NCBI GenBank assembly: GCA_037721215.1
Contig: JBBJNV010000010.1
Location: 1 to 64,000 of the forward strand
From: Gemmatimonadaceae bacterium
GTDB taxonomy: Bacteria; Gemmatimonadota; Gemmatimonadetes; Gemmatimonadales; Gemmatimonadaceae
Length of the DNA stretch: 64,000 nucleotides
Direction: 5' to 3'
Shown here: one piece after another, positions 1-64,000 of the stretch
How the letters are laid out: every line of letters starts with the position of its first letter
Numbering within the stretch: the stretch's first letter is position 1
Notes under the pieces: model-generated
Told to the model about the DNA's origin: nothing
The model's input: the letters and a program-made list of their open reading frames with translations, nothing else
Database searches by the model: none
Translations under genes and position numbers: made by a program

Positions 1-48
1 GGAGGTGGTGGCGGAGGTGGTGGCGGGGGTGGTGGCGGGGGTGATCCC
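1..48. repeat. 12-bp tandem repeat encoding a polyproline linker
   Basis: Four 12-base units follow each other (GGAGGTGGTGGC, the same again, GGGGGTGGTGGC, then a decayed GGGGGTGATCCC). Read on the minus strand in the frame of the lipoprotein gene, each unit encodes proline codons (CCA/CCG/CCC/CCT). The repeat reaches the window edge, so its full length is unknown. Such proline runs usually act as stiff interdomain or cell-envelope spacers. Confidence 0.8.
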
Positions 49-1229
49 GGCAGGACTGTGTTACTGAAGGATGACCACGCGGCCTGACCGTAGACGTTAT
101 AATAACGGACGCGGCCTTTCACGCTGTCGCCGGCGTTGAGGACGACCAAAGGGGTTTGTGTAGCACCGGGACCAGCGACCAGCTCCGTTTTCTCAGCCAC
201 GAACGAATTCGACCCGCGAGCTTGCACCCAGAACTCCGCCTCGGCTGCCCAGGCCGAGGTGGTGTTGCTCCATCGAAGCTTTGCCTGTCCGTTCGTCGAA
301 CCATCGAGCGTCAGGCCAGCTGGTATGTCCGTCAGCGGGTTCGCGAATGTTTCTCCTTCCGCCGTCAGACTCCCGTCCTCATTCACCAGATAGCGAGGGG
401 AGTCGACCCACGGTTTGTAGCTCCAGTAGGCAGCTCCATTGATTCTCTTGTCGTTGAGAAGGCGGCCCATCGCCTGCTTCATGTGTTCCTGATAAGCCGG
501 CACGGATTCGCTCCACCCGAGAAATCCCCACGCGCCAAGCACCATGTTCGCTCCGTGCGCGACGGACCATGCTGCATACGCGTCTATCCTCGACCACCAG
601 CCATTCATATCTCCGGTAGGAAACGACAACCCGAAATCGTGGAACCGCCATTCATTGACGGGTGGCGCTACCCCGTAACGCTGTACGTACGCATTGTAAA
701 ACTGATCGGCGTAGCTGAGCGAGTGCATTCTCTCCCGACACGCCGCGTCTGCCGGATCCGGGCAACACTTCTCGTTCGGCTCTGCAAAGCCCGCAGGAGA
801 GACCCGCGCCGTTGGATCCGCGCTGCGCACCGCTATCACGAAGTCGTGGTAGACATCCGCGTAGAGGGCGGGGGCGATGCAGTACTGGTCAGGCTCATCG
901 CCGTTGATGTAGAGCCCGCCGGGGTTTGCACTCGCGAAGGACAGAACGTTTTGATGCACCTCGAATGCGGCGTACTGCCGCTCTTGTCGAGTGTCGACCT
1001 CGAATATTTGCGTCTGGATCGGACCCGGCGTGTAGCTCTGCGACCACGCGACGAAAAACTTGTTGAATGGGGCCAGCTTCGCCCCCCGGTTACTGATCGG
1101 CGCAACACGCGGAAGCTCGGGGCCTATGGGCTCGCGGTCCGCGCATCCGGACACCATCACGCATAAGAGTGCTGCGGGGATCATCGCTGATCGAATCCAG
1201 CTCGACCGCAATATCTTCGGGTGATGCAT
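1..1229 (-). CDS. Glycosidase-like lipoprotein with polyproline tail (3' end beyond window)
   Basis: An uninterrupted reading frame starts at ATG 1229 and is still open at base 1, so the C-terminus is missing. The first 30 residues form a lipoprotein signal ending in a lipobox (VSGCAD, Cys at about residue 29). Residues about 50-310 contain stretches such as YINGDEPDQY, NEWRFHDFG, LGAWGFLGW and YWSYKPW, whose spacing of aromatic and acidic residues suggests a TIM-barrel glycoside hydrolase or related exported (beta/alpha)8 protein; the family was not identified with certainty. Residues about 315-395 look like a fibronectin type III or Ig-like module. The last visible codons are a run of prolines encoded by a 12-bp repeat, probably a linker to a further domain. 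Export to the outer membrane or cell surface is inferred. Confidence 0.75.
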   Translation of the reverse strand, partial: MHHPKILRSSWIRSAMIPAALLCVMVSGCADREPIGPELPRVAPISNRGAKLAPFNKFFVAWSQSYTPGPIQTQIFEVDTRQERQYAAFEVHQNVLSFASANPGGLYINGDEPDQYCIAPALYADVYHDFVIAVRSADPTARVSPAGFAEPNEKCCPDPADAACRERMHSLSYADQFYNAYVQRYGVAPPVNEWRFHDFGLSFPTGDMNGWWSRIDAYAAWSVAHGANMVLGAWGFLGWSESVPAYQEHMKQAMGRLLNDKRINGAAYWSYKPWVDSPRYLVNEDGSLTAEGETFANPLTDIPAGLTLDGSTNGQAKLRWSNTTSAWAAEAEFWVQARGSNSFVAEKTELVAGPGATQTPLVVLNAGDSVKGRVRYYNVYGQAAWSSFSNTVLPGSPPPPPPPPPPPPP

Positions 1230-1535
1230 AGCTATCCTTCCATATAAGGCGGCAACCGTCACTGTAGTTGTTACGCGTGAGGCGAGTGCGCGCAACATAA
1301 TACAGGAGTTGGATTGCGCCACGTATTTGTGCGTCTGGTCCGGCGAAACGGCATGGCGAGCCTTTAGCCGACAGTCTTATGGTGACGCTGCGCCGCCGCA
1401 CACGCTGCACTACCCGCTCGAATGCAGTTGACATTTTGTGCGGGCTCCGACGTTGCCAAGATCGTCGACGCGGGCTTGCGGCGGTAACCTTTGTATTGTA
1501 AAGTACTTTGACAGCTGCGTATCCCCAGTCACCTC
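1230..1535. other. Intergenic region with a palindromic candidate operator
   Basis: About 306 bases separate the divergent lipoprotein (minus) and Ser/Thr kinase (plus) genes, so promoters for both should lie here. No small gene was recognised. The one clear structure is the perfect 10-base palindrome AAAGTACTTT at 1500-1509, 26 bases before the kinase start. Around it lies the AT-rich stretch TTTGTATTGTAAAGTACTTTG, which stands out from the GC-rich surroundings and could hold a -10 region or a repressor site. Confidence 0.4.
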
Positions 1536-3464
1536 ATGACGCATCCCTCCAGCGAATTCCTCGAGTTCCAGGCCGCCCTCGCCGGCGAATACTCTCTCCA
1601 GCGCGAGCTCGGCCGCGGGGGGATGGGAATCGTCTACCTCGCGCGCGACGTACAGCTGGATCGGGACGTCGCTATCAAGGTGCTCCCGATACCGCTGGCG
1701 CACACCACTGCATCACGCGAACGATTCCTGCGGGAGGCGCGCACAGCCGCCGGACTATCGCACCCTCACATCGTCCCCATCCATCGCGTCGGGGAAGCGG
1801 GCGGCTTTGTCTTCTTCGTCATGACCTACGTTGAGGGCGAGACTCTGGGGGAGCGACTCCGCACACGCGGTCCGCTCCCGCCGGCCGACGTCACGCGTAT
1901 CCTGCGCGAGGTCGCCTGGGCGCTTGCGTATGCCCACGGACGCGGCATTGTCCATCGAGACATAAAGCCCGACAACATCCTGCTGGAGACCGGCACTGGA
2001 CGCGCGCTGGTCACCGACTTCGGCATTGCCCATGGCGGTGGGGACCCCGGCGCCGTGACCGACGCGGGGACGATCATGGGGACCGCGCACTTCATGAGCC
2101 CGGAGCAGGCCGCGTGCGAATCCGTCGATGGGCGCAGCGACATCTATGCGCTCGGTGTGGTCGGCTATCTCGCCGTGAGCGGACGGCTGCCGTTTGAGGT
2201 ATCGAACCTGCCCGCCCTGCTCGTGCGCCAGGCCACCGACACGCCGGCGAGTGTGCTGCGCGCAGCGCCAGGCCTGCCCCTCGCGCTGGGTGCAGCGATC
2301 GACCGGTGCCTCGCGCGCGAGCCCGACGGCCGCTTCGCCGACGGTGAGGCGCTCGCGGCGGCGCTGGCTCCACCGATGGACCCTCGTCCGGCGATCCCGG
2401 GGACGCTGCGATCCTGGCTCGGCGCACGGAACGCGCTCCTTGTCCCCTACATGGGATGGTCAGGAGGTTTCGGCGTACTCACATTGGGAAACCTCGTCGC
2501 CTGGGTAACGGGCAACCGGCCCGACGGGCCGGCGGACATCGTGCTCCTGGCCGCGGTCGCCTCGCTTCCCCTCCTCCCGATCGTCGGCTTCCACCTCAAT
2601 CAGGCGCGCCGGCAGTTCCGCGCCGGACACACCCTCGCGGACCTCCACTCGGCGTTGAAGATCGCGCGGCGCGAGCGGGCCGAAACCGACGCGCTCGCGC
2701 GTGAGGAAGAGGAAGGTCTCTCCCACCGCGTCCTGCGGCTCGGCACGGTCGCCTCGGCGACCTGGCTCGCCGTCACCTTCGGGCTGGTCGTCCAGGGGAC
2801 GATCCACGAGAACCAAGTCGGCATTGCGTGGGTCCTCGTGCCCATGTCCACCACGATGCTGCTGGGGGCGGTGAGCAACGCGCTCGACGTGCAGTTCATT
2901 CCCGCAGGGATCCGCGCGTGGTGGCAGACGGGGATCCGTGAGCGTCTCTGGAACAGTCGCGCGGGGGAGTGGCTCGCGCGGCGACTCGGCGCCCCCGAGC
3001 GATCGCGCGCGGTGGGTGGCGGCGTATTCCGCCCAACCGAAGCGGCCCTTGGCGTCGCCGCGGCCGATCTGTTCGCGGCCCTGCCGACCGCGTACCGTGA
3101 GCAGCTCGCCGAGGTGCCCGCGACAGTCGCCGTGCTCGAGGCCCGGGCCGCCGAGGCGCGAGCGGAGATGGACGTGCTGGCTGCGCTCGCCCCGTCCGGT
3201 TCGGGCGACGCCGAAGTGCTCGAAACGCGGCGCCATGCAGCCTCGGCGCACCTGGCGGCGAGCGTCGCGGCCCTGGAAAGGATGAGGCTCGATCTCCTGC
3301 GCCTGCATGCCGGCGCAGGAGACCTGGCGCCGATAACGACGCTGATCGACGCGGCGCGACTGCTCGGCGAGGACGTCAGGCGCCTTGCCGAGGCCGAACG
3401 GGAGGTGGACGCGGCAATCGTCTGGCGCGCACTCGGTCCAGGGCGAATCCCGACGCCAACGTGA
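1536..3464 (+). CDS. Membrane-anchored Ser/Thr protein kinase (Hanks type)
   Basis: Residues 19-280 form a complete eukaryotic-like kinase: glycine loop GRGGMGIVY (26-34), VAIK lysine (48), HRDIKPDN with catalytic Asp 142, DFG 161-163, and the MSPEQ activation-segment motif. After the kinase domain come about four hydrophobic segments (two around residues 300-355, two around 400-450), then a basic/Ala-rich cytoplasmic tail with coiled-coil character. Many Gemmatimonadota kinases share this start (EYSLQRELGRGGMG). The PASTA sensor repeats found in PknB-type kinases are absent, so the signal is probably sensed by the membrane part or by partners. The stop overlaps a possible GTG start of the next frame (GTGA), but the better start of the next gene lies further on. 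Substrates are unknown. Confidence 0.93.
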   Translation: MTHPSSEFLEFQAALAGEYSLQRELGRGGMGIVYLARDVQLDRDVAIKVLPIPLAHTTASRERFLREARTAAGLSHPHIVPIHRVGEAGGFVFFVMTYVEGETLGERLRTRGPLPPADVTRILREVAWALAYAHGRGIVHRDIKPDNILLETGTGRALVTDFGIAHGGGDPGAVTDAGTIMGTAHFMSPEQAACESVDGRSDIYALGVVGYLAVSGRLPFEVSNLPALLVRQATDTPASVLRAAPGLPLALGAAIDRCLAREPDGRFADGEALAAALAPPMDPRPAIPGTLRSWLGARNALLVPYMGWSGGFGVLTLGNLVAWVTGNRPDGPADIVLLAAVASLPLLPIVGFHLNQARRQFRAGHTLADLHSALKIARRERAETDALAREEEEGLSHRVLRLGTVASATWLAVTFGLVVQGTIHENQVGIAWVLVPMSTTMLLGAVSNALDVQFIPAGIRAWWQTGIRERLWNSRAGEWLARRLGAPERSRAVGGGVFRPTEAALGVAAADLFAALPTAYREQLAEVPATVAVLEARAAEARAEMDVLAALAPSGSGDAEVLETRRHAASAHLAASVAALERMRLDLLRLHAGAGDLAPITTLIDAARLLGEDVRRLAEAEREVDAAIVWRALGPGRIPTPT

Positions 3465-3589
3465 CCCGCTCGGGGGCAGTTCGGAGCGACCCGCGGCGAG
3501 ACGGTTGTTTAGCACACGTTGCTCTGGGACGCATCGGCGCAGCTGATCGCCCCGGCGCGCCACTCCATGAAGGCGGATCCAGCACGCAG

Positions 3590-4510
3590 ATGGGTTCTTC
3601 GTTGGGAACGCTTGCAGGCAGCGGCGCCGAGGCTGATTTCGTCGACCGGAGTTCCATCGTGCGAAGAATCTGGGGAGATGGAGACATGGTGCTCCTGATC
3701 TTTGCCGGCTCTGCCGCTGAGTTCGCTTTGAACCGTGCGGTCGACTGGCTGTTCTTCACGGGGAAGTTGCCGGGCGATCCGATTGGCCGGCTCTTCTCCA
3801 CAGCCACATACGCTCAGCAGATTGTTTTCGCCGACCTATCGGGCGCCACGCGCACGCTGGATCGAATCCGGGCCGTTCACCAGGCAGTCGAGCACGAGAG
3901 AGGTCGACATATCCCTGACTGGGCTCACCGCGATGTGCTTTACATGCTCATCGATTACTCGGAGAGAGCACATGAAATGCTCGTGGGGCCTTTGAGTCCA
4001 GGCGAGCGGCGCGAGCTCTATGAAGTGTTTTACCGGGTGGGCATTGGCTTGCGCATCCCTGCCCTACCGCGGACGTATGCCAGCTGGAGAGTCGATCGTG
4101 AGCACCACCAGCGCCGCGACCTGCTGTTCAGCAGTGGCACTGAAGCTCTCTACGCTCAGTACCGCAATCAGCTTGGCCCCTGGCGGTATCAACTGCTGCT
4201 GCGGATCCAGGCGATGCTAACCCCTGAGTATGTGCGGGGCCTGCTACGGCTGAACTCTGAAGAGTCGCTGCGCCGGCTGGCTCGATTCTATCCCATGCTG
4301 GTGCGCGCCGGATTGCGCCCGATCATCCAGCGGCTACTCATGCCATCAAAATATCTCCCCGCCTTGCGGCGCCTCTATCACGGTGCGGCAAACCCCTCGA
4401 CGGCGATCACGAACGAGAATACCGTGAGGGCGAAGACATCCGGGATCAGACGGAGTGTCTCGCCGAGTGAGGTTCGCGACACTGTAGTTGCGCTCTTGAT
4501 CAGGACGTAG
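3590..4510 (+). CDS. MpaB/Lcp-family (DUF2236) oxygenase-like protein
   Basis: The frame opens at GTG 3461, but the first 43 residues look like random Arg/Gly-rich translation. ATG 3590 is preferred, as it has an AAGGCGG stretch upstream and lies just before the conserved part. The protein shows the pattern of the ER-bound oxygenase MpaB / rubber oxygenase (latex clearing protein) family: an N-terminal SSIVRRIWGD-type start, a DPIGRLFSTATY segment, RIRAVHQAV, and a helix with WAHRDVLYMLIDYSERA. Members bind b-type heme through histidine and cleave or oxidise hydrophobic substrates. Which His is the ligand here is not proven. The last 40 residues (after LYHGAAN) do not resemble the family. The assignment is from recalled family features, not from a search. 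Confidence 0.7.
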   Translation: MGSSLGTLAGSGAEADFVDRSSIVRRIWGDGDMVLLIFAGSAAEFALNRAVDWLFFTGKLPGDPIGRLFSTATYAQQIVFADLSGATRTLDRIRAVHQAVEHERGRHIPDWAHRDVLYMLIDYSERAHEMLVGPLSPGERRELYEVFYRVGIGLRIPALPRTYASWRVDREHHQRRDLLFSSGTEALYAQYRNQLGPWRYQLLLRIQAMLTPEYVRGLLRLNSEESLRRLARFYPMLVRAGLRPIIQRLLMPSKYLPALRRLYHGAANPSTAITNENTVRAKTSGIRRSVSPSEVRDTVVALLIRT

Positions 4511-4561
4511 TCAATCGCCACATTCGCCGCTGGCACACTCAGCGTGTGCGCGGGAAGCAAG

Positions 4562-4646
4562 GTGTTTAGGGTGTGCAGGGTGTGCAGGGTGTGCAGGGTG
4601 TGCAGGGGTGCAGGGGTGCAGGGGTGCAGGGGTGCAGGGGTGCGGG
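4562..4646. repeat. Compound 9-bp/8-bp minisatellite
   Basis: Five 9-base units follow each other at 4562-4606: one decayed GTGTTTAGG and four perfect GTGTGCAGG. They run directly into five 8-base units GGTGCAGG at 4607-4646, the last one GGTGCGGG. The change from 9 to 8 bases is the loss of one T per unit. The array lies in the 167-base gap between two plus-strand genes, 31 bases before the start of the next one, and is not part of either protein. Confidence 0.9.
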
Positions 4647-4677
4647 TGTCGTTCCTCAAATTACGGGACAGGCTTAG

Positions 4678-5913
4678 GTGACAGTCGGAAACAGAGTCTC
4701 CATTCGTGTCGCCACTCTGGCGGTGATTGCCCTCGCATGCGCGCCAGGTCAAACGCGGCTCGCGAAGATCGAAGCCGCGCCAGCGACGGCTCTCTACGCG
4801 TGGGCGGCTTCGGCTGACACATCACGGCGCGGTGCCTTTCTCGCCGTGTTCGATTTGCGTGGGGGGTCTCCAACCGCCGGCAGGATAGTCGGGGCGGTAT
4901 CGGCGGGTCTGGGCGGGCGTGGAACTCATCACTCCGAGCACCATCTCGGGGACGACGGACTCCTCTTTGCCGATGACTTCGGACTTGGTCGAACGTCGAT
5001 ATTCGATCTCACCAATGCGTTTGCGCCGAGGCTGGGAGCGTCGTTTACGAGTGCGGGACCGTTGGGCTGGCCGCATTCGTACGTGAGGCTTCCTTCGGGA
5101 AACCGGCTCGTCACGTATCAGTTCCAATCCTCGAAATTCAACCTGCCGCCGGGCGGTATTGCGGAGGTCAGGGCGGATGGAACCATTATTCGCTGGGCGA
5201 GTGCAAGGACAGAGGGAGTCGACGACAAGGAACTGACGCCCTACAGTCTCGAGGTCATTCCGTCGCTTGACCGCGTGGTAACGACGACCACCAGCATGAT
5301 CGAGGATACGGGCGTCGGCGTTCAGATCTGGCGGCTTTCGGATTTCAAGCTGCTTCACACGCTTCGCATACCCGGCGGTCCTCCGCACGGGATGATGCAT
5401 GACACGGACACTGCGCAGCGCCACCTCTTTCCCGGCGAGCCGCGGGTGCTGCGTGATGGGAAGACAGTGATGCTCGCGACGTTTACATGTGGACTTTACA
5501 CGGTGACGGGGGTGGATACCGACGCGCCGCGGGTTCAGCCGGTGTACACGTTTCCGGGGAAGGATTGCGCGGTGCCAGTCGTGATTGGCGACTACTGGGT
5601 GCAGACTGTTCCAGAGCTTCACGCAGTTGTGGCGCTGGATGTATCGAATCCCTTTGCGCCGAGGGAGGTGTCGAGGGTTGGGCTGGGGACAGGCAGCAGG
5701 CCGCATTGGCTGGCGAGCGATGCGACGGGGCGCCGGCTTGTCGCCAACGACGGGTCACGGCGGGGGACCGAGCTGTATCTGCTGCGGTTTGATCCTGCAA
5801 CAGGAACGCTTACGCGCGACGCGGCGTTTCCGGTGCTCGATATGGCGCGGGTGAGTGTGCCGGGGATTGGTGAGGTTCAGGGGGTGCCGCATGGGGCGGT
5901 GTTTTCGCGGTGA
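4678..5913 (+). CDS. Beta-propeller lipoprotein, selenium-binding/methanethiol-oxidase-like
   Basis: Starts at GTG 4678. A short signal with lipobox LACAP (Cys at about residue 21) predicts a lipoprotein. The rest is a repeated four-strand pattern typical of a beta-propeller, with His-rich turns THHSEHHLG, WPHSYVRLPSG, GPPHGMMHD and SRPHWLASD. These turns recall the metal-site histidines of the SBP56 (selenium-binding protein/methanethiol oxidase) family, whose copper-dependent members oxidise methanethiol. The similarity is judged by eye and could be only to propellers in general. It lies between the minisatellite and a DUF1304 gene on the same strand. No strong ribosome binding site is seen, so the start is tentative. 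Confidence 0.6.
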   Translation: MTVGNRVSIRVATLAVIALACAPGQTRLAKIEAAPATALYAWAASADTSRRGAFLAVFDLRGGSPTAGRIVGAVSAGLGGRGTHHSEHHLGDDGLLFADDFGLGRTSIFDLTNAFAPRLGASFTSAGPLGWPHSYVRLPSGNRLVTYQFQSSKFNLPPGGIAEVRADGTIIRWASARTEGVDDKELTPYSLEVIPSLDRVVTTTTSMIEDTGVGVQIWRLSDFKLLHTLRIPGGPPHGMMHDTDTAQRHLFPGEPRVLRDGKTVMLATFTCGLYTVTGVDTDAPRVQPVYTFPGKDCAVPVVIGDYWVQTVPELHAVVALDVSNPFAPREVSRVGLGTGSRPHWLASDATGRRLVANDGSRRGTELYLLRFDPATGTLTRDAAFPVLDMARVSVPGIGEVQGVPHGAVFSR

Positions 5914-5975
5914 GTCGCAGGGAGGGCGGTGATGGAACGAAGTGATCAGTAATCCATCAACCGGAGGCGATTGTC

Positions 5976-6332
5976 ATGACGACTGCCGCTAGAATCGCGA
6001 TCGGCGTCGTCGCTGCGCTGCATGTCTATTTTCTTGTGCTGGAGATGTTTCTCTGGACTAAACCGGCCGGCCTCAGGGCGTTTGGGCAGACTCCTGAGCG
6101 AGCGGAAGCGTCGAAGGTGCTTGCGGCGAACCAGGGGCTTTACAACGGGTTTCTGGCTGGGGGCCTGGTGTGGAGTCTTGTCCTGGGAGACGAAGGCAGG
6201 GGCGTCGCGATATTTTTTCTCGCGTGTGTGATCGTCGCGGGCTTATTTGGGGCGGTGACGGCGAGTCGGAAGATACTGTTCGTGCAGGCGATTCCGGGAG
6301 TGATTGCGTTGGTGTTGGTGGTGATGTCGTAG
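5976..6332 (+). CDS. DUF1304 small integral membrane protein
   Basis: A protein of 118 residues with four hydrophobic helices, beginning ARIAIGVVAALHVYFLVLEMFLW and containing the signature NQGLYNGFLAGGL typical of DUF1304 family proteins. The length fits the family (about 115-125 residues). ATG 5976 is preceded by GGAGG at the right distance. The molecular role of DUF1304 is not established; it is an inner-membrane protein. It lies 62 bases after the beta-propeller gene and may share its transcript. Confidence 0.85.
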   Translation: MTTAARIAIGVVAALHVYFLVLEMFLWTKPAGLRAFGQTPERAEASKVLAANQGLYNGFLAGGLVWSLVLGDEGRGVAIFFLACVIVAGLFGAVTASRKILFVQAIPGVIALVLVVMS

Positions 6333-6540
6333 GATGTCAGACGGGTCGCATTTGAATCTACCTCCTTCAGGCGCAATTGCTGCACATGCGCAAACACTGC
6401 CGCGCGCAGTTTCGAATCGAACGACGTATGATTCATGAAGATTCAATGTCGCAGCAAATCATGCACCCGGCGATATGCGAGTAACCGCGAAAGCCTCCTT
6501 CGCGAAAACCAACAATTTTGTACTTCGCTATTGCGACAAA

Positions 6541-7116
6541 ATGCTCACGACTTCCATGACTCCTGCCGCGAAATCCCGCCCGCACGATCACTGCTACCTC
6601 GTCCCCGGCACCCGCCTCATTGCAGGCCACTACCCCGGCAGCTTCGACCCCGACGAAGGCCGAACCAAACTCAAATCCCTCCTAGACTTCGGCGTCGACC
6701 ACTTCATCGACGTCACATCCCCCGACGACCGCTTGACGCCCTACGAGGAAATGCTCCGCGAGGAAGCAGGTGCACGCGGAATCGAATATCGCGCGTTCCC
6801 GATCCCCGATATGGGAATCACCGATCCCAACACCATGAACCAAATCCTCGACGATCTCGATGCCGCCGCCGAGTCAGGCCACACCACCTACATCCATTGC
6901 TGGGGAGGTGTCGGCCGCACCGGTACTGTCGTCGGCTGCTATCTCGTGAGGCACGGTCGCACCGGTGACGATGCCCTCGACGAAGTGAACCGACTCTTCA
7001 GAACGACGAAGCAGTCGAGTCGTTTCCCCGAGGGGTCGCCTCAGATGCATGCGCAGCGTGAGTTCGTCCGGGACTGGGCGCGTTATGATGATGCGTCCAG
7101 ACAGACCGAGCAATAA
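6541..7116 (+). CDS. Dual-specificity/tyrosine phosphatase family protein
   Basis: The catalytic loop HCWGGVGRTG (C-x5-R) marks a cysteine-based protein or phosphoinositide phosphatase of the PTP/DSP superfamily. Upstream, an aspartate-containing loop IPDMGITDPN is placed like the general-acid loop. The frame is open from 6475, but the conserved region starts with YLVPGTRLIAGHYPGS; ATG 6541 or ATG 6556 are the better starts, though neither has a strong ribosome binding site. The protein is short (about 190 residues), soluble and without a signal peptide. Similar bacterial proteins carry a PGxFxxGxYPG start. With two Ser/Thr kinases in the window it may belong to phospho-signalling, but no operon link is visible. 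Confidence 0.8.
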   Translation: MLTTSMTPAAKSRPHDHCYLVPGTRLIAGHYPGSFDPDEGRTKLKSLLDFGVDHFIDVTSPDDRLTPYEEMLREEAGARGIEYRAFPIPDMGITDPNTMNQILDDLDAAAESGHTTYIHCWGGVGRTGTVVGCYLVRHGRTGDDALDEVNRLFRTTKQSSRFPEGSPQMHAQREFVRDWARYDDASRQTEQ

Positions 7117-7275
7117 CGGCGGGCTGAAGCTTTCACCTCTCGCGACGCAATACGGGCGACTCCTCCACAGTTCGCAATCGCCGGCAATTACGCGCTGCCT
7201 GACTGTCAGAGGGCCCCCATATACTTCCAGCCAGAGATCGTATCAGCTGCGGTTCCTCCTCTCTCCCGGAGTGCA

Positions 7276-8331
7276 ATGAGCGTACTCGTCGAAGCCCTTA
7301 CTCTCGTCGTCCCGCGCTTCGCCCTGGATGTCAGTTTTCCCGGCGCAACCGATGGCTTTCTCGAAGCCGTGTCGGACCCGTCAATCGACAAGCGCTTCGT
7401 GTGTGCCGACGATCATCTGGTAAGTGTCAGCTTCATGAGCCCTGAAACCCTTGAACCGGTTGCACGGCAATTGGTGGAGCTCGGACTCGTCGAGATGGAA
7501 GACAATGGGTTTCGCGAGTTCGCGCTGGTGGATCAGCACTTCGGTCCGACGATGCCCTGCGAGTGGCTGGTGTGGAAGCGGCACGATGAAGGATACACGA
7601 CGGCCTGGATCGCAACCGCCGAGCCGGGTGTGCTGGCGAAGCCGGATGGCTGGACGCCGGAACAATCACGACAGTTGTCGCGGAGCAACGTAAGAGACGA
7701 ACCGGGCTGGGGGATCAGGCTCGCGGAGGAGAACGGAATTGAAACCTGGCTCGACTTCAGGACAGGAAAAATCAACGTTGGTCTGTCTCAACCCTCGGAG
7801 ACTGCGGTGCGTCCGGTAGGTCCACAGAGTGAACTGGGTGCAGAGAGCTACGACGAACCGGCGCTGGACGAAGCAGGCCACGATTTGCTTCAAGTGGTGC
7901 ATCAGGCGCTCGAAGAATACAGCTGGCGGTACGATACCGTGAACGACAATACCGCCGTCGTCTTCCGGGTCGCGGGCGCACACATACCACATGATTTTTT
8001 CATCTCGATCGACGAAGAGCTGAAGACTGTCGTCTGCTATCTCAACACCACGTATCGCGTCCCGGAGTCCATCCGTCCGGCAGTGTGCGAGCTGCTTACC
8101 CGGGCGAACTATGGGCTCCGTGTGGGGAACTTCGAGATGGACATGGCCGACGGGGAGCTGCGTTACAAGGCAAGTATCGGCGTCGAAGGCGGAACGCTCG
8201 TGCCGCGGATGGTGCACCTGCTTATCGCCTCGGCCAGCGGCGTTTTCGATATCTATTATCCGGCGGTGATGAAGGTGGTGTACGGGAATCAGACACCTGA
8301 GGAGGCGATACGCGAAGTTGAAGGCGCTTAG
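7276..8331 (+). CDS. Two-part protein with C-terminal YbjN domain
   Basis: ATG 7276 has a GGAG box at good distance. The N-terminal half (residues 1-180) is of unknown family, rich in acidic and aromatic residues, and lacks membrane segments. The C-terminal half (about 205-348) fits the YbjN fold: LLQVVHQALEEYSWRYD, a central beta sheet FFISIDEELKTVVCYLN, VCELLTRANYGLRVGNFEMD and the ending VYYPAVMKVVYG-like helix. YbjN domains resemble type III secretion chaperones and are linked to stress and motility in enterobacteria; their biochemical role is not settled. The fusion to an extra N-terminal half is unusual for the family. Confidence 0.7.
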   Translation: MSVLVEALTLVVPRFALDVSFPGATDGFLEAVSDPSIDKRFVCADDHLVSVSFMSPETLEPVARQLVELGLVEMEDNGFREFALVDQHFGPTMPCEWLVWKRHDEGYTTAWIATAEPGVLAKPDGWTPEQSRQLSRSNVRDEPGWGIRLAEENGIETWLDFRTGKINVGLSQPSETAVRPVGPQSELGAESYDEPALDEAGHDLLQVVHQALEEYSWRYDTVNDNTAVVFRVAGAHIPHDFFISIDEELKTVVCYLNTTYRVPESIRPAVCELLTRANYGLRVGNFEMDMADGELRYKASIGVEGGTLVPRMVHLLIASASGVFDIYYPAVMKVVYGNQTPEEAIREVEGA

Positions 8332-8455
8332 CTGTATCGCTCGATCACGTATTCAGACTGATATGAACCTCACACTCGCTCTCTGCGATTCTCGGAGTTC
8401 GATCTTGATGATATGGCCGGAACAGTCAGCGCGGATGCTGGGCCTGCTCTCGAAG

Positions 8456-8788
8456 CTAGCCCGCTGCTGCGTGCTCCAACGCCCGCTCTACCCACTTGTT
8501 GATACTTTCTCCCTCGCGGTCAGCAGCTACGGCGATCTCTCTGTGCAGGGATGGATTGAGTCGCACCACAAACTTCCCCGAATAGGGACGTCGTGGCTCG
8601 ACACCTCGTTTTTTGCACACTTTGAGGTAGAACTTTACCGATTCCTCAAATTCCTTCTGGAGCTCTTTTACGGTAGCCCCCTCAAAGGAGATCACGTCTG
8701 CCAGATTTCCAACTCGACCGTGAAGAACCCCGCGCGCCTCATCCAACATTATACGAGCGACGTAATCACCGAATATCATCGTAGCCAT
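8456..8788 (-). CDS. hicB: HicB-family antitoxin (COG4226 type)
   Basis: The protein has the full architecture of the long HicB antitoxin: an N-terminal RNase-H-like half with YVARIMLDEARGVLHGRV and DVISFEGATV, then FVVRLNPSLHREIAVAADREG and a C-terminal ribbon-helix-helix DNA-binding segment (SINKWVERALE). Length (110 residues) matches the family. A clear AAGGAG precedes ATG 8788. In the family the antitoxin neutralises the HicA mRNA interferase and represses its own operon. Here the upstream partner exists only as a broken remnant, so this appears to be an orphan antitoxin. A plus-strand frame covering the same bases is a shadow. Confidence 0.92.
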   Translation of the reverse strand: MATMIFGDYVARIMLDEARGVLHGRVGNLADVISFEGATVKELQKEFEESVKFYLKVCKKRGVEPRRPYSGKFVVRLNPSLHREIAVAADREGESINKWVERALEHAAAG

Positions 8789-8818
8789 TTGGTGCTCCTT
8801 CCTGGATAAGGTTCACGA

Positions 8819-8965
8819 TCACGGAGTGATCCCCGCGTCTCTCAGCAAGTCCCGAATATCCCGGACAGTATGCTGTCCGACCACCGAAGCAGGGTGCGGT
8901 CTGTGTATCGCTGACCGTTTGCAGCACCCAGGGTCATTCCACCGCCGCACATTTCGCTGCACTTT
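8819..8965 (-). pseudogene. hicA: 3' remnant of hicA toxin gene, frameshifted and 5'-truncated
   Basis: Upstream of hicB, reading toward it, one frame ends in AIHRPHP...VRDIRDLLRDAGITP and a stop at 8819-8821. This matches the C-terminus of the HicA family that pairs with COG4226 HicB (HRPHP motif, then V-x-D-V-R-D-x-L and a final G-I-x-P). Just before HRPHP the similarity continues in another frame (GGGMTLGAANGQRY, like the family's GSRVxxxxNGxR), so a one-base shift near 8903-8912 splits the sequence. The N-terminal half of a normal HicA (about 85 residues) is not found; its place is taken by the start of the next plus-strand gene. The remnant ends 30 bases before hicB, the usual hicA-hicB spacing. 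Confidence 0.6.
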
Positions 8966-8971
8966 TCGCGT

Positions 8972-10276
8972 GTGGACATTCTAACGTACGCGGGCTTCAT
9001 CCTGATTGGCGTGATCATCGCGGCGGCGCTCGCGATCGGCTTCCTCGATGTTGTGCGAGGCACTCCCGTCACTTCCGTTGGTGCCCCTGGCGAAGACACA
9101 TGCTGCCCCGCAATCGCCGACCCGGCATTCCGCGAGCATCTAGAGCTTCTGACCCACATCGATCTCGATCCGGGTCACGAGATCGAGCTCTTCATCAATG
9201 GCGACGAAACGTACCCGCGGCTTTGGGATGATCTGCGTTCCGCGAAGACGTCGATCACGATGCAGCTCTACTACTGCAACAAGGGTCGGATGGCCGACGA
9301 GCTTCTCGAGATCCTTCTCGATCGGGCCCGGGCGGGAGTGGACATCTATTTTCTCCACGATGCATTCGGCACCACACTTCCCGATGAATACTTCGAGAAG
9401 TTACGCGTCGCCGGTGTGACGGCCCGGCCATTTCGGCCCATTGGAATCCGATCGCTGCACAAGGCACAGCACCGCGCCCACATTCGAGTAATCGTTGTCG
9501 ATGGAGTCATCGGATACACCGGTGGATTCGGGATCGACGACAAGTGGTATGGCGACGGTCGCTCCAAAGGCGCGTGGCGCGACACCAACGTCAGGTTCAT
9601 CGGGCCGGCCGTCCGGCAGCTACAGGCAACCTTCATAGTCTGCTGGGCCGAGGCATCTGGGAATCTCCTCACCGGCCAGAAACTGCTTCCGGAATCGAGC
9701 CGGCCCGCTCACGACAGCGGCGACTCGGTTGCCGCCGGACTTCTTCACGCCTCACCGACAGTCGGCAGCACATCGGCCGAGCGCTTCTTCGTTCTCTCAG
9801 CGGCCGCAGCGCGTGAACGGTTCTACCTCTCGAATTCCTACTTCGTGCCCGACAGGGCGTTCCGGACGTTTCTGTGTGACGCGGCAAAGCGCGGCGTCGA
9901 CGTCAGAATTCTCACGGTCAGCGAAGAGACCGACGTGAAGAGCACATGGTATGCGGGTCGCGCACGCTACGAGGAGCTGCTGCGCGGCGGCGTCCGCATC
10001 TTCGAGTACAAGCCGTCGATGATGCACGCGAAGACGCTGGTGGTCGACGGACTCTGGTCATCGGTGGGAAGCATGAACGCCGACAACCGCTCGATGTCGT
10101 TCAACGAGGAATCGAACCTGATGGTGCTTGACCCCGCCATAGGAACGAAGATGGAGGCGATGTTCGTGGAGGATCTTGGCTACTCCGAGGAGATACTGCT
10201 GCCGACGTTCGTCCAGCGAGGATGGAGGGCCAAGGTCGCGGAGTCGGCCTGCTATCTCGTTCGGAGGGTTTTGTAG
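8972..10276 (+). CDS. cls: Phospholipase D-like cardiolipin synthase family protein
   Basis: One N-terminal membrane helix (residues about 5-23) is followed by two PLD domains. The second HKD motif is canonical (HAKTLVVDG, then GSMN). The first reads HIRVIVVDG with GYTGGFGI after it: the usual lysine is arginine. Cardiolipin synthases of this layout join two phosphatidylglycerol molecules, or use phosphatidylethanolamine, at the inner membrane. The conserved NEE near the C-terminus (SFNEESNLMV) supports the family. The start is GTG 8972 and has no good ribosome binding site; it lies head-to-head with the hicA remnant. Enzyme activity depends on whether Arg is tolerated in the first motif. Confidence 0.85.
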   Translation: MDILTYAGFILIGVIIAAALAIGFLDVVRGTPVTSVGAPGEDTCCPAIADPAFREHLELLTHIDLDPGHEIELFINGDETYPRLWDDLRSAKTSITMQLYYCNKGRMADELLEILLDRARAGVDIYFLHDAFGTTLPDEYFEKLRVAGVTARPFRPIGIRSLHKAQHRAHIRVIVVDGVIGYTGGFGIDDKWYGDGRSKGAWRDTNVRFIGPAVRQLQATFIVCWAEASGNLLTGQKLLPESSRPAHDSGDSVAAGLLHASPTVGSTSAERFFVLSAAAARERFYLSNSYFVPDRAFRTFLCDAAKRGVDVRILTVSEETDVKSTWYAGRARYEELLRGGVRIFEYKPSMMHAKTLVVDGLWSSVGSMNADNRSMSFNEESNLMVLDPAIGTKMEAMFVEDLGYSEEILLPTFVQRGWRAKVAESACYLVRRVL

Positions 10277-10299
10277 AAGAACCTGCGGATTGTCACGTG

Positions 10300-12345
10300 A
10301 TGATCGTAACTGGAGCAAGGCCGCGTCGTCGTATCCGTCCGCGTGCCGCCTTGACTTCCATCCGGGAAGGTGCATTATCCCGGTCTCTCAGCCCGCAGAA
10401 ATCAACCGTGTATAGACAATGCTGCGGTGCCGTTTCAGGATTTACTCTGGCTGCCCTGCTTATCAGTGCCAGCCCGGCAACAGTGGCATCCGCCCCGCAC
10501 GTTCCGCCCGAGAGAATCTCCGCCAACGACAATCGCACCTCCGCCGGTACGCTCAGGAACGGGGTGCTCGACGTTTCGCTCGAGATCCGCAACGGAACAT
10601 GGTTTCCCGAGGCAGATGACGGGGCGAGTGTTTCAATTCAGGCATTTGCCGAGTACGGACGTCCGGCTTCTACTCCCGGGCCGCTCATTCGCGTTCCCGA
10701 AGGAACCGAGATCCGCGTCACCCTCAGGAATACTCTCACTGATTCGGCAGTGCGGATATATGGTCTGCATACGCGTCCATCATCTGACGATGCCGGCATG
10801 CTGGTGCCCGCCGGAGGTGTGAAAACAGTCCGGTTTATCGCCGGCGCGGCGGGCACCTACTATTACTGGGGCACCAGCGCCGAAAAAAAGCTCGACAGCC
10901 GGATCGACGTCGAGAGCCAGCTGTCGGGCGCATTGGTCATCGACCCGCGCTCCGCGAAACAGCACGCAGACAGAATCTTCGTGATGGGACTCTGGTTCGA
11001 GGAGGCATCGGTCGTCAATGGCGTGAAGAAGCCCGAACGCGAAGTCCTTGTGATCAACGGCAAATCGTGGCCGCACACGGAGCGGTTCACTTTCACGGTG
11101 GGCGACTCGGTTCGTTGGCGGTGGGTGAACCCCACTCCTTCGACCCACCCGATGCACCTCCACGGATTCTATTACTCGGTGAATAGCCGCGGAGGCACGG
11201 GGGCTGACACGGTATACACACCAAGTGAGCGACGGCTCGTCAACACCGAGCTGATGCAGATCGGCAGCACCATGAATATTGCCTGGGTTCCGGAGAAACC
11301 GGGTAACTGGGTGTTTCACTGTCACTTTGCCTTTCATGTTTCACCCGAGGCGTCGCTCAGACCTCATGTGGCGCCTGCGGTTGGAGTGCCCATTACACAC
11401 GCGCACGTCAGGCCGCACTCCATGGCGGGTCTGGTGATCGGCATGACTGTCCTCCCACGCGCGGGCATTCGGCAGGCCCGTTCGACTGGCGAGCCACGAC
11501 GGATGCGCCTCCTTCTGCAATCGTCACCGAAGAAGTTCGGCGACAATCCCGCCATCGGGTTCGTATTGCAGGACGGAAAGGCCGAGCCGAGGCGCGACTC
11601 GGTATCGATGCCGGGACCGACGCTGTTTCTCAAGCGGGATCAGCCGGTTCGCATCACGGTTGTCAATCATCTTGCGGAGCCGAGTGCCGTGCACTGGCAC
11701 GGCATCGAGCTGGAGAGCTTTGCCGACGGCGTTCCCAACTGGAGCGGGATGCCCGGACGACTGATGGCTGCAATCGCGCCGGCTGATTCGTTCGTGGCGG
11801 AGTTTACTCCTCCTCGCTCAGGGACGTTCATCTATCATTCTCATTTGAATGAAGGGACACAAATAAATTCCGGAATGTATGGCGCACTCATAGTCACGGA
11901 TGATCCCGACAGGTACGATCCGACGAAGGACAAGGTGATTCTGGTTGGGGGCGGCGGGCCAGCACCAGCCGGAAGTGTCGACGCTCCCGGGTTCGTCAAC
12001 GGAAGCCGCGAGCCGGCGCCTCTCGAACTGGAAGCGGGGACGACCTACCGATTGCGACTGATCAACATCCATCCCGACTGGCGGGTCGAGTTCGCGCTCG
12101 GGACCGATACGACTACCGCGCAATGGCGTCCGGTGGCGAAGGACGGCGCCGATCTCCCCGCATCGCAGTCTACTATGCGCTCCGCGTACCTCATCACGGG
12201 CCCCGGTGAGACGGCGGACTTCGAGTTTACGCCCACTGTAGCGGGGAACATGCGGCTGCAGGTGAAGACGAGAGCGCCGGGGTGGACTGTACCGGTCGAT
12301 GTGATTGTGCGGAATGCGAGGCGGGCGGTGATTTCGGGAAGGTGA
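10300..12345 (+). CDS. Multicopper oxidase with reversed order of copper motifs
   Basis: The frame opens at 10222, inside the preceding gene. ATG 10300 is the first start after it; GTG 10408 would give a cleaner signal peptide (VYRQCCGAVSGFTLAALL, cleavage near SPATVASA). Counting from 10222, a first cupredoxin-like domain (about 110-240) lacks copper histidines (LHTRP and YYYWG where HxHG and HxH would be). The second (about 255-380) has HPMHLHG at 309-315 and HCHFAFH at 366-372, the type 1 site and half of the trinuclear site, normally found at the C-terminus. The third (about 425-560) has HWHG at 491-494 and YHSH at 538-541, normally at the N-terminus. A fourth domain follows. All four copper motifs exist, but in swapped order. 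Probably a periplasmic oxidase. Confidence 0.85.
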   Translation: MIVTGARPRRRIRPRAALTSIREGALSRSLSPQKSTVYRQCCGAVSGFTLAALLISASPATVASAPHVPPERISANDNRTSAGTLRNGVLDVSLEIRNGTWFPEADDGASVSIQAFAEYGRPASTPGPLIRVPEGTEIRVTLRNTLTDSAVRIYGLHTRPSSDDAGMLVPAGGVKTVRFIAGAAGTYYYWGTSAEKKLDSRIDVESQLSGALVIDPRSAKQHADRIFVMGLWFEEASVVNGVKKPEREVLVINGKSWPHTERFTFTVGDSVRWRWVNPTPSTHPMHLHGFYYSVNSRGGTGADTVYTPSERRLVNTELMQIGSTMNIAWVPEKPGNWVFHCHFAFHVSPEASLRPHVAPAVGVPITHAHVRPHSMAGLVIGMTVLPRAGIRQARSTGEPRRMRLLLQSSPKKFGDNPAIGFVLQDGKAEPRRDSVSMPGPTLFLKRDQPVRITVVNHLAEPSAVHWHGIELESFADGVPNWSGMPGRLMAAIAPADSFVAEFTPPRSGTFIYHSHLNEGTQINSGMYGALIVTDDPDRYDPTKDKVILVGGGGPAPAGSVDAPGFVNGSREPAPLELEAGTTYRLRLINIHPDWRVEFALGTDTTTAQWRPVAKDGADLPASQSTMRSAYLITGPGETADFEFTPTVAGNMRLQVKTRAPGWTVPVDVIVRNARRAVISGR

Positions 12346-12660
12346 GCGCGCCAGGGGGGCGCCGCGAATCACCCCTCGTATCCATCGGCCCATTCGTGTG
12401 ACAACGGTGCGTGGCAGACCGTTCTGACCGATGCTTTCCCGAGCGAAGCGTCCGTGATCTCTGACTTGGCGCAGGAGGCCTCGAAGGTTGCTTTGCGGCA
12501 GAACAGGGTGCAAAGCATGTTCGCCGCCCGGCATCGACTCATTGTTTGCATCGCCGCGCTTGCGTTTCGCCGGGAGGCAAATAAATACAAGCCATGAAGC
12601 CACCGCCGACTCCACTGCGACAAGGCATAATCCTCATTAACAAACGTCCGGCTTGTACTC
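12346..12660. other. Intergenic region without recognised gene
   Basis: These 315 bases separate the multicopper oxidase from the TonB-dependent receptor on the same strand. Right after the oxidase stop is a short GC-rich inverted repeat (GCGCC/GGCGC) without a T-run. No ORF with family features and no RNA was recognised; the promoter of the receptor gene should lie near the right end. Confidence 0.4.
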
Positions 12661-15600
12661 GTGCCTAGTCTGAAGTTTTCAAGGTTTCTCCCTTGCGGGT
12701 ATTTGATCTGGCTGGCCCGCTCAGTCGCTGCTGCGGCATTGCTGGTGGCGTCAGTTTTGCCGGCCGCTGCACAGGGCGTTGCCAGCTCCGGCATCCGCGG
12801 CAGCGTCCGTGCCGAGTCCGGTGGGGATGCTGATAATGCGCGCGTTCGCGTGACTCACTCGGCGACCGGCTTTACCGTGGAGGTCGACGCTCGACGCGGT
12901 CGGTTCCTCATTCAGGGCCTCGAGCCAGGTGGTCCCTACACAGTCTCAGTACGGTTACTCGGATTTGTTGCGCAGCAACGCGAGCGAGTTGTGCTCGAGC
13001 TCGGCGAACTGCGCAACATGGACTTCGTGCTTCAGCCAGTCATCGTCGAGCTGAAGGCAATGGAGATCGCCGGCAGCGACAATAGCTCGCTCAGCGCTGT
13101 CCACGCTCATGGTGGAACCGCCGCCACGATCAGCGAAGCACTGCTTCGCCAGCTACCGACACTGAACCGCGACCTCTATGACTTTGTCCGGCTGGTGCCG
13201 CAGATCTCTACCAAAATCGGGCTTTCCAACGCAGGGTTCTCCGGCGGGGGGGTCGGGTTTCGGTTCAACAACTTCCTTATCAACGGCGTTTCGGAGCGGA
13301 CGCTGAGCGGAAATGTCTCGAACGCGTTCGGTGGTGCGAAGTCAATTCCACTGGACGCGGTACAGGAGTACCAGGTGCTTCTCGCACCGTATGACGTCCG
13401 GTACGGAGACTTCGCCGGCGCGCTGATCAATGCCGTTACGAAGGCAGGGACAAACACAATGGGCGGTTCGGGATTCGTCTACGGCAGAAACGACCGTCTC
13501 ACGCGGCGCACCGCCCCCGATGGAGCGACTGCCTACGACCGGGCACAGTACGGCTTTTCGCTCGGCGGTCCGCTCGTGCATAATCGACTGCACTTCTTTA
13601 TTGCGCCCGAGTGGCAGCATTTTACCTATCCCGCTCAAGGACCTTACATCGGGCAGCCGCAGAGCGCCGCACGCGCTGTCCCGGTGGCCGAAAAGGATAT
13701 CACGCGGCTTAATGAGATCATGCGGAGTTACGGTCTGATAGCGGGCTCGAGCGGACCCGTAGAAAACGGCAATCCGCTGCGGAACGTTTTCTCGCGTCTC
13801 GATCTGGCACTCCCCGCATCGAACAGTCGAATCGTGTTGTGGAATCACCTGAGCAATAGCGACGACGTCGCGTTTTCACGTGCCGCGCTGGACACGTTCT
13901 CGCTTTCTTCCAACCAGGTCACGCGGGTCTCGAAGTCGAGGCTGAGCTCGGTTCAGCTACATACGGCACTCCCGCGCGCAGGCGGTGGCCACAACGAGCT
14001 GGTAGTGTCCAATCGCTCCCAGAGTCTGGTTCCTCATGCCGACGTTCATCAGCCGCTGGTGCGAGTGGCGGTGCCGAGTGTGTCAGGTGGACGCGTAACG
14101 GTCAACACCGGAACGCATGAAACTGCGCAGGAAACCTGGATCCGGTCTTCCTCGATCACGCTGAAGGATAATCTGACGCTGCCGGTGGGTGCGTCGCACA
14201 TTCTTACCATCGGTGCAGAAGTCGAACGATTCAGAATTCGCAGAGGAGGCATAGCAGGCTCATACGGGACGTGGACTTTCGCCAGTCTGGATGACTTTGC
14301 ACTCGGGGTCCCCGACCGGTATGAGGCAAACCTGGATATCGGAAGCGCCGGTGTTCCACTCGGCGGATCCCAATATGCCGCGTACCTCGGCGACCAGTGG
14401 GAGCCAAGCCCCCGGCTCTCCATTACAGCGGGGCTAAGAGCAGACCTGCTGGCCGTCGATGGGGACGTTCCCTATCACCCAGGCGTCGATTCGATCTTCA
14501 ATCGACGCACTGACCAAATGCCACCGCGGCGTATAGAGTTTGCGCCCCGGGTCGGATTTATCCGGGATCTCCCGGGGAGCCGTCCCCACCGCGTTCGGGG
14601 GGGGGTAGGCATCTTCGCCGCTCGCTACCCCCTCGCCTGGGTGCATACCGCGCTGTCGAGCTCGGGGACTGGCGGTGGCCTCCTGACCTGCGGCCGATCC
14701 CCCGTCGATCTCGGACCCGCGCCACAATTCAGACCCGACCACCGCGCACCACCGCTCGCGTGCGCCAATGGCGTCGCAATTACCAACACCAGGCGAGGTG
14801 ACGTCGACCTGCTCGACAACAATCTTCGGATGATGCGCACCGCGCGCGGCTCGCTCGCATACGACCGCAGCCTGCCCGGCGGGCTTCGCTTCACTGGTGA
14901 GGGTCTCGCTACGAGGGCGCTTTCAGACTTCGTGTTCGTAAATCTCAACCTGCAGGATCCCAAAGCAGCGGACGGACGCGGTCGAGTGATGTACGGCTCG
15001 ATCGCCCCAGCCGGCAATGCGAGTCCGGATCGCAGGTCCGGCTTCTCGGAGGTAATCGATCTGCGAAACACGTCGCGCAACCGCTCGTACCAGCTTGCTG
15101 CAAAACTGGAAAAGGAGGCCAGTGACCGTGCCACTGGAGCGATCTCCTATACACACTCACGGGTGCGGGATGCGCAGACACCGCTGCGCGTAAACACGCG
15201 AGGCACGGCCACGTGGGCGAGCGCGAGGGCATTGTCAGGACGGCATGACGATTTCACACCCGGTGTTTCGTCAAATGACATACCCCATCGTGTAGTGCTG
15301 ACAGGTGCGTACACCGTGGCGCGTCTGCGATGGAGAACAGACCTTTCATTCTACTACGTGGGTGAATCCGGCAGGCCGTTTACTTACCTGGCTTGGGGCA
15401 CTCTGAGACGCGGTGATCTCAACGCCGACGGCACCAATACGAACGATCCCATATACGTTCCCCGCAACGCCTTCGATCCGGGGGAGATAATGTTCGACCC
15501 GAAGGGCAACACCATTGCCCTGCAGCAAGGCACATTTGAGGCGCTGATCGACGGGACCCCCTGCCTTCGGCGTCAGCGCGGGCGGATACTGGAACGAAAC

Positions 15601-15897
15601 AGCTGCCGGGAGCCATGGTCGAACACGACTATCGCGTCGATCAGGCAGATGATTCCCGTTGGAAAGCGGCGCCTGGAAGCTCAACTCGACGTTTTCAACG
15701 TGCTGAATCTGCTGAACAGCCGGTGGGGTCTGCGCCACGAAGCGGCGCCTGCGCTGCTCGAGCACGTGAGTCAGACCGTGGGGCCGGTGCAGACATCACA
15801 GTCGGTTTTTCGCTTCGATTCGAGCGCGCCGCGCTGGATAACACTGCCGGTCGAGTCAACCGTCCAGCTCCAGGTCGCGCTGCGTTATCGATTCTGA
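12661..15897 (+). CDS. TonB-dependent receptor with N-terminal carboxypeptidase-regulatory domain
   Basis: GTG start; the signal peptide ends near LPAAAQG (residue about 38). Residues 40-130 form a carboxypeptidase-regulatory-like (transthyretin) domain (SGIRGSVRAESGGD, VSVRLLGFVAQQRERV). A plug domain follows (ISEALLRQLPTLNRDLYDF, FLINGVSERTLSG, LDAVQEYQVLLAPYDVRYG, GALINAVTKAGTN), then a long beta-barrel and a C-terminus LQVALRYRF ending in Phe, as expected for an outer-membrane barrel. At 1078 residues it fits the OmpA/SusC-like group of TonB receptors common in Gemmatimonadota and Acidobacteria. No TonB box could be assigned. Its stop overlaps the stop of the convergent SARP-type regulator by 13 bases. 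Substrate unknown. Confidence 0.92.
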   Translation: MPSLKFSRFLPCGYLIWLARSVAAAALLVASVLPAAAQGVASSGIRGSVRAESGGDADNARVRVTHSATGFTVEVDARRGRFLIQGLEPGGPYTVSVRLLGFVAQQRERVVLELGELRNMDFVLQPVIVELKAMEIAGSDNSSLSAVHAHGGTAATISEALLRQLPTLNRDLYDFVRLVPQISTKIGLSNAGFSGGGVGFRFNNFLINGVSERTLSGNVSNAFGGAKSIPLDAVQEYQVLLAPYDVRYGDFAGALINAVTKAGTNTMGGSGFVYGRNDRLTRRTAPDGATAYDRAQYGFSLGGPLVHNRLHFFIAPEWQHFTYPAQGPYIGQPQSAARAVPVAEKDITRLNEIMRSYGLIAGSSGPVENGNPLRNVFSRLDLALPASNSRIVLWNHLSNSDDVAFSRAALDTFSLSSNQVTRVSKSRLSSVQLHTALPRAGGGHNELVVSNRSQSLVPHADVHQPLVRVAVPSVSGGRVTVNTGTHETAQETWIRSSSITLKDNLTLPVGASHILTIGAEVERFRIRRGGIAGSYGTWTFASLDDFALGVPDRYEANLDIGSAGVPLGGSQYAAYLGDQWEPSPRLSITAGLRADLLAVDGDVPYHPGVDSIFNRRTDQMPPRRIEFAPRVGFIRDLPGSRPHRVRGGVGIFAARYPLAWVHTALSSSGTGGGLLTCGRSPVDLGPAPQFRPDHRAPPLACANGVAITNTRRGDVDLLDNNLRMMRTARGSLAYDRSLPGGLRFTGEGLATRALSDFVFVNLNLQDPKAADGRGRVMYGSIAPAGNASPDRRSGFSEVIDLRNTSRNRSYQLAAKLEKEASDRATGAISYTHSRVRDAQTPLRVNTRGTATWASARALSGRHDDFTPGVSSNDIPHRVVLTGAYTVARLRWRTDLSFYYVGESGRPFTYLAWGTLRRGDLNADGTNTNDPIYVPRNAFDPGEIMFDPKGNTIALQQGTFEALIDGTPCLRRQRGRILERNSCREPWSNTTIASIRQMIPVGKRRLEAQLDVFNVLNLLNSRWGLRHEAAPALLEHVSQTVGPVQTSQSVFRFDSSAPRWITLPVESTVQLQVALRYRF

Positions 15898-18299
15898 ATG
15901 CCGACCCGTCGACGGAACTGCTGAAACCGCGAATCCGATTGGAGCTGATCGAACAATGGCGACTCGAATTGCGTAATGAGCGATGCTTCGTAGATCGATC
16001 GGTCGAGCCATTCGAACGCCTGATCATTGTCGCCCAGTCCTGCATGAACCAGCGCAAGGTGGTAAGCGCCATAGTTGGTCCGCTTCCAACGATCCATGAA
16101 TTCTGCGAGGACAATTTTTGCCTCAGTCCGTCGCCCCGCTCGCGCAAGTGCATGCCCGTACAAGGCGCGGCCGCTGAGCTCGGTTGTATGACGCAAGGCT
16201 TCCGCGCCCGCGGCCCAGTTTCCACTCGCCCCGTGGCATAATGCGACGTAGCCGGCAGTGCGCCCCAGGGGGGGCCGAAGGGCTTCGAGTTTCTTGAGGC
16301 GCGCAAGACCTTCCGCAGCCTTTCCATTTGCACAAAGACCCCTCGCCACTTCAGCGTGCGCGCTTGGCGACAGAGGATCGTTTTCCAGTGCACGATTCGC
16401 CTCCGCCATTGCCTCCACTGGCCGCTCAGTCCAGTAGTAAAGAAATGTGCGCCATTCACGGATGCGTGAATGCCCCGGATCGAGGGCAACCGCACGGTTG
16501 AACTCCGCCTCGGCTCGCGGGAAATCATACGCCATCATCCTCACCAAACCGAGCGCCGCGTGCGCCTCGGCCAGGGAATCATCGAGTGAAACCGCTTTCA
16601 GTGCTGCTTGGCGGGCAAACTCATAATTGCTGCGAGCCGGCATTCCATTCAGGCCAGTTGGACGCAGACGGAGATGCATCCGCGCTATACCGGCATAGCC
16701 AGGTGCGAACGTGGAATCGAGCGCAATCGCCTGCCTGAAATACTGGAGACTCTTCAGCGCGCCCGAGTCACTCCGCAGAAGCAAGGGATCGCTGCCGCGC
16801 AGATGAAGCTCATACGCGGCGATGTTCTTCGTCGGCCCTCTCCGAACTGCATCCACGGCAGGTCCGACGAGCCGGAGATTCAGCTCACGGGCGACTTCCG
16901 CGGCTATTTCGCTTTGAATCAGAAAGATATCCCTGAGGTCGCGATCATACGTCTCTGACCACTTGGTGGACCCGTCGCGAGCATCCACGAGGCGCACCTG
17001 AACCCTGAGCCGCTGGCCAATTTTCTGTACGCCGCCTTCGAGGATGTTGGAGACGTGCAGGCTGTCCGCGATTTGACGCACGTCCAGGTTGCTGTTCTTG
17101 AATACAAATGCAGACGTACGGGCTACGACGCGCAGGCGCTCGATCTTCGCAAGAACGCCAATGAGCTCCTCGCTGAGGCCATCAACCAAGGCCGCGTCGC
17201 GAGGATCACGGCTGAGGTTGGAGAGTGGGAGAACCGCAAGGGATGAAGGAGCAACTGGCGCCATCAGATCGTCCGCGGAGCCTCGACGGAGCAACGAAAC
17301 CGCGACAAACAACGCCGCCAAGGCAACCACAACGCCGCCGTAAAGCATCAGGGTACGTCGTCGTCGCGCGCCGAGGGCGGGAGTAGCCGGGACGAATGGC
17401 TGCGAAAGCTGCTCATCATCAGTGAGTGGCGGGGCCGTCGGCTCGACGGCGTCAGGCAACGACACGGGAAGAATAGCCGAGCGATTGGCCGCCTTTGCTT
17501 CCGGGGGTTGTGAGACCTCGCGAACGACCAGCGATTCCGTTTTGGCCCGCGCGCGAACTTCAGCCACCAGCCCCGCGACTGCGGGACCAACGCTCGTGCC
17601 TAGCTCCTGCGCCACCAGCGCCTCGTAGCGCTCGGCGTATCTGAGCGCGGCGACATGATCACCGGCATTCATCAGGGCACGAATCAAACCGATCGCATGC
17701 TTGCTGCTGAGTGGATCGGCATCGACAAGCTTCTGGCGCCAGCGGGCCGTCGCGCCAAAGTCGCCTGCTTCCTCCGCGCTTTTCGCGAGCCGCTCCAGGG
17801 CTTCCGAGTAACTGCGCTCGATGCGCCTGCGCTCGGCATCCATCCACGTCTCGAACTCCGGCGCATCGCTGAGATAAAAGCCGTCGAGGAATGGGCCGCG
17901 ATACGAGTCGACGGCTGTTTCGACTTCGCCGTTCTCGAGGGCAACGGTGAAATCGTCGATATCGCTGCCAACGAATGAGCTGTTCAAACGGACGGGATTT
18001 GCCCCCGTGAAGACACCACCGTCCAACGACGTGCGGATTGCGTACAGCAGCTGATCGAGCGAATGCCGCGCGCGAGCTTGAGTGACTTCGGGCCAGAACA
18101 GGCCGAGAAGCTGATCACGGCTGCGACCGCGTTCCCCCGCCGCTGCAAGCACGGCAAGGAGCGCCAGCCTCCGACGCTGGTGTCCGTGATCACCCAAAAC
18201 AGTTTCGTCGTCCGACCCGGTGAGCCGGAGTGTTCCGAACGTCTGGAGGCGGAAACCCGGCAAACCGGTAGACGCCCCGCCGGAGCTGGAAATCACCAT
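15885..18299 (-). CDS. SARP/BTAD-type regulator fused to TolB-like and TPR domains
   Basis: Residues 15-110 form a winged-helix DNA-binding domain of the OmpR/SARP class (FGTLRLTG, RRRLALLAVLAAAG, LLGLFWPEV, ARHSLDQLLYAIR). Residues 115-255 are the bacterial transcriptional activator (BTAD) TPR-like domain. After a linker comes a membrane helix (about 316-337), then a TolB-like/CadC-type domain (SLAVLPLSNLSRDP, LVDGLSEELIGVL, HVSNILEGGVQKIGQRLRVQVRLVDA), and from about residue 490 to the end a row of TPR repeats. This layout suggests a one-component membrane regulator: cytoplasmic DNA-binding part, periplasmic sensor part. It stands convergent to the TonB receptor and divergent from a surface lipoprotein gene, so either could be a target; this is inference. 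Confidence 0.88.
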   Translation of the reverse strand: MVISSSGGASTGLPGFRLQTFGTLRLTGSDDETVLGDHGHQRRRLALLAVLAAAGERGRSRDQLLGLFWPEVTQARARHSLDQLLYAIRTSLDGGVFTGANPVRLNSSFVGSDIDDFTVALENGEVETAVDSYRGPFLDGFYLSDAPEFETWMDAERRRIERSYSEALERLAKSAEEAGDFGATARWRQKLVDADPLSSKHAIGLIRALMNAGDHVAALRYAERYEALVAQELGTSVGPAVAGLVAEVRARAKTESLVVREVSQPPEAKAANRSAILPVSLPDAVEPTAPPLTDDEQLSQPFVPATPALGARRRRTLMLYGGVVVALAALFVAVSLLRRGSADDLMAPVAPSSLAVLPLSNLSRDPRDAALVDGLSEELIGVLAKIERLRVVARTSAFVFKNSNLDVRQIADSLHVSNILEGGVQKIGQRLRVQVRLVDARDGSTKWSETYDRDLRDIFLIQSEIAAEVARELNLRLVGPAVDAVRRGPTKNIAAYELHLRGSDPLLLRSDSGALKSLQYFRQAIALDSTFAPGYAGIARMHLRLRPTGLNGMPARSNYEFARQAALKAVSLDDSLAEAHAALGLVRMMAYDFPRAEAEFNRAVALDPGHSRIREWRTFLYYWTERPVEAMAEANRALENDPLSPSAHAEVARGLCANGKAAEGLARLKKLEALRPPLGRTAGYVALCHGASGNWAAGAEALRHTTELSGRALYGHALARAGRRTEAKIVLAEFMDRWKRTNYGAYHLALVHAGLGDNDQAFEWLDRSIYEASLITQFESPLFDQLQSDSRFQQFRRRVGIQNR

Positions 18300-18425
18300 C
18301 TGGGCGCGGCGCTGAGTCTAAACGGCAGTAAAAACGCAACTCTGAGGGAACTCTGATCTAACTCTGAATTGGGCATGAGGGCGTCTCGTCAGGTTTCGGC
18401 CTACAAACTATACCAAGGGGAAAGG

Positions 18426-19544
18426 ATGCGCTCAGGAATCGAGCCAGTATCGCAAAGAGCACGATCGAGGCTGCCGGACCTGAAGCCATGGTTCGCAGAA
18501 GTCGATAATCGGACCAGACTTCGGAAACGCGCAGAGCGGCAATTTCTGGGAGTGGTGGGAGCAGTAACGGCGCTGGCATGCGGGCAGGTCACGGAGCCGG
18601 TCCCGTCGGCCACTTCGCTGTCCCTGTCAACCGCGTCGCTTACCCTTCCTGCCGGTACCGTCGAACGAGTAACGGTTTCAGTGGTGGCGCCGACCGCAGG
18701 GTTGCGTTTGAATTTTCATGGCCTTCCGACGGGCGTAATCGGAAGCCTGTCCCCCGCGTTTCTGGGGTCGGGCAAAACGGCCAGCACACTCACGCTCGAT
18801 GCCAGTCCGGCCGCGACGCCAGGTGAGGTGACGCTGACTATCGAGGCATGGAGGGACATCCCCGGCGGTGCGCTCCTCGCGACCGCGAAACTAAGGGTCC
18901 AGATCACTGCTCCGACGAAATCTGAATGCCCTGGCTACGCGATCCCAACCGATTGTCCCCCCTTTCCTACAGGGGGCAACAACGTGATTTCGGGCTTCGT
19001 GATGGAGCGCACGAAAACCGGGACGCGCCCAGCCGCTGGCGTATCCATCTGGGCATGGGTTCGATACGCGAACGGCAACGGGTACCGCGCGGGAAGACTT
19101 CAGTCGGATACCGCCGGCCGGTATTTGTTCCCGCTCCTGCCAAACGCGCTCGTTGTTCTCCAGACCTATGGCGGGGGCTACGATCAGCCCTGTGCCTCGA
19201 TAGTGGAACTCTCCACGTCGAGCTTGACAGTGGATCTCGAAGTCGTGGCACAAGGAGAGCCGATATTCGAAACCGCGCCCGCGCAACCCGCCCTTACAGG
19301 GGTGGTCTATGAAACGACGGCAGAGGGACGGCGCCCGTTGTCCGGGGCGCGCGTCTACTTCGAGTTCCTGAATGATGAAATCGCGGCCACAACTACGACT
19401 GACGCACTGGGCCGCTACAGTCTTTGCCGGCTTCCTACGTCGCCAGCATGGGTTACGCCGTTCAAGACTGGCTACATCACTACTGGAAGATCGGTGTCAG
19501 TCTCCGGACTGATCGAGATGGACATGGAGATGAAACGCCAATGA
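18426..19544 (+). CDS. Lipoprotein with two carboxypeptidase-regulatory-like domains
   Basis: The frame is open from TTG 18369, but ATG 18426 has AAGGGG five bases upstream and is preferred. The N-terminus is long and basic before the hydrophobic segment and lipobox (VTALACGQ), so the signal peptide is atypical; a start further in is possible. The mature part begins with a Ser/Thr-rich beta domain (PSATSLSLSTASLTLPAG) and then has two copies of a carboxypeptidase-regulatory-like fold: ISGFVMERTKTGTRPAAGV...DTAGRYLF and LTGVVYETTAEGRRPLSGA...DALGRYSL. Such proteins are exported surface or periplasmic proteins of unknown ligand. It is divergent from the SARP regulator (126 bases between starts) and is followed by another lipoprotein gene. 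Confidence 0.75.
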   Translation: MRSGIEPVSQRARSRLPDLKPWFAEVDNRTRLRKRAERQFLGVVGAVTALACGQVTEPVPSATSLSLSTASLTLPAGTVERVTVSVVAPTAGLRLNFHGLPTGVIGSLSPAFLGSGKTASTLTLDASPAATPGEVTLTIEAWRDIPGGALLATAKLRVQITAPTKSECPGYAIPTDCPPFPTGGNNVISGFVMERTKTGTRPAAGVSIWAWVRYANGNGYRAGRLQSDTAGRYLFPLLPNALVVLQTYGGGYDQPCASIVELSTSSLTVDLEVVAQGEPIFETAPAQPALTGVVYETTAEGRRPLSGARVYFEFLNDEIAATTTTDALGRYSLCRLPTSPAWVTPFKTGYITTGRSVSVSGLIEMDMEMKRQ

Positions 19545-19603
19545 CGCACTGCATCGCAGGCGAGAAAATGCGCGCTGAAAACACTCTATTCCCGAGGGAT
19601 TAA

Positions 19604-21094
19604 ATGCTGAATCATATGACACTCGCCGCAAGGCTTCCGCTCAATAGCGTACGGAACGCAGCCTCGTCTGTCTGGCGGCGGCGGCGCCCGCCATGCGGCG
19701 CTGCAACACTGCTATGCGCAATCGCCGTCCTGTGGATCACAGCATGCGGTGATCCGACCGAGCCACAGCCGGGTCGTCTCAGGGTTGCCACGAGGACTGT
19801 GGGCGGCGATCTGGACGAAGATGGATACTCGCTGTTAGTCGGCGCTGAGCGAAGGCTGGCCGTTCGTGCGAACGGAACTGTCCTGCTCGACAGCATAACT
19901 GCGGGCTCGCATGCGCTGAAGCTGGAGGGAGTTGCCGACAATTGTACCGTCAGCAGCCCGCCCCCGCATTCGATAACCGTTCTGGGCGCGGCAATCGCGG
20001 ACTTCGTGTTCGTCGTAACATGCGAGGCGACCGGGATACAAGTCACGACGCGGACCACGGGGGCCGATAGGCCGGAGTTTGGATACCTCGTGAAAAGCGG
20101 CGAGCGGACCGGCACTGTCGCCACGACGGGCTCCACCGTCGTCAGCCGTCTCACGCCAGGTAGCCATACCGTTGCGCTGACTCCGGCCGAAAACTGCAGC
20201 GTCGCAGGCGCTGGTGTCGCTACAGTCAATGTCTCCAACCGGGTGGTTACCCCAGTGTTGTTCGAAGTTGCGTGCGTCCGGACCGAGAAGCGAATTGCCT
20301 TCGTACGCGACACGGCTATCGTCGGCAAGGGCTTGGTGCGCGCTATTCATACAGCCAGCGCGACCGGGTCGACCGTTGTGTATATCGCAGCGGGAACCGG
20401 TCCCGCATGGTCACCCGATGGAACGACGCTCGCGTTTTCCAACGCCCAGTGCGACTCCTATTACGGAACCTGTACCGGTGGCATTGTTCTCATGGATGCA
20501 GATACGCGAACCATACGCCCTTCGGGTAACAGCGGTACAGGCTTCGACCCGTCCTGGAGCCCTGATGGCAAACTCATCGCGATCAGTCGGATATCTCGGC
20601 TTTATGGTGAACCCGCTGCGCTCGTCCTGATCGACCCAACCGGTTCGGCGATCGTTGAACTCAATACTCCGTTCGTCGACGCGCGAAACCCGTCGTGGTC
20701 CCCGGATGGCAGGCGCATCGTGTTCGAGTGCGGGTTTGTTCTTCTGGGAGGGACCAGGGAAGACGAGATCTGTATAATCAACAGGGATGGAACCGAATTT
20801 CTTCGGCTCACCAGAGATGCTTCCTTTGATGAAAGCCCTGCGTGGAGCCCGGATGGGACCCTGATTTCATTCTCCACGGGCCGATTCAACAGCGGTGGAA
20901 CGGACATCGCCCTCATGACCCCGGCGGGCACGGATATAAGGCGGCTTACCCGGGGCTTCGACGCAGCCTGGTCGCCCGATGGTTCGAGGCTGGTATTCTC
21001 TTTGCCTGACGGCCTTTTCACTATTGGCCGCGACGGCTCAGACCCGACCAGACTGACCAGGGGATCGCATCGTGCCGCCGCATGGCGACCGTAG
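19604..21094 (+). CDS. Lipoprotein with PD40/WD40-like (TolB-type) beta-propeller
   Basis: ATG 19604 has GAGGG upstream. The signal carries a lipobox (ITACGD, Cys at about residue 49) after a long basic N-region. Residues about 55-225 contain two related beta modules of about 85 residues each (LRVATRTVGGDLDEDGYSLLV and IQVTTRTTGADRPEFGYLV), each ending in a cysteine (TCEA, ACVR). From about residue 230 on, at least five PD40 repeats with the motif WSPDG(x)I/L-x-F/S form a TolB-like propeller. TolB-type propellers bind partner proteins or glycans in the periplasm. It lies 59 bases after the preceding lipoprotein gene on the same strand and both probably form a unit near the regulator. Confidence 0.85.
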   Translation: MLNHMTLAARLPLNSVRNAASSVWRRRRPPCGAATLLCAIAVLWITACGDPTEPQPGRLRVATRTVGGDLDEDGYSLLVGAERRLAVRANGTVLLDSITAGSHALKLEGVADNCTVSSPPPHSITVLGAAIADFVFVVTCEATGIQVTTRTTGADRPEFGYLVKSGERTGTVATTGSTVVSRLTPGSHTVALTPAENCSVAGAGVATVNVSNRVVTPVLFEVACVRTEKRIAFVRDTAIVGKGLVRAIHTASATGSTVVYIAAGTGPAWSPDGTTLAFSNAQCDSYYGTCTGGIVLMDADTRTIRPSGNSGTGFDPSWSPDGKLIAISRISRLYGEPAALVLIDPTGSAIVELNTPFVDARNPSWSPDGRRIVFECGFVLLGGTREDEICIINRDGTEFLRLTRDASFDESPAWSPDGTLISFSTGRFNSGGTDIALMTPAGTDIRRLTRGFDAAWSPDGSRLVFSLPDGLFTIGRDGSDPTRLTRGSHRAAAWRP

Positions 21095-21120
21095 ATCAAC
21101 ACTCAGCACTGCGCAGTCGC

Positions 21121-23130
21121 TCAAAGCCAGTAGCCGAGCAGATGGTAGTGGTAAAGCAATGGTATGGCAATCAGCACACTGGAAGCCAGCACGGTGAAAT
21201 ACATGCGGCGTGCCGGTCCCCAGTAACGCTTCCGCCATGCTGTTACCGCAAGCGGCGGAAGCGTCAGCGCGATGAGCGCTCCCACCAGGAGAAAAGTCAG
21301 ACCGGCATAAAGTGCCAGCCTCAGCCCGGCGGCCGCCGAGTCGTTGCCCCGATGCATCACGATCAGCGCGAGCGTAGAGAGCGGCGCCAGAAGCGTCATC
21401 GCTCCAGTCGCCACGGCGGCGCGCCAGGCCCACTTTGCACCGAGTGGCGTCTGGTCTGGCATTGACGCCTGTCTGCGAAGAATACGGACGAGCGGGTTGA
21501 ACAAAGCCGCAAGCGCGGTGACAACGAAGAGAAGCAGAATCGCGCCAAGCATCAGCGCCCGAAGAGTCCCACGCTCGAACCACCGCAAACGCTCGAAGCT
21601 CACTGGGTCCTGCGTGCTGCCGCCCATAGCAAAACCGGTGACGCGGCCGTCCGCATCAGTCGTGAAGGCGACATGCAAGCCGTCGTTCGATCCTCCGACA
21701 ACCCGATAGTGTGTTGAGCCAACTTTGTGCAACGCCAACCTGGTACCACCGGGGATCGCGACCGTCAACGATCCATCCGGCAGTGCCTCGACGCGGGTAT
21801 CGGTGGCAAGTTGCGCGGCTCGCTCGATGGTTGTCGTCGCGAGGAGAAGCGGCCGATAGACGCCGTCAAACCTAGTCGTCGACGACCAGGTCACTGCCGT
21901 AGCCGACGGGGTCGACGGTGGCTGGTTGGGCACAAAAAAGCGCTCGATCAACGCTCGCACAAAATCGGTTCTCAAAGTCTGGTGAGGGCCGCCCTGCCTC
22001 ATCGCGTGCACGATGAAAATTCCGAGGCGTTGTTGCGGCACAAAGTACAACAATGAAAAATGAGTGCGTGCCCCGGTGTGGAAGAGTCCGGGAAGTCCTG
22101 CCAGATCGCTGGTAAAAAAACCAAAGCCAACGCCTGGTATCGAGTCGTGCGCCCGCCACTGCAACGAATGCATCTGCCCCGTGCTCACCTGAGACAGGAC
22201 GCGCGCTTCGCCTGACGCGCCATTATTCAGATGCGCTCTCATGAATCGACCCATGTCTGCCGCCGTGCTGACCATCGACCCGGCGGGCGCGAGCAGTAAC
22301 ACATCGGGAACAGCGCCCGATCCATAGGTCGCTATCCGCGACTTCAGCTCTTGCGGGGGCGGCTGGCGGAAGGTCGAGCGGGTCATTCCGAGCGGCGTCA
22401 GCAGGTGCCGCTCCACGTAGTCATCGAATGGCATGCCTGAAGCCACTTCCACGAGCCGCCCGACCAGTGCCATTCCAACATTCGAATAGCGAATCTCCTG
22501 GCCGCGCGGTCTTCCTCTCGCGGGAGGGAACTTTTCAAAATATTCTTCAAGCGAAATCATTCGGGACGGGTCGGTAACGACGTCCCGCATGAAAGCGCCG
22601 TCAAGTCCGCTGGTATGCGTCAGCAGGTGTCGCAATGTGATCGGAGGGCCAGCACCGCGCACAATTCGAGAACCGAGGCGCCGCGTGATGTCGTCGTCCA
22701 GTGAAAGCTTGCGACGGTCGACCAGCTGCATCGCAGCGGTCGCAGTAAACAACTTCGACACCGATGCAATGTTGAAAAGCGTCGAATCCGGATCTACCCG
22801 CCGTGCAGGTGCTGACGACTCGTTGCCGTATCCTTTCAGCAGCAACGTCGAATCGCCCTGTACGACGACAACCGCCAGGCTCGGCTCCGGGAACTCGCGC
22901 ATGTAGCGCGCGAAGACCGAGTCGGCAAAGCGTTCCACATTGGCAGGAGAGGGTCGAGTCTCCGGGGAATCGGACACGACGGCGTACGATACGCGTGTGG
23001 CGTTCGAGCCTGTTGATGAAGCTCGACTTCTATTGCCCTGCGGAAACGAGCCGTCCGCTGTGCTGGCCTGACGCCCGATGCCCAGTGCAAAGGGAATTAA
23101 ACCGCAGAGGATCCAGGCTCGCGTTCGCAA
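21121..23130 (-). CDS. Serine beta-lactamase-fold hydrolase with C-terminal membrane helices
   Basis: The class C beta-lactamase/DD-peptidase signature is complete: SVSK (nucleophile Ser and Lys), YSN, and a C-terminal-side HTG (LFHTGAR) in place of KTG. Four hydrophobic helices near the C-terminus anchor it, with the catalytic domain presumably in the periplasm. The frame is open from ATG 23217, which would overlap the upstream histidine kinase by 77 bases; TTG 23130 lies just after that gene's stop and starts directly with a signal segment (RTRAWILCGLIPFALGIG), so it is preferred. Known relatives act as esterases, peptidases or D-aminopeptidases as well as lactamases, so a resistance role should not be assumed. 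A domain (about residues 470-560) of DUF3471 style precedes the helices. Confidence 0.85.
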   Translation of the reverse strand: MRTRAWILCGLIPFALGIGRQASTADGSFPQGNRSRASSTGSNATRVSYAVVSDSPETRPSPANVERFADSVFARYMREFPEPSLAVVVVQGDSTLLLKGYGNESSAPARRVDPDSTLFNIASVSKLFTATAAMQLVDRRKLSLDDDITRRLGSRIVRGAGPPITLRHLLTHTSGLDGAFMRDVVTDPSRMISLEEYFEKFPPARGRPRGQEIRYSNVGMALVGRLVEVASGMPFDDYVERHLLTPLGMTRSTFRQPPPQELKSRIATYGSGAVPDVLLLAPAGSMVSTAADMGRFMRAHLNNGASGEARVLSQVSTGQMHSLQWRAHDSIPGVGFGFFTSDLAGLPGLFHTGARTHFSLLYFVPQQRLGIFIVHAMRQGGPHQTLRTDFVRALIERFFVPNQPPSTPSATAVTWSSTTRFDGVYRPLLLATTTIERAAQLATDTRVEALPDGSLTVAIPGGTRLALHKVGSTHYRVVGGSNDGLHVAFTTDADGRVTGFAMGGSTQDPVSFERLRWFERGTLRALMLGAILLLFVVTALAALFNPLVRILRRQASMPDQTPLGAKWAWRAAVATGAMTLLAPLSTLALIVMHRGNDSAAAGLRLALYAGLTFLLVGALIALTLPPLAVTAWRKRYWGPARRMYFTVLASSVLIAIPLLYHYHLLGYWL

Positions 23131-23140
23131 CTCCGGGTAG

Positions 23141-25621
23141 TCAGTCCGACCAGCGCGGTAATGTGATCGTGAACGTGCTCCCCTGCCCGTCGACGCTTTC
23201 GACTGTAAGATCGCCATTCATACCGCGCGCAAGATCCCGGCTGATTGCCAGCCCCAAGCCGGTTCCTTCCTGGGTTCGCGTCAGTCCTGCATCAATCTGG
23301 ACAAACGGCTGAAAAACCCGCTCCATCTGTCCCGGGGCAATCCCAAGTCCGGTATCCGAAACGTGCACTGCGACCTGGGAGTCATCGACCGCCACACATT
23401 GCACGTCTACGCTTCCACCGGGTGCTGTAAACTTGATGGCATTGCTCAGCAGGTTCAGAACTACCTGCTGCACTTTCTCGCGGTCGGCCCGGGCGGCCAG
23501 TCGCGGGTCACAGCCCGCGAACCGTAGCGACAGTCGCTTCGCCCTTGCCTGCGGCGCCGACAACGCTTCGCACGTGGCCACGGCTTCATCCAGCAACACT
23601 TCCTCACTGCTGTACAACACCGCCCCTGCATCGACTTTCGCATAGTTGAGAACGCCGTTTATCAACCCCAGCAGGTGCCGCTGACTGCGCTGGATGCGGT
23701 CGAGCGCGGTGCGCTGCTCGGGGGTGACTGGACCATGCACTCCAATCTCTATCAGCTCGGCATATCCCCCAATCGCATTCAGGGGCGTCCGGTATTCGTG
23801 GCTGATTGTTGCCAGAAACTCACTCTTGCTTCGGTTCGCCGCCTCCGCCTCGGCACGCGCCGCCTCGGCATCGGCGCGCGCTTTTTCACTCTCGGCAAGC
23901 AGCCGCTCGATTTCGAGACGGGCGCGCACCCTTGCTGTTACGTCGGCGCCATGGGAGATGATGCCCCCCAGAGTGCCGTCTCGCTCGATGAATGGCAGAT
24001 ACGTGACGTCGACGAAGCGCTCCTCCGGAAGCGCTCCCAGGGTGCGGGCTAGCGTAATGGGAAGCTCGCGCCCCACGAACGGCTCGCCCGTCGCCAGCAC
24101 GTGGTGCAGCCGGCTTTCGAATCCCTTTCCCCGAAGCTCTGGCAGAGCCTCGAAGGCCGGCTTGCCGATAATCTCGCGGCGTCCGATGAGCTGGTAATAG
24201 GCATCATTCGCCAGCTCGAAAACATGATCGGGGCCTCGCAGCACCGCAAAAAAAGATGGGGACTGGCGGAAAACCTCGGCGAGCCGTGTCCGTTCCAGAT
24301 CGATCGCTTTGAGCAATTCTCTGGTCTCAGTCTCAGCCCGGAACCGCGCGGTGATGTCGGCGGCGGTTAACGCAACGTCGTCGCCAACGCGCACCGCGGT
24401 AACGCCGAGACCGTAATCGAAGCCGTCAGCCTGATACATCAGATCGGTCTCGAAAACCTCGCCCGTCTCTGCGACGCGGCGATAGCCGTCGAAAAGGCCG
24501 TACTGCCGGCTTGCGGGGAACATCTCTACCAGGCCGCGCCCCACCATGTCGGCAGGCTCGCGGCCGCCGAGACGTCCGGCGGCAGGATTGGCATACGTGA
24601 GCCGGAAATCAACGATGCCTCCGTCCGGCCGGTCGTCTTCGCGCATCGGATGCATCAGCACGACCGCGTGCGGCGAAACATCCTGAACCGTTCTGAACAA
24701 CGCCTCACTCGCCGCGAGGGCTGCCTCAGTGCGGACATGTTCCGAAACATCACGCCAGAAGATGGCGACCCCGCCTTCGTCGGTTGGGTATGCATCGAGG
24801 TCGAGATGCACATCGTATCCGTCTCCAACGTAATGCTGCTTGAAATGGGCCTCCACGCCCTCGGCAACGATGCGCCGATACGCTGGCGCGATCTCCATTT
24901 CCAGAGAGGCCGGGAATACCTCCCAGTGTGTGCGACCGATCGTTTCCTCGAGGGTCTTGTCGACCGCGCGCAAAGCCGCTGGATTCACGGTCAGGAAACG
25001 AAACTCGTTATCGAGAGTTGCATGCGCTTCCGCCATGCGCTCCAGAACGCTGGCTGCCCGCAACTCAGCCCGGCTGGTATCCATTTCAAGTGCCTGGCGT
25101 TTTTTCTCCAGCCCGTGCGCCTCGACCTGCGACGTCGTATCGAAACCAGTGATGAGTATGCCGCTGACGCCACCGCCTTCGTCGCGCACGGGAACATACG
25201 AAAGTGTGATGTACACATCGTCATGCGGCACGGCGGGGCCCTGACGAAGAAGGGGGTAATACTGATCGCCGAGCGTAACCGTTTCACCCGCCTGCACGCG
25301 ATGCAGAACCGGCTCGACCAGTGGCCAGATTTCGAACCAGGATTCGCGAGAAGAACTTCCGAGCGCCGAGGGATGTTTACAGCCGAGGAACGGTTTGTAT
25401 GCGTCGTTATAGATCTGAACGAACTGCGGGCCCCAGAGAAGGATGGCAGGAAAGCCCATGGCCACGACTGTCGACGCTGCAGTTCGAAGGCTCGAAGGCC
25501 ACTCCTCCACTGGGCCAAGTACGGTACTTTTCCAGTCGTACGCGCGGCACCGGGCCTTCAGTTCGCCCTCTCCCGCAAACAACCTTTGCGCGGTATCGTC
25601 GCCACGCACGCTTGCACTCAT
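23141..25621 (-). CDS. Multi-PAS sensor histidine kinase (soluble)
   Basis: ATG 25621 follows a GGATGGAG box and is preferred over the open frame to 25699. The protein has a first sensory domain of the type WKSTVLGPVEEWPSSLR...LLWGPQFVQIYNDAY, then at least three PAS domains (around residues 190-300, 305-430 and 445-565), a short coiled coil rich in Ala/Glu, a HisKA domain with SHEYRTPLNAIGG (phospho-His at about 608; Tyr replaces the usual Leu of HELRTP), and HATPase with N-box NLLSNAIKF, DTGLGI and GTGLGL. No transmembrane helix is seen, so it is cytoplasmic. No response regulator lies next to it. It precedes the serine hydrolase gene, with only about 10 bases between stop and likely start. 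Confidence 0.92.
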   Translation of the reverse strand: MSASVRGDDTAQRLFAGEGELKARCRAYDWKSTVLGPVEEWPSSLRTAASTVVAMGFPAILLWGPQFVQIYNDAYKPFLGCKHPSALGSSSRESWFEIWPLVEPVLHRVQAGETVTLGDQYYPLLRQGPAVPHDDVYITLSYVPVRDEGGGVSGILITGFDTTSQVEAHGLEKKRQALEMDTSRAELRAASVLERMAEAHATLDNEFRFLTVNPAALRAVDKTLEETIGRTHWEVFPASLEMEIAPAYRRIVAEGVEAHFKQHYVGDGYDVHLDLDAYPTDEGGVAIFWRDVSEHVRTEAALAASEALFRTVQDVSPHAVVLMHPMREDDRPDGGIVDFRLTYANPAAGRLGGREPADMVGRGLVEMFPASRQYGLFDGYRRVAETGEVFETDLMYQADGFDYGLGVTAVRVGDDVALTAADITARFRAETETRELLKAIDLERTRLAEVFRQSPSFFAVLRGPDHVFELANDAYYQLIGRREIIGKPAFEALPELRGKGFESRLHHVLATGEPFVGRELPITLARTLGALPEERFVDVTYLPFIERDGTLGGIISHGADVTARVRARLEIERLLAESEKARADAEAARAEAEAANRSKSEFLATISHEYRTPLNAIGGYAELIEIGVHGPVTPEQRTALDRIQRSQRHLLGLINGVLNYAKVDAGAVLYSSEEVLLDEAVATCEALSAPQARAKRLSLRFAGCDPRLAARADREKVQQVVLNLLSNAIKFTAPGGSVDVQCVAVDDSQVAVHVSDTGLGIAPGQMERVFQPFVQIDAGLTRTQEGTGLGLAISRDLARGMNGDLTVESVDGQGSTFTITLPRWSD

Positions 25622-25744
25622 GGCTCCATCCTCTCTCCGCTGCAATCCCAGTTGGCCGCAAACCTCATTAGAATTGCTCACCCGCGCGCCGCATCGCAAG
25701 AGGCATCGCCCACGGACTCTCCGGCAACTGATCCCTGAATCAAA

Positions 25745-26920
25745 TCAGGGGGTCAGAACCACCTTGGTGCACTCATCTTTTTCTTCTTCGAACAATTCGT
25801 ACATCTTCGGTGCTTCGTCCAGACTGACTCTGTGCGAAATGATTTCCGGCGGATCGATCTCGCCTTTTTCAATCCTGTCCATGAGCGGCTGCATGTACCG
25901 GCGCACATTGCATTGACCAGTCTTGACCGTCAGGCCTTTGCCGAAGATCGTGCCGAACGGAAACTTGTCGATCATGCCTACATACACGCCGGCAATCGAC
26001 GCCGTCCCGCCCGCGGCGCATGACTGGAATACCTGGCGCAGAACCGTTGCATTGTCCATCTGCAGTTTGAGCGCCTGCTTGCCGCGTTCGATCTTCCCGT
26101 AAATCGACGTCCCGTGTGCTTCCATGCCAACGGCATCGATGCAGCGTTCAGGTCCGGTACCTCCCGTGAGCTGCTTCAGCAATTCAACGAGGTCGTCCGT
26201 GTCCTCGTAATTCAACGTTTCGGCACCCCCCAGCTCGGCGAGTGCCAGTCGGGCGGGATGGCGGTCGATGGCAATCACGCGGGATGCCCCAAGCATAAAG
26301 CAGCTCCGAATCGCGAACTGACCTACCGGCCCGCAACCCCAGACAGCGACAGTATCACCCGGCTGAATACCACAGTATTCGGCGGCCTGGTATCCTGTCG
26401 GAAAAATGTCGGACAGAAATAACACCTGATCGTCAGTCAATCCTTCCGGAACCTTGATGGGAGAAAAATCAGCGTAAGGAACGCGAGCGTATTCGGCCTG
26501 TCCTCCGGCATAGCTGCCATACAGCGCGGAATAGCCGAACATCCCGGCGCCGGGATCGCCAATCACTGTTTCCAGGGCCTTTCGGCTCTTGCTCGGATTG
26601 CTGTTCTGACAGGCAGACGTGAGCCCAATCGAACAGGGGCGGCAATTTCCGCAAGCGATGTTGAACGGAACGACAACCCTGTCGCCGACGGCAAGATTCG
26701 ACACGCCCTTCCCCACCTCGACCACCTCTCCCATAAACTCGTGGCCAAGGACATCGCCACTCTGCATTGTCGCTACGCGACCGTTATACAGGTGCAGATC
26801 AGAGCCGCAGATGGCGGTCGATGTTATGCGTATCACTGCATCGCGCGGATTCAGAATCTTCGGATCGGGAACGTTGACCACCCGGACTTCTTTCTTCCCT
26901 TCCCAGCATACGGCTCTCAT
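25745..26920 (-). CDS. Zinc-dependent alcohol dehydrogenase, formaldehyde-dehydrogenase-like
   Basis: A medium-chain dehydrogenase/reductase with catalytic zinc ligands in CGSDLHLY and GHE, the structural-zinc cysteines (CGNCRPC...TSAC), an insert YGSYAGGQAEYARVPYAD and the NAD-binding GCGPVGQ. The insert and the ending EDECTKVVLTP place it with glutathione-independent formaldehyde dehydrogenase-like ADHs (tdh/FdhA group). The length of 391 residues fits. The reaction is NAD-dependent oxidation of an alcohol or formaldehyde hydrate; the substrate is not determined. A short SRPBCC-type gene sits upstream on the same strand, a pairing known from other bacteria, with 45 bases between them. Confidence 0.9.
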   Translation of the reverse strand: MRAVCWEGKKEVRVVNVPDPKILNPRDAVIRITSTAICGSDLHLYNGRVATMQSGDVLGHEFMGEVVEVGKGVSNLAVGDRVVVPFNIACGNCRPCSIGLTSACQNSNPSKSRKALETVIGDPGAGMFGYSALYGSYAGGQAEYARVPYADFSPIKVPEGLTDDQVLFLSDIFPTGYQAAEYCGIQPGDTVAVWGCGPVGQFAIRSCFMLGASRVIAIDRHPARLALAELGGAETLNYEDTDDLVELLKQLTGGTGPERCIDAVGMEAHGTSIYGKIERGKQALKLQMDNATVLRQVFQSCAAGGTASIAGVYVGMIDKFPFGTIFGKGLTVKTGQCNVRRYMQPLMDRIEKGEIDPPEIISHRVSLDEAPKMYELFEEEKDECTKVVLTP

Positions 26921-26965
26921 TTGATAAGCTCTTGGTGAGGTTGTTGAAGCACTGTCATTGCGCGG

Positions 26966-27316
26966 TCAGGCACTGCGGCCGGATGACTGTCCCTGTATCG
27001 TCGCGATTTCACCCGTCTCGATTCTGGCTTTCAAATCGCGCAAGGCCGACTCGAGCTGCTGAGCGATACTTTTCCCTTCGTATGCCGAAAGCAGGTGGTC
27101 AGCATCTGAGTCGGAGTGCTTGTCGATTTCAACCGTCAGATCGATACCGCGGTTCTCAGCGGCGGGAACGAACTCAGGATTTCCGGGCAGTTTCGCTGCC
27201 GTCCATGCCGCCCGCACTTCTGCCAGAGTCTTGCCGATTCGGATCGTTCGGGATGCCGTGTCTTCCATGGGAATCCGGACTGTCCCGTGGCCATTGTCCG
27301 ATTCAGTGCCTGCCAT
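26966..27316 (-). CDS. Short SRPBCC/cyclase-like protein
   Basis: A protein of 116 residues. It starts like the first strand of SRPBCC (polyketide cyclase/START-like) proteins (SRTIRIGKTLAEVRAAW), then goes directly to their last strand and helix (FVPAAENRGIDLTVEID, IAQQLESALRDLKARIETGEIATIQGQ). The ending RRLKxxxETGEIATIxGQ is typical of SRPBCC proteins found beside zinc-dependent alcohol dehydrogenases. The middle of the fold (about 60-90 residues) is missing with the reading frame kept, so this is either a reduced family member or the result of an in-frame deletion. It is cotranscribed with the downstream alcohol dehydrogenase. Confidence 0.6.
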   Translation of the reverse strand: MAGTESDNGHGTVRIPMEDTASRTIRIGKTLAEVRAAWTAAKLPGNPEFVPAAENRGIDLTVEIDKHSDSDADHLLSAYEGKSIAQQLESALRDLKARIETGEIATIQGQSSGRSA

Positions 27317-27546
27317 TTGCTGCCTCCATTATCCAGGTCGATCCCTGAGCGACGACATCAGGGTGGGGGCAACTTTCGCACAACGTATGCCGCCGAGCGT
27401 CCGCGGCGCGATTGCGGGGTGCAGCGTACCGGTTCGTTCCACAGGAAGGCCGCTTCATCACGACACCGTTGAGAGTCGAGTGGCAAGGCAGCACTTTGCA
27501 GCGCAATAACAACCTGTTTCGTCACCCGGTCACGGAGGCGTTTTTC

Positions 27547-28044
27547 ATGGCACTTCAATCCGTAATGAGTCTTACTCTCATCGCCAGTTCAATATCCGGC
27601 TTCGTGCTCGCGGCAATGGGCAGCTCGGTTATAGCCACGGCTCCGCCAGATCCGTCAGGCGCTTCGCCGGTGGTCGCGGACTCTGCGCTGCGTGCAGAGG
27701 TGAAAGCGCTCAACGCAGCGATGGTTGCGGCATTCGACAAGGAACCATCTACCGTCGCGCGCTTCTACGCTGATAGCGCGCGCATTGTCGGCCCCCGGCG
27801 GCAAACGGTAAAGGGGCGCGTGGCGATCGATCGGTATTGGGCGGGTATCCGAAAGCCGGGCGCATGGAAACTCGAGATCGTCGAGGTTGGCGGAAGTCGG
27901 GCGGAAGCTTACCAAATTGGAGTGTCGACACTGACCTCGACGTCAAGTGACGGACGGCAGAGCACGTATGTTTGTGATTTCGTCGTAATCTGGAAGAGAC
28001 AGCGGGACGGTACGATGCGGATCATGCTTGATTTGTACAATTGA
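27547..28044 (+). CDS. Exported NTF2-like (SnoaL/DUF4440) protein
   Basis: The frame is open from 27412, but ATG 27547 has GGAGG at the right distance and is followed by a signal peptide (MSLTLIASSISGFVLAAMGSS). The mature part fits the NTF2-like fold: LRAEVKALNAAMVAAFDKEPSTVARFYADSARIVGP, GRVAIDRYW, and a final beta sheet ending MRIMLDLYN. Members of DUF4440/SnoaL-like families bind small molecules or act as scaffold domains; catalysis cannot be claimed. It is divergent from the SRPBCC-ADH unit and convergent with the slipin gene. Confidence 0.75.
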   Translation: MALQSVMSLTLIASSISGFVLAAMGSSVIATAPPDPSGASPVVADSALRAEVKALNAAMVAAFDKEPSTVARFYADSARIVGPRRQTVKGRVAIDRYWAGIRKPGAWKLEIVEVGGSRAEAYQIGVSTLTSTSSDGRQSTYVCDFVVIWKRQRDGTMRIMLDLYN

Positions 28045-28259
28045 GCCCGAAATACGGTGGTGAGGCATGCATTGGGCGACGAGTGGCGCCCTGCTATACA
28101 TGATGATGCTTACACCCGGGCAGTGAGGGGCCAACCCGCACGTTGCGGGGTCATGGTTCCTGCTCGGACTTGCGCGGATGAACGGCGGGCGCGCGCGCGG
28201 AACAGTGCCTGCTCTTGATTGCCGCACGCCGGTTCTGTCAGAGTAACCCTCGCCGGGTT

Positions 28260-29214
28260 CTAGATAACTACGGTCCCGGGCCCAAGCGCAGGTTTCTGCT
28301 CGGCTTCGGTGAGCACCTGCTGCCTCATTGCTGCCGCGCCCATCAGGCCACCGATTCCCATCGACTCCACCGCGGAGCTCGGCACCAGCATCAACGCACC
28401 TTTCCTTGAGCCCTTCCATCAGAATGTTCATCGCGCTCAAGTGCAGCGCCGTTGGGTTGCCGGCGTACGAGCGCGATGCCTCCTCGAATAGCGTTGCGAT
28501 CTCGACTTCCGCCTGACCCAGAATGATGCGAGCCTGTTTTTCACGTGAGGCCTGAGCTTCTCGCGACATCGCGTCCTGCAGCGAGGTGGGGATTACGACG
28601 TCGCGCATCTCCACGGACTGCACCGTCACACCCCATGGGTTCGACCGCTCGTCGATAAGCAGCTGAAGCTCCGCTTCAATGCGCTCGCGTCCGCGCAGCA
28701 GATCCGTGAGTGAGGTGCGGCCGATGATATCGCGCAGACCGGTCTGGGCTGCCCAGCTTACCGCCTGAGCGTAGTCCTGCACCTCGAGCGCTGCTTTCTC
28801 GGAATCATGTACCATCCAGAAGAGAACAGCATCGACGTTCACCGGAACCGTGTCGGACGTCAGCGTTTCCTCTGCCGCGAAACTGGTAGTCACCACTCGC
28901 TGATAGATCCACGATGACACGCGATCGAGCAGCGGAATAACCCAGAACAGCCCGGGTCCGCGGAGTCCGACGTATCTGCCCAGACGCAGCACGATGCCGC
29001 GTTCCCACTGATTCGCGACGCGAGGTGAAAGGCAGAAAATCGACCCGAAGATTGCGCCGATGACGAGCCAGACCGGGTTCCGCGACGTGACGGTCGCCAC
29101 ACCGCCGGCCGCGAGGAAGGCAATCAGAATGAATATGGCGACGATATTGGTGCGCGGCATTGACAGCGAGCTGCCGTTCTTCGAAACACCTTGGTTATCG
29201 TTGAGGACGAGCAT
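28260..29214 (-). CDS. Slipin/band 7 (SPFH) membrane protein, frameshifted near its 3' end
   Basis: ATG 29214 has GGAGAAGG upstream. Two N-terminal hydrophobic segments are followed by the SPFH domain (WERGIVLRLGRYVGLRGPGLFWVIPLLD, TSDTVPVNVDAVLFWMV, RTSLTDLLRGRERIEAEL, WGVTVQSVEMRDVVIPTSLQDAMSREAQASRE). After NILMEGLKE the frame becomes nonsense (it would run on to 27943). In the next frame the normal slipin ending appears: GALMLVPSSAVESMGIGGLMGAAAMRQQ and a stop at 28260-28262. The shift fits loss of one base in the T run at 28401-28403 (AAA on the coding strand). Slipins are stomatin-like scaffold proteins of membrane microdomains. The gene follows gntR with a 20-base overlap. Confidence 0.85.
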
Positions 29215-29602
29215 TGGAATCCTTCTCCTGTTCAATGCGGAGTTTGAGATAAGTGATTATGTCGGGAATCGAGTATCCGAGAGCCAGCACTTCCGGAATG
29301 AATCGCGAGATGTCGCGCTCGAGCTCCCGCTCCCGGTTCCCATGAACGGCTGAAGCCGACGGGCTGGCTCGCACGAAAGTGCCGACTCCACGCTGTGTCT
29401 CGACAACATCCGTCCGCTCGAGGGCCGCATATACTCTGGCGACGGTGTTGGCGTTGACGTGCAGATCAACCGCCAGCTGGCGCACCGTTGGCAGCCTTGC
29501 TCCCTGCTGCAGCTTTCCGGTGGCGATCGCCGTCCGTATCGCTCTTTCGAGCTGGGCGTACAGCGGCGTTGGATCCCTGGGGTCGACTGTAAACATGGCC
29601 AT
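29195..29602 (-). CDS. GntR-family transcriptional regulator (YtrA type)
   Basis: A short GntR regulator of 135 residues: the winged helix-turn-helix occupies residues 12-80 (PLYAQLERAIRTAIATGKLQQGARLPTVRQLAVDL, NANTVARVYAALE, GVGTFV), followed by only about 50 residues of helix, as in the YtrA subfamily. YtrA-like genes usually lie first in an operon that they repress; here the slipin gene follows directly, overlapping by 20 bases, so autoregulation together with slipin is likely. A second ATG at 29596 is possible. Confidence 0.92.
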   Translation of the reverse strand: MAMFTVDPRDPTPLYAQLERAIRTAIATGKLQQGARLPTVRQLAVDLHVNANTVARVYAALERTDVVETQRGVGTFVRASPSASAVHGNRERELERDISRFIPEVLALGYSIPDIITYLKLRIEQEKDSNARPQR

Positions 29603-29626
29603 TTGTACTACGTCATCGTACGTATA
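29603..29626. promoter_or_regulatory. Candidate GntR operator next to the gntR start
   Basis: Directly before the gntR start codon the coding strand reads TACGTACGATGACGTAGTAC. It contains ACGTA twice, 10 bases apart (one helical turn), and two GTAC palindromes. Position and symmetry suit an autoregulatory GntR/YtrA operator. No factor-specific consensus was available to test it. Confidence 0.3.
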
Positions 29627-29780
29627 TCGCGCTCACACCTTTACGCCGAGATTGGCGGCCAGTGAGTCGCGAAGCGGCGCGCATTTACAAATGAAATACT
29701 TGTTCGTTTGACCCGGGCAGGCCAGAGACCCGCTGGCATGCCTCCAGAAAGTTGGCCTACCTGCTCATGAGGACTGCGTT

Positions 29781-31346
29781 GTGACAACTGTGAAAGAACC
29801 CAAGGTGCGGCTGTTGTATCCCGCCACGCTTGCTGCCGCATGTATCGGGCTGCTGGCCTGCGTATTCCAGAGTCCGACAATCAAGCCGGTCAACCTGCAG
29901 AAACCGCCGGCGGTTGTGCAGTCCCCCGTAAAAGCTCACCTGACGGACGGCTCCACAGTCGTATATCCCAATGGTGTAACTCTTTCCGGCAATTTTCTGA
30001 ACGGCAGCGGATTGCGCTACCCGCTCGGCTCTGCAACGGGGGCTCAGGCAACAAGTATTCCGCTCGACAGCGTTGTCGGAATGGAAGCCTACGACCGCCG
30101 GGTCAATGTGGCCAAGTCGGTTGCGGCCACGACAGCGGCAGGTGCGCTCACATACGTGGCCGCCGTTGGGGCGTACATCGCCATCTTCGGTTCATGCCCG
30201 ACGTTCTACGCTGACAGCGCAGGTGTCGAACTGCTTCAGGGCGAGGGATTTTCCTACAGCGTCGCGCCCCTCCTCGAGCAACGCGATGTCGACCGGCTCC
30301 GCCTCACGCCGACAAAAGATGGCAGGCTCACGCTCAATGTCCGGAATGAGGCACTGGAGACCCACTACATAAATCACATCGAGATCATTGAAGCGACCCA
30401 CGACCAGGAAGAGTCCATCTTTCCTGATCAGCGCGGGCGTGCAGTTGCGGTGTCGAAGATTGCCCCTTCACACTCGATCCGTAACCGCGCCGGCGACGAC
30501 ATTTCGCGCGCGGTCCGCGCGGCCGATGAAGTCGTGTTCAGCAGCAATTCGACCACCAGGAAGAACGCTACCGAAGCCGATCTCGACGACTGGATTGACC
30601 TCGTAGTTCCGGTCCCGCCCGGCTCTGACAGCATCGCCGTCATCATGGACATGCGTAACAGTCTTCTCAACACTGTCTTGCTCTACCATTACATCCTTGG
30701 CGCGCCGGGAATCAAGTCGCTCGATTTTCTCGGAAAGGATCTCGAGAACATTTCCGGGGCTGTCGAGATGGCAAAATGGTACAGCTCACACATGGGGATG
30801 CGCGTTTCAGTTCTCGACGGGAGCACATGGAGGCAGGTAGCGCGCATAGGTGATTCGGGACCAATTGCATTTCACCGGGTCGCGCTCATGGTGCCCGCCG
30901 TCCGAAGCAGCGGCAGCAATGTGAGAGTCAGGCTGTCATTCGTCGCTGACGACTGGAGGATTGATGCCATCCGGACTTCCACGTCGTGGCGAAGGCCGGC
31001 AACTCGGGTGATCCCAGCCGCCCGCGTTGCAATGGGTGACCCGGGACAGAACAAGGCGGCGCTTGCATCGGTCGTGGACTCGGACGAGGGATACCTCATT
31101 ACATCCCCTGGACAGTCTTTTCGAGTCGAGTTTGAAGCGGGAGTGCAGGCGTCCCCGGCCCGCACTTTCATGCTTGCATCGCAAGGTTATTACACGGAAT
31201 GGGTACGGGGCAGCTGGATCAAGGCTGCATCAGGCGAGAAATTCGTTCCGTCGAACGCGACCCTCCTCAAAGCAATGCGCCAGTGGCGCGTAAAGCAGGA
31301 TGACATGGAGCGTCATTTTTATTCCTCCCGCATCGCCGCAAGGTGA
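29781..31346 (+). CDS. Large lipoprotein of unknown function
   Basis: GTG start; the signal has a lipobox (IGLLACVF, Cys at about residue 27). The mature protein begins with a small beta domain (VKAHLTDGSTVVYPNGVTLSGNFL, SIPLDSVVGMEAY), similar in build to bacterial SH3-like/Sm-like sheets, then a hydrophobic segment (SVAATTAAGALTYVAAVGAYIAIFG) ahead of GSCPTFYAD. The long C-terminal half has alternating strands without a recognised motif. No family is claimed. The domain HLTDGSTVVYPNG resembles the next small lipoprotein's core, which suggests related roles. Its stop lies 5 bases before the next gene's likely start; the unit continues through 32655 or further. Confidence 0.7.
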   Translation: MTTVKEPKVRLLYPATLAAACIGLLACVFQSPTIKPVNLQKPPAVVQSPVKAHLTDGSTVVYPNGVTLSGNFLNGSGLRYPLGSATGAQATSIPLDSVVGMEAYDRRVNVAKSVAATTAAGALTYVAAVGAYIAIFGSCPTFYADSAGVELLQGEGFSYSVAPLLEQRDVDRLRLTPTKDGRLTLNVRNEALETHYINHIEIIEATHDQEESIFPDQRGRAVAVSKIAPSHSIRNRAGDDISRAVRAADEVVFSSNSTTRKNATEADLDDWIDLVVPVPPGSDSIAVIMDMRNSLLNTVLLYHYILGAPGIKSLDFLGKDLENISGAVEMAKWYSSHMGMRVSVLDGSTWRQVARIGDSGPIAFHRVALMVPAVRSSGSNVRVRLSFVADDWRIDAIRTSTSWRRPATRVIPAARVAMGDPGQNKAALASVVDSDEGYLITSPGQSFRVEFEAGVQASPARTFMLASQGYYTEWVRGSWIKAASGEKFVPSNATLLKAMRQWRVKQDDMERHFYSSRIAAR

Positions 31347-31351
31347 ACATC

Positions 31352-31756
31352 ATGACACCATTCAGAACAGGCGTGGCACTTTCGCTGCTGGCTTTGTCGG
31401 CTTGCGTTATCGGGAAATCGGGGAAGGATCTTGCAATTGCCACCATTCCAGGCGGGGCCCAGGCGACTGTCGTCTCACGGGGCGGCGCAATCTCCGGAGA
31501 GCTCGTGGCCGTGCGCGATGATGGCGTCGTCCTCTCCGCGCAGAAGCAGCTTTCCTTTTTTCCCTTCGCATCGCTCGGCGGCCTCACGATCGGTCAGATG
31601 AAGGGTGAATACAAGTTGGCCGCGGGGGAACGGCCATCGCGGGAAAACCTTGATCGACTGCGCCTCGTCAGCCATTTCCCGCAGGGACTTACCCCCGAGG
31701 TCGAACGCCAGCTTCTGGCGCAGCTCGGCCAGGCAGCAATCGTGACAGTCCAATGA
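31352..31756 (+). CDS. Small lipoprotein of unknown function
   Basis: ATG 31352 is preferred over GTG 31343, giving a short classical lipoprotein signal (MTPFRTGVALSLLALSACVIG). The mature part has a beta-rich domain (AQATVVSRGGAISGELVAVRDDGVVLSAQ) like an SH3-type barrel, and a C-terminal helical tail (LTPEVERQLLAQLGQ). No family recognised. The stop overlaps the next start as ATGA, so the three genes 29781-32655 are translationally coupled. Confidence 0.7.
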   Translation: MTPFRTGVALSLLALSACVIGKSGKDLAIATIPGGAQATVVSRGGAISGELVAVRDDGVVLSAQKQLSFFPFASLGGLTIGQMKGEYKLAAGERPSRENLDRLRLVSHFPQGLTPEVERQLLAQLGQAAIVTVQ

Positions 31757-32655
31757 ACGCGCTCAGATTCCTGGCCGCCCGCGTTTGCGTAACTGGTATG
31801 CTGCTGGTCGGTATAAATGCAACATCTGGCGCCCAGACATCGCATAACGAACCGCCGGGACACGCACACGTTGTGGTTGCTCCAACGGCAACAGATGGGC
31901 ATGTCGCAAAACTCCTCGCGGCGACAAAGGCTGCTGCAGCTGGGTTTCGCGACCGTCGAGCCGCCGTCGCCGCTGGCTACCGGCGAATCGGGCCGGACGT
32001 GCCTTCGATGGGCGAGCACTGGATCAATCCCCGTCATGTTGTTGCGGACACGTTTGACGTAACGGAGCCGGCGCTACTCACCTACATCAAGGTCGAAGGA
32101 CGACCTGTGCTCACCGGGGTGGTGTACGCAGCACCGTTGGCGTTCGGGCAGTCGCCTCCAGCCATATTTGGGAGAAATGCTGTCTGGCACGAGCACAACG
32201 GGACGCTCGACGAAGAAGCTTTGCTGCCGGACCATCACACGGCTCCATCCGCGGCAAAGGGCATGCGCCTCTCGATACTCCATGCATGGTTGTGGAGCCC
32301 CAACCCACAGGGAATGTTTGCCACGGAAAACTGGACGATTCCGTTTCTCCGCCTCGGCTTGGTCCCGCCGCGGACTTTCCCGGAGAGTGCCGCGCGTGCG
32401 GTCAGCCTATTGTCCGGATCGGAGTACTACCTGAATCTGGCAGGAGCCGGATTTTCGGGGACGGTCGAGCCGATACTCACTGGGTGTGCGGCAAGGGCGG
32501 ATCGAATCACGAAGCGGGCGCGGGACGGTGACAGAATTCTCACCCACAACGAAGTGGAAACCCTGAGCCTGGCCTGGACCGAATCCGTGCTTGCCATCGC
32601 GAAGGTGTCTGGCAAGGATGTCGCAAGGCGGTTGAACGGAGGTCGGATGCCTTGA
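31753..32655 (+). CDS. Exported His-rich protein of unknown function
   Basis: ATG 31753 overlaps the preceding stop (ATGA). The signal peptide ends near ATSGAQ (residue about 28). The mature part has several His/acidic clusters: MGEHWINPRHVV, WHEHNGTLDEE, PDHHTAPS and LHAWLWSPNPQGMF. These could bind a metal, but they match no catalytic signature known to me. No membrane anchor beyond the signal peptide, so it is probably periplasmic. Third gene of the coupled unit with the two lipoproteins. Confidence 0.65.
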   Translation: MNALRFLAARVCVTGMLLVGINATSGAQTSHNEPPGHAHVVVAPTATDGHVAKLLAATKAAAAGFRDRRAAVAAGYRRIGPDVPSMGEHWINPRHVVADTFDVTEPALLTYIKVEGRPVLTGVVYAAPLAFGQSPPAIFGRNAVWHEHNGTLDEEALLPDHHTAPSAAKGMRLSILHAWLWSPNPQGMFATENWTIPFLRLGLVPPRTFPESAARAVSLLSGSEYYLNLAGAGFSGTVEPILTGCAARADRITKRARDGDRILTHNEVETLSLAWTESVLAIAKVSGKDVARRLNGGRMP

Positions 32656-32669
32656 GGGAGGATTTCTCG

Positions 32670-32915
32670 ATGTCGAACGGAGACGATGATAGCGAGTTGA
32701 ATGAAGAGTTCCCCCTCGGCGACGGATCGGCGGAAACCTCGTGTGCGGTTGTCTGCCCCTGCTGCGGGGAGGGAGTCACGATAGCCGTCGACCCGGGGGG
32801 CGGGAGCGTGCAGGAGTACGTGGAAGATTGCGAAGTCTGCTGCAATCCGTGGAGAGTCAGCCTGCGCTTCGTGGAGGGTTTTCCAAACGTGCAACTCGCA
32901 GCACTGGACGAATAG
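32670..32915 (+). CDS. CPxCG-motif cysteine-rich small protein
   Basis: ATG 32670 follows a GGGAGG box. The 81-residue protein has an acidic start, then VCPCCGEGVTIAVDPGGG and VEDCEVCCNPWRVSLRF. Two CxxC pairs build a zinc knuckle, as in the CPXCG cysteine-rich protein family; their role is unknown. Length and the closing P-W-x-V-x-x motif fit the family. It lies 14 bases after the previous stop, so it may be cotranscribed. Confidence 0.88.
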   Translation: MSNGDDDSELNEEFPLGDGSAETSCAVVCPCCGEGVTIAVDPGGGSVQEYVEDCEVCCNPWRVSLRFVEGFPNVQLAALDE

Positions 32916-33123
32916 ACCCCCCGAAAACGTCTGGGAACCTTCGCCGCAGGTAACGAACGCGCTACAGAATTCGAGGGGCGTCTTGTGGGGCGTCGATCGA
33001 TCTCTTGCCGGGGCACTTCGGGCGAAACCAGATTTCCTTTTCAGCGGCCCCGGTGAACAGACTAGTCGCCGGGCCTTCCGGAGTGTCACCGGCCGCGACG
33101 CCACCGTTCAACGTTCGAGACTC

Positions 33124-35661
33124 ATGAGAGAAACGTCAGGGGACCGGCAACACTTCCGTCGTCATCTCATTCTGCGCCTGCTCTGCTTCTGCGGGGCGCT
33201 GTCACTCCTCGCAGCGTGCAAGCGCGGACCGCAACCGCCGCCTGCCGCCGGTGGTGATTCCTCCACGGCCCTGCAGCCGCGTCTCCCGACCGGAGCTCGG
33301 CTAGCCCCCGCGGGGCGTTCATTCGACGTCGGGTCATTCCCGCTGAGCATGCTGCTCACCCCGGAGCGGGATCGAATGCTCCTGCTTCTGAGCGGCTGGC
33401 GTCAGCAGGGATTGCAGGTCGTCGACCGCCAGTCCGGTGCAGTGCTCCAGACGATGCTTCAACCCGCGGCGTTTCTCGGCATCGCTATTTCGCCCACCGG
33501 CGAATCGGTGTACGCGTCCGGTGGCAACCAGGACGTGGTCTACAGGTATTCGTGGCGGGATCGGCGGCTTGCACTCGTAGACAGTCTCATACTCGGACCG
33601 AAAAAACCGGGCGAGTCCGGAAAACGATATCCCGCCGGCATCGCATTGTCCCGGGACGGGCGCACGCTGTATGTAGCCGAAAACCTGGGCGACGCTCTCG
33701 CAGTACTCGACGTAGCGACAGGCAGAGTAAAGGCACGATTTCCCACCGAGCGATATCCTTACGGAGTCGTCGTCGCGCCGGACGGCGCTGTTTATGTATC
33801 AGCATGGGGAGGCCGATCGGTGCACACTTTCCGGGCGACCGGGAATGGCGGACTGTCAGCAACCGGGAAACTCACCGTCGCTCGACACCCATCAGCGCTG
33901 CTTCTCAATCGGGATGGCTCGCGCCTGTTCATCGCTTCTGGAAGCACTGACCGCGTGGTTGTAGTTGACACGAGAACGCGAGCAGTGGTGGCGGAACTGC
34001 TCGATCCCCCTCCTGAAGGACCAGCCGAGGGTAGCACCCCCAATGCGCTCGCGTTGTCCGAAAACGGTACCCGGCTCTATGTCGCCGAGGCGGATAACAA
34101 CGCAATCGGCATCTTCGATCTTACCGCTCGCACATCCAATGTTGCCGGCGCGACCGGATCGGATCGCCTCGCCGGACGTGTCGCCACGGGCTGGTATCCG
34201 TCCGGTGTGCTCGCCATCGGCGACACACTTTACGTGATCGATGCGAAAGGCCGCGGGACCTCCTCGAATACCGGGGGCCCGCAACCCGGCGCCATCCGCA
34301 ACCCTGCCGTCAGGCCAGACAGTGCCCGGACACTCGGCCAATTGTCCGGGACGATGACAGTGATTCCGTTTGCCCGCACGGCCGGCGCAGAGCTCGCGCG
34401 TCTGACCGGGGTGGTTGCGCGCGCGAATGGCTGGGATGCGCCGCGACGCAAGCGCTTCACGTATCCACCATTTCAGCACGTCATCTACATCATCAAGGAA
34501 AACCGCACCTACGACCAGGTGCTCGGCGATCTGCCGCTCGGTGACGGAGATACATCGCTTGTCTTCTTCCCTCGCCCGGTCAGTCCGAACCACCATGCGC
34601 TCGCCGAGCGGTTCGGACTTTACGATCGTTTTTTCGTCAACGCTGAAGTAAGTCCTGACGGCCACAACTGGAGCATGGCGGCGTACACTACTGACTACCT
34701 GCAGAAAACGGTGCCGTCCAATTACTCCGGAAGGGGTCGAACCTACGACTACGAGGGCACCAATCGCGGATGGGGAGCGGCTTTTATCCCGGAGGATGAT
34801 GTGGCCGAGCCGGCGAGTGGCTATCTCTGGGATCTCGCTCAAAAGAAAGGGATTACGTTCCGCAATTATGGCGAGTTCGTCGTGCCGCCTGCAGTTCGGG
34901 ATACGAGCGCGTTGCCGGATGGTTACCGGGGGAACAAGCCGTTTCTTGCCGCCAACACGAATCCGCGATTCCCTGGTTACGATCTTTCTATAAAGGATCA
35001 GGTGCGGGCAGACGTCTGGTTGGCGGACTTGCGTGAATTCGAGAGACGTGGCGTCATGCCAAAGCTTCAGATCGTGAGATTACCCAACGATCACACCGCT
35101 GGCGCCCGAGCGGGCTCACCCACTCCGCGCGCGATGATGGCGGACAACGACCTCGCGCTCGGCCGCATGATCGATGCACTATCCCGCTCCGCCTTCTGGA
35201 AGAATACTGTCGTATTCGTGCTCGAAGATGATGCGCAGAACGGACCGGATCACTTCGACTCGCACCGCTCGCCGTTCTTTGTCATCTCCCCCTACAACAG
35301 GCCCGGCGTGATCCATCGTTTTACAAATACCACCGATGCGCTGCTGACGATGGAGGAGATTCTGGGACTCGGCTCGATGTCTCAGTTCGATTACTACGGC
35401 CGGCCTCTGCGCGAGGTATTCGCATCTTCTCCCGACCTGCGTCCGTATTCGGTGCTTGTCCCATCGGTGTCGCTGACGGAGATGAACCCCCGTACCGGCG
35501 CCAACGCAAGAGAGAGCGCGCGCCTCGATCTGCGGGTGGAGGATGTCGCCGATGAAGACTCGTTCAACCGCGTTTTGTGGCGGGCGATCAAGGGCGACGG
35601 CTCACGTTATCCGGGACCGACGCGGATGAGCGCGCTGGACCTCAAGGTGGGCCACAAATAG
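33124..35661 (+). CDS. YncE-like beta-propeller fused to alkaline phosphatase-superfamily domain, lipoprotein
   Basis: The frame is open from 32983, but ATG 33124 directly precedes a lipoprotein signal (LRLLCFCGALSLLAACKRG). Residues about 60-410 form a seven-bladed YVTN/YncE-type propeller (YPAGIALSRDGRTLYVAENLGDALAVLD, YPYGVVVAPDGAVYVSAWGG). From about 440 on is a phosphoesterase domain of the alkaline phosphatase superfamily: FQHVIYIIKENRTYDQVLGDL, NHHALAERFGLYDRFFVNAEVSPDGHNWS, LPNDHTAG, FVLEDDAQNGPDHFDSHRSPFFVISPY. This two-domain fusion is a known type in soil bacteria. The catalytic domain resembles phospholipase C/phosphonatase relatives; the substrate is unknown. Confidence 0.9.
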   Translation: MRETSGDRQHFRRHLILRLLCFCGALSLLAACKRGPQPPPAAGGDSSTALQPRLPTGARLAPAGRSFDVGSFPLSMLLTPERDRMLLLLSGWRQQGLQVVDRQSGAVLQTMLQPAAFLGIAISPTGESVYASGGNQDVVYRYSWRDRRLALVDSLILGPKKPGESGKRYPAGIALSRDGRTLYVAENLGDALAVLDVATGRVKARFPTERYPYGVVVAPDGAVYVSAWGGRSVHTFRATGNGGLSATGKLTVARHPSALLLNRDGSRLFIASGSTDRVVVVDTRTRAVVAELLDPPPEGPAEGSTPNALALSENGTRLYVAEADNNAIGIFDLTARTSNVAGATGSDRLAGRVATGWYPSGVLAIGDTLYVIDAKGRGTSSNTGGPQPGAIRNPAVRPDSARTLGQLSGTMTVIPFARTAGAELARLTGVVARANGWDAPRRKRFTYPPFQHVIYIIKENRTYDQVLGDLPLGDGDTSLVFFPRPVSPNHHALAERFGLYDRFFVNAEVSPDGHNWSMAAYTTDYLQKTVPSNYSGRGRTYDYEGTNRGWGAAFIPEDDVAEPASGYLWDLAQKKGITFRNYGEFVVPPAVRDTSALPDGYRGNKPFLAANTNPRFPGYDLSIKDQVRADVWLADLREFERRGVMPKLQIVRLPNDHTAGARAGSPTPRAMMADNDLALGRMIDALSRSAFWKNTVVFVLEDDAQNGPDHFDSHRSPFFVISPYNRPGVIHRFTNTTDALLTMEEILGLGSMSQFDYYGRPLREVFASSPDLRPYSVLVPSVSLTEMNPRTGANARESARLDLRVEDVADEDSFNRVLWRAIKGDGSRYPGPTRMSALDLKVGHK

Positions 35662-35664
35662 TAG

Positions 35665-36342
35665 CTATATGTTACTAATGCGAACTACCTCTTCTCCTGC
35701 AATGGCGTAGGTACTCCGTCCCGGCTCTGGTTCGATATTGGCGAGTCCGGTGAAATCACCGAACGCAGGAAGGATCGCCGAGCTTTCGTCAAACACGAAG
35801 CACGGAAGGCGTACCCGCTCGCGACCGGCTCCGTAGAGGCGAATGCCGGGATGAACATGGCCGGCGATGACATATCCATCCGGATGTACTGCCGGGTAAT
35901 GGCTCATCGCGAATGGGCCGATCAGGAATGGGGCGTTCTCACAGCGAATACCGAGCTCCCCGGGCGGATCTCCCGCATGACGGTCGTGATTGCCGCGCAC
36001 AAGCAGCAGCTCGAGATCACTGTTCGCCTTTCGCCAGTCTGAGAGTGCATCGAGCACATCGATTGACCTTCCCGCTTTCGCGTGAAGCAGGTCACCGAGA
36101 AACACGATGCGGCGCGCGCGAGTGCGCCGGGCAATGGATTGCAGTCGGTCCAACGCCTCGTGGGTCGTGCCGGACGGAACGGGGATGCCGCCGGCTCTGA
36201 ACGCCGCCGCTTTCCCGAAATGCAGGTCGGCAACGAGCAGTGTATCGGTGTCCCTCCACCACACAGCCCGCTCCGGCATCAGTGCCAGTGTCTGTCCGAA
36301 GAGCGAGACTGTGCAGTCGCCGCATGGCACTGCCTCGCTCAC
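35665..36342 (-). CDS. pdeM: Ligase-associated DNA repair endonuclease PdeM (metallophosphoesterase)
   Basis: A calcineurin-like metallophosphoesterase with DLHFGK, GDLLHAK, GNHD and GHVHPGI. The short size (225 residues) and the FVFDE/LPAFGDFTG ending mark the PdeM family of ligase-associated repair proteins. The GTG start overlaps the stop of the upstream helicase gene by four bases (GTGA). It is the last gene of the four-gene repair operon. Family members act as nuclease/phosphodiesterase on damaged DNA ends; the exact substrate is not settled. Confidence 0.92.
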   Translation of the reverse strand: MSEAVPCGDCTVSLFGQTLALMPERAVWWRDTDTLLVADLHFGKAAAFRAGGIPVPSGTTHEALDRLQSIARRTRARRIVFLGDLLHAKAGRSIDVLDALSDWRKANSDLELLLVRGNHDRHAGDPPGELGIRCENAPFLIGPFAMSHYPAVHPDGYVIAGHVHPGIRLYGAGRERVRLPCFVFDESSAILPAFGDFTGLANIEPEPGRSTYAIAGEEVVRISNI

Positions 36343-38933
36343 CCAGCCGCCCGCTCGAGAGCCCGCTGCATCCGTTTGACACGATCGGAGAGTTTTTCCG
36401 ACGACACGCGCTCCCGCGTCCGGTCGACCAGAAGCGGAAACGCAAGCGGCGGCGTGCGCTTCGGATTCATCACAATAACCTGCGCCGCGGAGATGCGTTG
36501 CAGCGTAAGACCAAGCCGCGTGCGCTCCAGCTGTCGCTCCAGAACTTCGCGACGCGCCTGGCCGAGCAGCATGTTGCCCGCGTCGTACCTCATGAATACA
36601 TCGAAGAAGAGGCCGCTCGAGGCCTGAAGCTGGCGGTCGGTCTTGCCCGACCGTGGGAATCCAGGGAAAACAAGGCCCGCTACGCGCGCAATTTCCCTGA
36701 ACTGTCGTCGCGCCATCTCCGTTGCGTTGAGTGATGCAGGGATATCGCCAACGAGATTGTGTGCATCGAGGAGCCCATTAGCGAGCGCCTCCTCTATCGG
36801 CGCTTCATCGGGCGAGAGCAGCTCGAATCCGTAATCATTGGACGACATCGAGAAGGTGATCGGACGGATTCGCGAGATGCGCCACGCAAACAGGGCTGCG
36901 AGCCCTTCGTGCACCAGACGGCCTTCAAAGGGAAAGAAAAAAAGGTGATGACCTTCCCGCGAGGCCACCCGCTCGATGAGAAACTCACCGGGACCAGGGA
37001 TTCTCGACCACTTTGCCTGAACCTGAAGAATGGGCTGAATGGCCTGCATCTCGGGGCCACGGAATACTCCCCGTGCCGCTTCGCCAAGGCGATTGCGCAG
37101 AGCGGAAGCGAGCTCTCCCGAAAGCGGCATCCTGCTGCCTGCCCATCTCGGAACTGCCCCTTTTACGCTGGGCGCTCGCCGCACCCACGCCACCATGTCA
37201 CGCACCCTGATAAACTCCAGCGGCGCACCCGCAAAAAAGAAACGGTCACCCTGACGAAGGCGGGCAATGAACGACTCCTCAACGGATCCGAGTCTGCCTC
37301 CGCGGAGATACTGAACGACGACGTGTGAGTCGCTGACAATGGTGCCAATCGTCATCCGGTGCCTGCGAGCCATTGTCCGGTCCTCAACACGCCAGCGCCC
37401 CTCAGCATCGGCGCGCACCTTCGAATATTCCGGATATCCCTTTAGCGCTTCACCGCCATTGCTGACAAATGAGAGCACCCAGTCCCATTCGTCTTCCGGA
37501 AGGTCAGCGAACGCGTCTGTCTGGCGCACTTCGTCGAACAGCTCGGCAGGCATAAAACCCTCTCCGACAGCAATGGTGACAACGTGCTGAGCGAGAACGT
37601 CGAGGGGACGAATTACCGGATACCGTGATTCGATGGCCCCTGACTCGACACCGTCTCGAGCTGCGGCGACTTCAATGAGCTCGAGCGTGTGAGTGGGAAC
37701 GCATGTCACTCTGCTTGCCGCTCCCGGCCGGTGACCGCTTCGTCCGGCACGCTGCGTTAATCGCGCAATTCCCTTTGGGCTGCCGATCTGGATCACTCTG
37801 TCGACTGGCGAAAAATCGACACCGAGATCGAGACTGGATGTCGCGACCACACAGCGAAGACGTGCCGTGCGCAGGCCCTCTTCCACCCAGTCGCGGCGCT
37901 TTCTGTCGAGCGATCCGTGATGGAGCGCGATCGTGCCGGCCCAATCGGGACGCTGTGCGAGAATCGCCTGGTACCAGATCTCGGTTTGCGACCGGGTGTT
38001 GGTGAATACGATCGCCGTCTCGCCTTCCTCGATCGCTGCAACAACCTGCGGCGCCATCTGCGTGCCAAGATGTCCAGCCCACGGAAATCGTTCGATCACC
38101 GGGGGAATAAGCGAGTCGACGATGATACTTTTTGGCTCGACACCGCGAACCATTCGCGATGACGTCGCCATGGTCGCGCGGCCGAGCAGAGTGGTTTTCG
38201 CGTCGTCAATGTTTCCGATGGTTGCCGACAGACCCCACGTGCGGAGTTGCGGGCAGATTCCTCGCAGTCGTGCGAGTGCAAGCTGAGTCTGCACGCCGCG
38301 CTTGGTGCCCATCAACTCGTGCCATTCATCGACCACGACCACCCTCAAGTGGATAAACTGATCGGATGCATTCTCCCGGGAAATGAGCAGCGACAGGCTC
38401 TCGGGAGTTGTAACCAGCGCCGTTGGTAGCCTGCGCGCCTGGCGTGACCGCAAAGCAGATGTCGTGTCGCCGGTTCTCGTCTCCACACTCCACGGCAGAC
38501 CGAGGTCGGTGACCGGCTGCAGCAGGGCTGCAGTCGTGTCCGCGGCAAGTGCGCGCAGCGGCGTTATCCAGAGCACCCGGAGCGGCGGCGCCGAGTTGCG
38601 CGCTGAGCGTTTTCTGCCTGGCGGCGCCGTCGAATCGTGCGCGTTTCCTTCAGCGATAAACTCCAGGAGCGGCCCCACCCAGGCAGCCAGTGTTTTCCCG
38701 GTACCGGTTGCCGCGTGAATAAGCCCGCTCTCGCCGCCAAGGTAAGCGTCCCACACCTCGCGCTGAAATGAAAACGCCTTCCACCCTCGCGAGGCAAACC
38801 ATCCCGCAATCAGCGCATTCGCCGATTTTCTGCCAGTCCGCGGGGATCGTGGGCGCGTGGGCTTTTTCTGACCTTGCTTCGCCGCGGGAGCGTCGGGAAC
38901 GCTGGCACGCGCTGCCGGCGGTCGTGCCGTCAA
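36339..38933 (-). CDS. Ligase-associated DEXH-box helicase (Lhr-like)
   Basis: A superfamily 2 helicase of 864 residues: Walker A ATGTGKTLAAW (about residue 79), DEWH box (VVVDEWHELMGTKRG), SATIGN, TNTRSQTE, and motif VI QRAGRSGHRPG. The C-terminal half is Lhr-like, without the large extra C-terminal extension of full Lhr, so it is the short 'ligase-associated DNA damage response DEXH box helicase'. A basic Ala/Pro/Lys-rich N-terminus precedes the core. ATG 38933 overlaps the ligase stop (ATGA) and its own stop overlaps pdeM. It works with the neighbouring ligase and nucleases in DNA repair. Confidence 0.95.
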   Translation of the reverse strand: MTARPPAARASVPDAPAAKQGQKKPTRPRSPRTGRKSANALIAGWFASRGWKAFSFQREVWDAYLGGESGLIHAATGTGKTLAAWVGPLLEFIAEGNAHDSTAPPGRKRSARNSAPPLRVLWITPLRALAADTTAALLQPVTDLGLPWSVETRTGDTTSALRSRQARRLPTALVTTPESLSLLISRENASDQFIHLRVVVVDEWHELMGTKRGVQTQLALARLRGICPQLRTWGLSATIGNIDDAKTTLLGRATMATSSRMVRGVEPKSIIVDSLIPPVIERFPWAGHLGTQMAPQVVAAIEEGETAIVFTNTRSQTEIWYQAILAQRPDWAGTIALHHGSLDRKRRDWVEEGLRTARLRCVVATSSLDLGVDFSPVDRVIQIGSPKGIARLTQRAGRSGHRPGAASRVTCVPTHTLELIEVAAARDGVESGAIESRYPVIRPLDVLAQHVVTIAVGEGFMPAELFDEVRQTDAFADLPEDEWDWVLSFVSNGGEALKGYPEYSKVRADAEGRWRVEDRTMARRHRMTIGTIVSDSHVVVQYLRGGRLGSVEESFIARLRQGDRFFFAGAPLEFIRVRDMVAWVRRAPSVKGAVPRWAGSRMPLSGELASALRNRLGEAARGVFRGPEMQAIQPILQVQAKWSRIPGPGEFLIERVASREGHHLFFFPFEGRLVHEGLAALFAWRISRIRPITFSMSSNDYGFELLSPDEAPIEEALANGLLDAHNLVGDIPASLNATEMARRQFREIARVAGLVFPGFPRSGKTDRQLQASSGLFFDVFMRYDAGNMLLGQARREVLERQLERTRLGLTLQRISAAQVIVMNPKRTPPLAFPLLVDRTRERVSSEKLSDRVKRMQRALERAAG

Positions 38934-40558
38934 TCGCTGCCCTGATCCACGGCGTCCACTCCACCGTCCGTGGATAGCAGCAGTGCTTTCAACATGTCGA
39001 GAGTGTCTGCTTCGTGCGCGGGCTTGTCCTTACGCCACCGCAGAATGCGCGGAAATCGCACGGCGATCCCGGACTTGTGTCGTGGCGATGCCTGAATTCC
39101 CTCGAAACCAAGCTCGAACACCTGCTCCGGCTTCACCGATCGCACCGGGCCGAACTTTTCTGTGGTGTTCCGCCTGATCCAGACGTCGAGCTCGCGGATC
39201 TCAGCGTCGGTAAGGCCGGAGTATGCTTTCGCGAACGGCACGAGCGCTTCACCGTCACGGACGGCAAAGGTGTAGTCGGTGTGCAGCAGTGCCCGCCGTC
39301 CATGGCCCGATTGCGCATAGACCATGATAGCGTCCACGGAATAAGGTTCCAGTTTCCATTTCCACCACCCGCCCTTGCGGCGGCCGACGCCATAGTGCGT
39401 ATCGCGGCGCTTGAGCATCAGCCCCTCGGAGCCAAGCGAGCGTGCCTTGGCGCGCGCCGCGCGAATATCGTCCCATGATGATGCACTCACTACCGGCGAA
39501 ACGAGAATTCGCGACTCGGCATTTACTGCTCCCACCATCTCCACCAACATCCCCCGTCGGACAGAGAGCGGCATGCCACGCAAGTCCTCTCCATCAAGCT
39601 CGAGCAAGTCGTAAGCGAGGATGACGATCGGAACTTCGGCACGGATGCGGGCGCTCAGATTCTTGCGCCCGATGCGCCGCTGCAGCTGAGCGAAGGGGAG
39701 AGGGCGACCGTCCCGCCATGGCAGAATTTCGCCGTCGATCACGGTTCCGTCCGCGAGCCATACCGATGCATCGATGATCTCGGGAAACCGATCGGTGATG
39801 AGCTCATCGCCGCGTGACCAGAGATACGAAAGACCATCGCGCCGGATGAGCTGAGCACGAATTCCGTCCCACTTCCATTCCACCTGCCAATCGAACACGG
39901 AGCCGAGGTCGTCCAGCTCGGTTTCGAGCGAATATGCGAGAAAGAATGGATAGGGACTCGATGCCTGCGGCGCTTCAGTACCTGGTGCAACGAGCCGCGT
40001 ATACGCCGCAGCCGAAGGCTGCCAGTCGCCGGCGAAGCGATGGGATATCACTCCTTCCGGCACTCCGCTCGCGCGCGACAGGCTGCGCAAAAGCAGAGAC
40101 TGCGAAACGCCGACGCGAAGACTGCCCGTTATCAGCTTGTTCCACACAAACCGCTCTACCCCACCCAGCGCGTGCCAGGCTTCGACGACAATAGTGCGCT
40201 GCATTTCCTCAGAGGCTTTTCCGATCGGCAGCAGCTTTTCCTCAACCCACAGATGCAACGCGAGATCGCTCGACTCGGCGCTTTCAGGTAAAAGGAGGGC
40301 AATCGTTTCAGCGAGATCCCCAACAGCATGATACGATTCCTCGAACAGCCATTCCGCGATTCCCGAGACTTCCATCGCCCAGGCCGCGAGCCTGCGCACT
40401 GGAACAAGTCGCTTGGGACGCCCTCCGCTGAGAAAGTAGACGGCCCACGCTGCATCGTCTGGCGATGCTTCGGAGAAATAGCGGCTCATGGCGTCGACTT
40501 TGGCGTTGATGCGGGTGGTGGAGTCGATCTCGGAGAAAAGCCGGGCGAAACGCTTCAT
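38930..40558 (-). CDS. ATP-dependent DNA ligase of the repair operon
   Basis: ATG 40558 overlaps the upstream exonuclease stop (ATGA) and is chosen over the longer open frame to 40858, whose extra 100 residues are Arg-rich nonsense. The N-terminal domain (MKRFARLFSEIDSTTR...) is followed by the nucleotidyltransferase core with the adenylation motif EWKWDGIRAQ (Lys is the AMP acceptor), DGEILPW, EGLMLKRRDTHYGVGRRKGGWWKWKLEP, and an OB-fold domain. It seals nicks with ATP. This is the ligase of the ligase-associated set, distinct from the NAD-dependent LigA used in replication. Confidence 0.95.
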   Translation of the reverse strand: MKRFARLFSEIDSTTRINAKVDAMSRYFSEASPDDAAWAVYFLSGGRPKRLVPVRRLAAWAMEVSGIAEWLFEESYHAVGDLAETIALLLPESAESSDLALHLWVEEKLLPIGKASEEMQRTIVVEAWHALGGVERFVWNKLITGSLRVGVSQSLLLRSLSRASGVPEGVISHRFAGDWQPSAAAYTRLVAPGTEAPQASSPYPFFLAYSLETELDDLGSVFDWQVEWKWDGIRAQLIRRDGLSYLWSRGDELITDRFPEIIDASVWLADGTVIDGEILPWRDGRPLPFAQLQRRIGRKNLSARIRAEVPIVILAYDLLELDGEDLRGMPLSVRRGMLVEMVGAVNAESRILVSPVVSASSWDDIRAARAKARSLGSEGLMLKRRDTHYGVGRRKGGWWKWKLEPYSVDAIMVYAQSGHGRRALLHTDYTFAVRDGEALVPFAKAYSGLTDAEIRELDVWIRRNTTEKFGPVRSVKPEQVFELGFEGIQASPRHKSGIAVRFPRILRWRKDKPAHEADTLDMLKALLLSTDGGVDAVDQGSD

Positions 40559-41592
40559 TCGGGTATCGTTTCGCCGGGCGCGACCACATCCTCTTCGATC
40601 TCCCCTTCCCAGTGGCTTGCGAGCGATTCCGCGCGAAGCCCCCGCTCGCGCAGCGCACGTACCACCGCGTCGCGATACCCATGGGTGACGATGACGCGTT
40701 CGGCCCCTGTGGCGTCGATAGCGGTCATCAATGCTGGCCAGTCGACGTGATCGGAGAGGGCAAAACCACGGTCCACCGACCGTCTGCGTCGCGCACCGCG
40801 CACTCGCATCCATCCTGACGCGAATGCTGTCGACGCAGGCCCAAAACGTCTGAGCCATGTCGAGCCCGCTGCTGATGGCGGCGCAACGATCAACGCGCCC
40901 GTCCAGTCGTGCCCCTTTTCCACCGATCCGGCGTATGTAGTCGGCGGCAAGGCGATGCCGGTGTCGCGGTAATCCCGATTCAGCCGCTCAACTGCCCCAT
41001 GTGTGTAAAAACTGCCGTGCGCGAACGGTGCGAGGCCGGCGAGAACGCGCTGCGCTTTGCCAAGCGCGTAGGCGAACACGATTGACGCGCGTCCGGCATC
41101 GCGGTTGGCGCTCCACCATGATGCCATGTCGGCGAACGTTTCGGCTTGCGCTGTCCACCGGTAGATTGGAAGTCCGAATGTGGATTCGGTGACAAAGACG
41201 TTGCACGCAACCGGCACGAACGGCGTGCACGTCGGGTCTGGTTCGGTCTTGTAATCGCCCGACACGACCCAGATCTCACCCTCGTATTCCACCCTTATCT
41301 GCGCCGAGCCCAGTATATGGCCCGCTGGATGAAAGGAAATTCGGACGCCGTTGATGCTGAACCCTTCGCCCCACCCAAATGACTCTATCGATGCATCGGG
41401 TCCGATGCGAGTTCGCAACACCCTCTCGCTTTCTGTGGCGCACGCGTAGGAGCGCGATCCCCATCGGGCATGGTCGCCGTGAGCGTGAGTGATGACAGCT
41501 CGGTCGACTGGCATCCAGGGATCGACGTAAAAATCGCCGGCCTCGCAATAAAGCCCGCGATCCGTGGTGCGGAGTAGGTCGGCAGATGGCAT
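40555..41592 (-). CDS. Ligase-associated DNA exonuclease (metallo-beta-lactamase fold)
   Basis: The metal motif HAHGDHARWG identifies the metallo-beta-lactamase fold; further ligand sites are in HPAGHILGSAQIRVEYEG, GDYKTEPDPTC and the final SDHVDW/VTHGY. This is the beta-CASP-like exonuclease of the ligase-associated repair family (COG1236 type). The frame is open from 41688, but ATG 41592 (PSADLLRTTDRGLYCEAGDFYVDPW) matches the family start and avoids overlapping the cupin gene. First gene of the repair operon, with coupled translation into the ligase. Confidence 0.92.
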   Translation of the reverse strand: MPSADLLRTTDRGLYCEAGDFYVDPWMPVDRAVITHAHGDHARWGSRSYACATESERVLRTRIGPDASIESFGWGEGFSINGVRISFHPAGHILGSAQIRVEYEGEIWVVSGDYKTEPDPTCTPFVPVACNVFVTESTFGLPIYRWTAQAETFADMASWWSANRDAGRASIVFAYALGKAQRVLAGLAPFAHGSFYTHGAVERLNRDYRDTGIALPPTTYAGSVEKGHDWTGALIVAPPSAAGSTWLRRFGPASTAFASGWMRVRGARRRRSVDRGFALSDHVDWPALMTAIDATGAERVIVTHGYRDAVVRALRERGLRAESLASHWEGEIEEDVVAPGETIPE

Positions 41593-41630
41593 TTGGGTGC
41601 GTCGGTTTGCAGGTTTCAAGCCCTGCAGGG

Positions 41631-42080
41631 CTATGGACGTCGGGCTGCGGGGCGGCGCTTGCTGGGATAATCGGCGATGTTTTCCCATTCGCTTGCGTCC
41701 GAGCGGGCGACGACAGCGACAACCGGATCGACGTCGCTGAGGTTACAGACCTCGTGAGGCACCCCGGGTTCGATGAAGATGAAATCCCCCGCGCGATTGT
41801 CGACGCTTTTATCGAGCCCGGCCCCATACTCGTGGCGCACGTTTCCTTCGAGGATGTAGAGCATAACCTCGAAATCCACGTGGATGTGCGCATGCGCGAC
41901 GCCGCCGGGCGGGATAGTCGCAACGTTCATGGAAAGTTTCCGCGCCCCGGTATTTTTTCCCGAGAGGCCTGTCTTGTATCGGATCCCGTTCCAGCTACGG
42001 TTCGTCCCGGCTGCCCGAATTACGAGAATTCCGTCGCTTCCTTCGACGTATGCGGTAAGATCGTCAGTGTCGTCAGACAT
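41631..42080 (-). CDS. Cupin-domain protein
   Basis: A single cupin domain of 149 residues with the two conserved cupin motifs: VAHAHIHVDFEVMLYILEG (metal-binding His-x-His and Glu) and IFIEPGVPHEVCN (second His). Such small cupins bind a divalent metal and act as dioxygenases, isomerases or ligand sensors; the sequence does not say which. It is on the same strand as the repair operon, 38 bases before its first start, so readthrough is possible although no functional link is known. Confidence 0.88.
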   Translation of the reverse strand: MSDDTDDLTAYVEGSDGILVIRAAGTNRSWNGIRYKTGLSGKNTGARKLSMNVATIPPGGVAHAHIHVDFEVMLYILEGNVRHEYGAGLDKSVDNRAGDFIFIEPGVPHEVCNLSDVDPVVAVVARSDASEWENIADYPSKRRPAARRP

Positions 42081-42261
42081 ATTGTCAGCTCCATCGCTGT
42101 CGGTTCATAAAAGTTCCGGAATTCTGATAGCCCAGGTCTGTGCATTTTTCCCCTGGGTTTTAGTGTGTAGCTTGGGGTCGCCGAGGGCGTGGTGCAACTT
42201 GTGACAATCATCATGAGGATCCAATGGGCAGCGAAGTGAATGGCGCCACATCGGCAATCCG

Positions 42262-43044
42262 TTGCTAGTCCTGGCATTCGCGCTGGCAGCGCTGATCGGC
42301 GCGTCACTCGGCCTTATGGGCGGCGGTGGATCGATACTGACAGTGCCGGTGTTTGTTTACCTGCTGGGCTTCGCCGCAAAACCGGCGATCGCGATGAGCC
42401 TTCCGGTCGTTGGCGCGACAAGTCTCGCTGGCGCAATCAGCCATTGGTGCGCCGGAAATGTAGAGGCGCGAGCGGCGTTTGTTTTTGGCCTGATAGCGAT
42501 GACCGGCTCGTATCTGGGAGCGCGCGTCTCGGTGCTGATATCGGGGGCCACTCAGCTCACGTTGCTTTCGGTTGTCATTCTCGCCGCCGCGATACTGATG
42601 ATGTGGTCGTCCTTTTCACAAGGTGCCGCCGGTGCGGGTGATGATTCCGCAGACAAGCGGCTGACGCTTTTGACGCCGAAAACTGTCGTCGTGGGGCTTG
42701 TGATTGGCGTGCTCACCGGAATGGTTGGTGTTGGTGGCGGGTTTCTGATCGTGCCGGCACTCGTCATCGCGGCCCGTGTTCCGATAAAGCAGGCAATCGG
42801 CACTTCGTTGCTGGTGATCGCCATGAATTCTGCAGCGGGGTTTGCCGGATACCATGGCACAGTCGACATGCAATGGGAATTCGTCGGCAGCTTCACTGCA
42901 TTTGCGATCGCGGGGATTCTTGTGGGTACATATCTGACGCGCTTCCTGTCCGGCGCCGCTTTGCAACGTGGCTTCTCGGCGCTGCTGTTGCTGGTCGGTT
43001 GCTTCATGCTATATCAGAACGCGCACCCAGGCACGCTGTTCTGA
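42262..43044 (+). CDS. TauE/SafE-family membrane transporter
   Basis: Eight hydrophobic helices in two similar halves, each starting with a Gly-rich helix: LGLMGGGGSILTVPVFVYLLG and TGMVGVGGGFLIVPALVIAA, the hallmark of the TauE/SafE (sulfite exporter) family. The start is TTG 42262; the frame upstream is open but has no ATG or GTG. Members export sulfite, sulfoacetate or related organic anions. No sulfur metabolism genes are near, so the substrate is open. Divergent from the cupin gene. Confidence 0.9.
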   Translation: MLVLAFALAALIGASLGLMGGGGSILTVPVFVYLLGFAAKPAIAMSLPVVGATSLAGAISHWCAGNVEARAAFVFGLIAMTGSYLGARVSVLISGATQLTLLSVVILAAAILMMWSSFSQGAAGAGDDSADKRLTLLTPKTVVVGLVIGVLTGMVGVGGGFLIVPALVIAARVPIKQAIGTSLLVIAMNSAAGFAGYHGTVDMQWEFVGSFTAFAIAGILVGTYLTRFLSGAALQRGFSALLLLVGCFMLYQNAHPGTLF

Positions 43045-43126
43045 TACAAGCGTGCGAGGCCGCACAGAGCCATGCGTGCCCCGCTTCGCCGTCACACGAT
43101 CGAACGGATGATCGGATAGCGAGGGC

Positions 43127-44017
43127 TTACCGGCCTTTGCGAATCGTCACGCGGCCATTGCCGGTCGAGAAGCGAACATGCCTGCCGCCCTGGCCGATCG
43201 TTCCGCGAACCCGGCTTGAATTCCACCTCGCGGGCAGCGTAAGCGGGAAATCCGTGGTCAGACTTTTTGCCGCAACGCCCGCGTCGACGACAGCCGAGAG
43301 ATTCGAGGGGAACGTAACGATGATCGATCCGTTCCCGCTGCTGAATGCCATGTCCCCCTCAGTGTCCAGCGACGTCATCTCAGCGTCGATTCGACCATTC
43401 CCGGTCGATGCGGAGACGGGTCCCCTCGCCGTGCTCACGCGAATGCTTCCGTTGCCTGAACTTGCGCGTACCGGCCCCCCGGCACCGGTTATCTCGATAT
43501 CTCCGTTTCCTGAGCTGGCCCTCACGCGACCGTTTGCCCCGAGCACCGAGACGTCCCCGTTCCCCGAGCTGGCTTTGACCTCTTCGCCTGCATTGCGGAC
43601 GTGCACCGCCCCGTTACCGGTTGCGGCCGTGAGCTTGACACCTTTAGGAAGCTCGACGATGAAGTCGACGACGCCGAGATCGCTGTCGTTTCCACCACGG
43701 GAATCGTAGCCGTCCGCGTCGCAGCGCCTGGTGCTTTCCCAGATTGCGCAGACAGTGACGTTCTCGCCGTCACGACGGGTCTCAAAGCTGATTCGGCCCA
43801 GCGACCGGGCGGTGAATCGCCGCCGCGCGGAAACGCTTGCAGTATTTCCCGCCGCCTCGCGCACCTCGATTGCCCCCCTGAGACTGCGGATACGAAGCCA
43901 CGAGCCACGCTGCATCTCGCCACGGAACACAGCAGAAGAGGCTTCCGACGAGCCTTGAGCGTCGACGTCGGTGAACGAAGTGGTCAGGAGAAAAAAAACG
44001 GCTGCACGAATCAACAT
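43127..44017 (-). CDS. Exported DUF4097-type beta-repeat protein
   Basis: A signal peptide (MLIRAAVFFLLTTSFTDVDAQ) precedes a right-handed beta-repeat protein. Repeats carry the motif ASSGNGD/S: KASSGNGDVSV, RASSGNGDIEI, RASSGNGSIRV, SASTGNGRIDA, SSGNGSIIV and STGNGRVTI, about 18-24 residues apart. This is the pattern of DUF4097 (putative adhesin-like) proteins. One CxxW/C pair (VCAIWESTRRCDADG) could form a disulfide. It is probably periplasmic or on the cell surface; a ligand is unknown. Confidence 0.85.
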   Translation of the reverse strand: MLIRAAVFFLLTTSFTDVDAQGSSEASSAVFRGEMQRGSWLRIRSLRGAIEVREAAGNTASVSARRRFTARSLGRISFETRRDGENVTVCAIWESTRRCDADGYDSRGGNDSDLGVVDFIVELPKGVKLTAATGNGAVHVRNAGEEVKASSGNGDVSVLGANGRVRASSGNGDIEITGAGGPVRASSGNGSIRVSTARGPVSASTGNGRIDAEMTSLDTEGDMAFSSGNGSIIVTFPSNLSAVVDAGVAAKSLTTDFPLTLPARWNSSRVRGTIGQGGRHVRFSTGNGRVTIRKGR

Positions 44018-44122
44018 CGGATGGCTCCGGGTGAGGGAATGGTCACCCGGATTGGACTGTCACGGCTGGAGAAGGGTTTGAACGACATGACAATGGTTTC
44101 CCAACCCTTCGCCAAAGCTTCG

Positions 44123-45208
44123 CTAACGACGGGGCGACGCGACATGTCGGCATCGCTGCCACGGACCATCTCCTGCCAGAGACAGCACCCGAACGGCTTC
44201 CTCCTCGACGCCCAGTTCGGCCAATGCACAGCCGTGATAGCCGACCGCCGCCCGGTCGTTCGGAGCAAGGGAGCCGGCAATCACGAAATGGCGATCGGCT
44301 TCCACGAGGTCATCTCTTGAGACGAGCTCGCCGGATTGAAGACGCCCTGAGGCAGTCGCCTTCGCAAGGTGATTGAGGCCCAGTTCGCGATGTGTCGACC
44401 CGTTGTCCGGCTCGCGCTGAACGGCGGTCTGGAGATAGTCGCCGGCTTGTGAAAGATCACCTGCATCAGTTCGCATCTTTGCGAGGTAAAGGAGCGCCAG
44501 CGCGGAACGAGGGTACGTCATCGCTGCCTGGGCCAGCTCCCGCTCTGCGGTGATGAGATCACCCCTGCGAAACGCATCGATACCACGCTGTGTCTGCTCG
44601 GGAGTTCCCGTCATCAGACCTGTCGACTGCCCGAGGTCAACCACAAATCCTTCGATCCCCCCGCCGACCAGCAGAAAGATTCCCCCGATCGCCAGCGCGA
44701 TAAACAGAAACACCAATATTGCAAACCTGACGATGCAACCCTTGATCGGCAGCGAGGGAAGCTTGACCGCAGGCGCCGGCTCAGGCCGCGTAACTTCCTC
44801 TACTCTGTAACCCGCGCGCTCCCGCTCTCCCGGGGACAGGATTTCGAGAAGGTCTTCGAGCGATGGACGTTCGGGCGCTACCTCTGGCTCGGGTACCATG
44901 GGCGGACGCGCCCGGACCCGCTCACGCGGCGGCGCGATGTCGCGCAGGACAGGCGGCGGTGGCGATTCCGGCCGCCGGGGAGTGCGAGGCGGTGCAGTCG
45001 GCGCTGACCGAGGCGCCGGCGGTGCTTCGCGTTTCGGCGAGTCTCCAAATTTCGACCCGCACTGCGCGCATACAGGCTTGTCGAGCCAGACGCCCGGCCT
45101 GTGATTCGAACAGAAGTAACGCACCTGATCGTCCGAGCAGGCTTCGCACTCCCCCGGTCTCATCTGAGTTGTCCCGCATGTGGGGCAGCGGAGCGCCACT
45201 CCACTCAT
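44123..45208 (-). CDS. Zinc-ribbon, single-TM, TPR protein (last gene of the VWA-kinase-phosphatase unit)
   Basis: The N-terminus has several Cys pairs (CPTC, CEAC, YFCSNH, CAQC; residues 8-50), likely two zinc ribbons. A long Pro/Arg-rich linker (60-150) follows, then one membrane helix (about 158-183) and, outside or in the periplasm, a TPR domain (about 205-330) of repeats such as GIDAFRRGDLITAERELAQAA and PRSALALLYLAKMRTDAGDLSQAGDYLQ. The linker is rich in Ser/Thr/Pro and could be a phosphorylation target. The start overlaps the stop of the upstream phosphatase gene (ATGA). It probably anchors the signalling unit at the membrane; this is inferred from context. Confidence 0.75.
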   Translation of the reverse strand: MSGVALRCPTCGTTQMRPGECEACSDDQVRYFCSNHRPGVWLDKPVCAQCGSKFGDSPKREAPPAPRSAPTAPPRTPRRPESPPPPVLRDIAPPRERVRARPPMVPEPEVAPERPSLEDLLEILSPGERERAGYRVEEVTRPEPAPAVKLPSLPIKGCIVRFAILVFLFIALAIGGIFLLVGGGIEGFVVDLGQSTGLMTGTPEQTQRGIDAFRRGDLITAERELAQAAMTYPRSALALLYLAKMRTDAGDLSQAGDYLQTAVQREPDNGSTHRELGLNHLAKATASGRLQSGELVSRDDLVEADRHFVIAGSLAPNDRAAVGYHGCALAELGVEEEAVRVLSLAGDGPWQRCRHVASPRR

Positions 45209-46602
45209 GTTGCTACCTGTTCCACAGGATCAGGCGGACTGCCGTCACTTGTCTCCTCGGGATAACAGCTCCGAATTAACGCTTCCGGCAGGTGCAGCCG
45301 ATACACCTGCGGCAGTGATCCCCTGATCCATCGTGCCACGGTTGGTACCCGCAAGTACGGTCCGTACAACTCGCGCTTGAGCCGCCGCGAAAGCGCGACA
45401 GTGGTGAGCACCGGAGTGCGGGAATACGCCGGATAGATTTCGAACCTTTCGTCAACGTGGTCGTGGCCTCTGACCATGTGCGTCACAGGCCGGCCGAGCG
45501 TATGGCTAAGCGCGCAGAATGCGGCGAAATCCTCGTAGCCGAATTGGCTTCCGCGCGACATCCGGTTCGGAAGCTTCTTCCGGGCCCGCGGATGAGCGCG
45601 GCTCCAGACGTAGTCAGTGAGGCATCGAGGATCGTTCCAGTCTCCCGAAGCCGCGAGGCTCGCGTGAAGATCGGTCAGAGGAAATCCACCATGTGCCGCA
45701 AGCAATCCATCGGGAAAGAACAGCGCGCGTGGTGCATCGGCAGTAATCCTCACTGCCAGCTTTCCCGCCCGGCCGATCCATTCGTGGGCAAGGTTCTCGT
45801 TGAGGAAATCGGAAAAATCCGATGGCGATATCGTTGCCGTGAAGCGTGCCCCGTTGTATCCAAGTGCTTCGTCGTGATTGCCGGCGATAAAGCAGATCGT
45901 CTGCGGACGGTCGAGAATGAGCTCGAAAACTCGAAGCAGCGTTTCCAGACCGTAGCCTCCGTCATCGAACAGATCGCCCAGCAGAACGATGCGCGCGCGC
46001 ATGGCGCCTTCCCGGCCCGCCTCACGGTCTATCAGGGCAAGCGCAGTATCCAGCGCGAGAAGGTCACCATGAATGTCGCCGATGAACCAGAGCGGTTCGT
46101 CGGACACTTCCGTCAGCCGCAGTGCGCGGTCAGACCTACTCGTTCGATGATCGTCGAACAGCATGCCCGCCCCACCTTCAGAATCGAGCAGCGCCTCGAG
46201 CCGTTCCACCGTCCCGCGGATACGCGCGCGAAGAGCGCCCGGACCAAGCGACGCAGCGATGGCGTCCCAGTCGAGGTCGCGGACATCGACGACCGGCGGA
46301 ATGGGCGCAACGGCCAATTCCGGCTCCCGGTCATCCGGCAATGTGCCGGCAGCGGATTCATCAGGGCCAAGGTCGCCGTGTATCTCGGGGGCCGCGCGGG
46401 AGGGCACGTCTGCTTCCTCGCCGACGTCTCCTTCCTCGCCGATGTCTGCTCCCTCACCAACGTCAGCTTCCTCACCGGGCCCTGCTTCCTGGGGCGCCCC
46501 GGAAGCCGTTTCCAACGCCGGTTCAATCCCGGAGTCGCCGGCCTTTGATCCTGCATTATCATCCGGCGCGCTTGATTCGCCGGCGGCCGCCTCAGCCGAC
46601 AC
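45205..46602 (-). CDS. PPP/calcineurin-type protein phosphatase with acidic N-terminal repeat
   Basis: The catalytic domain has the complete PPP-family metal motifs GDIHGD, GDLFDDGG and GNHDE, then HGGFPL and RGHDH, as in bacterial Ser/Thr phosphatases related to PP1/PP2A. The N-terminal 120 residues are disordered and acidic, with four hexapeptide repeats. The frame is open from 46653, inside the kinase gene; GTG 46602 (SAEAAAGESS) overlaps the kinase stop by only 11 bases and is preferred. With a kinase before it and a VWA protein before that, it probably removes phosphates placed by this kinase. No signal peptide or membrane helix. Confidence 0.85.
   Translation of the reverse strand: MSAEAAAGESSAPDDNAGSKAGDSGIEPALETASGAPQEAGPGEEADVGEGADIGEEGDVGEEADVPSRAAPEIHGDLGPDESAAGTLPDDREPELAVAPIPPVVDVRDLDWDAIAASLGPGALRARIRGTVERLEALLDSEGGAGMLFDDHRTSRSDRALRLTEVSDEPLWFIGDIHGDLLALDTALALIDREAGREGAMRARIVLLGDLFDDGGYGLETLLRVFELILDRPQTICFIAGNHDEALGYNGARFTATISPSDFSDFLNENLAHEWIGRAGKLAVRITADAPRALFFPDGLLAAHGGFPLTDLHASLAASGDWNDPRCLTDYVWSRAHPRARKKLPNRMSRGSQFGYEDFAAFCALSHTLGRPVTHMVRGHDHVDERFEIYPAYSRTPVLTTVALSRRLKRELYGPYLRVPTVARWIRGSLPQVYRLHLPEALIRSCYPEETSDGSPPDPVEQVAT
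46405..46476 (-). repeat. 18-bp repeat encoding acidic hexapeptides
   Basis: Four 18-base units in the N-terminal part of the phosphatase gene encode GEEADV, GEGADI, GEEGDV and GEEADV. They form a flexible acidic spacer in front of the catalytic domain. The unit number is likely to vary between relatives. Confidence 0.85.
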
Positions 46603-47944
46603 GCGCCGTAAGGGGAAGCTTGGATATTCCCTTTGCGCTGCGACCCGCGGCAAGCACGTCGCCGTCGTTCAGTATCCGGGGTGCAGTGAGTGGGACACCA
46701 TTCACTAGCGTTTCATTCACGGTCGCAAGCGCCGGTGTCACAATCCATTGTCTGTCCGGGCGCCGCTCAACAGTGCACTGCGTCGAGTCCCAGAACTCCG
46801 CATCGGGTCCGAAGCGGCGAAGGATTGCCTTGCCAAGAGCTGTTCGAACGCCGATCTGGAGTGATTCACCACCCGCGGCAACCAGTTGGATTTTATCCGA
46901 CGTCAAACCCGATCCCGCTGCCGGCGCCGCTTTCGCGCCAGTGGAGGAACCCGCAATCGGCGATCCTGCAGCCGGCCGCACAGTGCGAGAAGTTGCACCT
47001 GCAGCCCCGGCGGCCGTTCCTGTTCGCGGCGCCCGCCCACTCAGCGCCGCGCGGATTGCCGCGGCTGTGGGTCGTTTTTTCGGATCCGGCGAAAGGCACC
47101 GGTGCAAAATCGCGCTCACCTCGGCGTTGCTCGCGGGTGACGGCATCGTCCCCAGCAATGCTGGCGGCTTCAAGTCATACGCTCGTACACGTTTCGCATA
47201 CTCGGCCTGATCCTCCTGCCAGTATGGATGCATTCCAACGAGAAGCTCATACAGAATGAGCCCGCATGTAAAAACGTCGGACTCGAGCACTGGCACCGCG
47301 CCGCGTGTCATGTGCTCGGGTGACCGGTAGTTGTCGGTTCCGACATAGCCCTGATGGCCATGCCACGGCGCTTTCCGGTCAGTGAGCACGGAAAAATCCG
47401 TGTCGATGATCTTCAGCTGGTACCCTGAACCGATCGACGGATCCTCGATCAGATAGGCGTTTCCCGGTTTGAGATCGGCATGTACGATTTTCGATTCATG
47501 GAGAGCAGCGATCCCGGCCATGAAAACTTTGGCCCATGTAACGTGTCTGGCCCAGACCGCGGGGTCCCGGGTTGGGGCTGTTTTCGTGCGTCGGTGAGTC
47601 TCCCGCTCCTCCTCGAGCATGTCGTCCAGGTCGCGTCCATTCTCGACAAATTCATAGGCCGCGAAGTACGTCGGGCCTCCCCACCGCTCCTCGAACGCAT
47701 CGATCAGACGAACCGCGTAGTGGGCTGCCTTCCCCTTGCGAATCCGGCTCGACAGCTCCTGCTGGTAATCGACAAAGGGCGCGTACCAGACCACGGTTGG
47801 AGAAGGGGATTTGTACTGCTTCAGGAATATCTTGTCCCCGCCTGGCGCCTGAGCGCCGTAGGATATCGCCATCATCCCCGGGCCGAAGACTTTCGTCACG
47901 CGGTACCCGCGGATGGTGTCTCCGACCCTCAGTTTTTTTGCCAT
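46592..47944 (-). CDS. Ser/Thr protein kinase with C-terminal FHA-like domain
   Basis: Residues 13-300 are a kinase domain of divergent type: the glycine loop reads FGPGMMAISYG, the ATP lysine lies in IFLKQY (42), the catalytic loop is HADLKPGN (Asp 157; Ala instead of Arg, so a non-RD kinase), and the metal-binding loop is DTDFS rather than DFG. Then come an Ala/Gly/Thr-rich linker (305-345) and a C-terminal FHA-like beta domain (355-445: LQIGVRTALGKA, NETLVNGVPL, ILNDGDVLAAG). FHA domains bind phosphothreonine. The gene lies between VWA and phosphatase genes (24-base gap upstream, overlap downstream), suggesting a phosphorylation switch made of kinase, FHA reader and phosphatase. Confidence 0.88.
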   Translation of the reverse strand: MAKKLRVGDTIRGYRVTKVFGPGMMAISYGAQAPGGDKIFLKQYKSPSPTVVWYAPFVDYQQELSSRIRKGKAAHYAVRLIDAFEERWGGPTYFAAYEFVENGRDLDDMLEEERETHRRTKTAPTRDPAVWARHVTWAKVFMAGIAALHESKIVHADLKPGNAYLIEDPSIGSGYQLKIIDTDFSVLTDRKAPWHGHQGYVGTDNYRSPEHMTRGAVPVLESDVFTCGLILYELLVGMHPYWQEDQAEYAKRVRAYDLKPPALLGTMPSPASNAEVSAILHRCLSPDPKKRPTAAAIRAALSGRAPRTGTAAGAAGATSRTVRPAAGSPIAGSSTGAKAAPAAGSGLTSDKIQLVAAGGESLQIGVRTALGKAILRRFGPDAEFWDSTQCTVERRPDRQWIVTPALATVNETLVNGVPLTAPRILNDGDVLAAGRSAKGISKLPLTARVG

Positions 47945-47968
47945 CGTGCGCTCCGGAGCGGTGCTGTC

Positions 47969-49057
47969 CTAGAGCGCCAGCGTTTCAGCTGATCGCGACA
48001 CGCTCGCCGCGAGTTGTTTGAGAGTCGTGCGGAAATTCGCCGGATCGGCGGTGAATTTCTGCAGCGCCTCCTGTGGGTTCAGGCCTTCGTACTCGACCAC
48101 TTCCCACTCGCTCTTGTCGATCTGACTGAGTCTGTCGTAGCCCTCGAAGTTGGGCGCAAAAAGGCTGAGAATGATGCGATTGGCCATGACGACATTGGCT
48201 ACGTCCTGCAGCGCGCCGCCTTTCGCCTCGGGAATGCTCATAGTCTCCTTGAATGAGGCATCTGTGAAGACCACCACGACACGGGCGGCCTCGCTGCGGT
48301 ATCGCCACTTGTTCGCTTCTTCCGACTGAGCGCCCTTCGGCGACGCTTCCATCGTCGAGACCTTGTAGATCGCGTCCAAAAGGGACTCGGGTTCGTCGCC
48401 TCCGCCCTGCGCCTGCAGTTTGGAGAGCTGGGCCTTCAGAGCAACGGCGTCGCGGACGAAGGGATGATCCTCCATCCATTCCAGGCCTTCGCCGCTCGCC
48501 GCCTCGATGTCGCGGTAACCGACGACCTTTCCGCGCCAGTCCCGCACGGGCGCTGCATTGTTGGCATCTCCTGAGCTCAGCGAGTCCACGAACGCTTCGA
48601 TGTTCTTGCGCAAGGCGTCGATGATAGGCGCCATGCTTCCGCTGACGTCGATGAGAAACACGACGTCGGCGACCCCTTTGGTCTTTTCGCGGGTCTGTGG
48701 CGCTGCAGTGGGGGCGGCAGGCGCCGCTTCGCCCTGGAGCCCTTCAGGGACAGCAGGGTCCGAAGCGAAGGCAGGTGGAGCAGCGGAAACCGCGGGATCA
48801 CCTTCGGCCATCGGAGTGGAGCCAGCATCGGCGCCAGATGGCACCCCGCCACCGTCGGCGCCCGCGCCACTGCCAGCGCCAGATGGCATGCCGCCACTGT
48901 CAGGGTTGGACGGCATAGCGCCGCCGCCCGACGACCTATCGCCGCCGGTGGAACCACTTGCCCCGTCTGCAGCCGGTACCGGCGGAGGGGGCGCATCTGC
49001 CGACGGGATGTCCGGTTCTGGTGGCATTCTGGATTCGGTATCTTCTGGGGTGGCCAT
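47969..49057 (-). CDS. VWA (von Willebrand factor A) domain protein
   Basis: A Pro/Gly/Ala-rich, low-complexity N-terminus (residues 1-125) is followed by a VWA domain with a full MIDAS: DVSGSM (Asp 137, Ser 139, Ser 141), a conserved Thr region, and FTDAS. The fold extends to about residue 345 (RVVVVFTDASFKETM, RIILSLFAPNFEGYDRLSQI). No signal peptide, so cytoplasmic. The domain resembles TerY-type VWA proteins in size, and the neighbours are a kinase and a phosphatase as in TerY-P units. It is the first gene of the four-gene unit; a promoter should lie in the 255 bases shared with the divergent ferritin-like genes. Confidence 0.88.
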   Translation of the reverse strand: MATPEDTESRMPPEPDIPSADAPPPPVPAADGASGSTGGDRSSGGGAMPSNPDSGGMPSGAGSGAGADGGGVPSGADAGSTPMAEGDPAVSAAPPAFASDPAVPEGLQGEAAPAAPTAAPQTREKTKGVADVVFLIDVSGSMAPIIDALRKNIEAFVDSLSSGDANNAAPVRDWRGKVVGYRDIEAASGEGLEWMEDHPFVRDAVALKAQLSKLQAQGGGDEPESLLDAIYKVSTMEASPKGAQSEEANKWRYRSEAARVVVVFTDASFKETMSIPEAKGGALQDVANVVMANRIILSLFAPNFEGYDRLSQIDKSEWEVVEYEGLNPQEALQKFTADPANFRTTLKQLAASVSRSAETLAL

Positions 49058-49262
49058 CTATTCGCTCCGCGGGAGTCCGGTTGTGGAATTGAGTTGTGGA
49101 ATTCCAGGTCGAACGCACCAGATGCACGTTTTCTGCCGTCATTGCAAGTGAGCGCCGCGACCTCTCTGGCCCGCCCGCTCCCTGATGTGGAAGGGAATGT
49201 CTGCGCTGGCGCGGCTCTTGCCGTTCCCCAACTTGATGATCAATCGTAATAGGCCGATCTGT

Positions 49263-49296
49263 GCTAGCCCGATCGCTCTATTCAATGGGGGCTAGC
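49263..49296. promoter_or_regulatory. Inverted repeat before the ferritin-like operon
   Basis: GCTAGCCC at 49263-49270 and its complement GGGCTAGC at 49289-49296 form an 8-bp inverted repeat with an 18-base spacer, ending 16 bases before ATG 49313 and just before the GGGAGG ribosome binding site. It may act as an operator or as a leader hairpin controlling translation. Confidence 0.45.
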
Positions 49297-49312
49297 AGAG
49301 GGAGGTAGGCTT

Positions 49313-50185
49313 ATGTCCAAGATTCGACAGGACAGCATGAAGGACCTTGGCACCATCGAGACGGGGTTGCAACGGCCGACCAGTCGGCGTGGCTTCGTCC
49401 GGATTATCGGTGCGGGTAGTGCGGCGGCGATGCTGCCTGCGCTCGTCAGTTGCGAAGGGGACTCGATCGCCGTGCCCATCCAACCCGGCGGACCGGGGTC
49501 TGGAGGTGGAGGTACTACACCACCGGGGGGCCCGGCGCCCGTCACCGGAGTGTCGTTCGATCTGAGAACCGACGCCGGGTTCCTGCGTCTGGTTCAGGTA
49601 CTCGAGGAAGTCGAAGCGGCCTTCTACACCGCCGTCGTGGCAAGCTCGAACTTCAACACGTTCTTTCCGGCCGAGGAGCGGGAATTGTTTGTCGATCTCC
49701 GCGACGCCGAGATTATTCACCTTGAAGTCGTCCGCGCCGGGCTCGGCTCGCAGGCGGTTCCCAGCCTGCGGAACAATATCAACACGGCGACGTTGAACAC
49801 GTTCCTTGCCAGCAGGGCGAGCATCATCGCCGCCGCGCGAGGGTTCGAGACCCTGGGTGTGTCCGGGCTCAACGGGTCGGGCAAGTATCTGCAGGACGCC
49901 CGCAACCTTCTGTTCGCAGGAAAGATCGTGTCGGTTGAAGCACGTCACCTTGCCGCGCTCCGCGACATTTCCGTGCCGGGCGGCACCGCAAACACAGCGT
50001 TCGCCAGCGATGACACCATCGACGCCATGGGGCGGGACATCAAGCTCGAGGCGGGCGACATCATTGCCCGTGCGGCCGCGACCAACATCCTTCTGCCCAA
50101 CACGCTCGCAGCGCAGCCCATCAGCAATCAGCCGACCGCCACACAAGGCGTGCCGACAACCAACTTCATCACACCCACGCCATAA
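49313..50185 (+). CDS. Tat-exported ferritin-like protein 1
   Basis: ATG 49313 follows GGGAGG. The twin-arginine signal TSRRGFVRIIGAGSAAAMLPALVSC ends in a Cys, so a Tat lipoprotein is possible. After a Gly/Pro linker comes a ferritin-like four-helix bundle: VLEEVEAAFYTAVV, ELFVDLRDAEIIHLEVVRAGL, and VSVEARHLAALRD, with Glu and ExxH-type metal ligands (E of LEE, D/E-x-x-H, E-A-R-H). It belongs to the ferritin-like/desiccation-related PCC13-62 group. Folded export with bound metal fits the Tat route. The next gene encodes a second such protein 20 bases on. Confidence 0.88.
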   Translation: MSKIRQDSMKDLGTIETGLQRPTSRRGFVRIIGAGSAAAMLPALVSCEGDSIAVPIQPGGPGSGGGGTTPPGGPAPVTGVSFDLRTDAGFLRLVQVLEEVEAAFYTAVVASSNFNTFFPAEERELFVDLRDAEIIHLEVVRAGLGSQAVPSLRNNINTATLNTFLASRASIIAAARGFETLGVSGLNGSGKYLQDARNLLFAGKIVSVEARHLAALRDISVPGGTANTAFASDDTIDAMGRDIKLEAGDIIARAAATNILLPNTLAAQPISNQPTATQGVPTTNFITPTP

Positions 50186-50205
50186 GCGCTCAGGAGTACT
50201 GATAA

Positions 50206-51252
50206 ATGAAAACGAATCAACAGCCGATCCTGGACGCTATCGATCCAGAGATCATCGAAAGGCTTGTATCCCGCCGCGACGCCATTAGAAAAGGCGCGTC
50301 GGTGAGCTCGATGGTTGCGACCGGTCTCGCAATGGGCTCCGTGCCGGTGATGCTGGCCGCGCTGAGCCGCGACGTGTTCGCGCAGGCGCCGTCGGACATT
50401 CTCGATGCTCTCCAGTTCGCGCTCATTCTCGAGCACCTTGAGAATGAGTTTTACAAGGCAGTGCTTGGGACCAGCGCACTGGCGGCGCAGAATAACGCGT
50501 TCGCACCTGTCCGCGCACTGATCCCCGCCTCGGCGCGGGAAACCTTCATGCAGATCCAGAAGCACGAGCAGCAGCATGTGGACTTCCTGCGGACAACGGC
50601 GATTCCGCTGTTCGGCGGAACGGCTCCAGCGATTACCGCCGCGGATTTCGACTTTACCGGTGGTAACGGTAGTGGCACAGGACCGTTTCTGTCCGCGACC
50701 ACGAATCTCGATGTGCTGCTGCTCGCAACGCAGGCGTTCGAGGACACCGGCGTTCGCGCGTACAAGGGACAGGCTGGCCGGTTCCTGATTGCAGGCAACA
50801 CGAATGCCGATATTGCGATGGAGAGCGCGCTTCGCATTCATTCAGTCGAAGCACGCCACGCTTCGAAGATCCGGCGCATCCGCCGCCAGCGCAACCCGAG
50901 CGACACTACGCTGCGGTTCAGTGGATACATTCGCGGAGGGGGCGCTGCCGCAGCGGGCGCAGGCAACATCGCCAACCCGCCGGCCGAAGTTGTCGCAGCA
51001 TTGAACCTGATTTACGGCGGCGGCACGGGTCCGGTATCGTTCCCCGACAGCAATACGCGCCATGTGATCTTTAACGGTACGGCGGAAGTTATCGTGGATG
51101 CGGCGACCGTCGGCGGCACATCGGCGATCGGGGGCGCGGCCGCGCAGCAGCTTGCCGCGACTCAGGCTTTCGACGAAGCGCTGACGAAAGCCGAAGTGAT
51201 AACCATCGTTCAGGGTTTCATCAGGAACGATCCAGCGCGCGGACTGCCATAG
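50206..51252 (+). CDS. Tat-exported ferritin-like protein 2
   Basis: A CAGGAG box precedes ATG 50206. The signal SRRDAIRKGASVSSMVATGLAMGS is Tat-like, with probable cleavage near VFAQA (residue about 63). The ferritin-like bundle has FALILEHLENEFYKAVLG, IQKHEQQHVDFLR and LRIHSVEARHASKIRRIR, giving a full set of Glu and ExxH ligands for a di-metal site. A Gly-rich insert separates helices 2 and 3. The paired gene upstream shares the VEARHxxxxR motif. Likely role: storage, oxidation or detoxification of iron or manganese outside the cytoplasm; not proven. The operon ends at the terminator that follows. Confidence 0.88.
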   Translation: MKTNQQPILDAIDPEIIERLVSRRDAIRKGASVSSMVATGLAMGSVPVMLAALSRDVFAQAPSDILDALQFALILEHLENEFYKAVLGTSALAAQNNAFAPVRALIPASARETFMQIQKHEQQHVDFLRTTAIPLFGGTAPAITAADFDFTGGNGSGTGPFLSATTNLDVLLLATQAFEDTGVRAYKGQAGRFLIAGNTNADIAMESALRIHSVEARHASKIRRIRRQRNPSDTTLRFSGYIRGGGAAAAGAGNIANPPAEVVAALNLIYGGGTGPVSFPDSNTRHVIFNGTAEVIVDAATVGGTSAIGGAAAQQLAATQAFDEALTKAEVITIVQGFIRNDPARGLP

Positions 51253-51274
51253 CCTTTCAGGCAGTTGTGCAATG

Positions 51275-51310
51275 AAAAGCAGGCGGCTCTCTGGGCCGCC
51301 TGCTTTTTTT
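51275..51310 (+). terminator. Rho-independent terminator of the ferritin-like operon
   Basis: A 12-bp perfect stem (AAAAGCAGGCGG at 51275-51286 with CCGCCTGCTTTT at 51296-51307) with a 9-base loop, followed by further T residues to 51310. It begins 23 bases after the stop codon of the second ferritin-like gene. Confidence 0.93.
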
Positions 51311-51516
51311 CGTCATCAACAGTCGTGGTTCAACCTGAGCACGCCCGAAGCAGAAGGTTGAGGGCGATCGTCAGAATGATCGATACCACTATGCTGGCCA
51401 GACACCCGCTTGTCCGAATCCTGATAGCTGTCTCGCGAAAGAGTCAATTGCCATTCCGCCAGAATCATTCCCGCATCCGCAACAAGCGGTTGTTCTGAAT
51501 GGCAGCCCATGGGGTT

Positions 51517-52188
51517 TTACGAGCAATTAGCGGCGTACTGTTCGGCCGTCCATCCAGGACCCTGTTCTTCGGTCGCTCCGATGGTATGCGACGCCTCGTG
51601 CCGAAGCGTCCGGTTCAGCTCGGCAAGCGTTCGCCCGTTGAGGTCGTCGAGTCGTCGAGCCACGCGCACCAGCCAGACGTCATCGATCTCGTATGCATGG
51701 CCAACACCGTAATATCTATGGGCTCCAATACGTTTGATGAGAGCCTTTCGATACATTCGCACACGCGGCAGGATGGCGCGGACAGCATCGCCCAGCAGCC
51801 TGCACTCGGATCTCGCGTGGCCCTGAAGACGGCCGGCTTCGGCATTGAACGCCTCGAATTCCTCTGCCGACGGCGCCGCCGTTTCGCAGACAGGCGACGA
51901 AGCTTCCGGATTCACCCCGACACACCCGAGCATCATCGCCGCGTCCAGGGGTACTGGCGTGAAGAGGCTATCGGGGGCCGGCGAAAGAGCTTCGCCTTCC
52001 GCCGAGCCGCCAGGAGCAGCAGCGCCCGTGGCAGCTTCGTCGGCGGTAGTCGCTGCACCTGCGGCGGGCACGACGTTTGGGGCCGGTCGCGCCGGCACGC
52101 AGCCGGCAGCGAGGATAGCGGCCACTACCGCCCAGACTGGCACTCGGGGTACTATGGATATATCCGCAGCAAGAGATAGTGCATGCAT
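51517..52188 (-). CDS. Lipoprotein with HExxH zincin-like motif
   Basis: The signal has a lipobox (AILAAGCVP; Cys at about residue 30). An Ala/Gly/Glu-rich linker (35-75) follows, then a compact domain with three cysteines besides the lipid Cys (LGCVG, PVCET, SECRLL) and, near the C-terminus, TLRHEASHTIGATEEQGPGW. HEASH is an HExxH metalloprotease motif; a downstream Glu (E of EEQGPGW) is a candidate third ligand. A small, possibly outer-membrane-anchored metallopeptidase is likely, but the family was not identified. Its start codon lies in an AT-rich palindrome. Confidence 0.72.
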   Translation of the reverse strand: MHALSLAADISIVPRVPVWAVVAAILAAGCVPARPAPNVVPAAGAATTADEAATGAAAPGGSAEGEALSPAPDSLFTPVPLDAAMMLGCVGVNPEASSPVCETAAPSAEEFEAFNAEAGRLQGHARSECRLLGDAVRAILPRVRMYRKALIKRIGAHRYYGVGHAYEIDDVWLVRVARRLDDLNGRTLAELNRTLRHEASHTIGATEEQGPGWTAEQYAANCS

Positions 52189-52198
52189 TTAATTAAAT
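52187..52198. promoter_or_regulatory. AT-rich 12-base palindrome over the zincin-like gene start
   Basis: ATTTAATTAAAT is a perfect palindrome overlapping the start codon (52186-52188) of the minus-strand lipoprotein gene. It is very AT-rich for this genome and sits in the 176-base region between two divergent genes. It could be an operator or part of a -10 region. Confidence 0.3.
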
Positions 52199-52364
52199 CG
52201 AGCACACGCACGCGGGCCACCGGAGATGGAATGCATCCTTTGCATTGGGTTCAGTACCTGGCTTTCGACTCAGTGCAGCAGACAATCGTCAGGGCAAACG
52301 GTCACCCCGATGTCACGTCTAACAACGTGATTGTCACGCAAACATTCAATAGAGCTGAGATCAG

Positions 52365-53012
52365 ATGACAAACGCAAAGTCGATAAGCAGCCGAAAACCC
52401 GTGCGTCGCTCGTTGCGGCTTGTATTGCTGACGCTCTCTGGCACGGCAATCATGTCGTGCAGTGGTGACTCCGGCGGTCCGGTGGGCCCACTCCCGGTTG
52501 CCAGCATTTCGGTAACCGGGGCAACAACAACTTTTGAGATCGGACAGCAAGTGCAGTTCACAGCCGTACCGCGAAGCTCGAACGGCAACCCGGTCAGCGG
52601 AGCGGCGATCACCTGGTCTGTCTCCCCGCAGAGTGTCGCTTCGGTCAGCGCAACCGGTCTTGTCACGGCGAAAGCCGCTGGCTCGGCGACTGTCACCGCC
52701 AGCATTGGCACCGTTGCGGGCAGCGCCGGCCTGACCATCAACGACAGCGGTATTCCATTTGCCACGACGGTTTCGATGCCGGGCAATTCGTTCAGCCCGT
52801 TCGCTGTGACCATCCGCCGAACCGGATCAGTGAGCTTCGATTTTCCGTCAGTTCAGCATGACGTGACGTTCAAGGCCCAGGCAGGAGTGCCCGCAAACAT
52901 TCCTGTGACTCGCCTCGCCGTCGTCAGTCGTACCTTTAATGTCGTGGGGGTCTTTCCGTACGATTGTCTGATTCACCCGGGGATGTCGGGGCAGGTTACT
53001 GTCGCACAGTAA
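52365..53012 (+). CDS. Lipoprotein with Big2 Ig-like domain and blue-copper (cupredoxin) domain
   Basis: The signal ends in lipobox IMSCSGD. Residues about 45-125 form a bacterial Ig-like (Big2) domain (VASISVTGATTTFEIGQQVQFTA, AITWSVSPQSVASVSATGLVTAKAAGSATVTAS). Residues about 128-215 fit a plastocyanin-like cupredoxin: FPSVQHDVTF supplies the first His, and YDCLIHPGMSGQV supplies Cys, His and Met, a complete type 1 copper site. It would work as an exported electron carrier tethered to a membrane. Divergent from the zincin-like gene. Confidence 0.88.
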   Translation: MTNAKSISSRKPVRRSLRLVLLTLSGTAIMSCSGDSGGPVGPLPVASISVTGATTTFEIGQQVQFTAVPRSSNGNPVSGAAITWSVSPQSVASVSATGLVTAKAAGSATVTASIGTVAGSAGLTINDSGIPFATTVSMPGNSFSPFAVTIRRTGSVSFDFPSVQHDVTFKAQAGVPANIPVTRLAVVSRTFNVVGVFPYDCLIHPGMSGQVTVAQ

Positions 53013-53091
53013 TGGTACGAGTAAAGGCCCACTGGCATCGCGCACTGCTTCACCGGCTCCATCCGCAGCGCTGTAATCGCGAATAACCCTC

Positions 53092-54381
53092 TTACTCTGT
53101 TGCTCCTCGCATAGTCGGAACGAAATCAGGGAACACAAACGACAGCTTGTCGTTCGTCAGCCGGTTCTTCACGATCTCGGCAAGAATGTCCCGGTGATCG
53201 ATGGTGACCTTGAGATCGTTCCCGCTCTCGAGATTCTCGCGGGCAAGGCTCGTCCAGTTCCGCGTCATCACTTTTCCGCCAGCGATGTTCTTACCCATGA
53301 CGAACATGCAGTTGCCCCGACCGTGGTCGGTGCCCATGCTGCCATTCTCCCGCACGTTACGACCGAACTCGGAGACCACCACCACCGTGACAGAGTGAGC
53401 TCCCACCGCGATCAGATCCTTGTAGAGCGCGCCAAGCGCCCCTGCAAATCCTGTCATGGTGTTGAACATGCTGCCGGTGAGGGGCGCTTGAGTCGAATGG
53501 GTGTCCCACCCACCAACATCGACCTGGATTGCTTCTACGCCAATGTCGGCCTTGATCAGCGCTGCCGCGGACCTGAGGCTCGCGCCGAATGACCCGGTAG
53601 GGTATACCGCACCGTTTGCCGGGGCGTAGCCGGCGAAGTTGATTGTCTTCAGCAGATCCATTGTCGCCGAAGTATCGATTGCGGCCGATCTGACAGGGTC
53701 GATCGTTCCCAAATAGTCGTTCTTGAGCCAGTCGGTGCGTTCCTGGCGTGTTGCAGGGTTGCCGACGAGCCCGAAGTTGGCGGGGCTCGGAATGGGCAGC
53801 GCCTGCGGTGCACCAATGAGGGTCTGAGCGAGACCGTTGGCGATGCCCAGCGCCCGCAACGGCGCATTGGTACGCATCGGCGTCGTACTTGCCAGATGGC
53901 GTCCCAGCCAGCCGGTTACGATCGTCGGGTCACGCGGCTTCCCGACTTCTATGAAGTGCTGCTGGTCGAAGTGCGATCGGGATGAATCCACTGATCCCGT
54001 TCCGTGGACCACCAGGAGGTCCTTGGCAGTGAACGATTCCACTAACGCGGACATCGCCTGCGGAAAGGCGAATCTGTCGTCGAGCGCTATGCCCTTGTTC
54101 GCGCTGCTGCTGTCAGGCCGCGGAATTGCAATTGTCGGCCGGCCGGTGTAGTACTCCGGATCGGCGAACGGCGCGCAAAGTGTGAGTCCATCGGCCCCGC
54201 CCCGCATAAAGATCGAAATGATCACGTCCCGGTTGGCCGCGTATGATTCGGCCAGAACCACCTTGGGGAGCCAGGGCGGAACGAACGTCGCGAGCAGGGC
54301 CGCGCCTGCTGACCAGGTTACGAACTGCCGCCGGGACAGCTCGTTGTACTCGGTGCAGGCATTGTTGTCGGACTCATGCAT
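53092..54381 (-). CDS. DUF1501 Tat-exported protein
   Basis: A twin-arginine signal (LSRRQFVTWSAGAALLATF) and the DUF1501 pattern FMRGGADGLTLCAPF, RSHFDQQHFIEVG, GWLGRHL, VDVGGWDTHSTQ, VVVVSEFGRNVRENGSMGTDHGRGN. The fold belongs to the alkaline phosphatase/sulfatase superfamily; the GTDHGRGN and GWDTH histidines are candidate metal ligands. DUF1501 genes nearly always follow a DUF1800 gene, as here (63 bases apart). Function unknown. Confidence 0.93.
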   Translation of the reverse strand: MHESDNNACTEYNELSRRQFVTWSAGAALLATFVPPWLPKVVLAESYAANRDVIISIFMRGGADGLTLCAPFADPEYYTGRPTIAIPRPDSSSANKGIALDDRFAFPQAMSALVESFTAKDLLVVHGTGSVDSSRSHFDQQHFIEVGKPRDPTIVTGWLGRHLASTTPMRTNAPLRALGIANGLAQTLIGAPQALPIPSPANFGLVGNPATRQERTDWLKNDYLGTIDPVRSAAIDTSATMDLLKTINFAGYAPANGAVYPTGSFGASLRSAAALIKADIGVEAIQVDVGGWDTHSTQAPLTGSMFNTMTGFAGALGALYKDLIAVGAHSVTVVVVSEFGRNVRENGSMGTDHGRGNCMFVMGKNIAGGKVMTRNWTSLARENLESGNDLKVTIDHRDILAEIVKNRLTNDKLSFVFPDFVPTMRGATE

Positions 54382-54444
54382 CGCGAACTCCTTGTAAGTG
54401 CGGAGCGGGAGCGCACGAAACCGCGCGAGCTCCCTTCGCCGTAA

Positions 54445-56034
54445 CTAATACCACTGGAACGTTGTCGAATTGATGGCCAGAGCAAGAGCTTCGCGCACGC
54501 GTGTGCTGGAAAGCGCGGTCGCGCCGAGATAGCTCTTGATTGCGTCACGAGTCTTCGTGGGCATCTCGCCACCAAACATTGCGTTGTTGATCGAGGCAGT
54601 GATCCCGTCTGGAGTATCCACAAGGCGGAAGGGAGCGATGTCAACGATGACGTCGCCTGTCGTCAGCGCAGTGAGATAGTCGCCGAAGTTCCAGCGGTTC
54701 ATCACCAGACCCGACCAGAACTGCACGTTGTCCGGATAACCGTCCGGTGTCTCCCAGACAAACGACTGCTGTCCGACGAGGGAAAGCCGCGAGTTGGCAA
54801 TGCCGGCAACGCCCTTCACTGTTGGATTGACGCCCCGGAGCGCAGAGGCTACAAAGTGGAAAGGCCGTTTGTGCTTCGGGGGAGCCGCAGCAATGCTATC
54901 CGGCGTGAGAATCGCCCGGATCATCGAGGGGATGTTGCCATCCGTCTGCAGATATACCGCCGCGACCTTGTCGACCAGGGCAGCCGGCGGGTCGTACTGC
55001 AGCAGCCAGCGAATCATTTTCGACGAAACGTACTTAGCCGTATTCGGGTGCTTCACCAGGAAGTCGATGACCTTGTCGCCGTCGCCGATGCCTGCGGCAC
55101 CAGTGCCGGGCGCAGCGGGAATCGTCTGGCCGAGGAATGTCTTGGCGGTGTAATCATGTCCGGTCGCATCGAATCGGAAGTCCCCACGACCGGCTATGGT
55201 CCATCCCGTGAAGGCGCGCGCGACGGCGACGACGTCCGCCTGAGTGTACCCGCCGTCGACGCCAAGCGTGTGCAGCTCCATCAGCTCGCGGGCGTAGTTC
55301 TCGTTGATCCTTCCGACACGACTGGTGTTGTTGTCGAGATAAACGAGCATCGCCGTACTGCGCGCACTGGCTCGCACCATGTCCGGGAAATTGCCGAGAG
55401 CGTGCTTCCGAATGACGTCACGGTCGTCGAGCGTCTTGAGATAGCCCACGTCGCGCATGCTGATGCTGAAGTGGTCAGTCCAGAACTCGACCATCCGTTC
55501 GTAAAGCTGCCGTTTTGAGAAGGCCGCTCTGAAAAGCGTCGCCTCTTGGAGCTGGCGAAGGACGGCGGTGGCGTCAAGCGCATATAGCTCGGCCCCTGTC
55601 ATCACCAGTTGAGGATATGTGGTCGCGACAAACGCCTGCGCCGCCGCGTCGTCGATCGCGGTGTAGTTCAAATGATAATCGAGGTAGCCGCTGAACCCTT
55701 TCGTACGGGCCAGCTGTACTTCCTCCGGGGTGAGCCCCATGGTGACGCGTCGCGCAAGGCGAACTTCGCGACTACCCCACGTTTCTCCGCTCGTCGCGGG
55801 CGGCTCCACCGGTGCCGGGGTCGGCAACATTGGATCGCCAGGGGGACGCCGCGGACCCGATCGAGGAACGATGGCGAGTGCGCCGGCGGACCCCACTGCA
55901 ACGGCGGCCGCGCCCGCGCGGAAAAAATTCCGCCTCGTGGTGCCACCCGCAATACGGGTCGGTGGTGCGATTGGCCCAGCTGTCACCTCGGTGACAGTCG
56001 GCGGCGGCTCCAGCTCAACGGACGACTGACTCAT
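54445..56034 (-). CDS. DUF1800 Tat-exported protein
   Basis: A twin-arginine signal (TTRRNFFRAGAAAVAVGSAG) after a long N-region. The body matches DUF1800: LARRVTMGLTPEEVQLARTKGFSGYLDYHL, MVEFWTDHFSI, NNTSRVGRINENYARELMELHTLGVDGGYTQADVVAVARAFTGW and FVWETPDGYPDNVQFW. The NENYARELMELHTLG block is the family signature. Together with DUF1501 it forms a widespread two-gene export unit of unknown role. It lies 107 bases after the type II secretion operon on the same strand. Confidence 0.93.
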   Translation of the reverse strand: MSQSSVELEPPPTVTEVTAGPIAPPTRIAGGTTRRNFFRAGAAAVAVGSAGALAIVPRSGPRRPPGDPMLPTPAPVEPPATSGETWGSREVRLARRVTMGLTPEEVQLARTKGFSGYLDYHLNYTAIDDAAAQAFVATTYPQLVMTGAELYALDATAVLRQLQEATLFRAAFSKRQLYERMVEFWTDHFSISMRDVGYLKTLDDRDVIRKHALGNFPDMVRASARSTAMLVYLDNNTSRVGRINENYARELMELHTLGVDGGYTQADVVAVARAFTGWTIAGRGDFRFDATGHDYTAKTFLGQTIPAAPGTGAAGIGDGDKVIDFLVKHPNTAKYVSSKMIRWLLQYDPPAALVDKVAAVYLQTDGNIPSMIRAILTPDSIAAAPPKHKRPFHFVASALRGVNPTVKGVAGIANSRLSLVGQQSFVWETPDGYPDNVQFWSGLVMNRWNFGDYLTALTTGDVIVDIAPFRLVDTPDGITASINNAMFGGEMPTKTRDAIKSYLGATALSSTRVREALALAINSTTFQWY

Positions 56035-56141
56035 GCGACTCCTCCGACCAGGCGGAACTAGAGAACGACACTCAACGCGACAATCCGGGCACTCCAGACA
56101 ACAAATGTTCTTTCCGGTTAGACGTTGCGCAATGCCCGATG

Positions 56142-56600
56142 TTACCTGCCATTGCCATAATCTGCATCCTCATCTTCTCCGCCGGGCTTCCCGTCCCGTC
56201 CAAGAGTCGCAAGATCGAAGCCCTGACGATCCACGCGGCCTGGGCTCTCATATATATACGCCCTGCCCCATGGATCAGCGGGAATTGTTTTCCTTACATA
56301 TGGCCCCCGCCAGCTCATGGGTACCGGCGAGCCCGCAGGTTTGACCCTCAGCGCAGCCAACCCCTGCGCAGTAGATGGATAAGTGCCATTGTCGAGACGA
56401 TAGTTCTCCAGTGCGACGCCGAGCAGTTCGATCTGGGCCTTGGCGGTAGTGCTGCGGGCCTCGGAAACACGCCCCAGTATCTGCGGCGCGACCAGCCCGG
56501 CGAGCAGGCCAATGACGATGAGAACGACAATCAGCTCGATCAAGGTTAGCCCATTGCGAGGGCGTCCGAACCGGAACGCATATCCCACGTTCTGGTGCAT
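56142..56600 (-). CDS. gspG: Type II secretion major pseudopilin
   Basis: The prepilin signature G-LTLIELIVVLIVIGLLAGLVAPQILG is followed by a C-terminal domain with LLGVALENYRLDNGTYPSTAQGLAALR, GPYVRKTIPADPWGRAYIYESPG and GRDGKPGGEDEDADYG, the GspG calcium-binding loop. Cleavage by the prepilin peptidase falls between Gly and Leu (residue +1 is Leu rather than Phe/Met). The frame is open to 56687, but ATG 56600 gives a short leader. It builds the pseudopilus of the type II system. Confidence 0.95.
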   Translation of the reverse strand: MHQNVGYAFRFGRPRNGLTLIELIVVLIVIGLLAGLVAPQILGRVSEARSTTAKAQIELLGVALENYRLDNGTYPSTAQGLAALRVKPAGSPVPMSWRGPYVRKTIPADPWGRAYIYESPGRVDRQGFDLATLGRDGKPGGEDEDADYGNGR

Positions 56601-56702
56601 GACGATACGGGCGGGAGCACATCGCCGCGGTTGCGGCCTCGAGCCCGGAGGTGACCTCCTCATGGGCAACAACGGCTTACATACCATATGTCGGCTTTCT
56701 CC

Positions 56703-57902
56703 CTAAGCAATGCTGGCGTTGACACTGTAGATGGCCTGCAGCATCGCCAGTGCAACAAAACCAACCAGTAATCCAAAAAGAAGGATAAGCGCTGGTTCGA
56801 CGAGGCCGATCAGCGTGCGCAGCTTCCGGGACACTTCCCGGTCGTAGTGGTCGGCCGCACGCAGGCACAGCTCATCGAGCTGGCCGCTTTCCTCGCCAAC
56901 GGAGACTAGTTGATTGGCGAGCGGCGGCAACACTCCGATCAGCTCTGACGAGAGCCGCTTTCCCTGACTCACGCCATCGGTCGCACGGGCAATCGCATCG
57001 CCGACTTCGATATTCGCGACTGCCGACCGCGCAATCCTGAGCGCCGGGAGAATCCCGATACCGCTTTTCAGCAGTAAACCAAGAGTTCGCGTGAAACGGG
57101 CCGTCGTGTGGCTTCGCTCGAGTTCGCCGATAACTGGAATCGCCAGGCGTGCGGCGTGCCATCGCCCTCTATTCACAGGATTTGCAGCCCATCGTCTTAC
57201 TGCCCATACCGCACCAAGGATCAGTGGCATCCACACCCACCACCATCGCAGCACCAGCCCACTCATTCCAACGAGCAAACGCGTCGACAACGGAAGCGAA
57301 CCGCCTACGTCACTCACCATCGCCACGAACCTGGGCACGACGAACATGAGAATGACGATGATGCCGATTCCGGCGACGACCGCCATCAGCGCCGGGTAGA
57401 GCAACGCCGAACGAAGCCTCGCCCGTAGCTCCGCGGTCTCGTCGAGATGGTCGGCGAGCCGCGACAGTACCCGGTCTAGCGCACCGCTTTCCTCTCCCGC
57501 CGTAGTCATCGCAGTGTAGAGCGCGCTGAATACGCGCGGATGGCGCCGCATTGCGCCGGACAGCGATAATCCTCCCTCGACATCACGCCGAACCGCTGCA
57601 GTTGCGGCCGACAGCAGGGCGTTGCCGGCATCCGCCGACGAGAACGACAACGCGCGCTCGAGTGTGACGCCAGCGGTCAGCATCGTCGCAATCGTGCGCG
57701 TCCAGACAGCGAGCGCCGCATCGAGGCTCAGCGACCCACCGCGCGAACCCGCACGTGTCGTCTCCACTTCGACCACGTCCACAGGGAACAGCTGCTGGCG
57801 CCTCAGGTCCTCGATTGCCGACCGTCGCGAGCCGGCCTGCAGCCGCCCTTCGACAACCCGTCCGTCCGCGCCCGCGGCACGATAGCGAAAGCTGGAGCTC
57901 AA
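56703..57902 (-). CDS. gspF: Type II secretion inner-membrane platform protein
   Basis: Two GspF/PilC domains (FPVDVVEVE...; MLTAGVTLERALSFSS and LLLKSGIGILPALRIARS) with three membrane helices and the conserved GEESGALD/GEESGQLDEL motifs. TTG start overlapping the gspE stop (TTGA). It anchors the ATPase and works with the pseudopilus at the inner membrane. Confidence 0.95.
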   Translation of the reverse strand: MSSSFRYRAAGADGRVVEGRLQAGSRRSAIEDLRRQQLFPVDVVEVETTRAGSRGGSLSLDAALAVWTRTIATMLTAGVTLERALSFSSADAGNALLSAATAAVRRDVEGGLSLSGAMRRHPRVFSALYTAMTTAGEESGALDRVLSRLADHLDETAELRARLRSALLYPALMAVVAGIGIIVILMFVVPRFVAMVSDVGGSLPLSTRLLVGMSGLVLRWWWVWMPLILGAVWAVRRWAANPVNRGRWHAARLAIPVIGELERSHTTARFTRTLGLLLKSGIGILPALRIARSAVANIEVGDAIARATDGVSQGKRLSSELIGVLPPLANQLVSVGEESGQLDELCLRAADHYDREVSRKLRTLIGLVEPALILLFGLLVGFVALAMLQAIYSVNASIA

Positions 57903-59404
57903 GCCGCTTCTTCTTCGTTTACGACTCTCATCAGCTCAGCGACAGTAGTGGCACCCGACCGTACCACTCTCCAGCCAGCCGCCTGCAGAGATTCCGTCCC
58001 ATTGCGCCGCGCGAGCTTCCGCAGCGCGTCCAGAGGAGCACCTCTCGCAATCAGCGACCGGTGCTCATCGGTAATCTGCAGCATCTCGTAAATGCCAACA
58101 CGGCCCCGGTATCCGCTTGACGAACATTCATCGCAGCCTTTTGCGCGGCGATATTCATCAGCCGGCCCGCCGGATGCCGGGGCTCCGGCAAGCTCACTGG
58201 CTGCTGGCTGATACTGCTCTGCACATGCATCGCAAAGCAGCCGCACCAGCCGCTGCGCAATTATGCCCTGAACAGTTGCCGCTACGAGATATGGCTCGAT
58301 ACCCATGTCGACGAGGCGCGTGATCGCGCTTGCCGCGTCGTTGGTATGAAGCGTCGACAGGACGAGATGCCCCGTAAGCGCCGCCTGAATCGCGATCTCC
58401 GCCGTTGCACGGTCCCGCATCTCGCCCACCATGATGATATCCGGGTCATGCCGGAGAATGGAGCGAAGCGCCCCGTCGAAGTTGAATCCCGCTTTTGGAT
58501 TCACCGGGATCTGAATCACGCCGTCGATCTGGTATTCAACCGGCTCTTCGACAGTGACGATCTTGACACCGGCCGTGTTCACTTCCGACAGAGCCGCGTA
58601 GAGTGTAGTCGTCTTGCCTGAGCCTGTCGGTCCCGTGACGAGCACGATCCCGTTCGTTCTTCGCACGATGGCGCTGAATCGCTGCTGCACATCAGAAGGC
58701 ATTCCCAATTCTGCCAGGCCGCGTCCATGCCCCGCGTGGTCGAGTATCCTGAGAACCACGCTCTCGCCATGAAGCGCCGGCAGTGTCGACACCCGGAGGT
58801 CCACTTCCCTGTCGGCAAGCTTGAGACGCGCGCGACCATCCTGCGCAAGCCGCCGTTCGGCGATGTTGAGGCCCGCCATGATTTTTATCCGGCTCACGAC
58901 AGCCGCGCGGTACTGATCTGCAAGCTGCGACACCTCGCGCAGAACTCCGTCGAGCCGATACCTGACCCGGAGTCCGCTGGCGAGGGATTCAACGTGAATG
59001 TCGCTTGCGCCGAGCCGCAGAGCGTCGAGCAGCAGAACATTCACGAGTTTGATCACTGGTGCCTGGTTCGCCAGGGCCTGAAGGTCGTCGAGAGCGAGCT
59101 CTGCGGCGTCAGACGCGTTTCCCGCCGCGGTGATCGGTTCCGCCTGCACCGTTCGGCGTGCCGACATGATAGCTGCGATGATCTCGCCGGCAGGAACATC
59201 CACAAGACGCAGCTTGCGCTGAAAGACGCGTGACAACTCATCCTCCACCCCTGAGTCGATCGGACCGCCGATCGCGGTCGCGAGGGTGCCGTCAGGATCG
59301 ATGCCAAGCGGGATCAGGCAATGCTCTTCGAGATAGCGTGGCGAAAGCCGCGATGCGAGCGGACCCCCGGCTGCCTCGCGGAGATCGCGGCTGCCTGTGG
59401 TCAC
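57899..59404 (-). CDS. gspE: Type II secretion ATPase
   Basis: Walker A VTGPTGSGKTTTLYAALSEV, Asp box, Walker B (DPDIIMVGEMRDRATAEIAIQAALTGH) and His box (LSTLHTNDA). The four-cysteine zinc motif of GspE/PilB is present (LLCDACAEQ, GCDECSSSGYRGRVGIYE). An N-terminal N1E-type domain (residues 1-100) starts it. It drives pseudopilus assembly. GTG start coupled to the secretin gene (GTGA). Confidence 0.96.
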   Translation of the reverse strand: MTTGSRDLREAAGGPLASRLSPRYLEEHCLIPLGIDPDGTLATAIGGPIDSGVEDELSRVFQRKLRLVDVPAGEIIAAIMSARRTVQAEPITAAGNASDAAELALDDLQALANQAPVIKLVNVLLLDALRLGASDIHVESLASGLRVRYRLDGVLREVSQLADQYRAAVVSRIKIMAGLNIAERRLAQDGRARLKLADREVDLRVSTLPALHGESVVLRILDHAGHGRGLAELGMPSDVQQRFSAIVRRTNGIVLVTGPTGSGKTTTLYAALSEVNTAGVKIVTVEEPVEYQIDGVIQIPVNPKAGFNFDGALRSILRHDPDIIMVGEMRDRATAEIAIQAALTGHLVLSTLHTNDAASAITRLVDMGIEPYLVAATVQGIIAQRLVRLLCDACAEQYQPAASELAGAPASGGPADEYRRAKGCDECSSSGYRGRVGIYEMLQITDEHRSLIARGAPLDALRKLARRNGTESLQAAGWRVVRSGATTVAELMRVVNEEEAA

Positions 59405-60960
59405 GGCGCGCGGCGCACCGGTGGAATCGGGCGCTGAAGGCTGTCGGAAAAAATACCGGGGGCCTGCAGCTCCATCCTGCGCCGGACGCGCTCGCGAACC
59501 TGGTCGGCGGTTTCGTCGGTGCGAATGATGTGCGGGGTGACGAAGATTGCGAGCTCGGTCCGATTGCGGCTGCGCGTCTGCCGCTTGAACAGGTTGCCAA
59601 TGATCGGAATGTCCTTGAGAAACGGTATGCCGCTATCCGAATACTCGTCGGAATCACCGATCAGCCCGCCGATCACCACCGTCTGCCCATCACGGATCGT
59701 CGCGCGTGTGGAGGCCTCTCGAGTCGAAATCACGGGTGCGTTCAGCGCCGACGGGATGGTCTGTGACGTGAGCGTACTCACTTCCTGCAGAATCTGAACG
59801 CTGACGTAATCATCCTGGTTGATTGTGGGAATTATCGTCAGGTTCGTGCCGACGTCCTGAAACTGCACGGTCCGATCGATCGCGATGTCGTTGCCCAGCC
59901 GCGTCGAAACCACGAATGGGACTTTGCTTCCAACCAGGATATGCGCCTCGCGGTTGTTCGTCGCGAGGATCTCTGGAGTCGATAGAATCCTCACATTGAA
60001 GCGGGCCGCTAGCGCCCGCAAAACTGCGCGAAGCCGGTAGCGGTCGAGCGACACCACGCGGAAAACGAAGTCGTCGATAACCGATGCCGTGTCGGGCGCA
60101 AGCGGTGTTCCACTTCGCGTCGAGGTTGTGCCGGACAGAAACGACCAGTCCACTCCAAACTGCTGCGATCGCCCGAGCGCTATCTCGGCGACAAGCACTT
60201 CCAGCAGCACCTGCGGTGGACGTTTGTCGAGAGCTTCGATGGTCTCGCGAATCAGTGGAAGATTAGGCGGAACGGTGCGAATGATCAGCGAGTTGGTCGG
60301 AAGGCTTGCCACAATCGTCGTGCGGCCCACCAGATTTCCGCTCGTGCCTGCGCGACCCAACTGGTCGGTGACATCTGCCGGCGAGGAAATCGCTGGCGTC
60401 GGTACGGCTGGAGGAGTGATGGGAATGTCGCGCCTCATCTGGAACGCTTCAGCTTCACGCTGGCGGAAGGCGTCGAGGTTTCTGGAGAGGCTCCGGTCGT
60501 CGAGAGATTGAGTTGCCGACGATGTCACCGCCGACCCATAAACCTTGCCGAGTGCCGCGGCCAGATCATCGGCGGCAGCGTACTTGAGCGCGATGACGTA
60601 GGTGTTGAGTGCCTGCGCGGGGGCGCGATCGAGTGGCATCACCTGCGCCACAGCGCCCTTCTGAATGAGCGTCATGTCGTGGCTCTCGAGAATGGATTCG
60701 AGAATCGCTCTGACGTCCTCGCCACGAACCGGGGCGGCAGTGGTAAACGTGATGCGTTTGTCAGGCACGTCGCTCATCACCACATTGAGACCTAGGGTCA
60801 GCGCAAGCGACCGGATGACGTCGGAGAGTCTTGCGTCGACAAAGTTGAGTGCCGTTCCCTGTGGGCGGACCGGCGTTTGCGCGTGCATCCTGGCGACCGG
60901 CAGGCACCAGAACCCTGCGGCAAACGCAATGCCCAGTCTCGACAGGCGACGACGGGTCAT
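59401..60960 (-). CDS. gspD: Type II secretion secretin
   Basis: A signal peptide, an N0 domain (LNFVDARLSDVIRSLALTLGLNVV), an N1-like domain with a long Ser/Pro/Thr insert (about 155-215), an N-domain (LIIRTVPPNLPLIRETIEALDKRPPQVLLEVLVAEI) and the secretin core ending in the signature GIPFLKDIPIIGNLFKRQ...RNRTELAIFVTPHI. With 519 residues it is shorter than typical GspD (about 650), having fewer N domains. It forms the outer-membrane channel. ATG start overlaps the previous stop. Confidence 0.94.
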   Translation of the reverse strand: MTRRRLSRLGIAFAAGFWCLPVARMHAQTPVRPQGTALNFVDARLSDVIRSLALTLGLNVVMSDVPDKRITFTTAAPVRGEDVRAILESILESHDMTLIQKGAVAQVMPLDRAPAQALNTYVIALKYAAADDLAAALGKVYGSAVTSSATQSLDDRSLSRNLDAFRQREAEAFQMRRDIPITPPAVPTPAISSPADVTDQLGRAGTSGNLVGRTTIVASLPTNSLIIRTVPPNLPLIRETIEALDKRPPQVLLEVLVAEIALGRSQQFGVDWSFLSGTTSTRSGTPLAPDTASVIDDFVFRVVSLDRYRLRAVLRALAARFNVRILSTPEILATNNREAHILVGSKVPFVVSTRLGNDIAIDRTVQFQDVGTNLTIIPTINQDDYVSVQILQEVSTLTSQTIPSALNAPVISTREASTRATIRDGQTVVIGGLIGDSDEYSDSGIPFLKDIPIIGNLFKRQTRSRNRTELAIFVTPHIIRTDETADQVRERVRRRMELQAPGIFSDSLQRPIPPVRRAP

Positions 60961-61487
60961 CTTCCGGGAGCCTCTCTGGATTGGATCTTCAGCTCGTGAC
61001 GACCCGATGGCCCGCGCACGACGACGGAGCCGCCGGTAATCCGAATGATGCGATACTGTCCCACCTGGTCACCCTCGCGATAGAGTCTTCCGCTTGCACC
61101 GGCCGAATCGGACTGAATCAGAGCGGTGGACCCGCCAGGCCCGGTCATCGTTCCGAATACCTGTGGCAACGGGGTTTCGACAATCATCGCAGCATTGGCG
61201 GCTTCGCTCATCGACGCCACATCCCGCTCGTCGCCTGCGCCGGGGGGAGTATAGCGCACGCGCGGCGCCGCGCGAGTGGATGAGAAAATGTTCGCATCGA
61301 CGATGACTCTGTTCTCGACCACACTGGGAACGACTGACACGGATCGCGGTCCGGGCGCAGGCGAAACCAAATCGGGAGCTTTCGCGGCTGCCGGCAACGG
61401 TGGCTGCCAGATCCAGAGGCCTACTCCCGTCGCAGCCAGCGCAGCGGTGAGCACGGTCAGTACTAACTCGATTCTCCGCATCCTCAT
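60957..61487 (-). CDS. gspC: GspC-like inner-membrane component
   Basis: One N-terminal membrane helix (LTVLTAALAATGVGLWIW) and a periplasmic HR-like domain (LPQVFGTMTGPGGSTALIQS, GRLYREGDQVGQYRIIRITGGSVVVRGPSGRHELKI), which is the layout of GspC/PilP. No PDZ domain, so it is a short form. Position between gspM and gspD supports the role of linking the secretin with the inner-membrane platform. Confidence 0.75.
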   Translation of the reverse strand: MRMRRIELVLTVLTAALAATGVGLWIWQPPLPAAAKAPDLVSPAPGPRSVSVVPSVVENRVIVDANIFSSTRAAPRVRYTPPGAGDERDVASMSEAANAAMIVETPLPQVFGTMTGPGGSTALIQSDSAGASGRLYREGDQVGQYRIIRITGGSVVVRGPSGRHELKIQSREAPGR

Positions 61488-61497
61488 CGCCCGTCGC

Positions 61498-62061
61498 TCA
61501 TTCGATCACCGATGGCGCGCGCAGCGTGAGGGAGAGCTGGAGCAGACCATCGCGGAGAGAGGAATTTGAAACGATCGTCATCTCCCTGATCTCCACGACC
61601 GGTGTTCCTGTTTCGAGCAACGAAAGGAATTCCGACACGCCGTGCACGTCACCGACCGCCGAAAGAGACGCTGGAATCATCGGCAGAATCGTACCGGTGG
61701 TATCCGGCGCCCCGGCGACATCGAGCCGGTTCACTGAAACGCGTGACCGGAGAGCATAACCCTGAACCGCGGATTGAAGCGACGCAGCCGCTAACGCCGC
61801 AGTACGGCCCGTGACGATGCTGCGAGCACCCGCCGATGATTGCTCACGCGTCGCCAGCAGACTGAGAAGCTCGTCTTCACGATCGACCAGTGACCGCAGT
61901 CTGTTCAGTTGCCCGACGCTCGATGCGATCAGCGCCTCGCGTTGCGACCACCGCCGCGCCAGTGGCAGCACCCCAAACGCGATGAGCAGCGCGAGTGCGC
62001 TCACAACGACACCGGCGATTACGGTTCGTCGCTCACGCGCGGTCAAATCAAGGTACGGCAC
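61498..62061 (-). CDS. gspM: GspM-like type II secretion component
   Basis: GTG 62061 (PYLDLTARERRTVI) overlaps the end of the GspL-like gene by 14 bases. A short cytoplasmic part and one membrane helix (VIAGVVVSALALLIAFGVLPLA) precede a coiled coil and a ferredoxin-like periplasmic domain (VDVAGAP..., FLSLLETGTPVVEIREMTIV). This fits GspM. The order after GspL supports the assignment. Confidence 0.75.
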   Translation of the reverse strand: MPYLDLTARERRTVIAGVVVSALALLIAFGVLPLARRWSQREALIASSVGQLNRLRSLVDREDELLSLLATREQSSAGARSIVTGRTAALAAASLQSAVQGYALRSRVSVNRLDVAGAPDTTGTILPMIPASLSAVGDVHGVSEFLSLLETGTPVVEIREMTIVSNSSLRDGLLQLSLTLRAPSVIE

Positions 62062-63208
62062 GCAGGGCAATCGAGAACGTTTCGTAGCTCCTGTTGCCCT
62101 CTCGGAATCTCGAGCTCGCCGAAAGGAATCGTACATCCTCGAAGATTTTGTCCGCGGCCAGTGCCGGTATCAATGCACCTGCATCTCGCGCCGTGCCCTC
62201 GATCTGCCACACGAGTCCGTCCGCCCGCACACTCATCACTGTCGCACCAGCGGGGAGACGGCGGCTAAGTGCCGCAAGAACAATGACGGGGCTGACCCTT
62301 GCCGCGGTCACACTTCGAGTAGCGGCCAGCTCGACATTCAGCGACGCGAGTCTGGTCTGCAGCGATGCCCCCTTCGCGGCGCGTGGCGTGACCATCGCGA
62401 TTTCCTGCTCCACGGCGGCAAGCTGTCGCGATCGCGAACGGTCGAGCGCTGCAAGCACAAATGCAACAGCCAGCGCGAAGTTCAGCGCCCCGCGAGTGAC
62501 GCCGGCCATCCGGCGCCGGCTGATTCTCGCATGGCCGGAATTGGACACGAGCATCTGGTCGGGGGAGTCATCGGCGCCAAGAACGGCCCCGAACGCCGAA
62601 GCGAACTCGGGCGCGACGCCGCGAATCGCCGGAGGATTTTGTTGCTGACCCTCCGCAGGTCCGCTTCCAATGCGCCGCGCCGACACGAGCGCACCCCCAC
62701 GCAGCTCCGCGGTCGCGCGCTCGTCGGCTGCTGCAGGCAGCTGGAACGTTCCATCACGCACGCCTCCTCGCCGCAGGGCGCGGGCAAGCGATACCGGGCT
62801 TGCCTCGACGGTATCGACAGGAGCCCATCGCTCGAACGCGGTGACCCACGATTCAACCAGTCGTGCATCAGCGGCAAAGACAATATCCGAACCACCACTG
62901 ACCGACACCACCACTTCGCCGCTCTCGATCGGAAAGAAACGATCGGGTTCCAGCGTCAGAATGTTTCGCCTTTCCATCGTGGATACGGGCGGAAGTTTTA
63001 CATGCTTCACGTGCAGAAACTCAATGCCCACAGACAGCGCGATCCCGGAGATATTGCCAAGGTGCTGACGAAGGATGGCGACGCCATCGGCTGGTGCAGT
63101 CGGATCCCACCGGAGCTCGAAGCTCTCGAACGGAGCGCTCAGCCAGCGGCTCACGGTCACCGCGCGCACCCGGTCGCCCGTCAGTTCGAGACCGACGCGT
63201 CTGCTCAC
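62048..63208 (-). CDS. gspL: GspL-like (PilM/PilN-type) type II secretion component
   Basis: GTG 63208 overlaps the gspK stop (GTGA). The N-terminal 230 residues are an actin-like cytoplasmic domain (VGLELTGDRVRAVTVSRW, EPDRFFPIESGEVVVSV, VFAADARLVESWVTAFERW). One membrane helix (ALNFALAVAFVLAALDRS) and a PilN-like periplasmic coiled coil plus ferredoxin-like domain follow. This corresponds to GspL, or to a fusion of PilM and PilN. It couples the ATPase to the platform. Confidence 0.8.
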   Translation of the reverse strand: MSRRVGLELTGDRVRAVTVSRWLSAPFESFELRWDPTAPADGVAILRQHLGNISGIALSVGIEFLHVKHVKLPPVSTMERRNILTLEPDRFFPIESGEVVVSVSGGSDIVFAADARLVESWVTAFERWAPVDTVEASPVSLARALRRGGVRDGTFQLPAAADERATAELRGGALVSARRIGSGPAEGQQQNPPAIRGVAPEFASAFGAVLGADDSPDQMLVSNSGHARISRRRMAGVTRGALNFALAVAFVLAALDRSRSRQLAAVEQEIAMVTPRAAKGASLQTRLASLNVELAATRSVTAARVSPVIVLAALSRRLPAGATVMSVRADGLVWQIEGTARDAGALIPALAADKIFEDVRFLSASSRFREGNRSYETFSIALRAVP

Positions 63209-64000
63209 AGGTCCCGCTCGCGCCAGCGTACCAGCACCGCCGAGTTGCCTTCGATTGCATATACTGCCTGAATTTCGTGAGTCAGGGGATGCCCAGCCAG
63301 CCACCCGCGAGCGACAATCATGATTCGGGATGGTTCGTTCTGGAGGCTGCCGGCCGCGGCAGCGAGAACTGTGTCCGACGCCGTCATGCGGTTGATACGT
63401 CCGTCGCCATCGACGGTAAGATATGGTGCTGCAGCGAATGCGAGCCGTTCCGGTACGCCCCTTATCGTGCGAAGCGTCTCCAGCGTTCTGAGAGGGCGCG
63501 ACACAGGCATCTGTGGAAAGGAGAGATCCGTGCGCGAAGTGGTGTACCGCCGGGAGGCATCTGCGCCATACTCATCGCCGCCAACCCACTCCCGGATACC
63601 CGCCGCAGCTGCCGCAGCTTCACCGGGGCCGACGAAAAACAGGAAGAATCGCGTCAACTGCGCTTCACTCGCCGCGTTAACGTCAAGCCGTGAGTTGACA
63701 TCGACATAGGTCAGGTGAAAACGCGCTCCGCCCAACGCCACCTCCCCGGTTGCGGAGCCCAGTGCCTGAAGATTGTTGAGGAAGGTCTGACGGCCTTCGG
63801 CATCGGAAAAAGACTGGAGATCGGAGCGCAATGTCCGGGATGCGAACACGATACCGCTTTCAGCCGCATACCGGCCCGCGGCTCGCGCACGCAGGTTCGT
63901 TGCGGTCCCTGTCGCCGAGCGCGCAGCACTCGCGACCCCTCCGGCGATCATGCCAAGTACCACGATCAACCAGAGCACGAGCATCAGCGCCACTCCCCGT
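63205..64000 (-). CDS. gspK: GspK-like minor pseudopilin (5' end beyond window)
   Basis: The reading frame is open up to the window edge. Its first visible residues RGVALMLVLWLIVVLGMIAGG are the GspK prepilin helix with cleavage expected after the Gly; the leader lies outside. The body has the GspK pattern: DVNSRLDVNAASEAQL, IREWVGGDEYGADASRRYTTSRT and LRTLETLRTIRGVPERLA. GspK caps the pseudopilus tip. gspH, I and J are expected further to the right. Confidence 0.88.
   Translation of the reverse strand, partial: RGVALMLVLWLIVVLGMIAGGVASAARSATGTATNLRARAAGRYAAESGIVFASRTLRSDLQSFSDAEGRQTFLNNLQALGSATGEVALGGARFHLTYVDVNSRLDVNAASEAQLTRFFLFFVGPGEAAAAAAGIREWVGGDEYGADASRRYTTSRTDLSFPQMPVSRPLRTLETLRTIRGVPERLAFAAAPYLTVDGDGRINRMTASDTVLAAAAGSLQNEPSRIMIVARGWLAGHPLTHEIQAVYAIEGNSAVLVRWRERDL

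Follow-up and report, generated by a model that had tools for sequence, protein, structure and literature searches.

A candidate mobile phosphorylation switch built from VWA, kinase, PPP-phosphatase and zinc-ribbon genes

Does a gene cluster that places a VWA protein beside a Ser/Thr kinase, a phosphatase of the PPP class and a membrane protein with a zinc ribbon form a unit of its own, and is it one of the phosphorylation switches already described in bacteria? The question is raised by a locus at positions 49057 to 44123 of the window, by which we mean the whole 64,000-nucleotide stretch of DNA analysed, which belongs to a contig of a 3.5 Mb Gemmatimonadaceae genome. Four minus-strand ORFs are present at this locus, with the following features:

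47969 to 49057, minus strand: gene 1, VWA protein, 362 aa (ORF, Pfam)
46592 to 47944, minus strand: gene 2, Ser/Thr kinase, 450 aa (ORF, Pfam)
46592 to 46906, minus strand: C-terminal FHA-fold domain of the kinase, residues 347-450 (PF00498, structure model)
45205 to 46602, minus strand: gene 3, PPP-class phosphatase, from the proposed GTG start; the listed ORF runs 46653-45205 from a TTG (Pfam, profile search)
44123 to 45208, minus strand: gene 4, zinc-ribbon membrane protein (ORF reading, hydropathy, relatives)

This layout agrees with a preliminary description of the locus, which had reported four same-strand genes joined by a 24-base gap, an overlap and an ATGA junction. The gap separates the VWA and kinase genes, and the start of the zinc-ribbon gene overlaps the phosphatase stop as ATGA. 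The listed TTG start of the phosphatase (46653) is doubtful. An alternative GTG at 46602-46600, which would give an 11-base overlap with the end of the kinase gene (GTGTCGGCTGA), is most likely the start, since the junctions of relatives, which are coupled and of the ATGA type, fit it better (e.g., loci L035, L036 and L041). Family searches of the same genome returned 35 kinase and 11 metallophos matches, and a search for paralogues returned a single match to the cassette phosphatase.

Domains and conserved residues of the four proteins

Gene 1 scored above the Pfam cut-offs for VWA_4 and VWA. Its N-terminus is of low complexity, its VWA domain begins at about residue 128, and no transmembrane segment was seen in its sequence. 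The MIDAS motif DVSGS occupies residues 137-141 (48649-48635) and is accompanied by GGGDE and FTDA. Residues D137, G140, S141, D221, T265 and D266 were invariant among 23 aligned sequences, which bears out the full MIDAS that had been ascribed to this protein.

The kinase domain of gene 2 (residues about 10-302) was above the Pfam cut-off for Pkinase (E 5e-25). It is non-RD (HAD), as the preliminary description had it, and DFS replaces DFG. The beta3 Lys, alphaC Glu, HxDxxxxN and DFG Asp of Hanks-type kinases are all found, the third DFG residue being Ser, and K42, E63, H155, D157, K159, N162 and D183 were invariant across 30 aligned sequences. A structure model of the kinase (pLDDT 85.8) had PknB and CaMKII as its best Foldseek matches. 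Because Foldseek with the whole kinase gave only kinases among the matches listed, the C-terminal domain was modelled alone. Pfam reported no FHA domain on the full-length kinase; the isolated domain passed (23.3 bits vs. a cut-off of 20.7), and PF00498 was matched by all 33 C-terminal domains in the alignment. PDB profile matches of this domain were largely to known FHA-domain chains, the best being KIF13B (E 5e-4), and its model (pLDDT 94) aligned with the GarA FHA domain at a Z of 13.1 and an rmsd of 1.8 A over 89 residues. The predicted fold is clearly that of an FHA domain, in agreement with the FHA-like domain first proposed.

FHA domains bind phosphothreonine through an SxxH motif, and this motif was lost in 30 of 30 aligned FHA-fold domains of these kinases. 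Across these sequences the pocket Gly and Asn were kept, Arg had become Lys in 27, the Ser position was variable, and the His position held Cys, Met or Phe; K372 and N410 are retained. The register of the Ser and His positions is itself an inference, obtained with GarA as the reference by counting residues backwards from the conserved Trp. The domain has the fold but not the phosphothreonine-binding residues (GR, SxxH, NG) of an FHA domain. With the pocket so degenerate, a role as phosphothreonine reader is doubtful, and the suggestion that the kinase’s own FHA domain reads the mark loses its footing.

Gene 3 matched Metallophos (PF00149) above the Pfam cut-off (E 2e-12; catalytic core about 46095-45454), and its profile found BSU1, calcineurin, PP5 and PP1 in the PDB, with a best E of about 1e-10. 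Neither search returned a PP2C match, so that the enzyme had been rightly described as PPP/calcineurin-type rather than PP2C. The acidic repeat attributed to it is present, but it sits in a variable N-terminal stretch, which corrects the first account. The metal-ligand motifs GDxHG, GDxxD, GNH, HGG and RGHDH were conserved, and the Asn-Arg pair 363-364 (ORF numbering) was invariant, among 32 aligned sequences. In PPP enzymes the Arg of GDxxDRG contacts phosphate. This residue is Asp in 29 of the 32 phosphatases and Arg in only two (L053 and L055), and activity may be altered as a result. The Asp substitution, together with the non-RD, DFS-bearing kinase, was counted against the switch reading given below.

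The gene 4 protein carries a zinc ribbon at residues 8-51 (45187-45056), a predicted transmembrane helix at about residues 162-182 (44725-44663; hydropathy peak of 2.9 at residue 162) and, starting at residue 207 (about 44590), a TPR-like tail. Pfam gave weak TPR matches, below cut-off, and nothing else. In relatives the protein is mostly 140-210 aa long and consists of a zinc ribbon, a Pro-rich linker and a C-terminal transmembrane helix; the Cys pairs, linker and helix are kept, and a hydrophobic helix ends the fourth gene in most of them. The TPR tail was found only in the window and in L030 (the gene in L031 ends at the contig end). Judged by sequence, the conserved form of the fourth protein comprises a zinc ribbon and a predicted C-terminal transmembrane tail, and the TPR region is a local addition, so that two parts of the zinc-ribbon/TM/TPR protein first described stand while the TPR part is not core. 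A cytoplasmic N-terminus would place the TPR region outside the inner membrane.

Conservation and distribution of the cassette

Relatives were located by tblastn with the four cassette proteins. The nearest carriers were Gemmatimonadaceae/Gemmatimonadales MAGs, and others came from further Gemmatimonadota, Acidobacteria-labelled MAGs, Rhizobium, Microvirga, Methylobacterium, Sphingomonas, Polaromonas and Myxococcota. The preliminary description had suggested checking genome neighbourhoods for a conserved order, and such an order was found across these many groups: VWA-kinase-PPP-zinc ribbon was held in nearly every relative (L032, L033 and L047 are truncated by contig ends, and rearrangements are seen in L054 and L055). 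Flanking genes did not recur beyond close kin, except for a ferritin-like pair common to L028 and the window, and a comparison of flanks revealed no conserved fifth neighbour in the crown group. The constancy of order amid differing flanks supports the earlier view of a self-contained unit. Further support comes from the distance matrices of the VWA protein, kinase and PPP phosphatase, which correlate with one another (r 0.91-0.97). Purifying selection acts on each of the four genes (dN/dS 0.05-0.30), and this, together with the order kept in relatives, excludes chance as the source of the four-gene unit. A defence island around the cassette was considered and rejected: when 141 flanking ORFs were compared with PADLOC, each of the 25 families listed accounted for one ORF, and nearly all were kinase models.

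The phosphatase was matched in seven of the 298 genomes of the phylum, in one of them (G252) by a short fragment only. Carriers made up 5/148 Rhizobium genomes, 1/246 genomes in the phylum of L053 and 1/247 in that of L054. Among 235 Myxococcota genomes there was one clear case, plus two distant phosphatases (L071 and L072) that were rejected as cassettes because both stand alone. Nine plasmid records carried the cassette, all of them megaplasmids of 1.1-1.4 Mb from Rhizobium or Microvirga, and six of the nine were typed conjugative; none of the viral contigs and phage records searched carried a relative. Given its rare, patchy occurrence and its presence on these megaplasmids, the cassette is probably mobile. 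In the tree, Gemmatimonadota were mixed with Acidobacteria-labelled MAGs and other Gemmatimonadota branched apart, and horizontal spread across groups is the simplest reading. The loci labelled Acidobacteria come from MAG contigs that may have been misbinned, a point that was also counted against the switch reading.

Deeper relatives depart from the window’s arrangement. In L026-L028, L053 and L055 an extra small zinc-ribbon/FHA-like gene, absent from the window’s group, lies between kinase and phosphatase, which suggests that the window’s form is probably reduced. The zinc-ribbon gene of L053 encodes a zinc ribbon, a canonical FHA domain (PF00498 E 1e-15; GR, SRRH, STNGT) and hydrophobic helices; the fourth gene of that locus was recognised by reading. 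In L055 (Fibrobacteraceae) kinase and VWA are fused in one protein (5361-7178), and the locus also contains additional genes for VWA proteins and AAA ATPases. In L054 (Desulfovibrionaceae) a kinase and a phosphatase, with a VWA gene nearby, are placed within a type VI secretion (T6SS) locus, flanked by tssG on one side and PAAR/DUF2169/VgrG-like genes on the other. Pfam identified TssG, TssF, gp25, DUF2169 and PAAR-like genes there. TssB/VipA lies on the same contig, and the remaining tss and vgrG genes were assigned by visual reading of the ORF starts. Searches of 199 Desulfovibrionaceae and of the 247 genomes of the phylum gave no further T6SS-embedded relative, leaving L054 a single case.

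Proposed function and its alternatives

We think it probable, with moderate confidence, that the cassette is a self-contained and horizontally spread switch, held at the inner membrane, for reversible Ser/Thr phosphorylation. This reading draws on the conserved order with unconserved flanks, the correlated distances, the invariant catalytic and metal-binding residues and the low dN/dS; on the kinase-VWA fusion of L055 and the hydrophobic helix of gene 4; and on the patchy presence, the megaplasmids and the phylum-mixing tree. In such a switch the kinase would add phosphate to a shared target and the PPP phosphatase would remove it, the MIDAS VWA protein would serve as an adaptor or regulator coupling the kinase to a partner, and the zinc-ribbon protein would anchor the complex at the membrane by its C-terminal helix. 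The FHA-fold domain of the kinase would act mainly in docking rather than in the classical reading of phosphothreonine. The data show the parts with their conserved residues and order, their joint divergence, the purifying selection and the rarity of the cassette; that the enzymes are active, that the proteins form a complex at the membrane and that they share a target is what we infer.

Three other explanations deserve weighing. The cassette could be a detached branch of T6SS post-translational control that descends from or works like the threonine phosphorylation pathway (TPP) and controls how a contractile or other envelope machine is assembled, which we regard as unlikely. The T6SS-embedded L054 speaks for it, as does the known pathway, in which PpkA likewise combines kinase and VWA parts (PMC1262709) and works together with the PP2C phosphatase PppA and an FHA protein (PMC5995506). 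The TPP phosphatase is, however, not of the PPP class, and L054 is an isolated example. The T6SS sheath gene (VipA) points both ways, being present in four of the five other Gemmatimonadota carriers that are intact vs. 43/298 genomes overall, with the carriers’ genomes also large, but missing from the window’s own genome and one other carrier and found in only 6/26 carriers elsewhere.

An anti-phage cassette analogous to TerY-P, in which infection would switch the kinase on and phosphorylation would stop growth, seems to us less probable still. TerY-P has a similar parts list and related forms that protect against phage (PMC11090510), the present cassette is likewise rare, patchy and apparently mobile, and its kinase matches the PADLOC kinases MAD6 and PD-T4-6. 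Those matches are generic to the kinase fold, though, the VWA and PPP proteins match nothing, and no PADLOC system had all its components matched. The lack of phage-borne relatives also weighs against defence, as does TerD, which was found in none of the 32 carrier genomes searched and so agrees with the earlier observation that no Ter gene is linked. We give equally little weight to a stress or metal response in which MIDAS and zinc ribbon would sense divalent metals and the kinase would pass the signal on to genes for envelope or oxidative stress. Many zinc ribbons have a structural role, and the ferritin-like genes that make this idea attractive lie near the cassette in few loci (the window, L028 and one R. 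leguminosarum plasmid), with flanks otherwise unrelated. TerY-P has nevertheless been hypothesised to be a metal-sensing switch (PMC11090510).

Returning to the membrane-tethered switch, a broader and more tentative possibility, which we hold to be less likely than not, is that it represents an undescribed mobile class of prokaryotic phosphorylation switches around a eukaryote-like PPP, derived from or recruited by T6SS control; it would since have reached several phyla as an independent module at the membrane and acquired new targets. The relative inside a T6SS locus hints at how switches of this kind could pass from one machine to another. The conserved cassette is a genetically defined kinase-phosphatase pair, which makes the role of such a bacterial PPP directly testable, and deletions are feasible because carriers include cultured strains of Rhizobium, Microvirga and Sphingomonas.

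Comparison with known systems

Our search of the open-access literature found papers on TerY-P and TPP and no description of a VWA/kinase-FHA/PPP/zinc-ribbon cassette. The bacterial kinase/phosphatase/VWA modules described in the literature cited here use PP2C, and the present cassette differs in its PPP enzyme. TerY-P consists of VWA, kinase, PP2C and zinc ribbon (PMC11090510, describing Anantharaman 2012 and Gao 2020). Like it, our cassette is a small set of genes that brings a Ser/Thr kinase and a phosphatase together with a VWA protein and a zinc ribbon, with a MIDAS VWA protein in the same operon. It differs in having a PPP phosphatase (PF00149) instead of PP2C, a zinc ribbon on a separate membrane-anchored protein (gene 4), and an FHA fold rather than a zinc ribbon or OB fold as the C-terminal kinase domain. 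The association of TerY-P with ter genes is itself not strict in the known family.

The likeness to T6SS TPP lies in a kinase with VWA and FHA parts, an opposing phosphatase and the one deep relative in a T6SS locus, whereas PppA is a PP2C and the cassette has a PPP-class enzyme and a separate VWA gene. Actinobacterial GAP1-N2-linked genes comprise a kinase with zinc ribbon or TM, a PP2C and an adjacent standalone vWA (PMC7159879). They share with our cassette a kinase, a phosphatase, standalone vWA neighbours and a zinc ribbon or TM, but theirs is a PP2C in GTPase-centred systems, and our cassette is without a conserved neighbour. The phosphatase itself is closest to eukaryotic PPP enzymes (calcineurin, PP5, PP1, BSU1), its best PDB relatives, with which it shares the GDxHG, GDxxD, GNH, HGG and NR/RGH motifs; it is set apart from them by the Asp that usually replaces the GDxxDRG Arg and by being encoded beside a kinase and a VWA protein in a bacterial operon. 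Compared by parts list, the cassette would resemble the TerY-P and TPP switches in its working while falling outside the features that define them, and we read it as a variant of the TerY-P/T6SS-TPP theme in which PPP replaces PP2C.

Surroundings of the cassette in the window

Ferritin-like genes are found near the cassette in the window (49313-51252), in a related Gemmatimonadota genome (L028 12753-14874) and on a Rhizobium leguminosarum plasmid (L060 13981-14487); this proximity in the window, L028 and L060 may be coincidence. Elsewhere in the window, a ligase-associated, DNA repair-like cluster occupies 36339-41688 and includes:

ATP-dependent DNA ligase, same strand as its cluster partners (Pfam)
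large helicase ORF, same strand as the ligase (read by eye)
metallo-beta-lactamase-like ORF, same strand as the ligase (read by eye)

Stand-alone genes with cassette-type domains

Two deeper relatives encode extra stand-alone genes (L028 7312-8952, L026 13542-14339) with long, low-complexity stretches rich in Ser/Thr/Ala/Pro, whose products end C-terminally in the FHA-like domain that the kinase also carries and are possible substrates or scaffolds. Phosphatases related to gene 3, the cassette's PPP-class phosphatase, stand alone in Myxococcota (L072 9446-11122, L071 2892-4598); in the L072 protein, the part preceding the phosphatase domain on its N-terminal side matches TerB marginally (E 2e-4).

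Divergent relatives

The Fibrobacteraceae locus L055 (1-16425) encodes a kinase-VWA fusion, two further VWA genes that weakly resemble TssR_VWA, a zinc-ribbon gene and a PPP phosphatase, the set being flanked on both sides by AAA ATPases. Inside a Desulfovibrionaceae T6SS locus lies the following:

L054 6179-14447 and L073/L074, divergent genes for a kinase, a PPP phosphatase and a VWA protein, flanked by tssG and PAAR/DUF2169/VgrG-like genes
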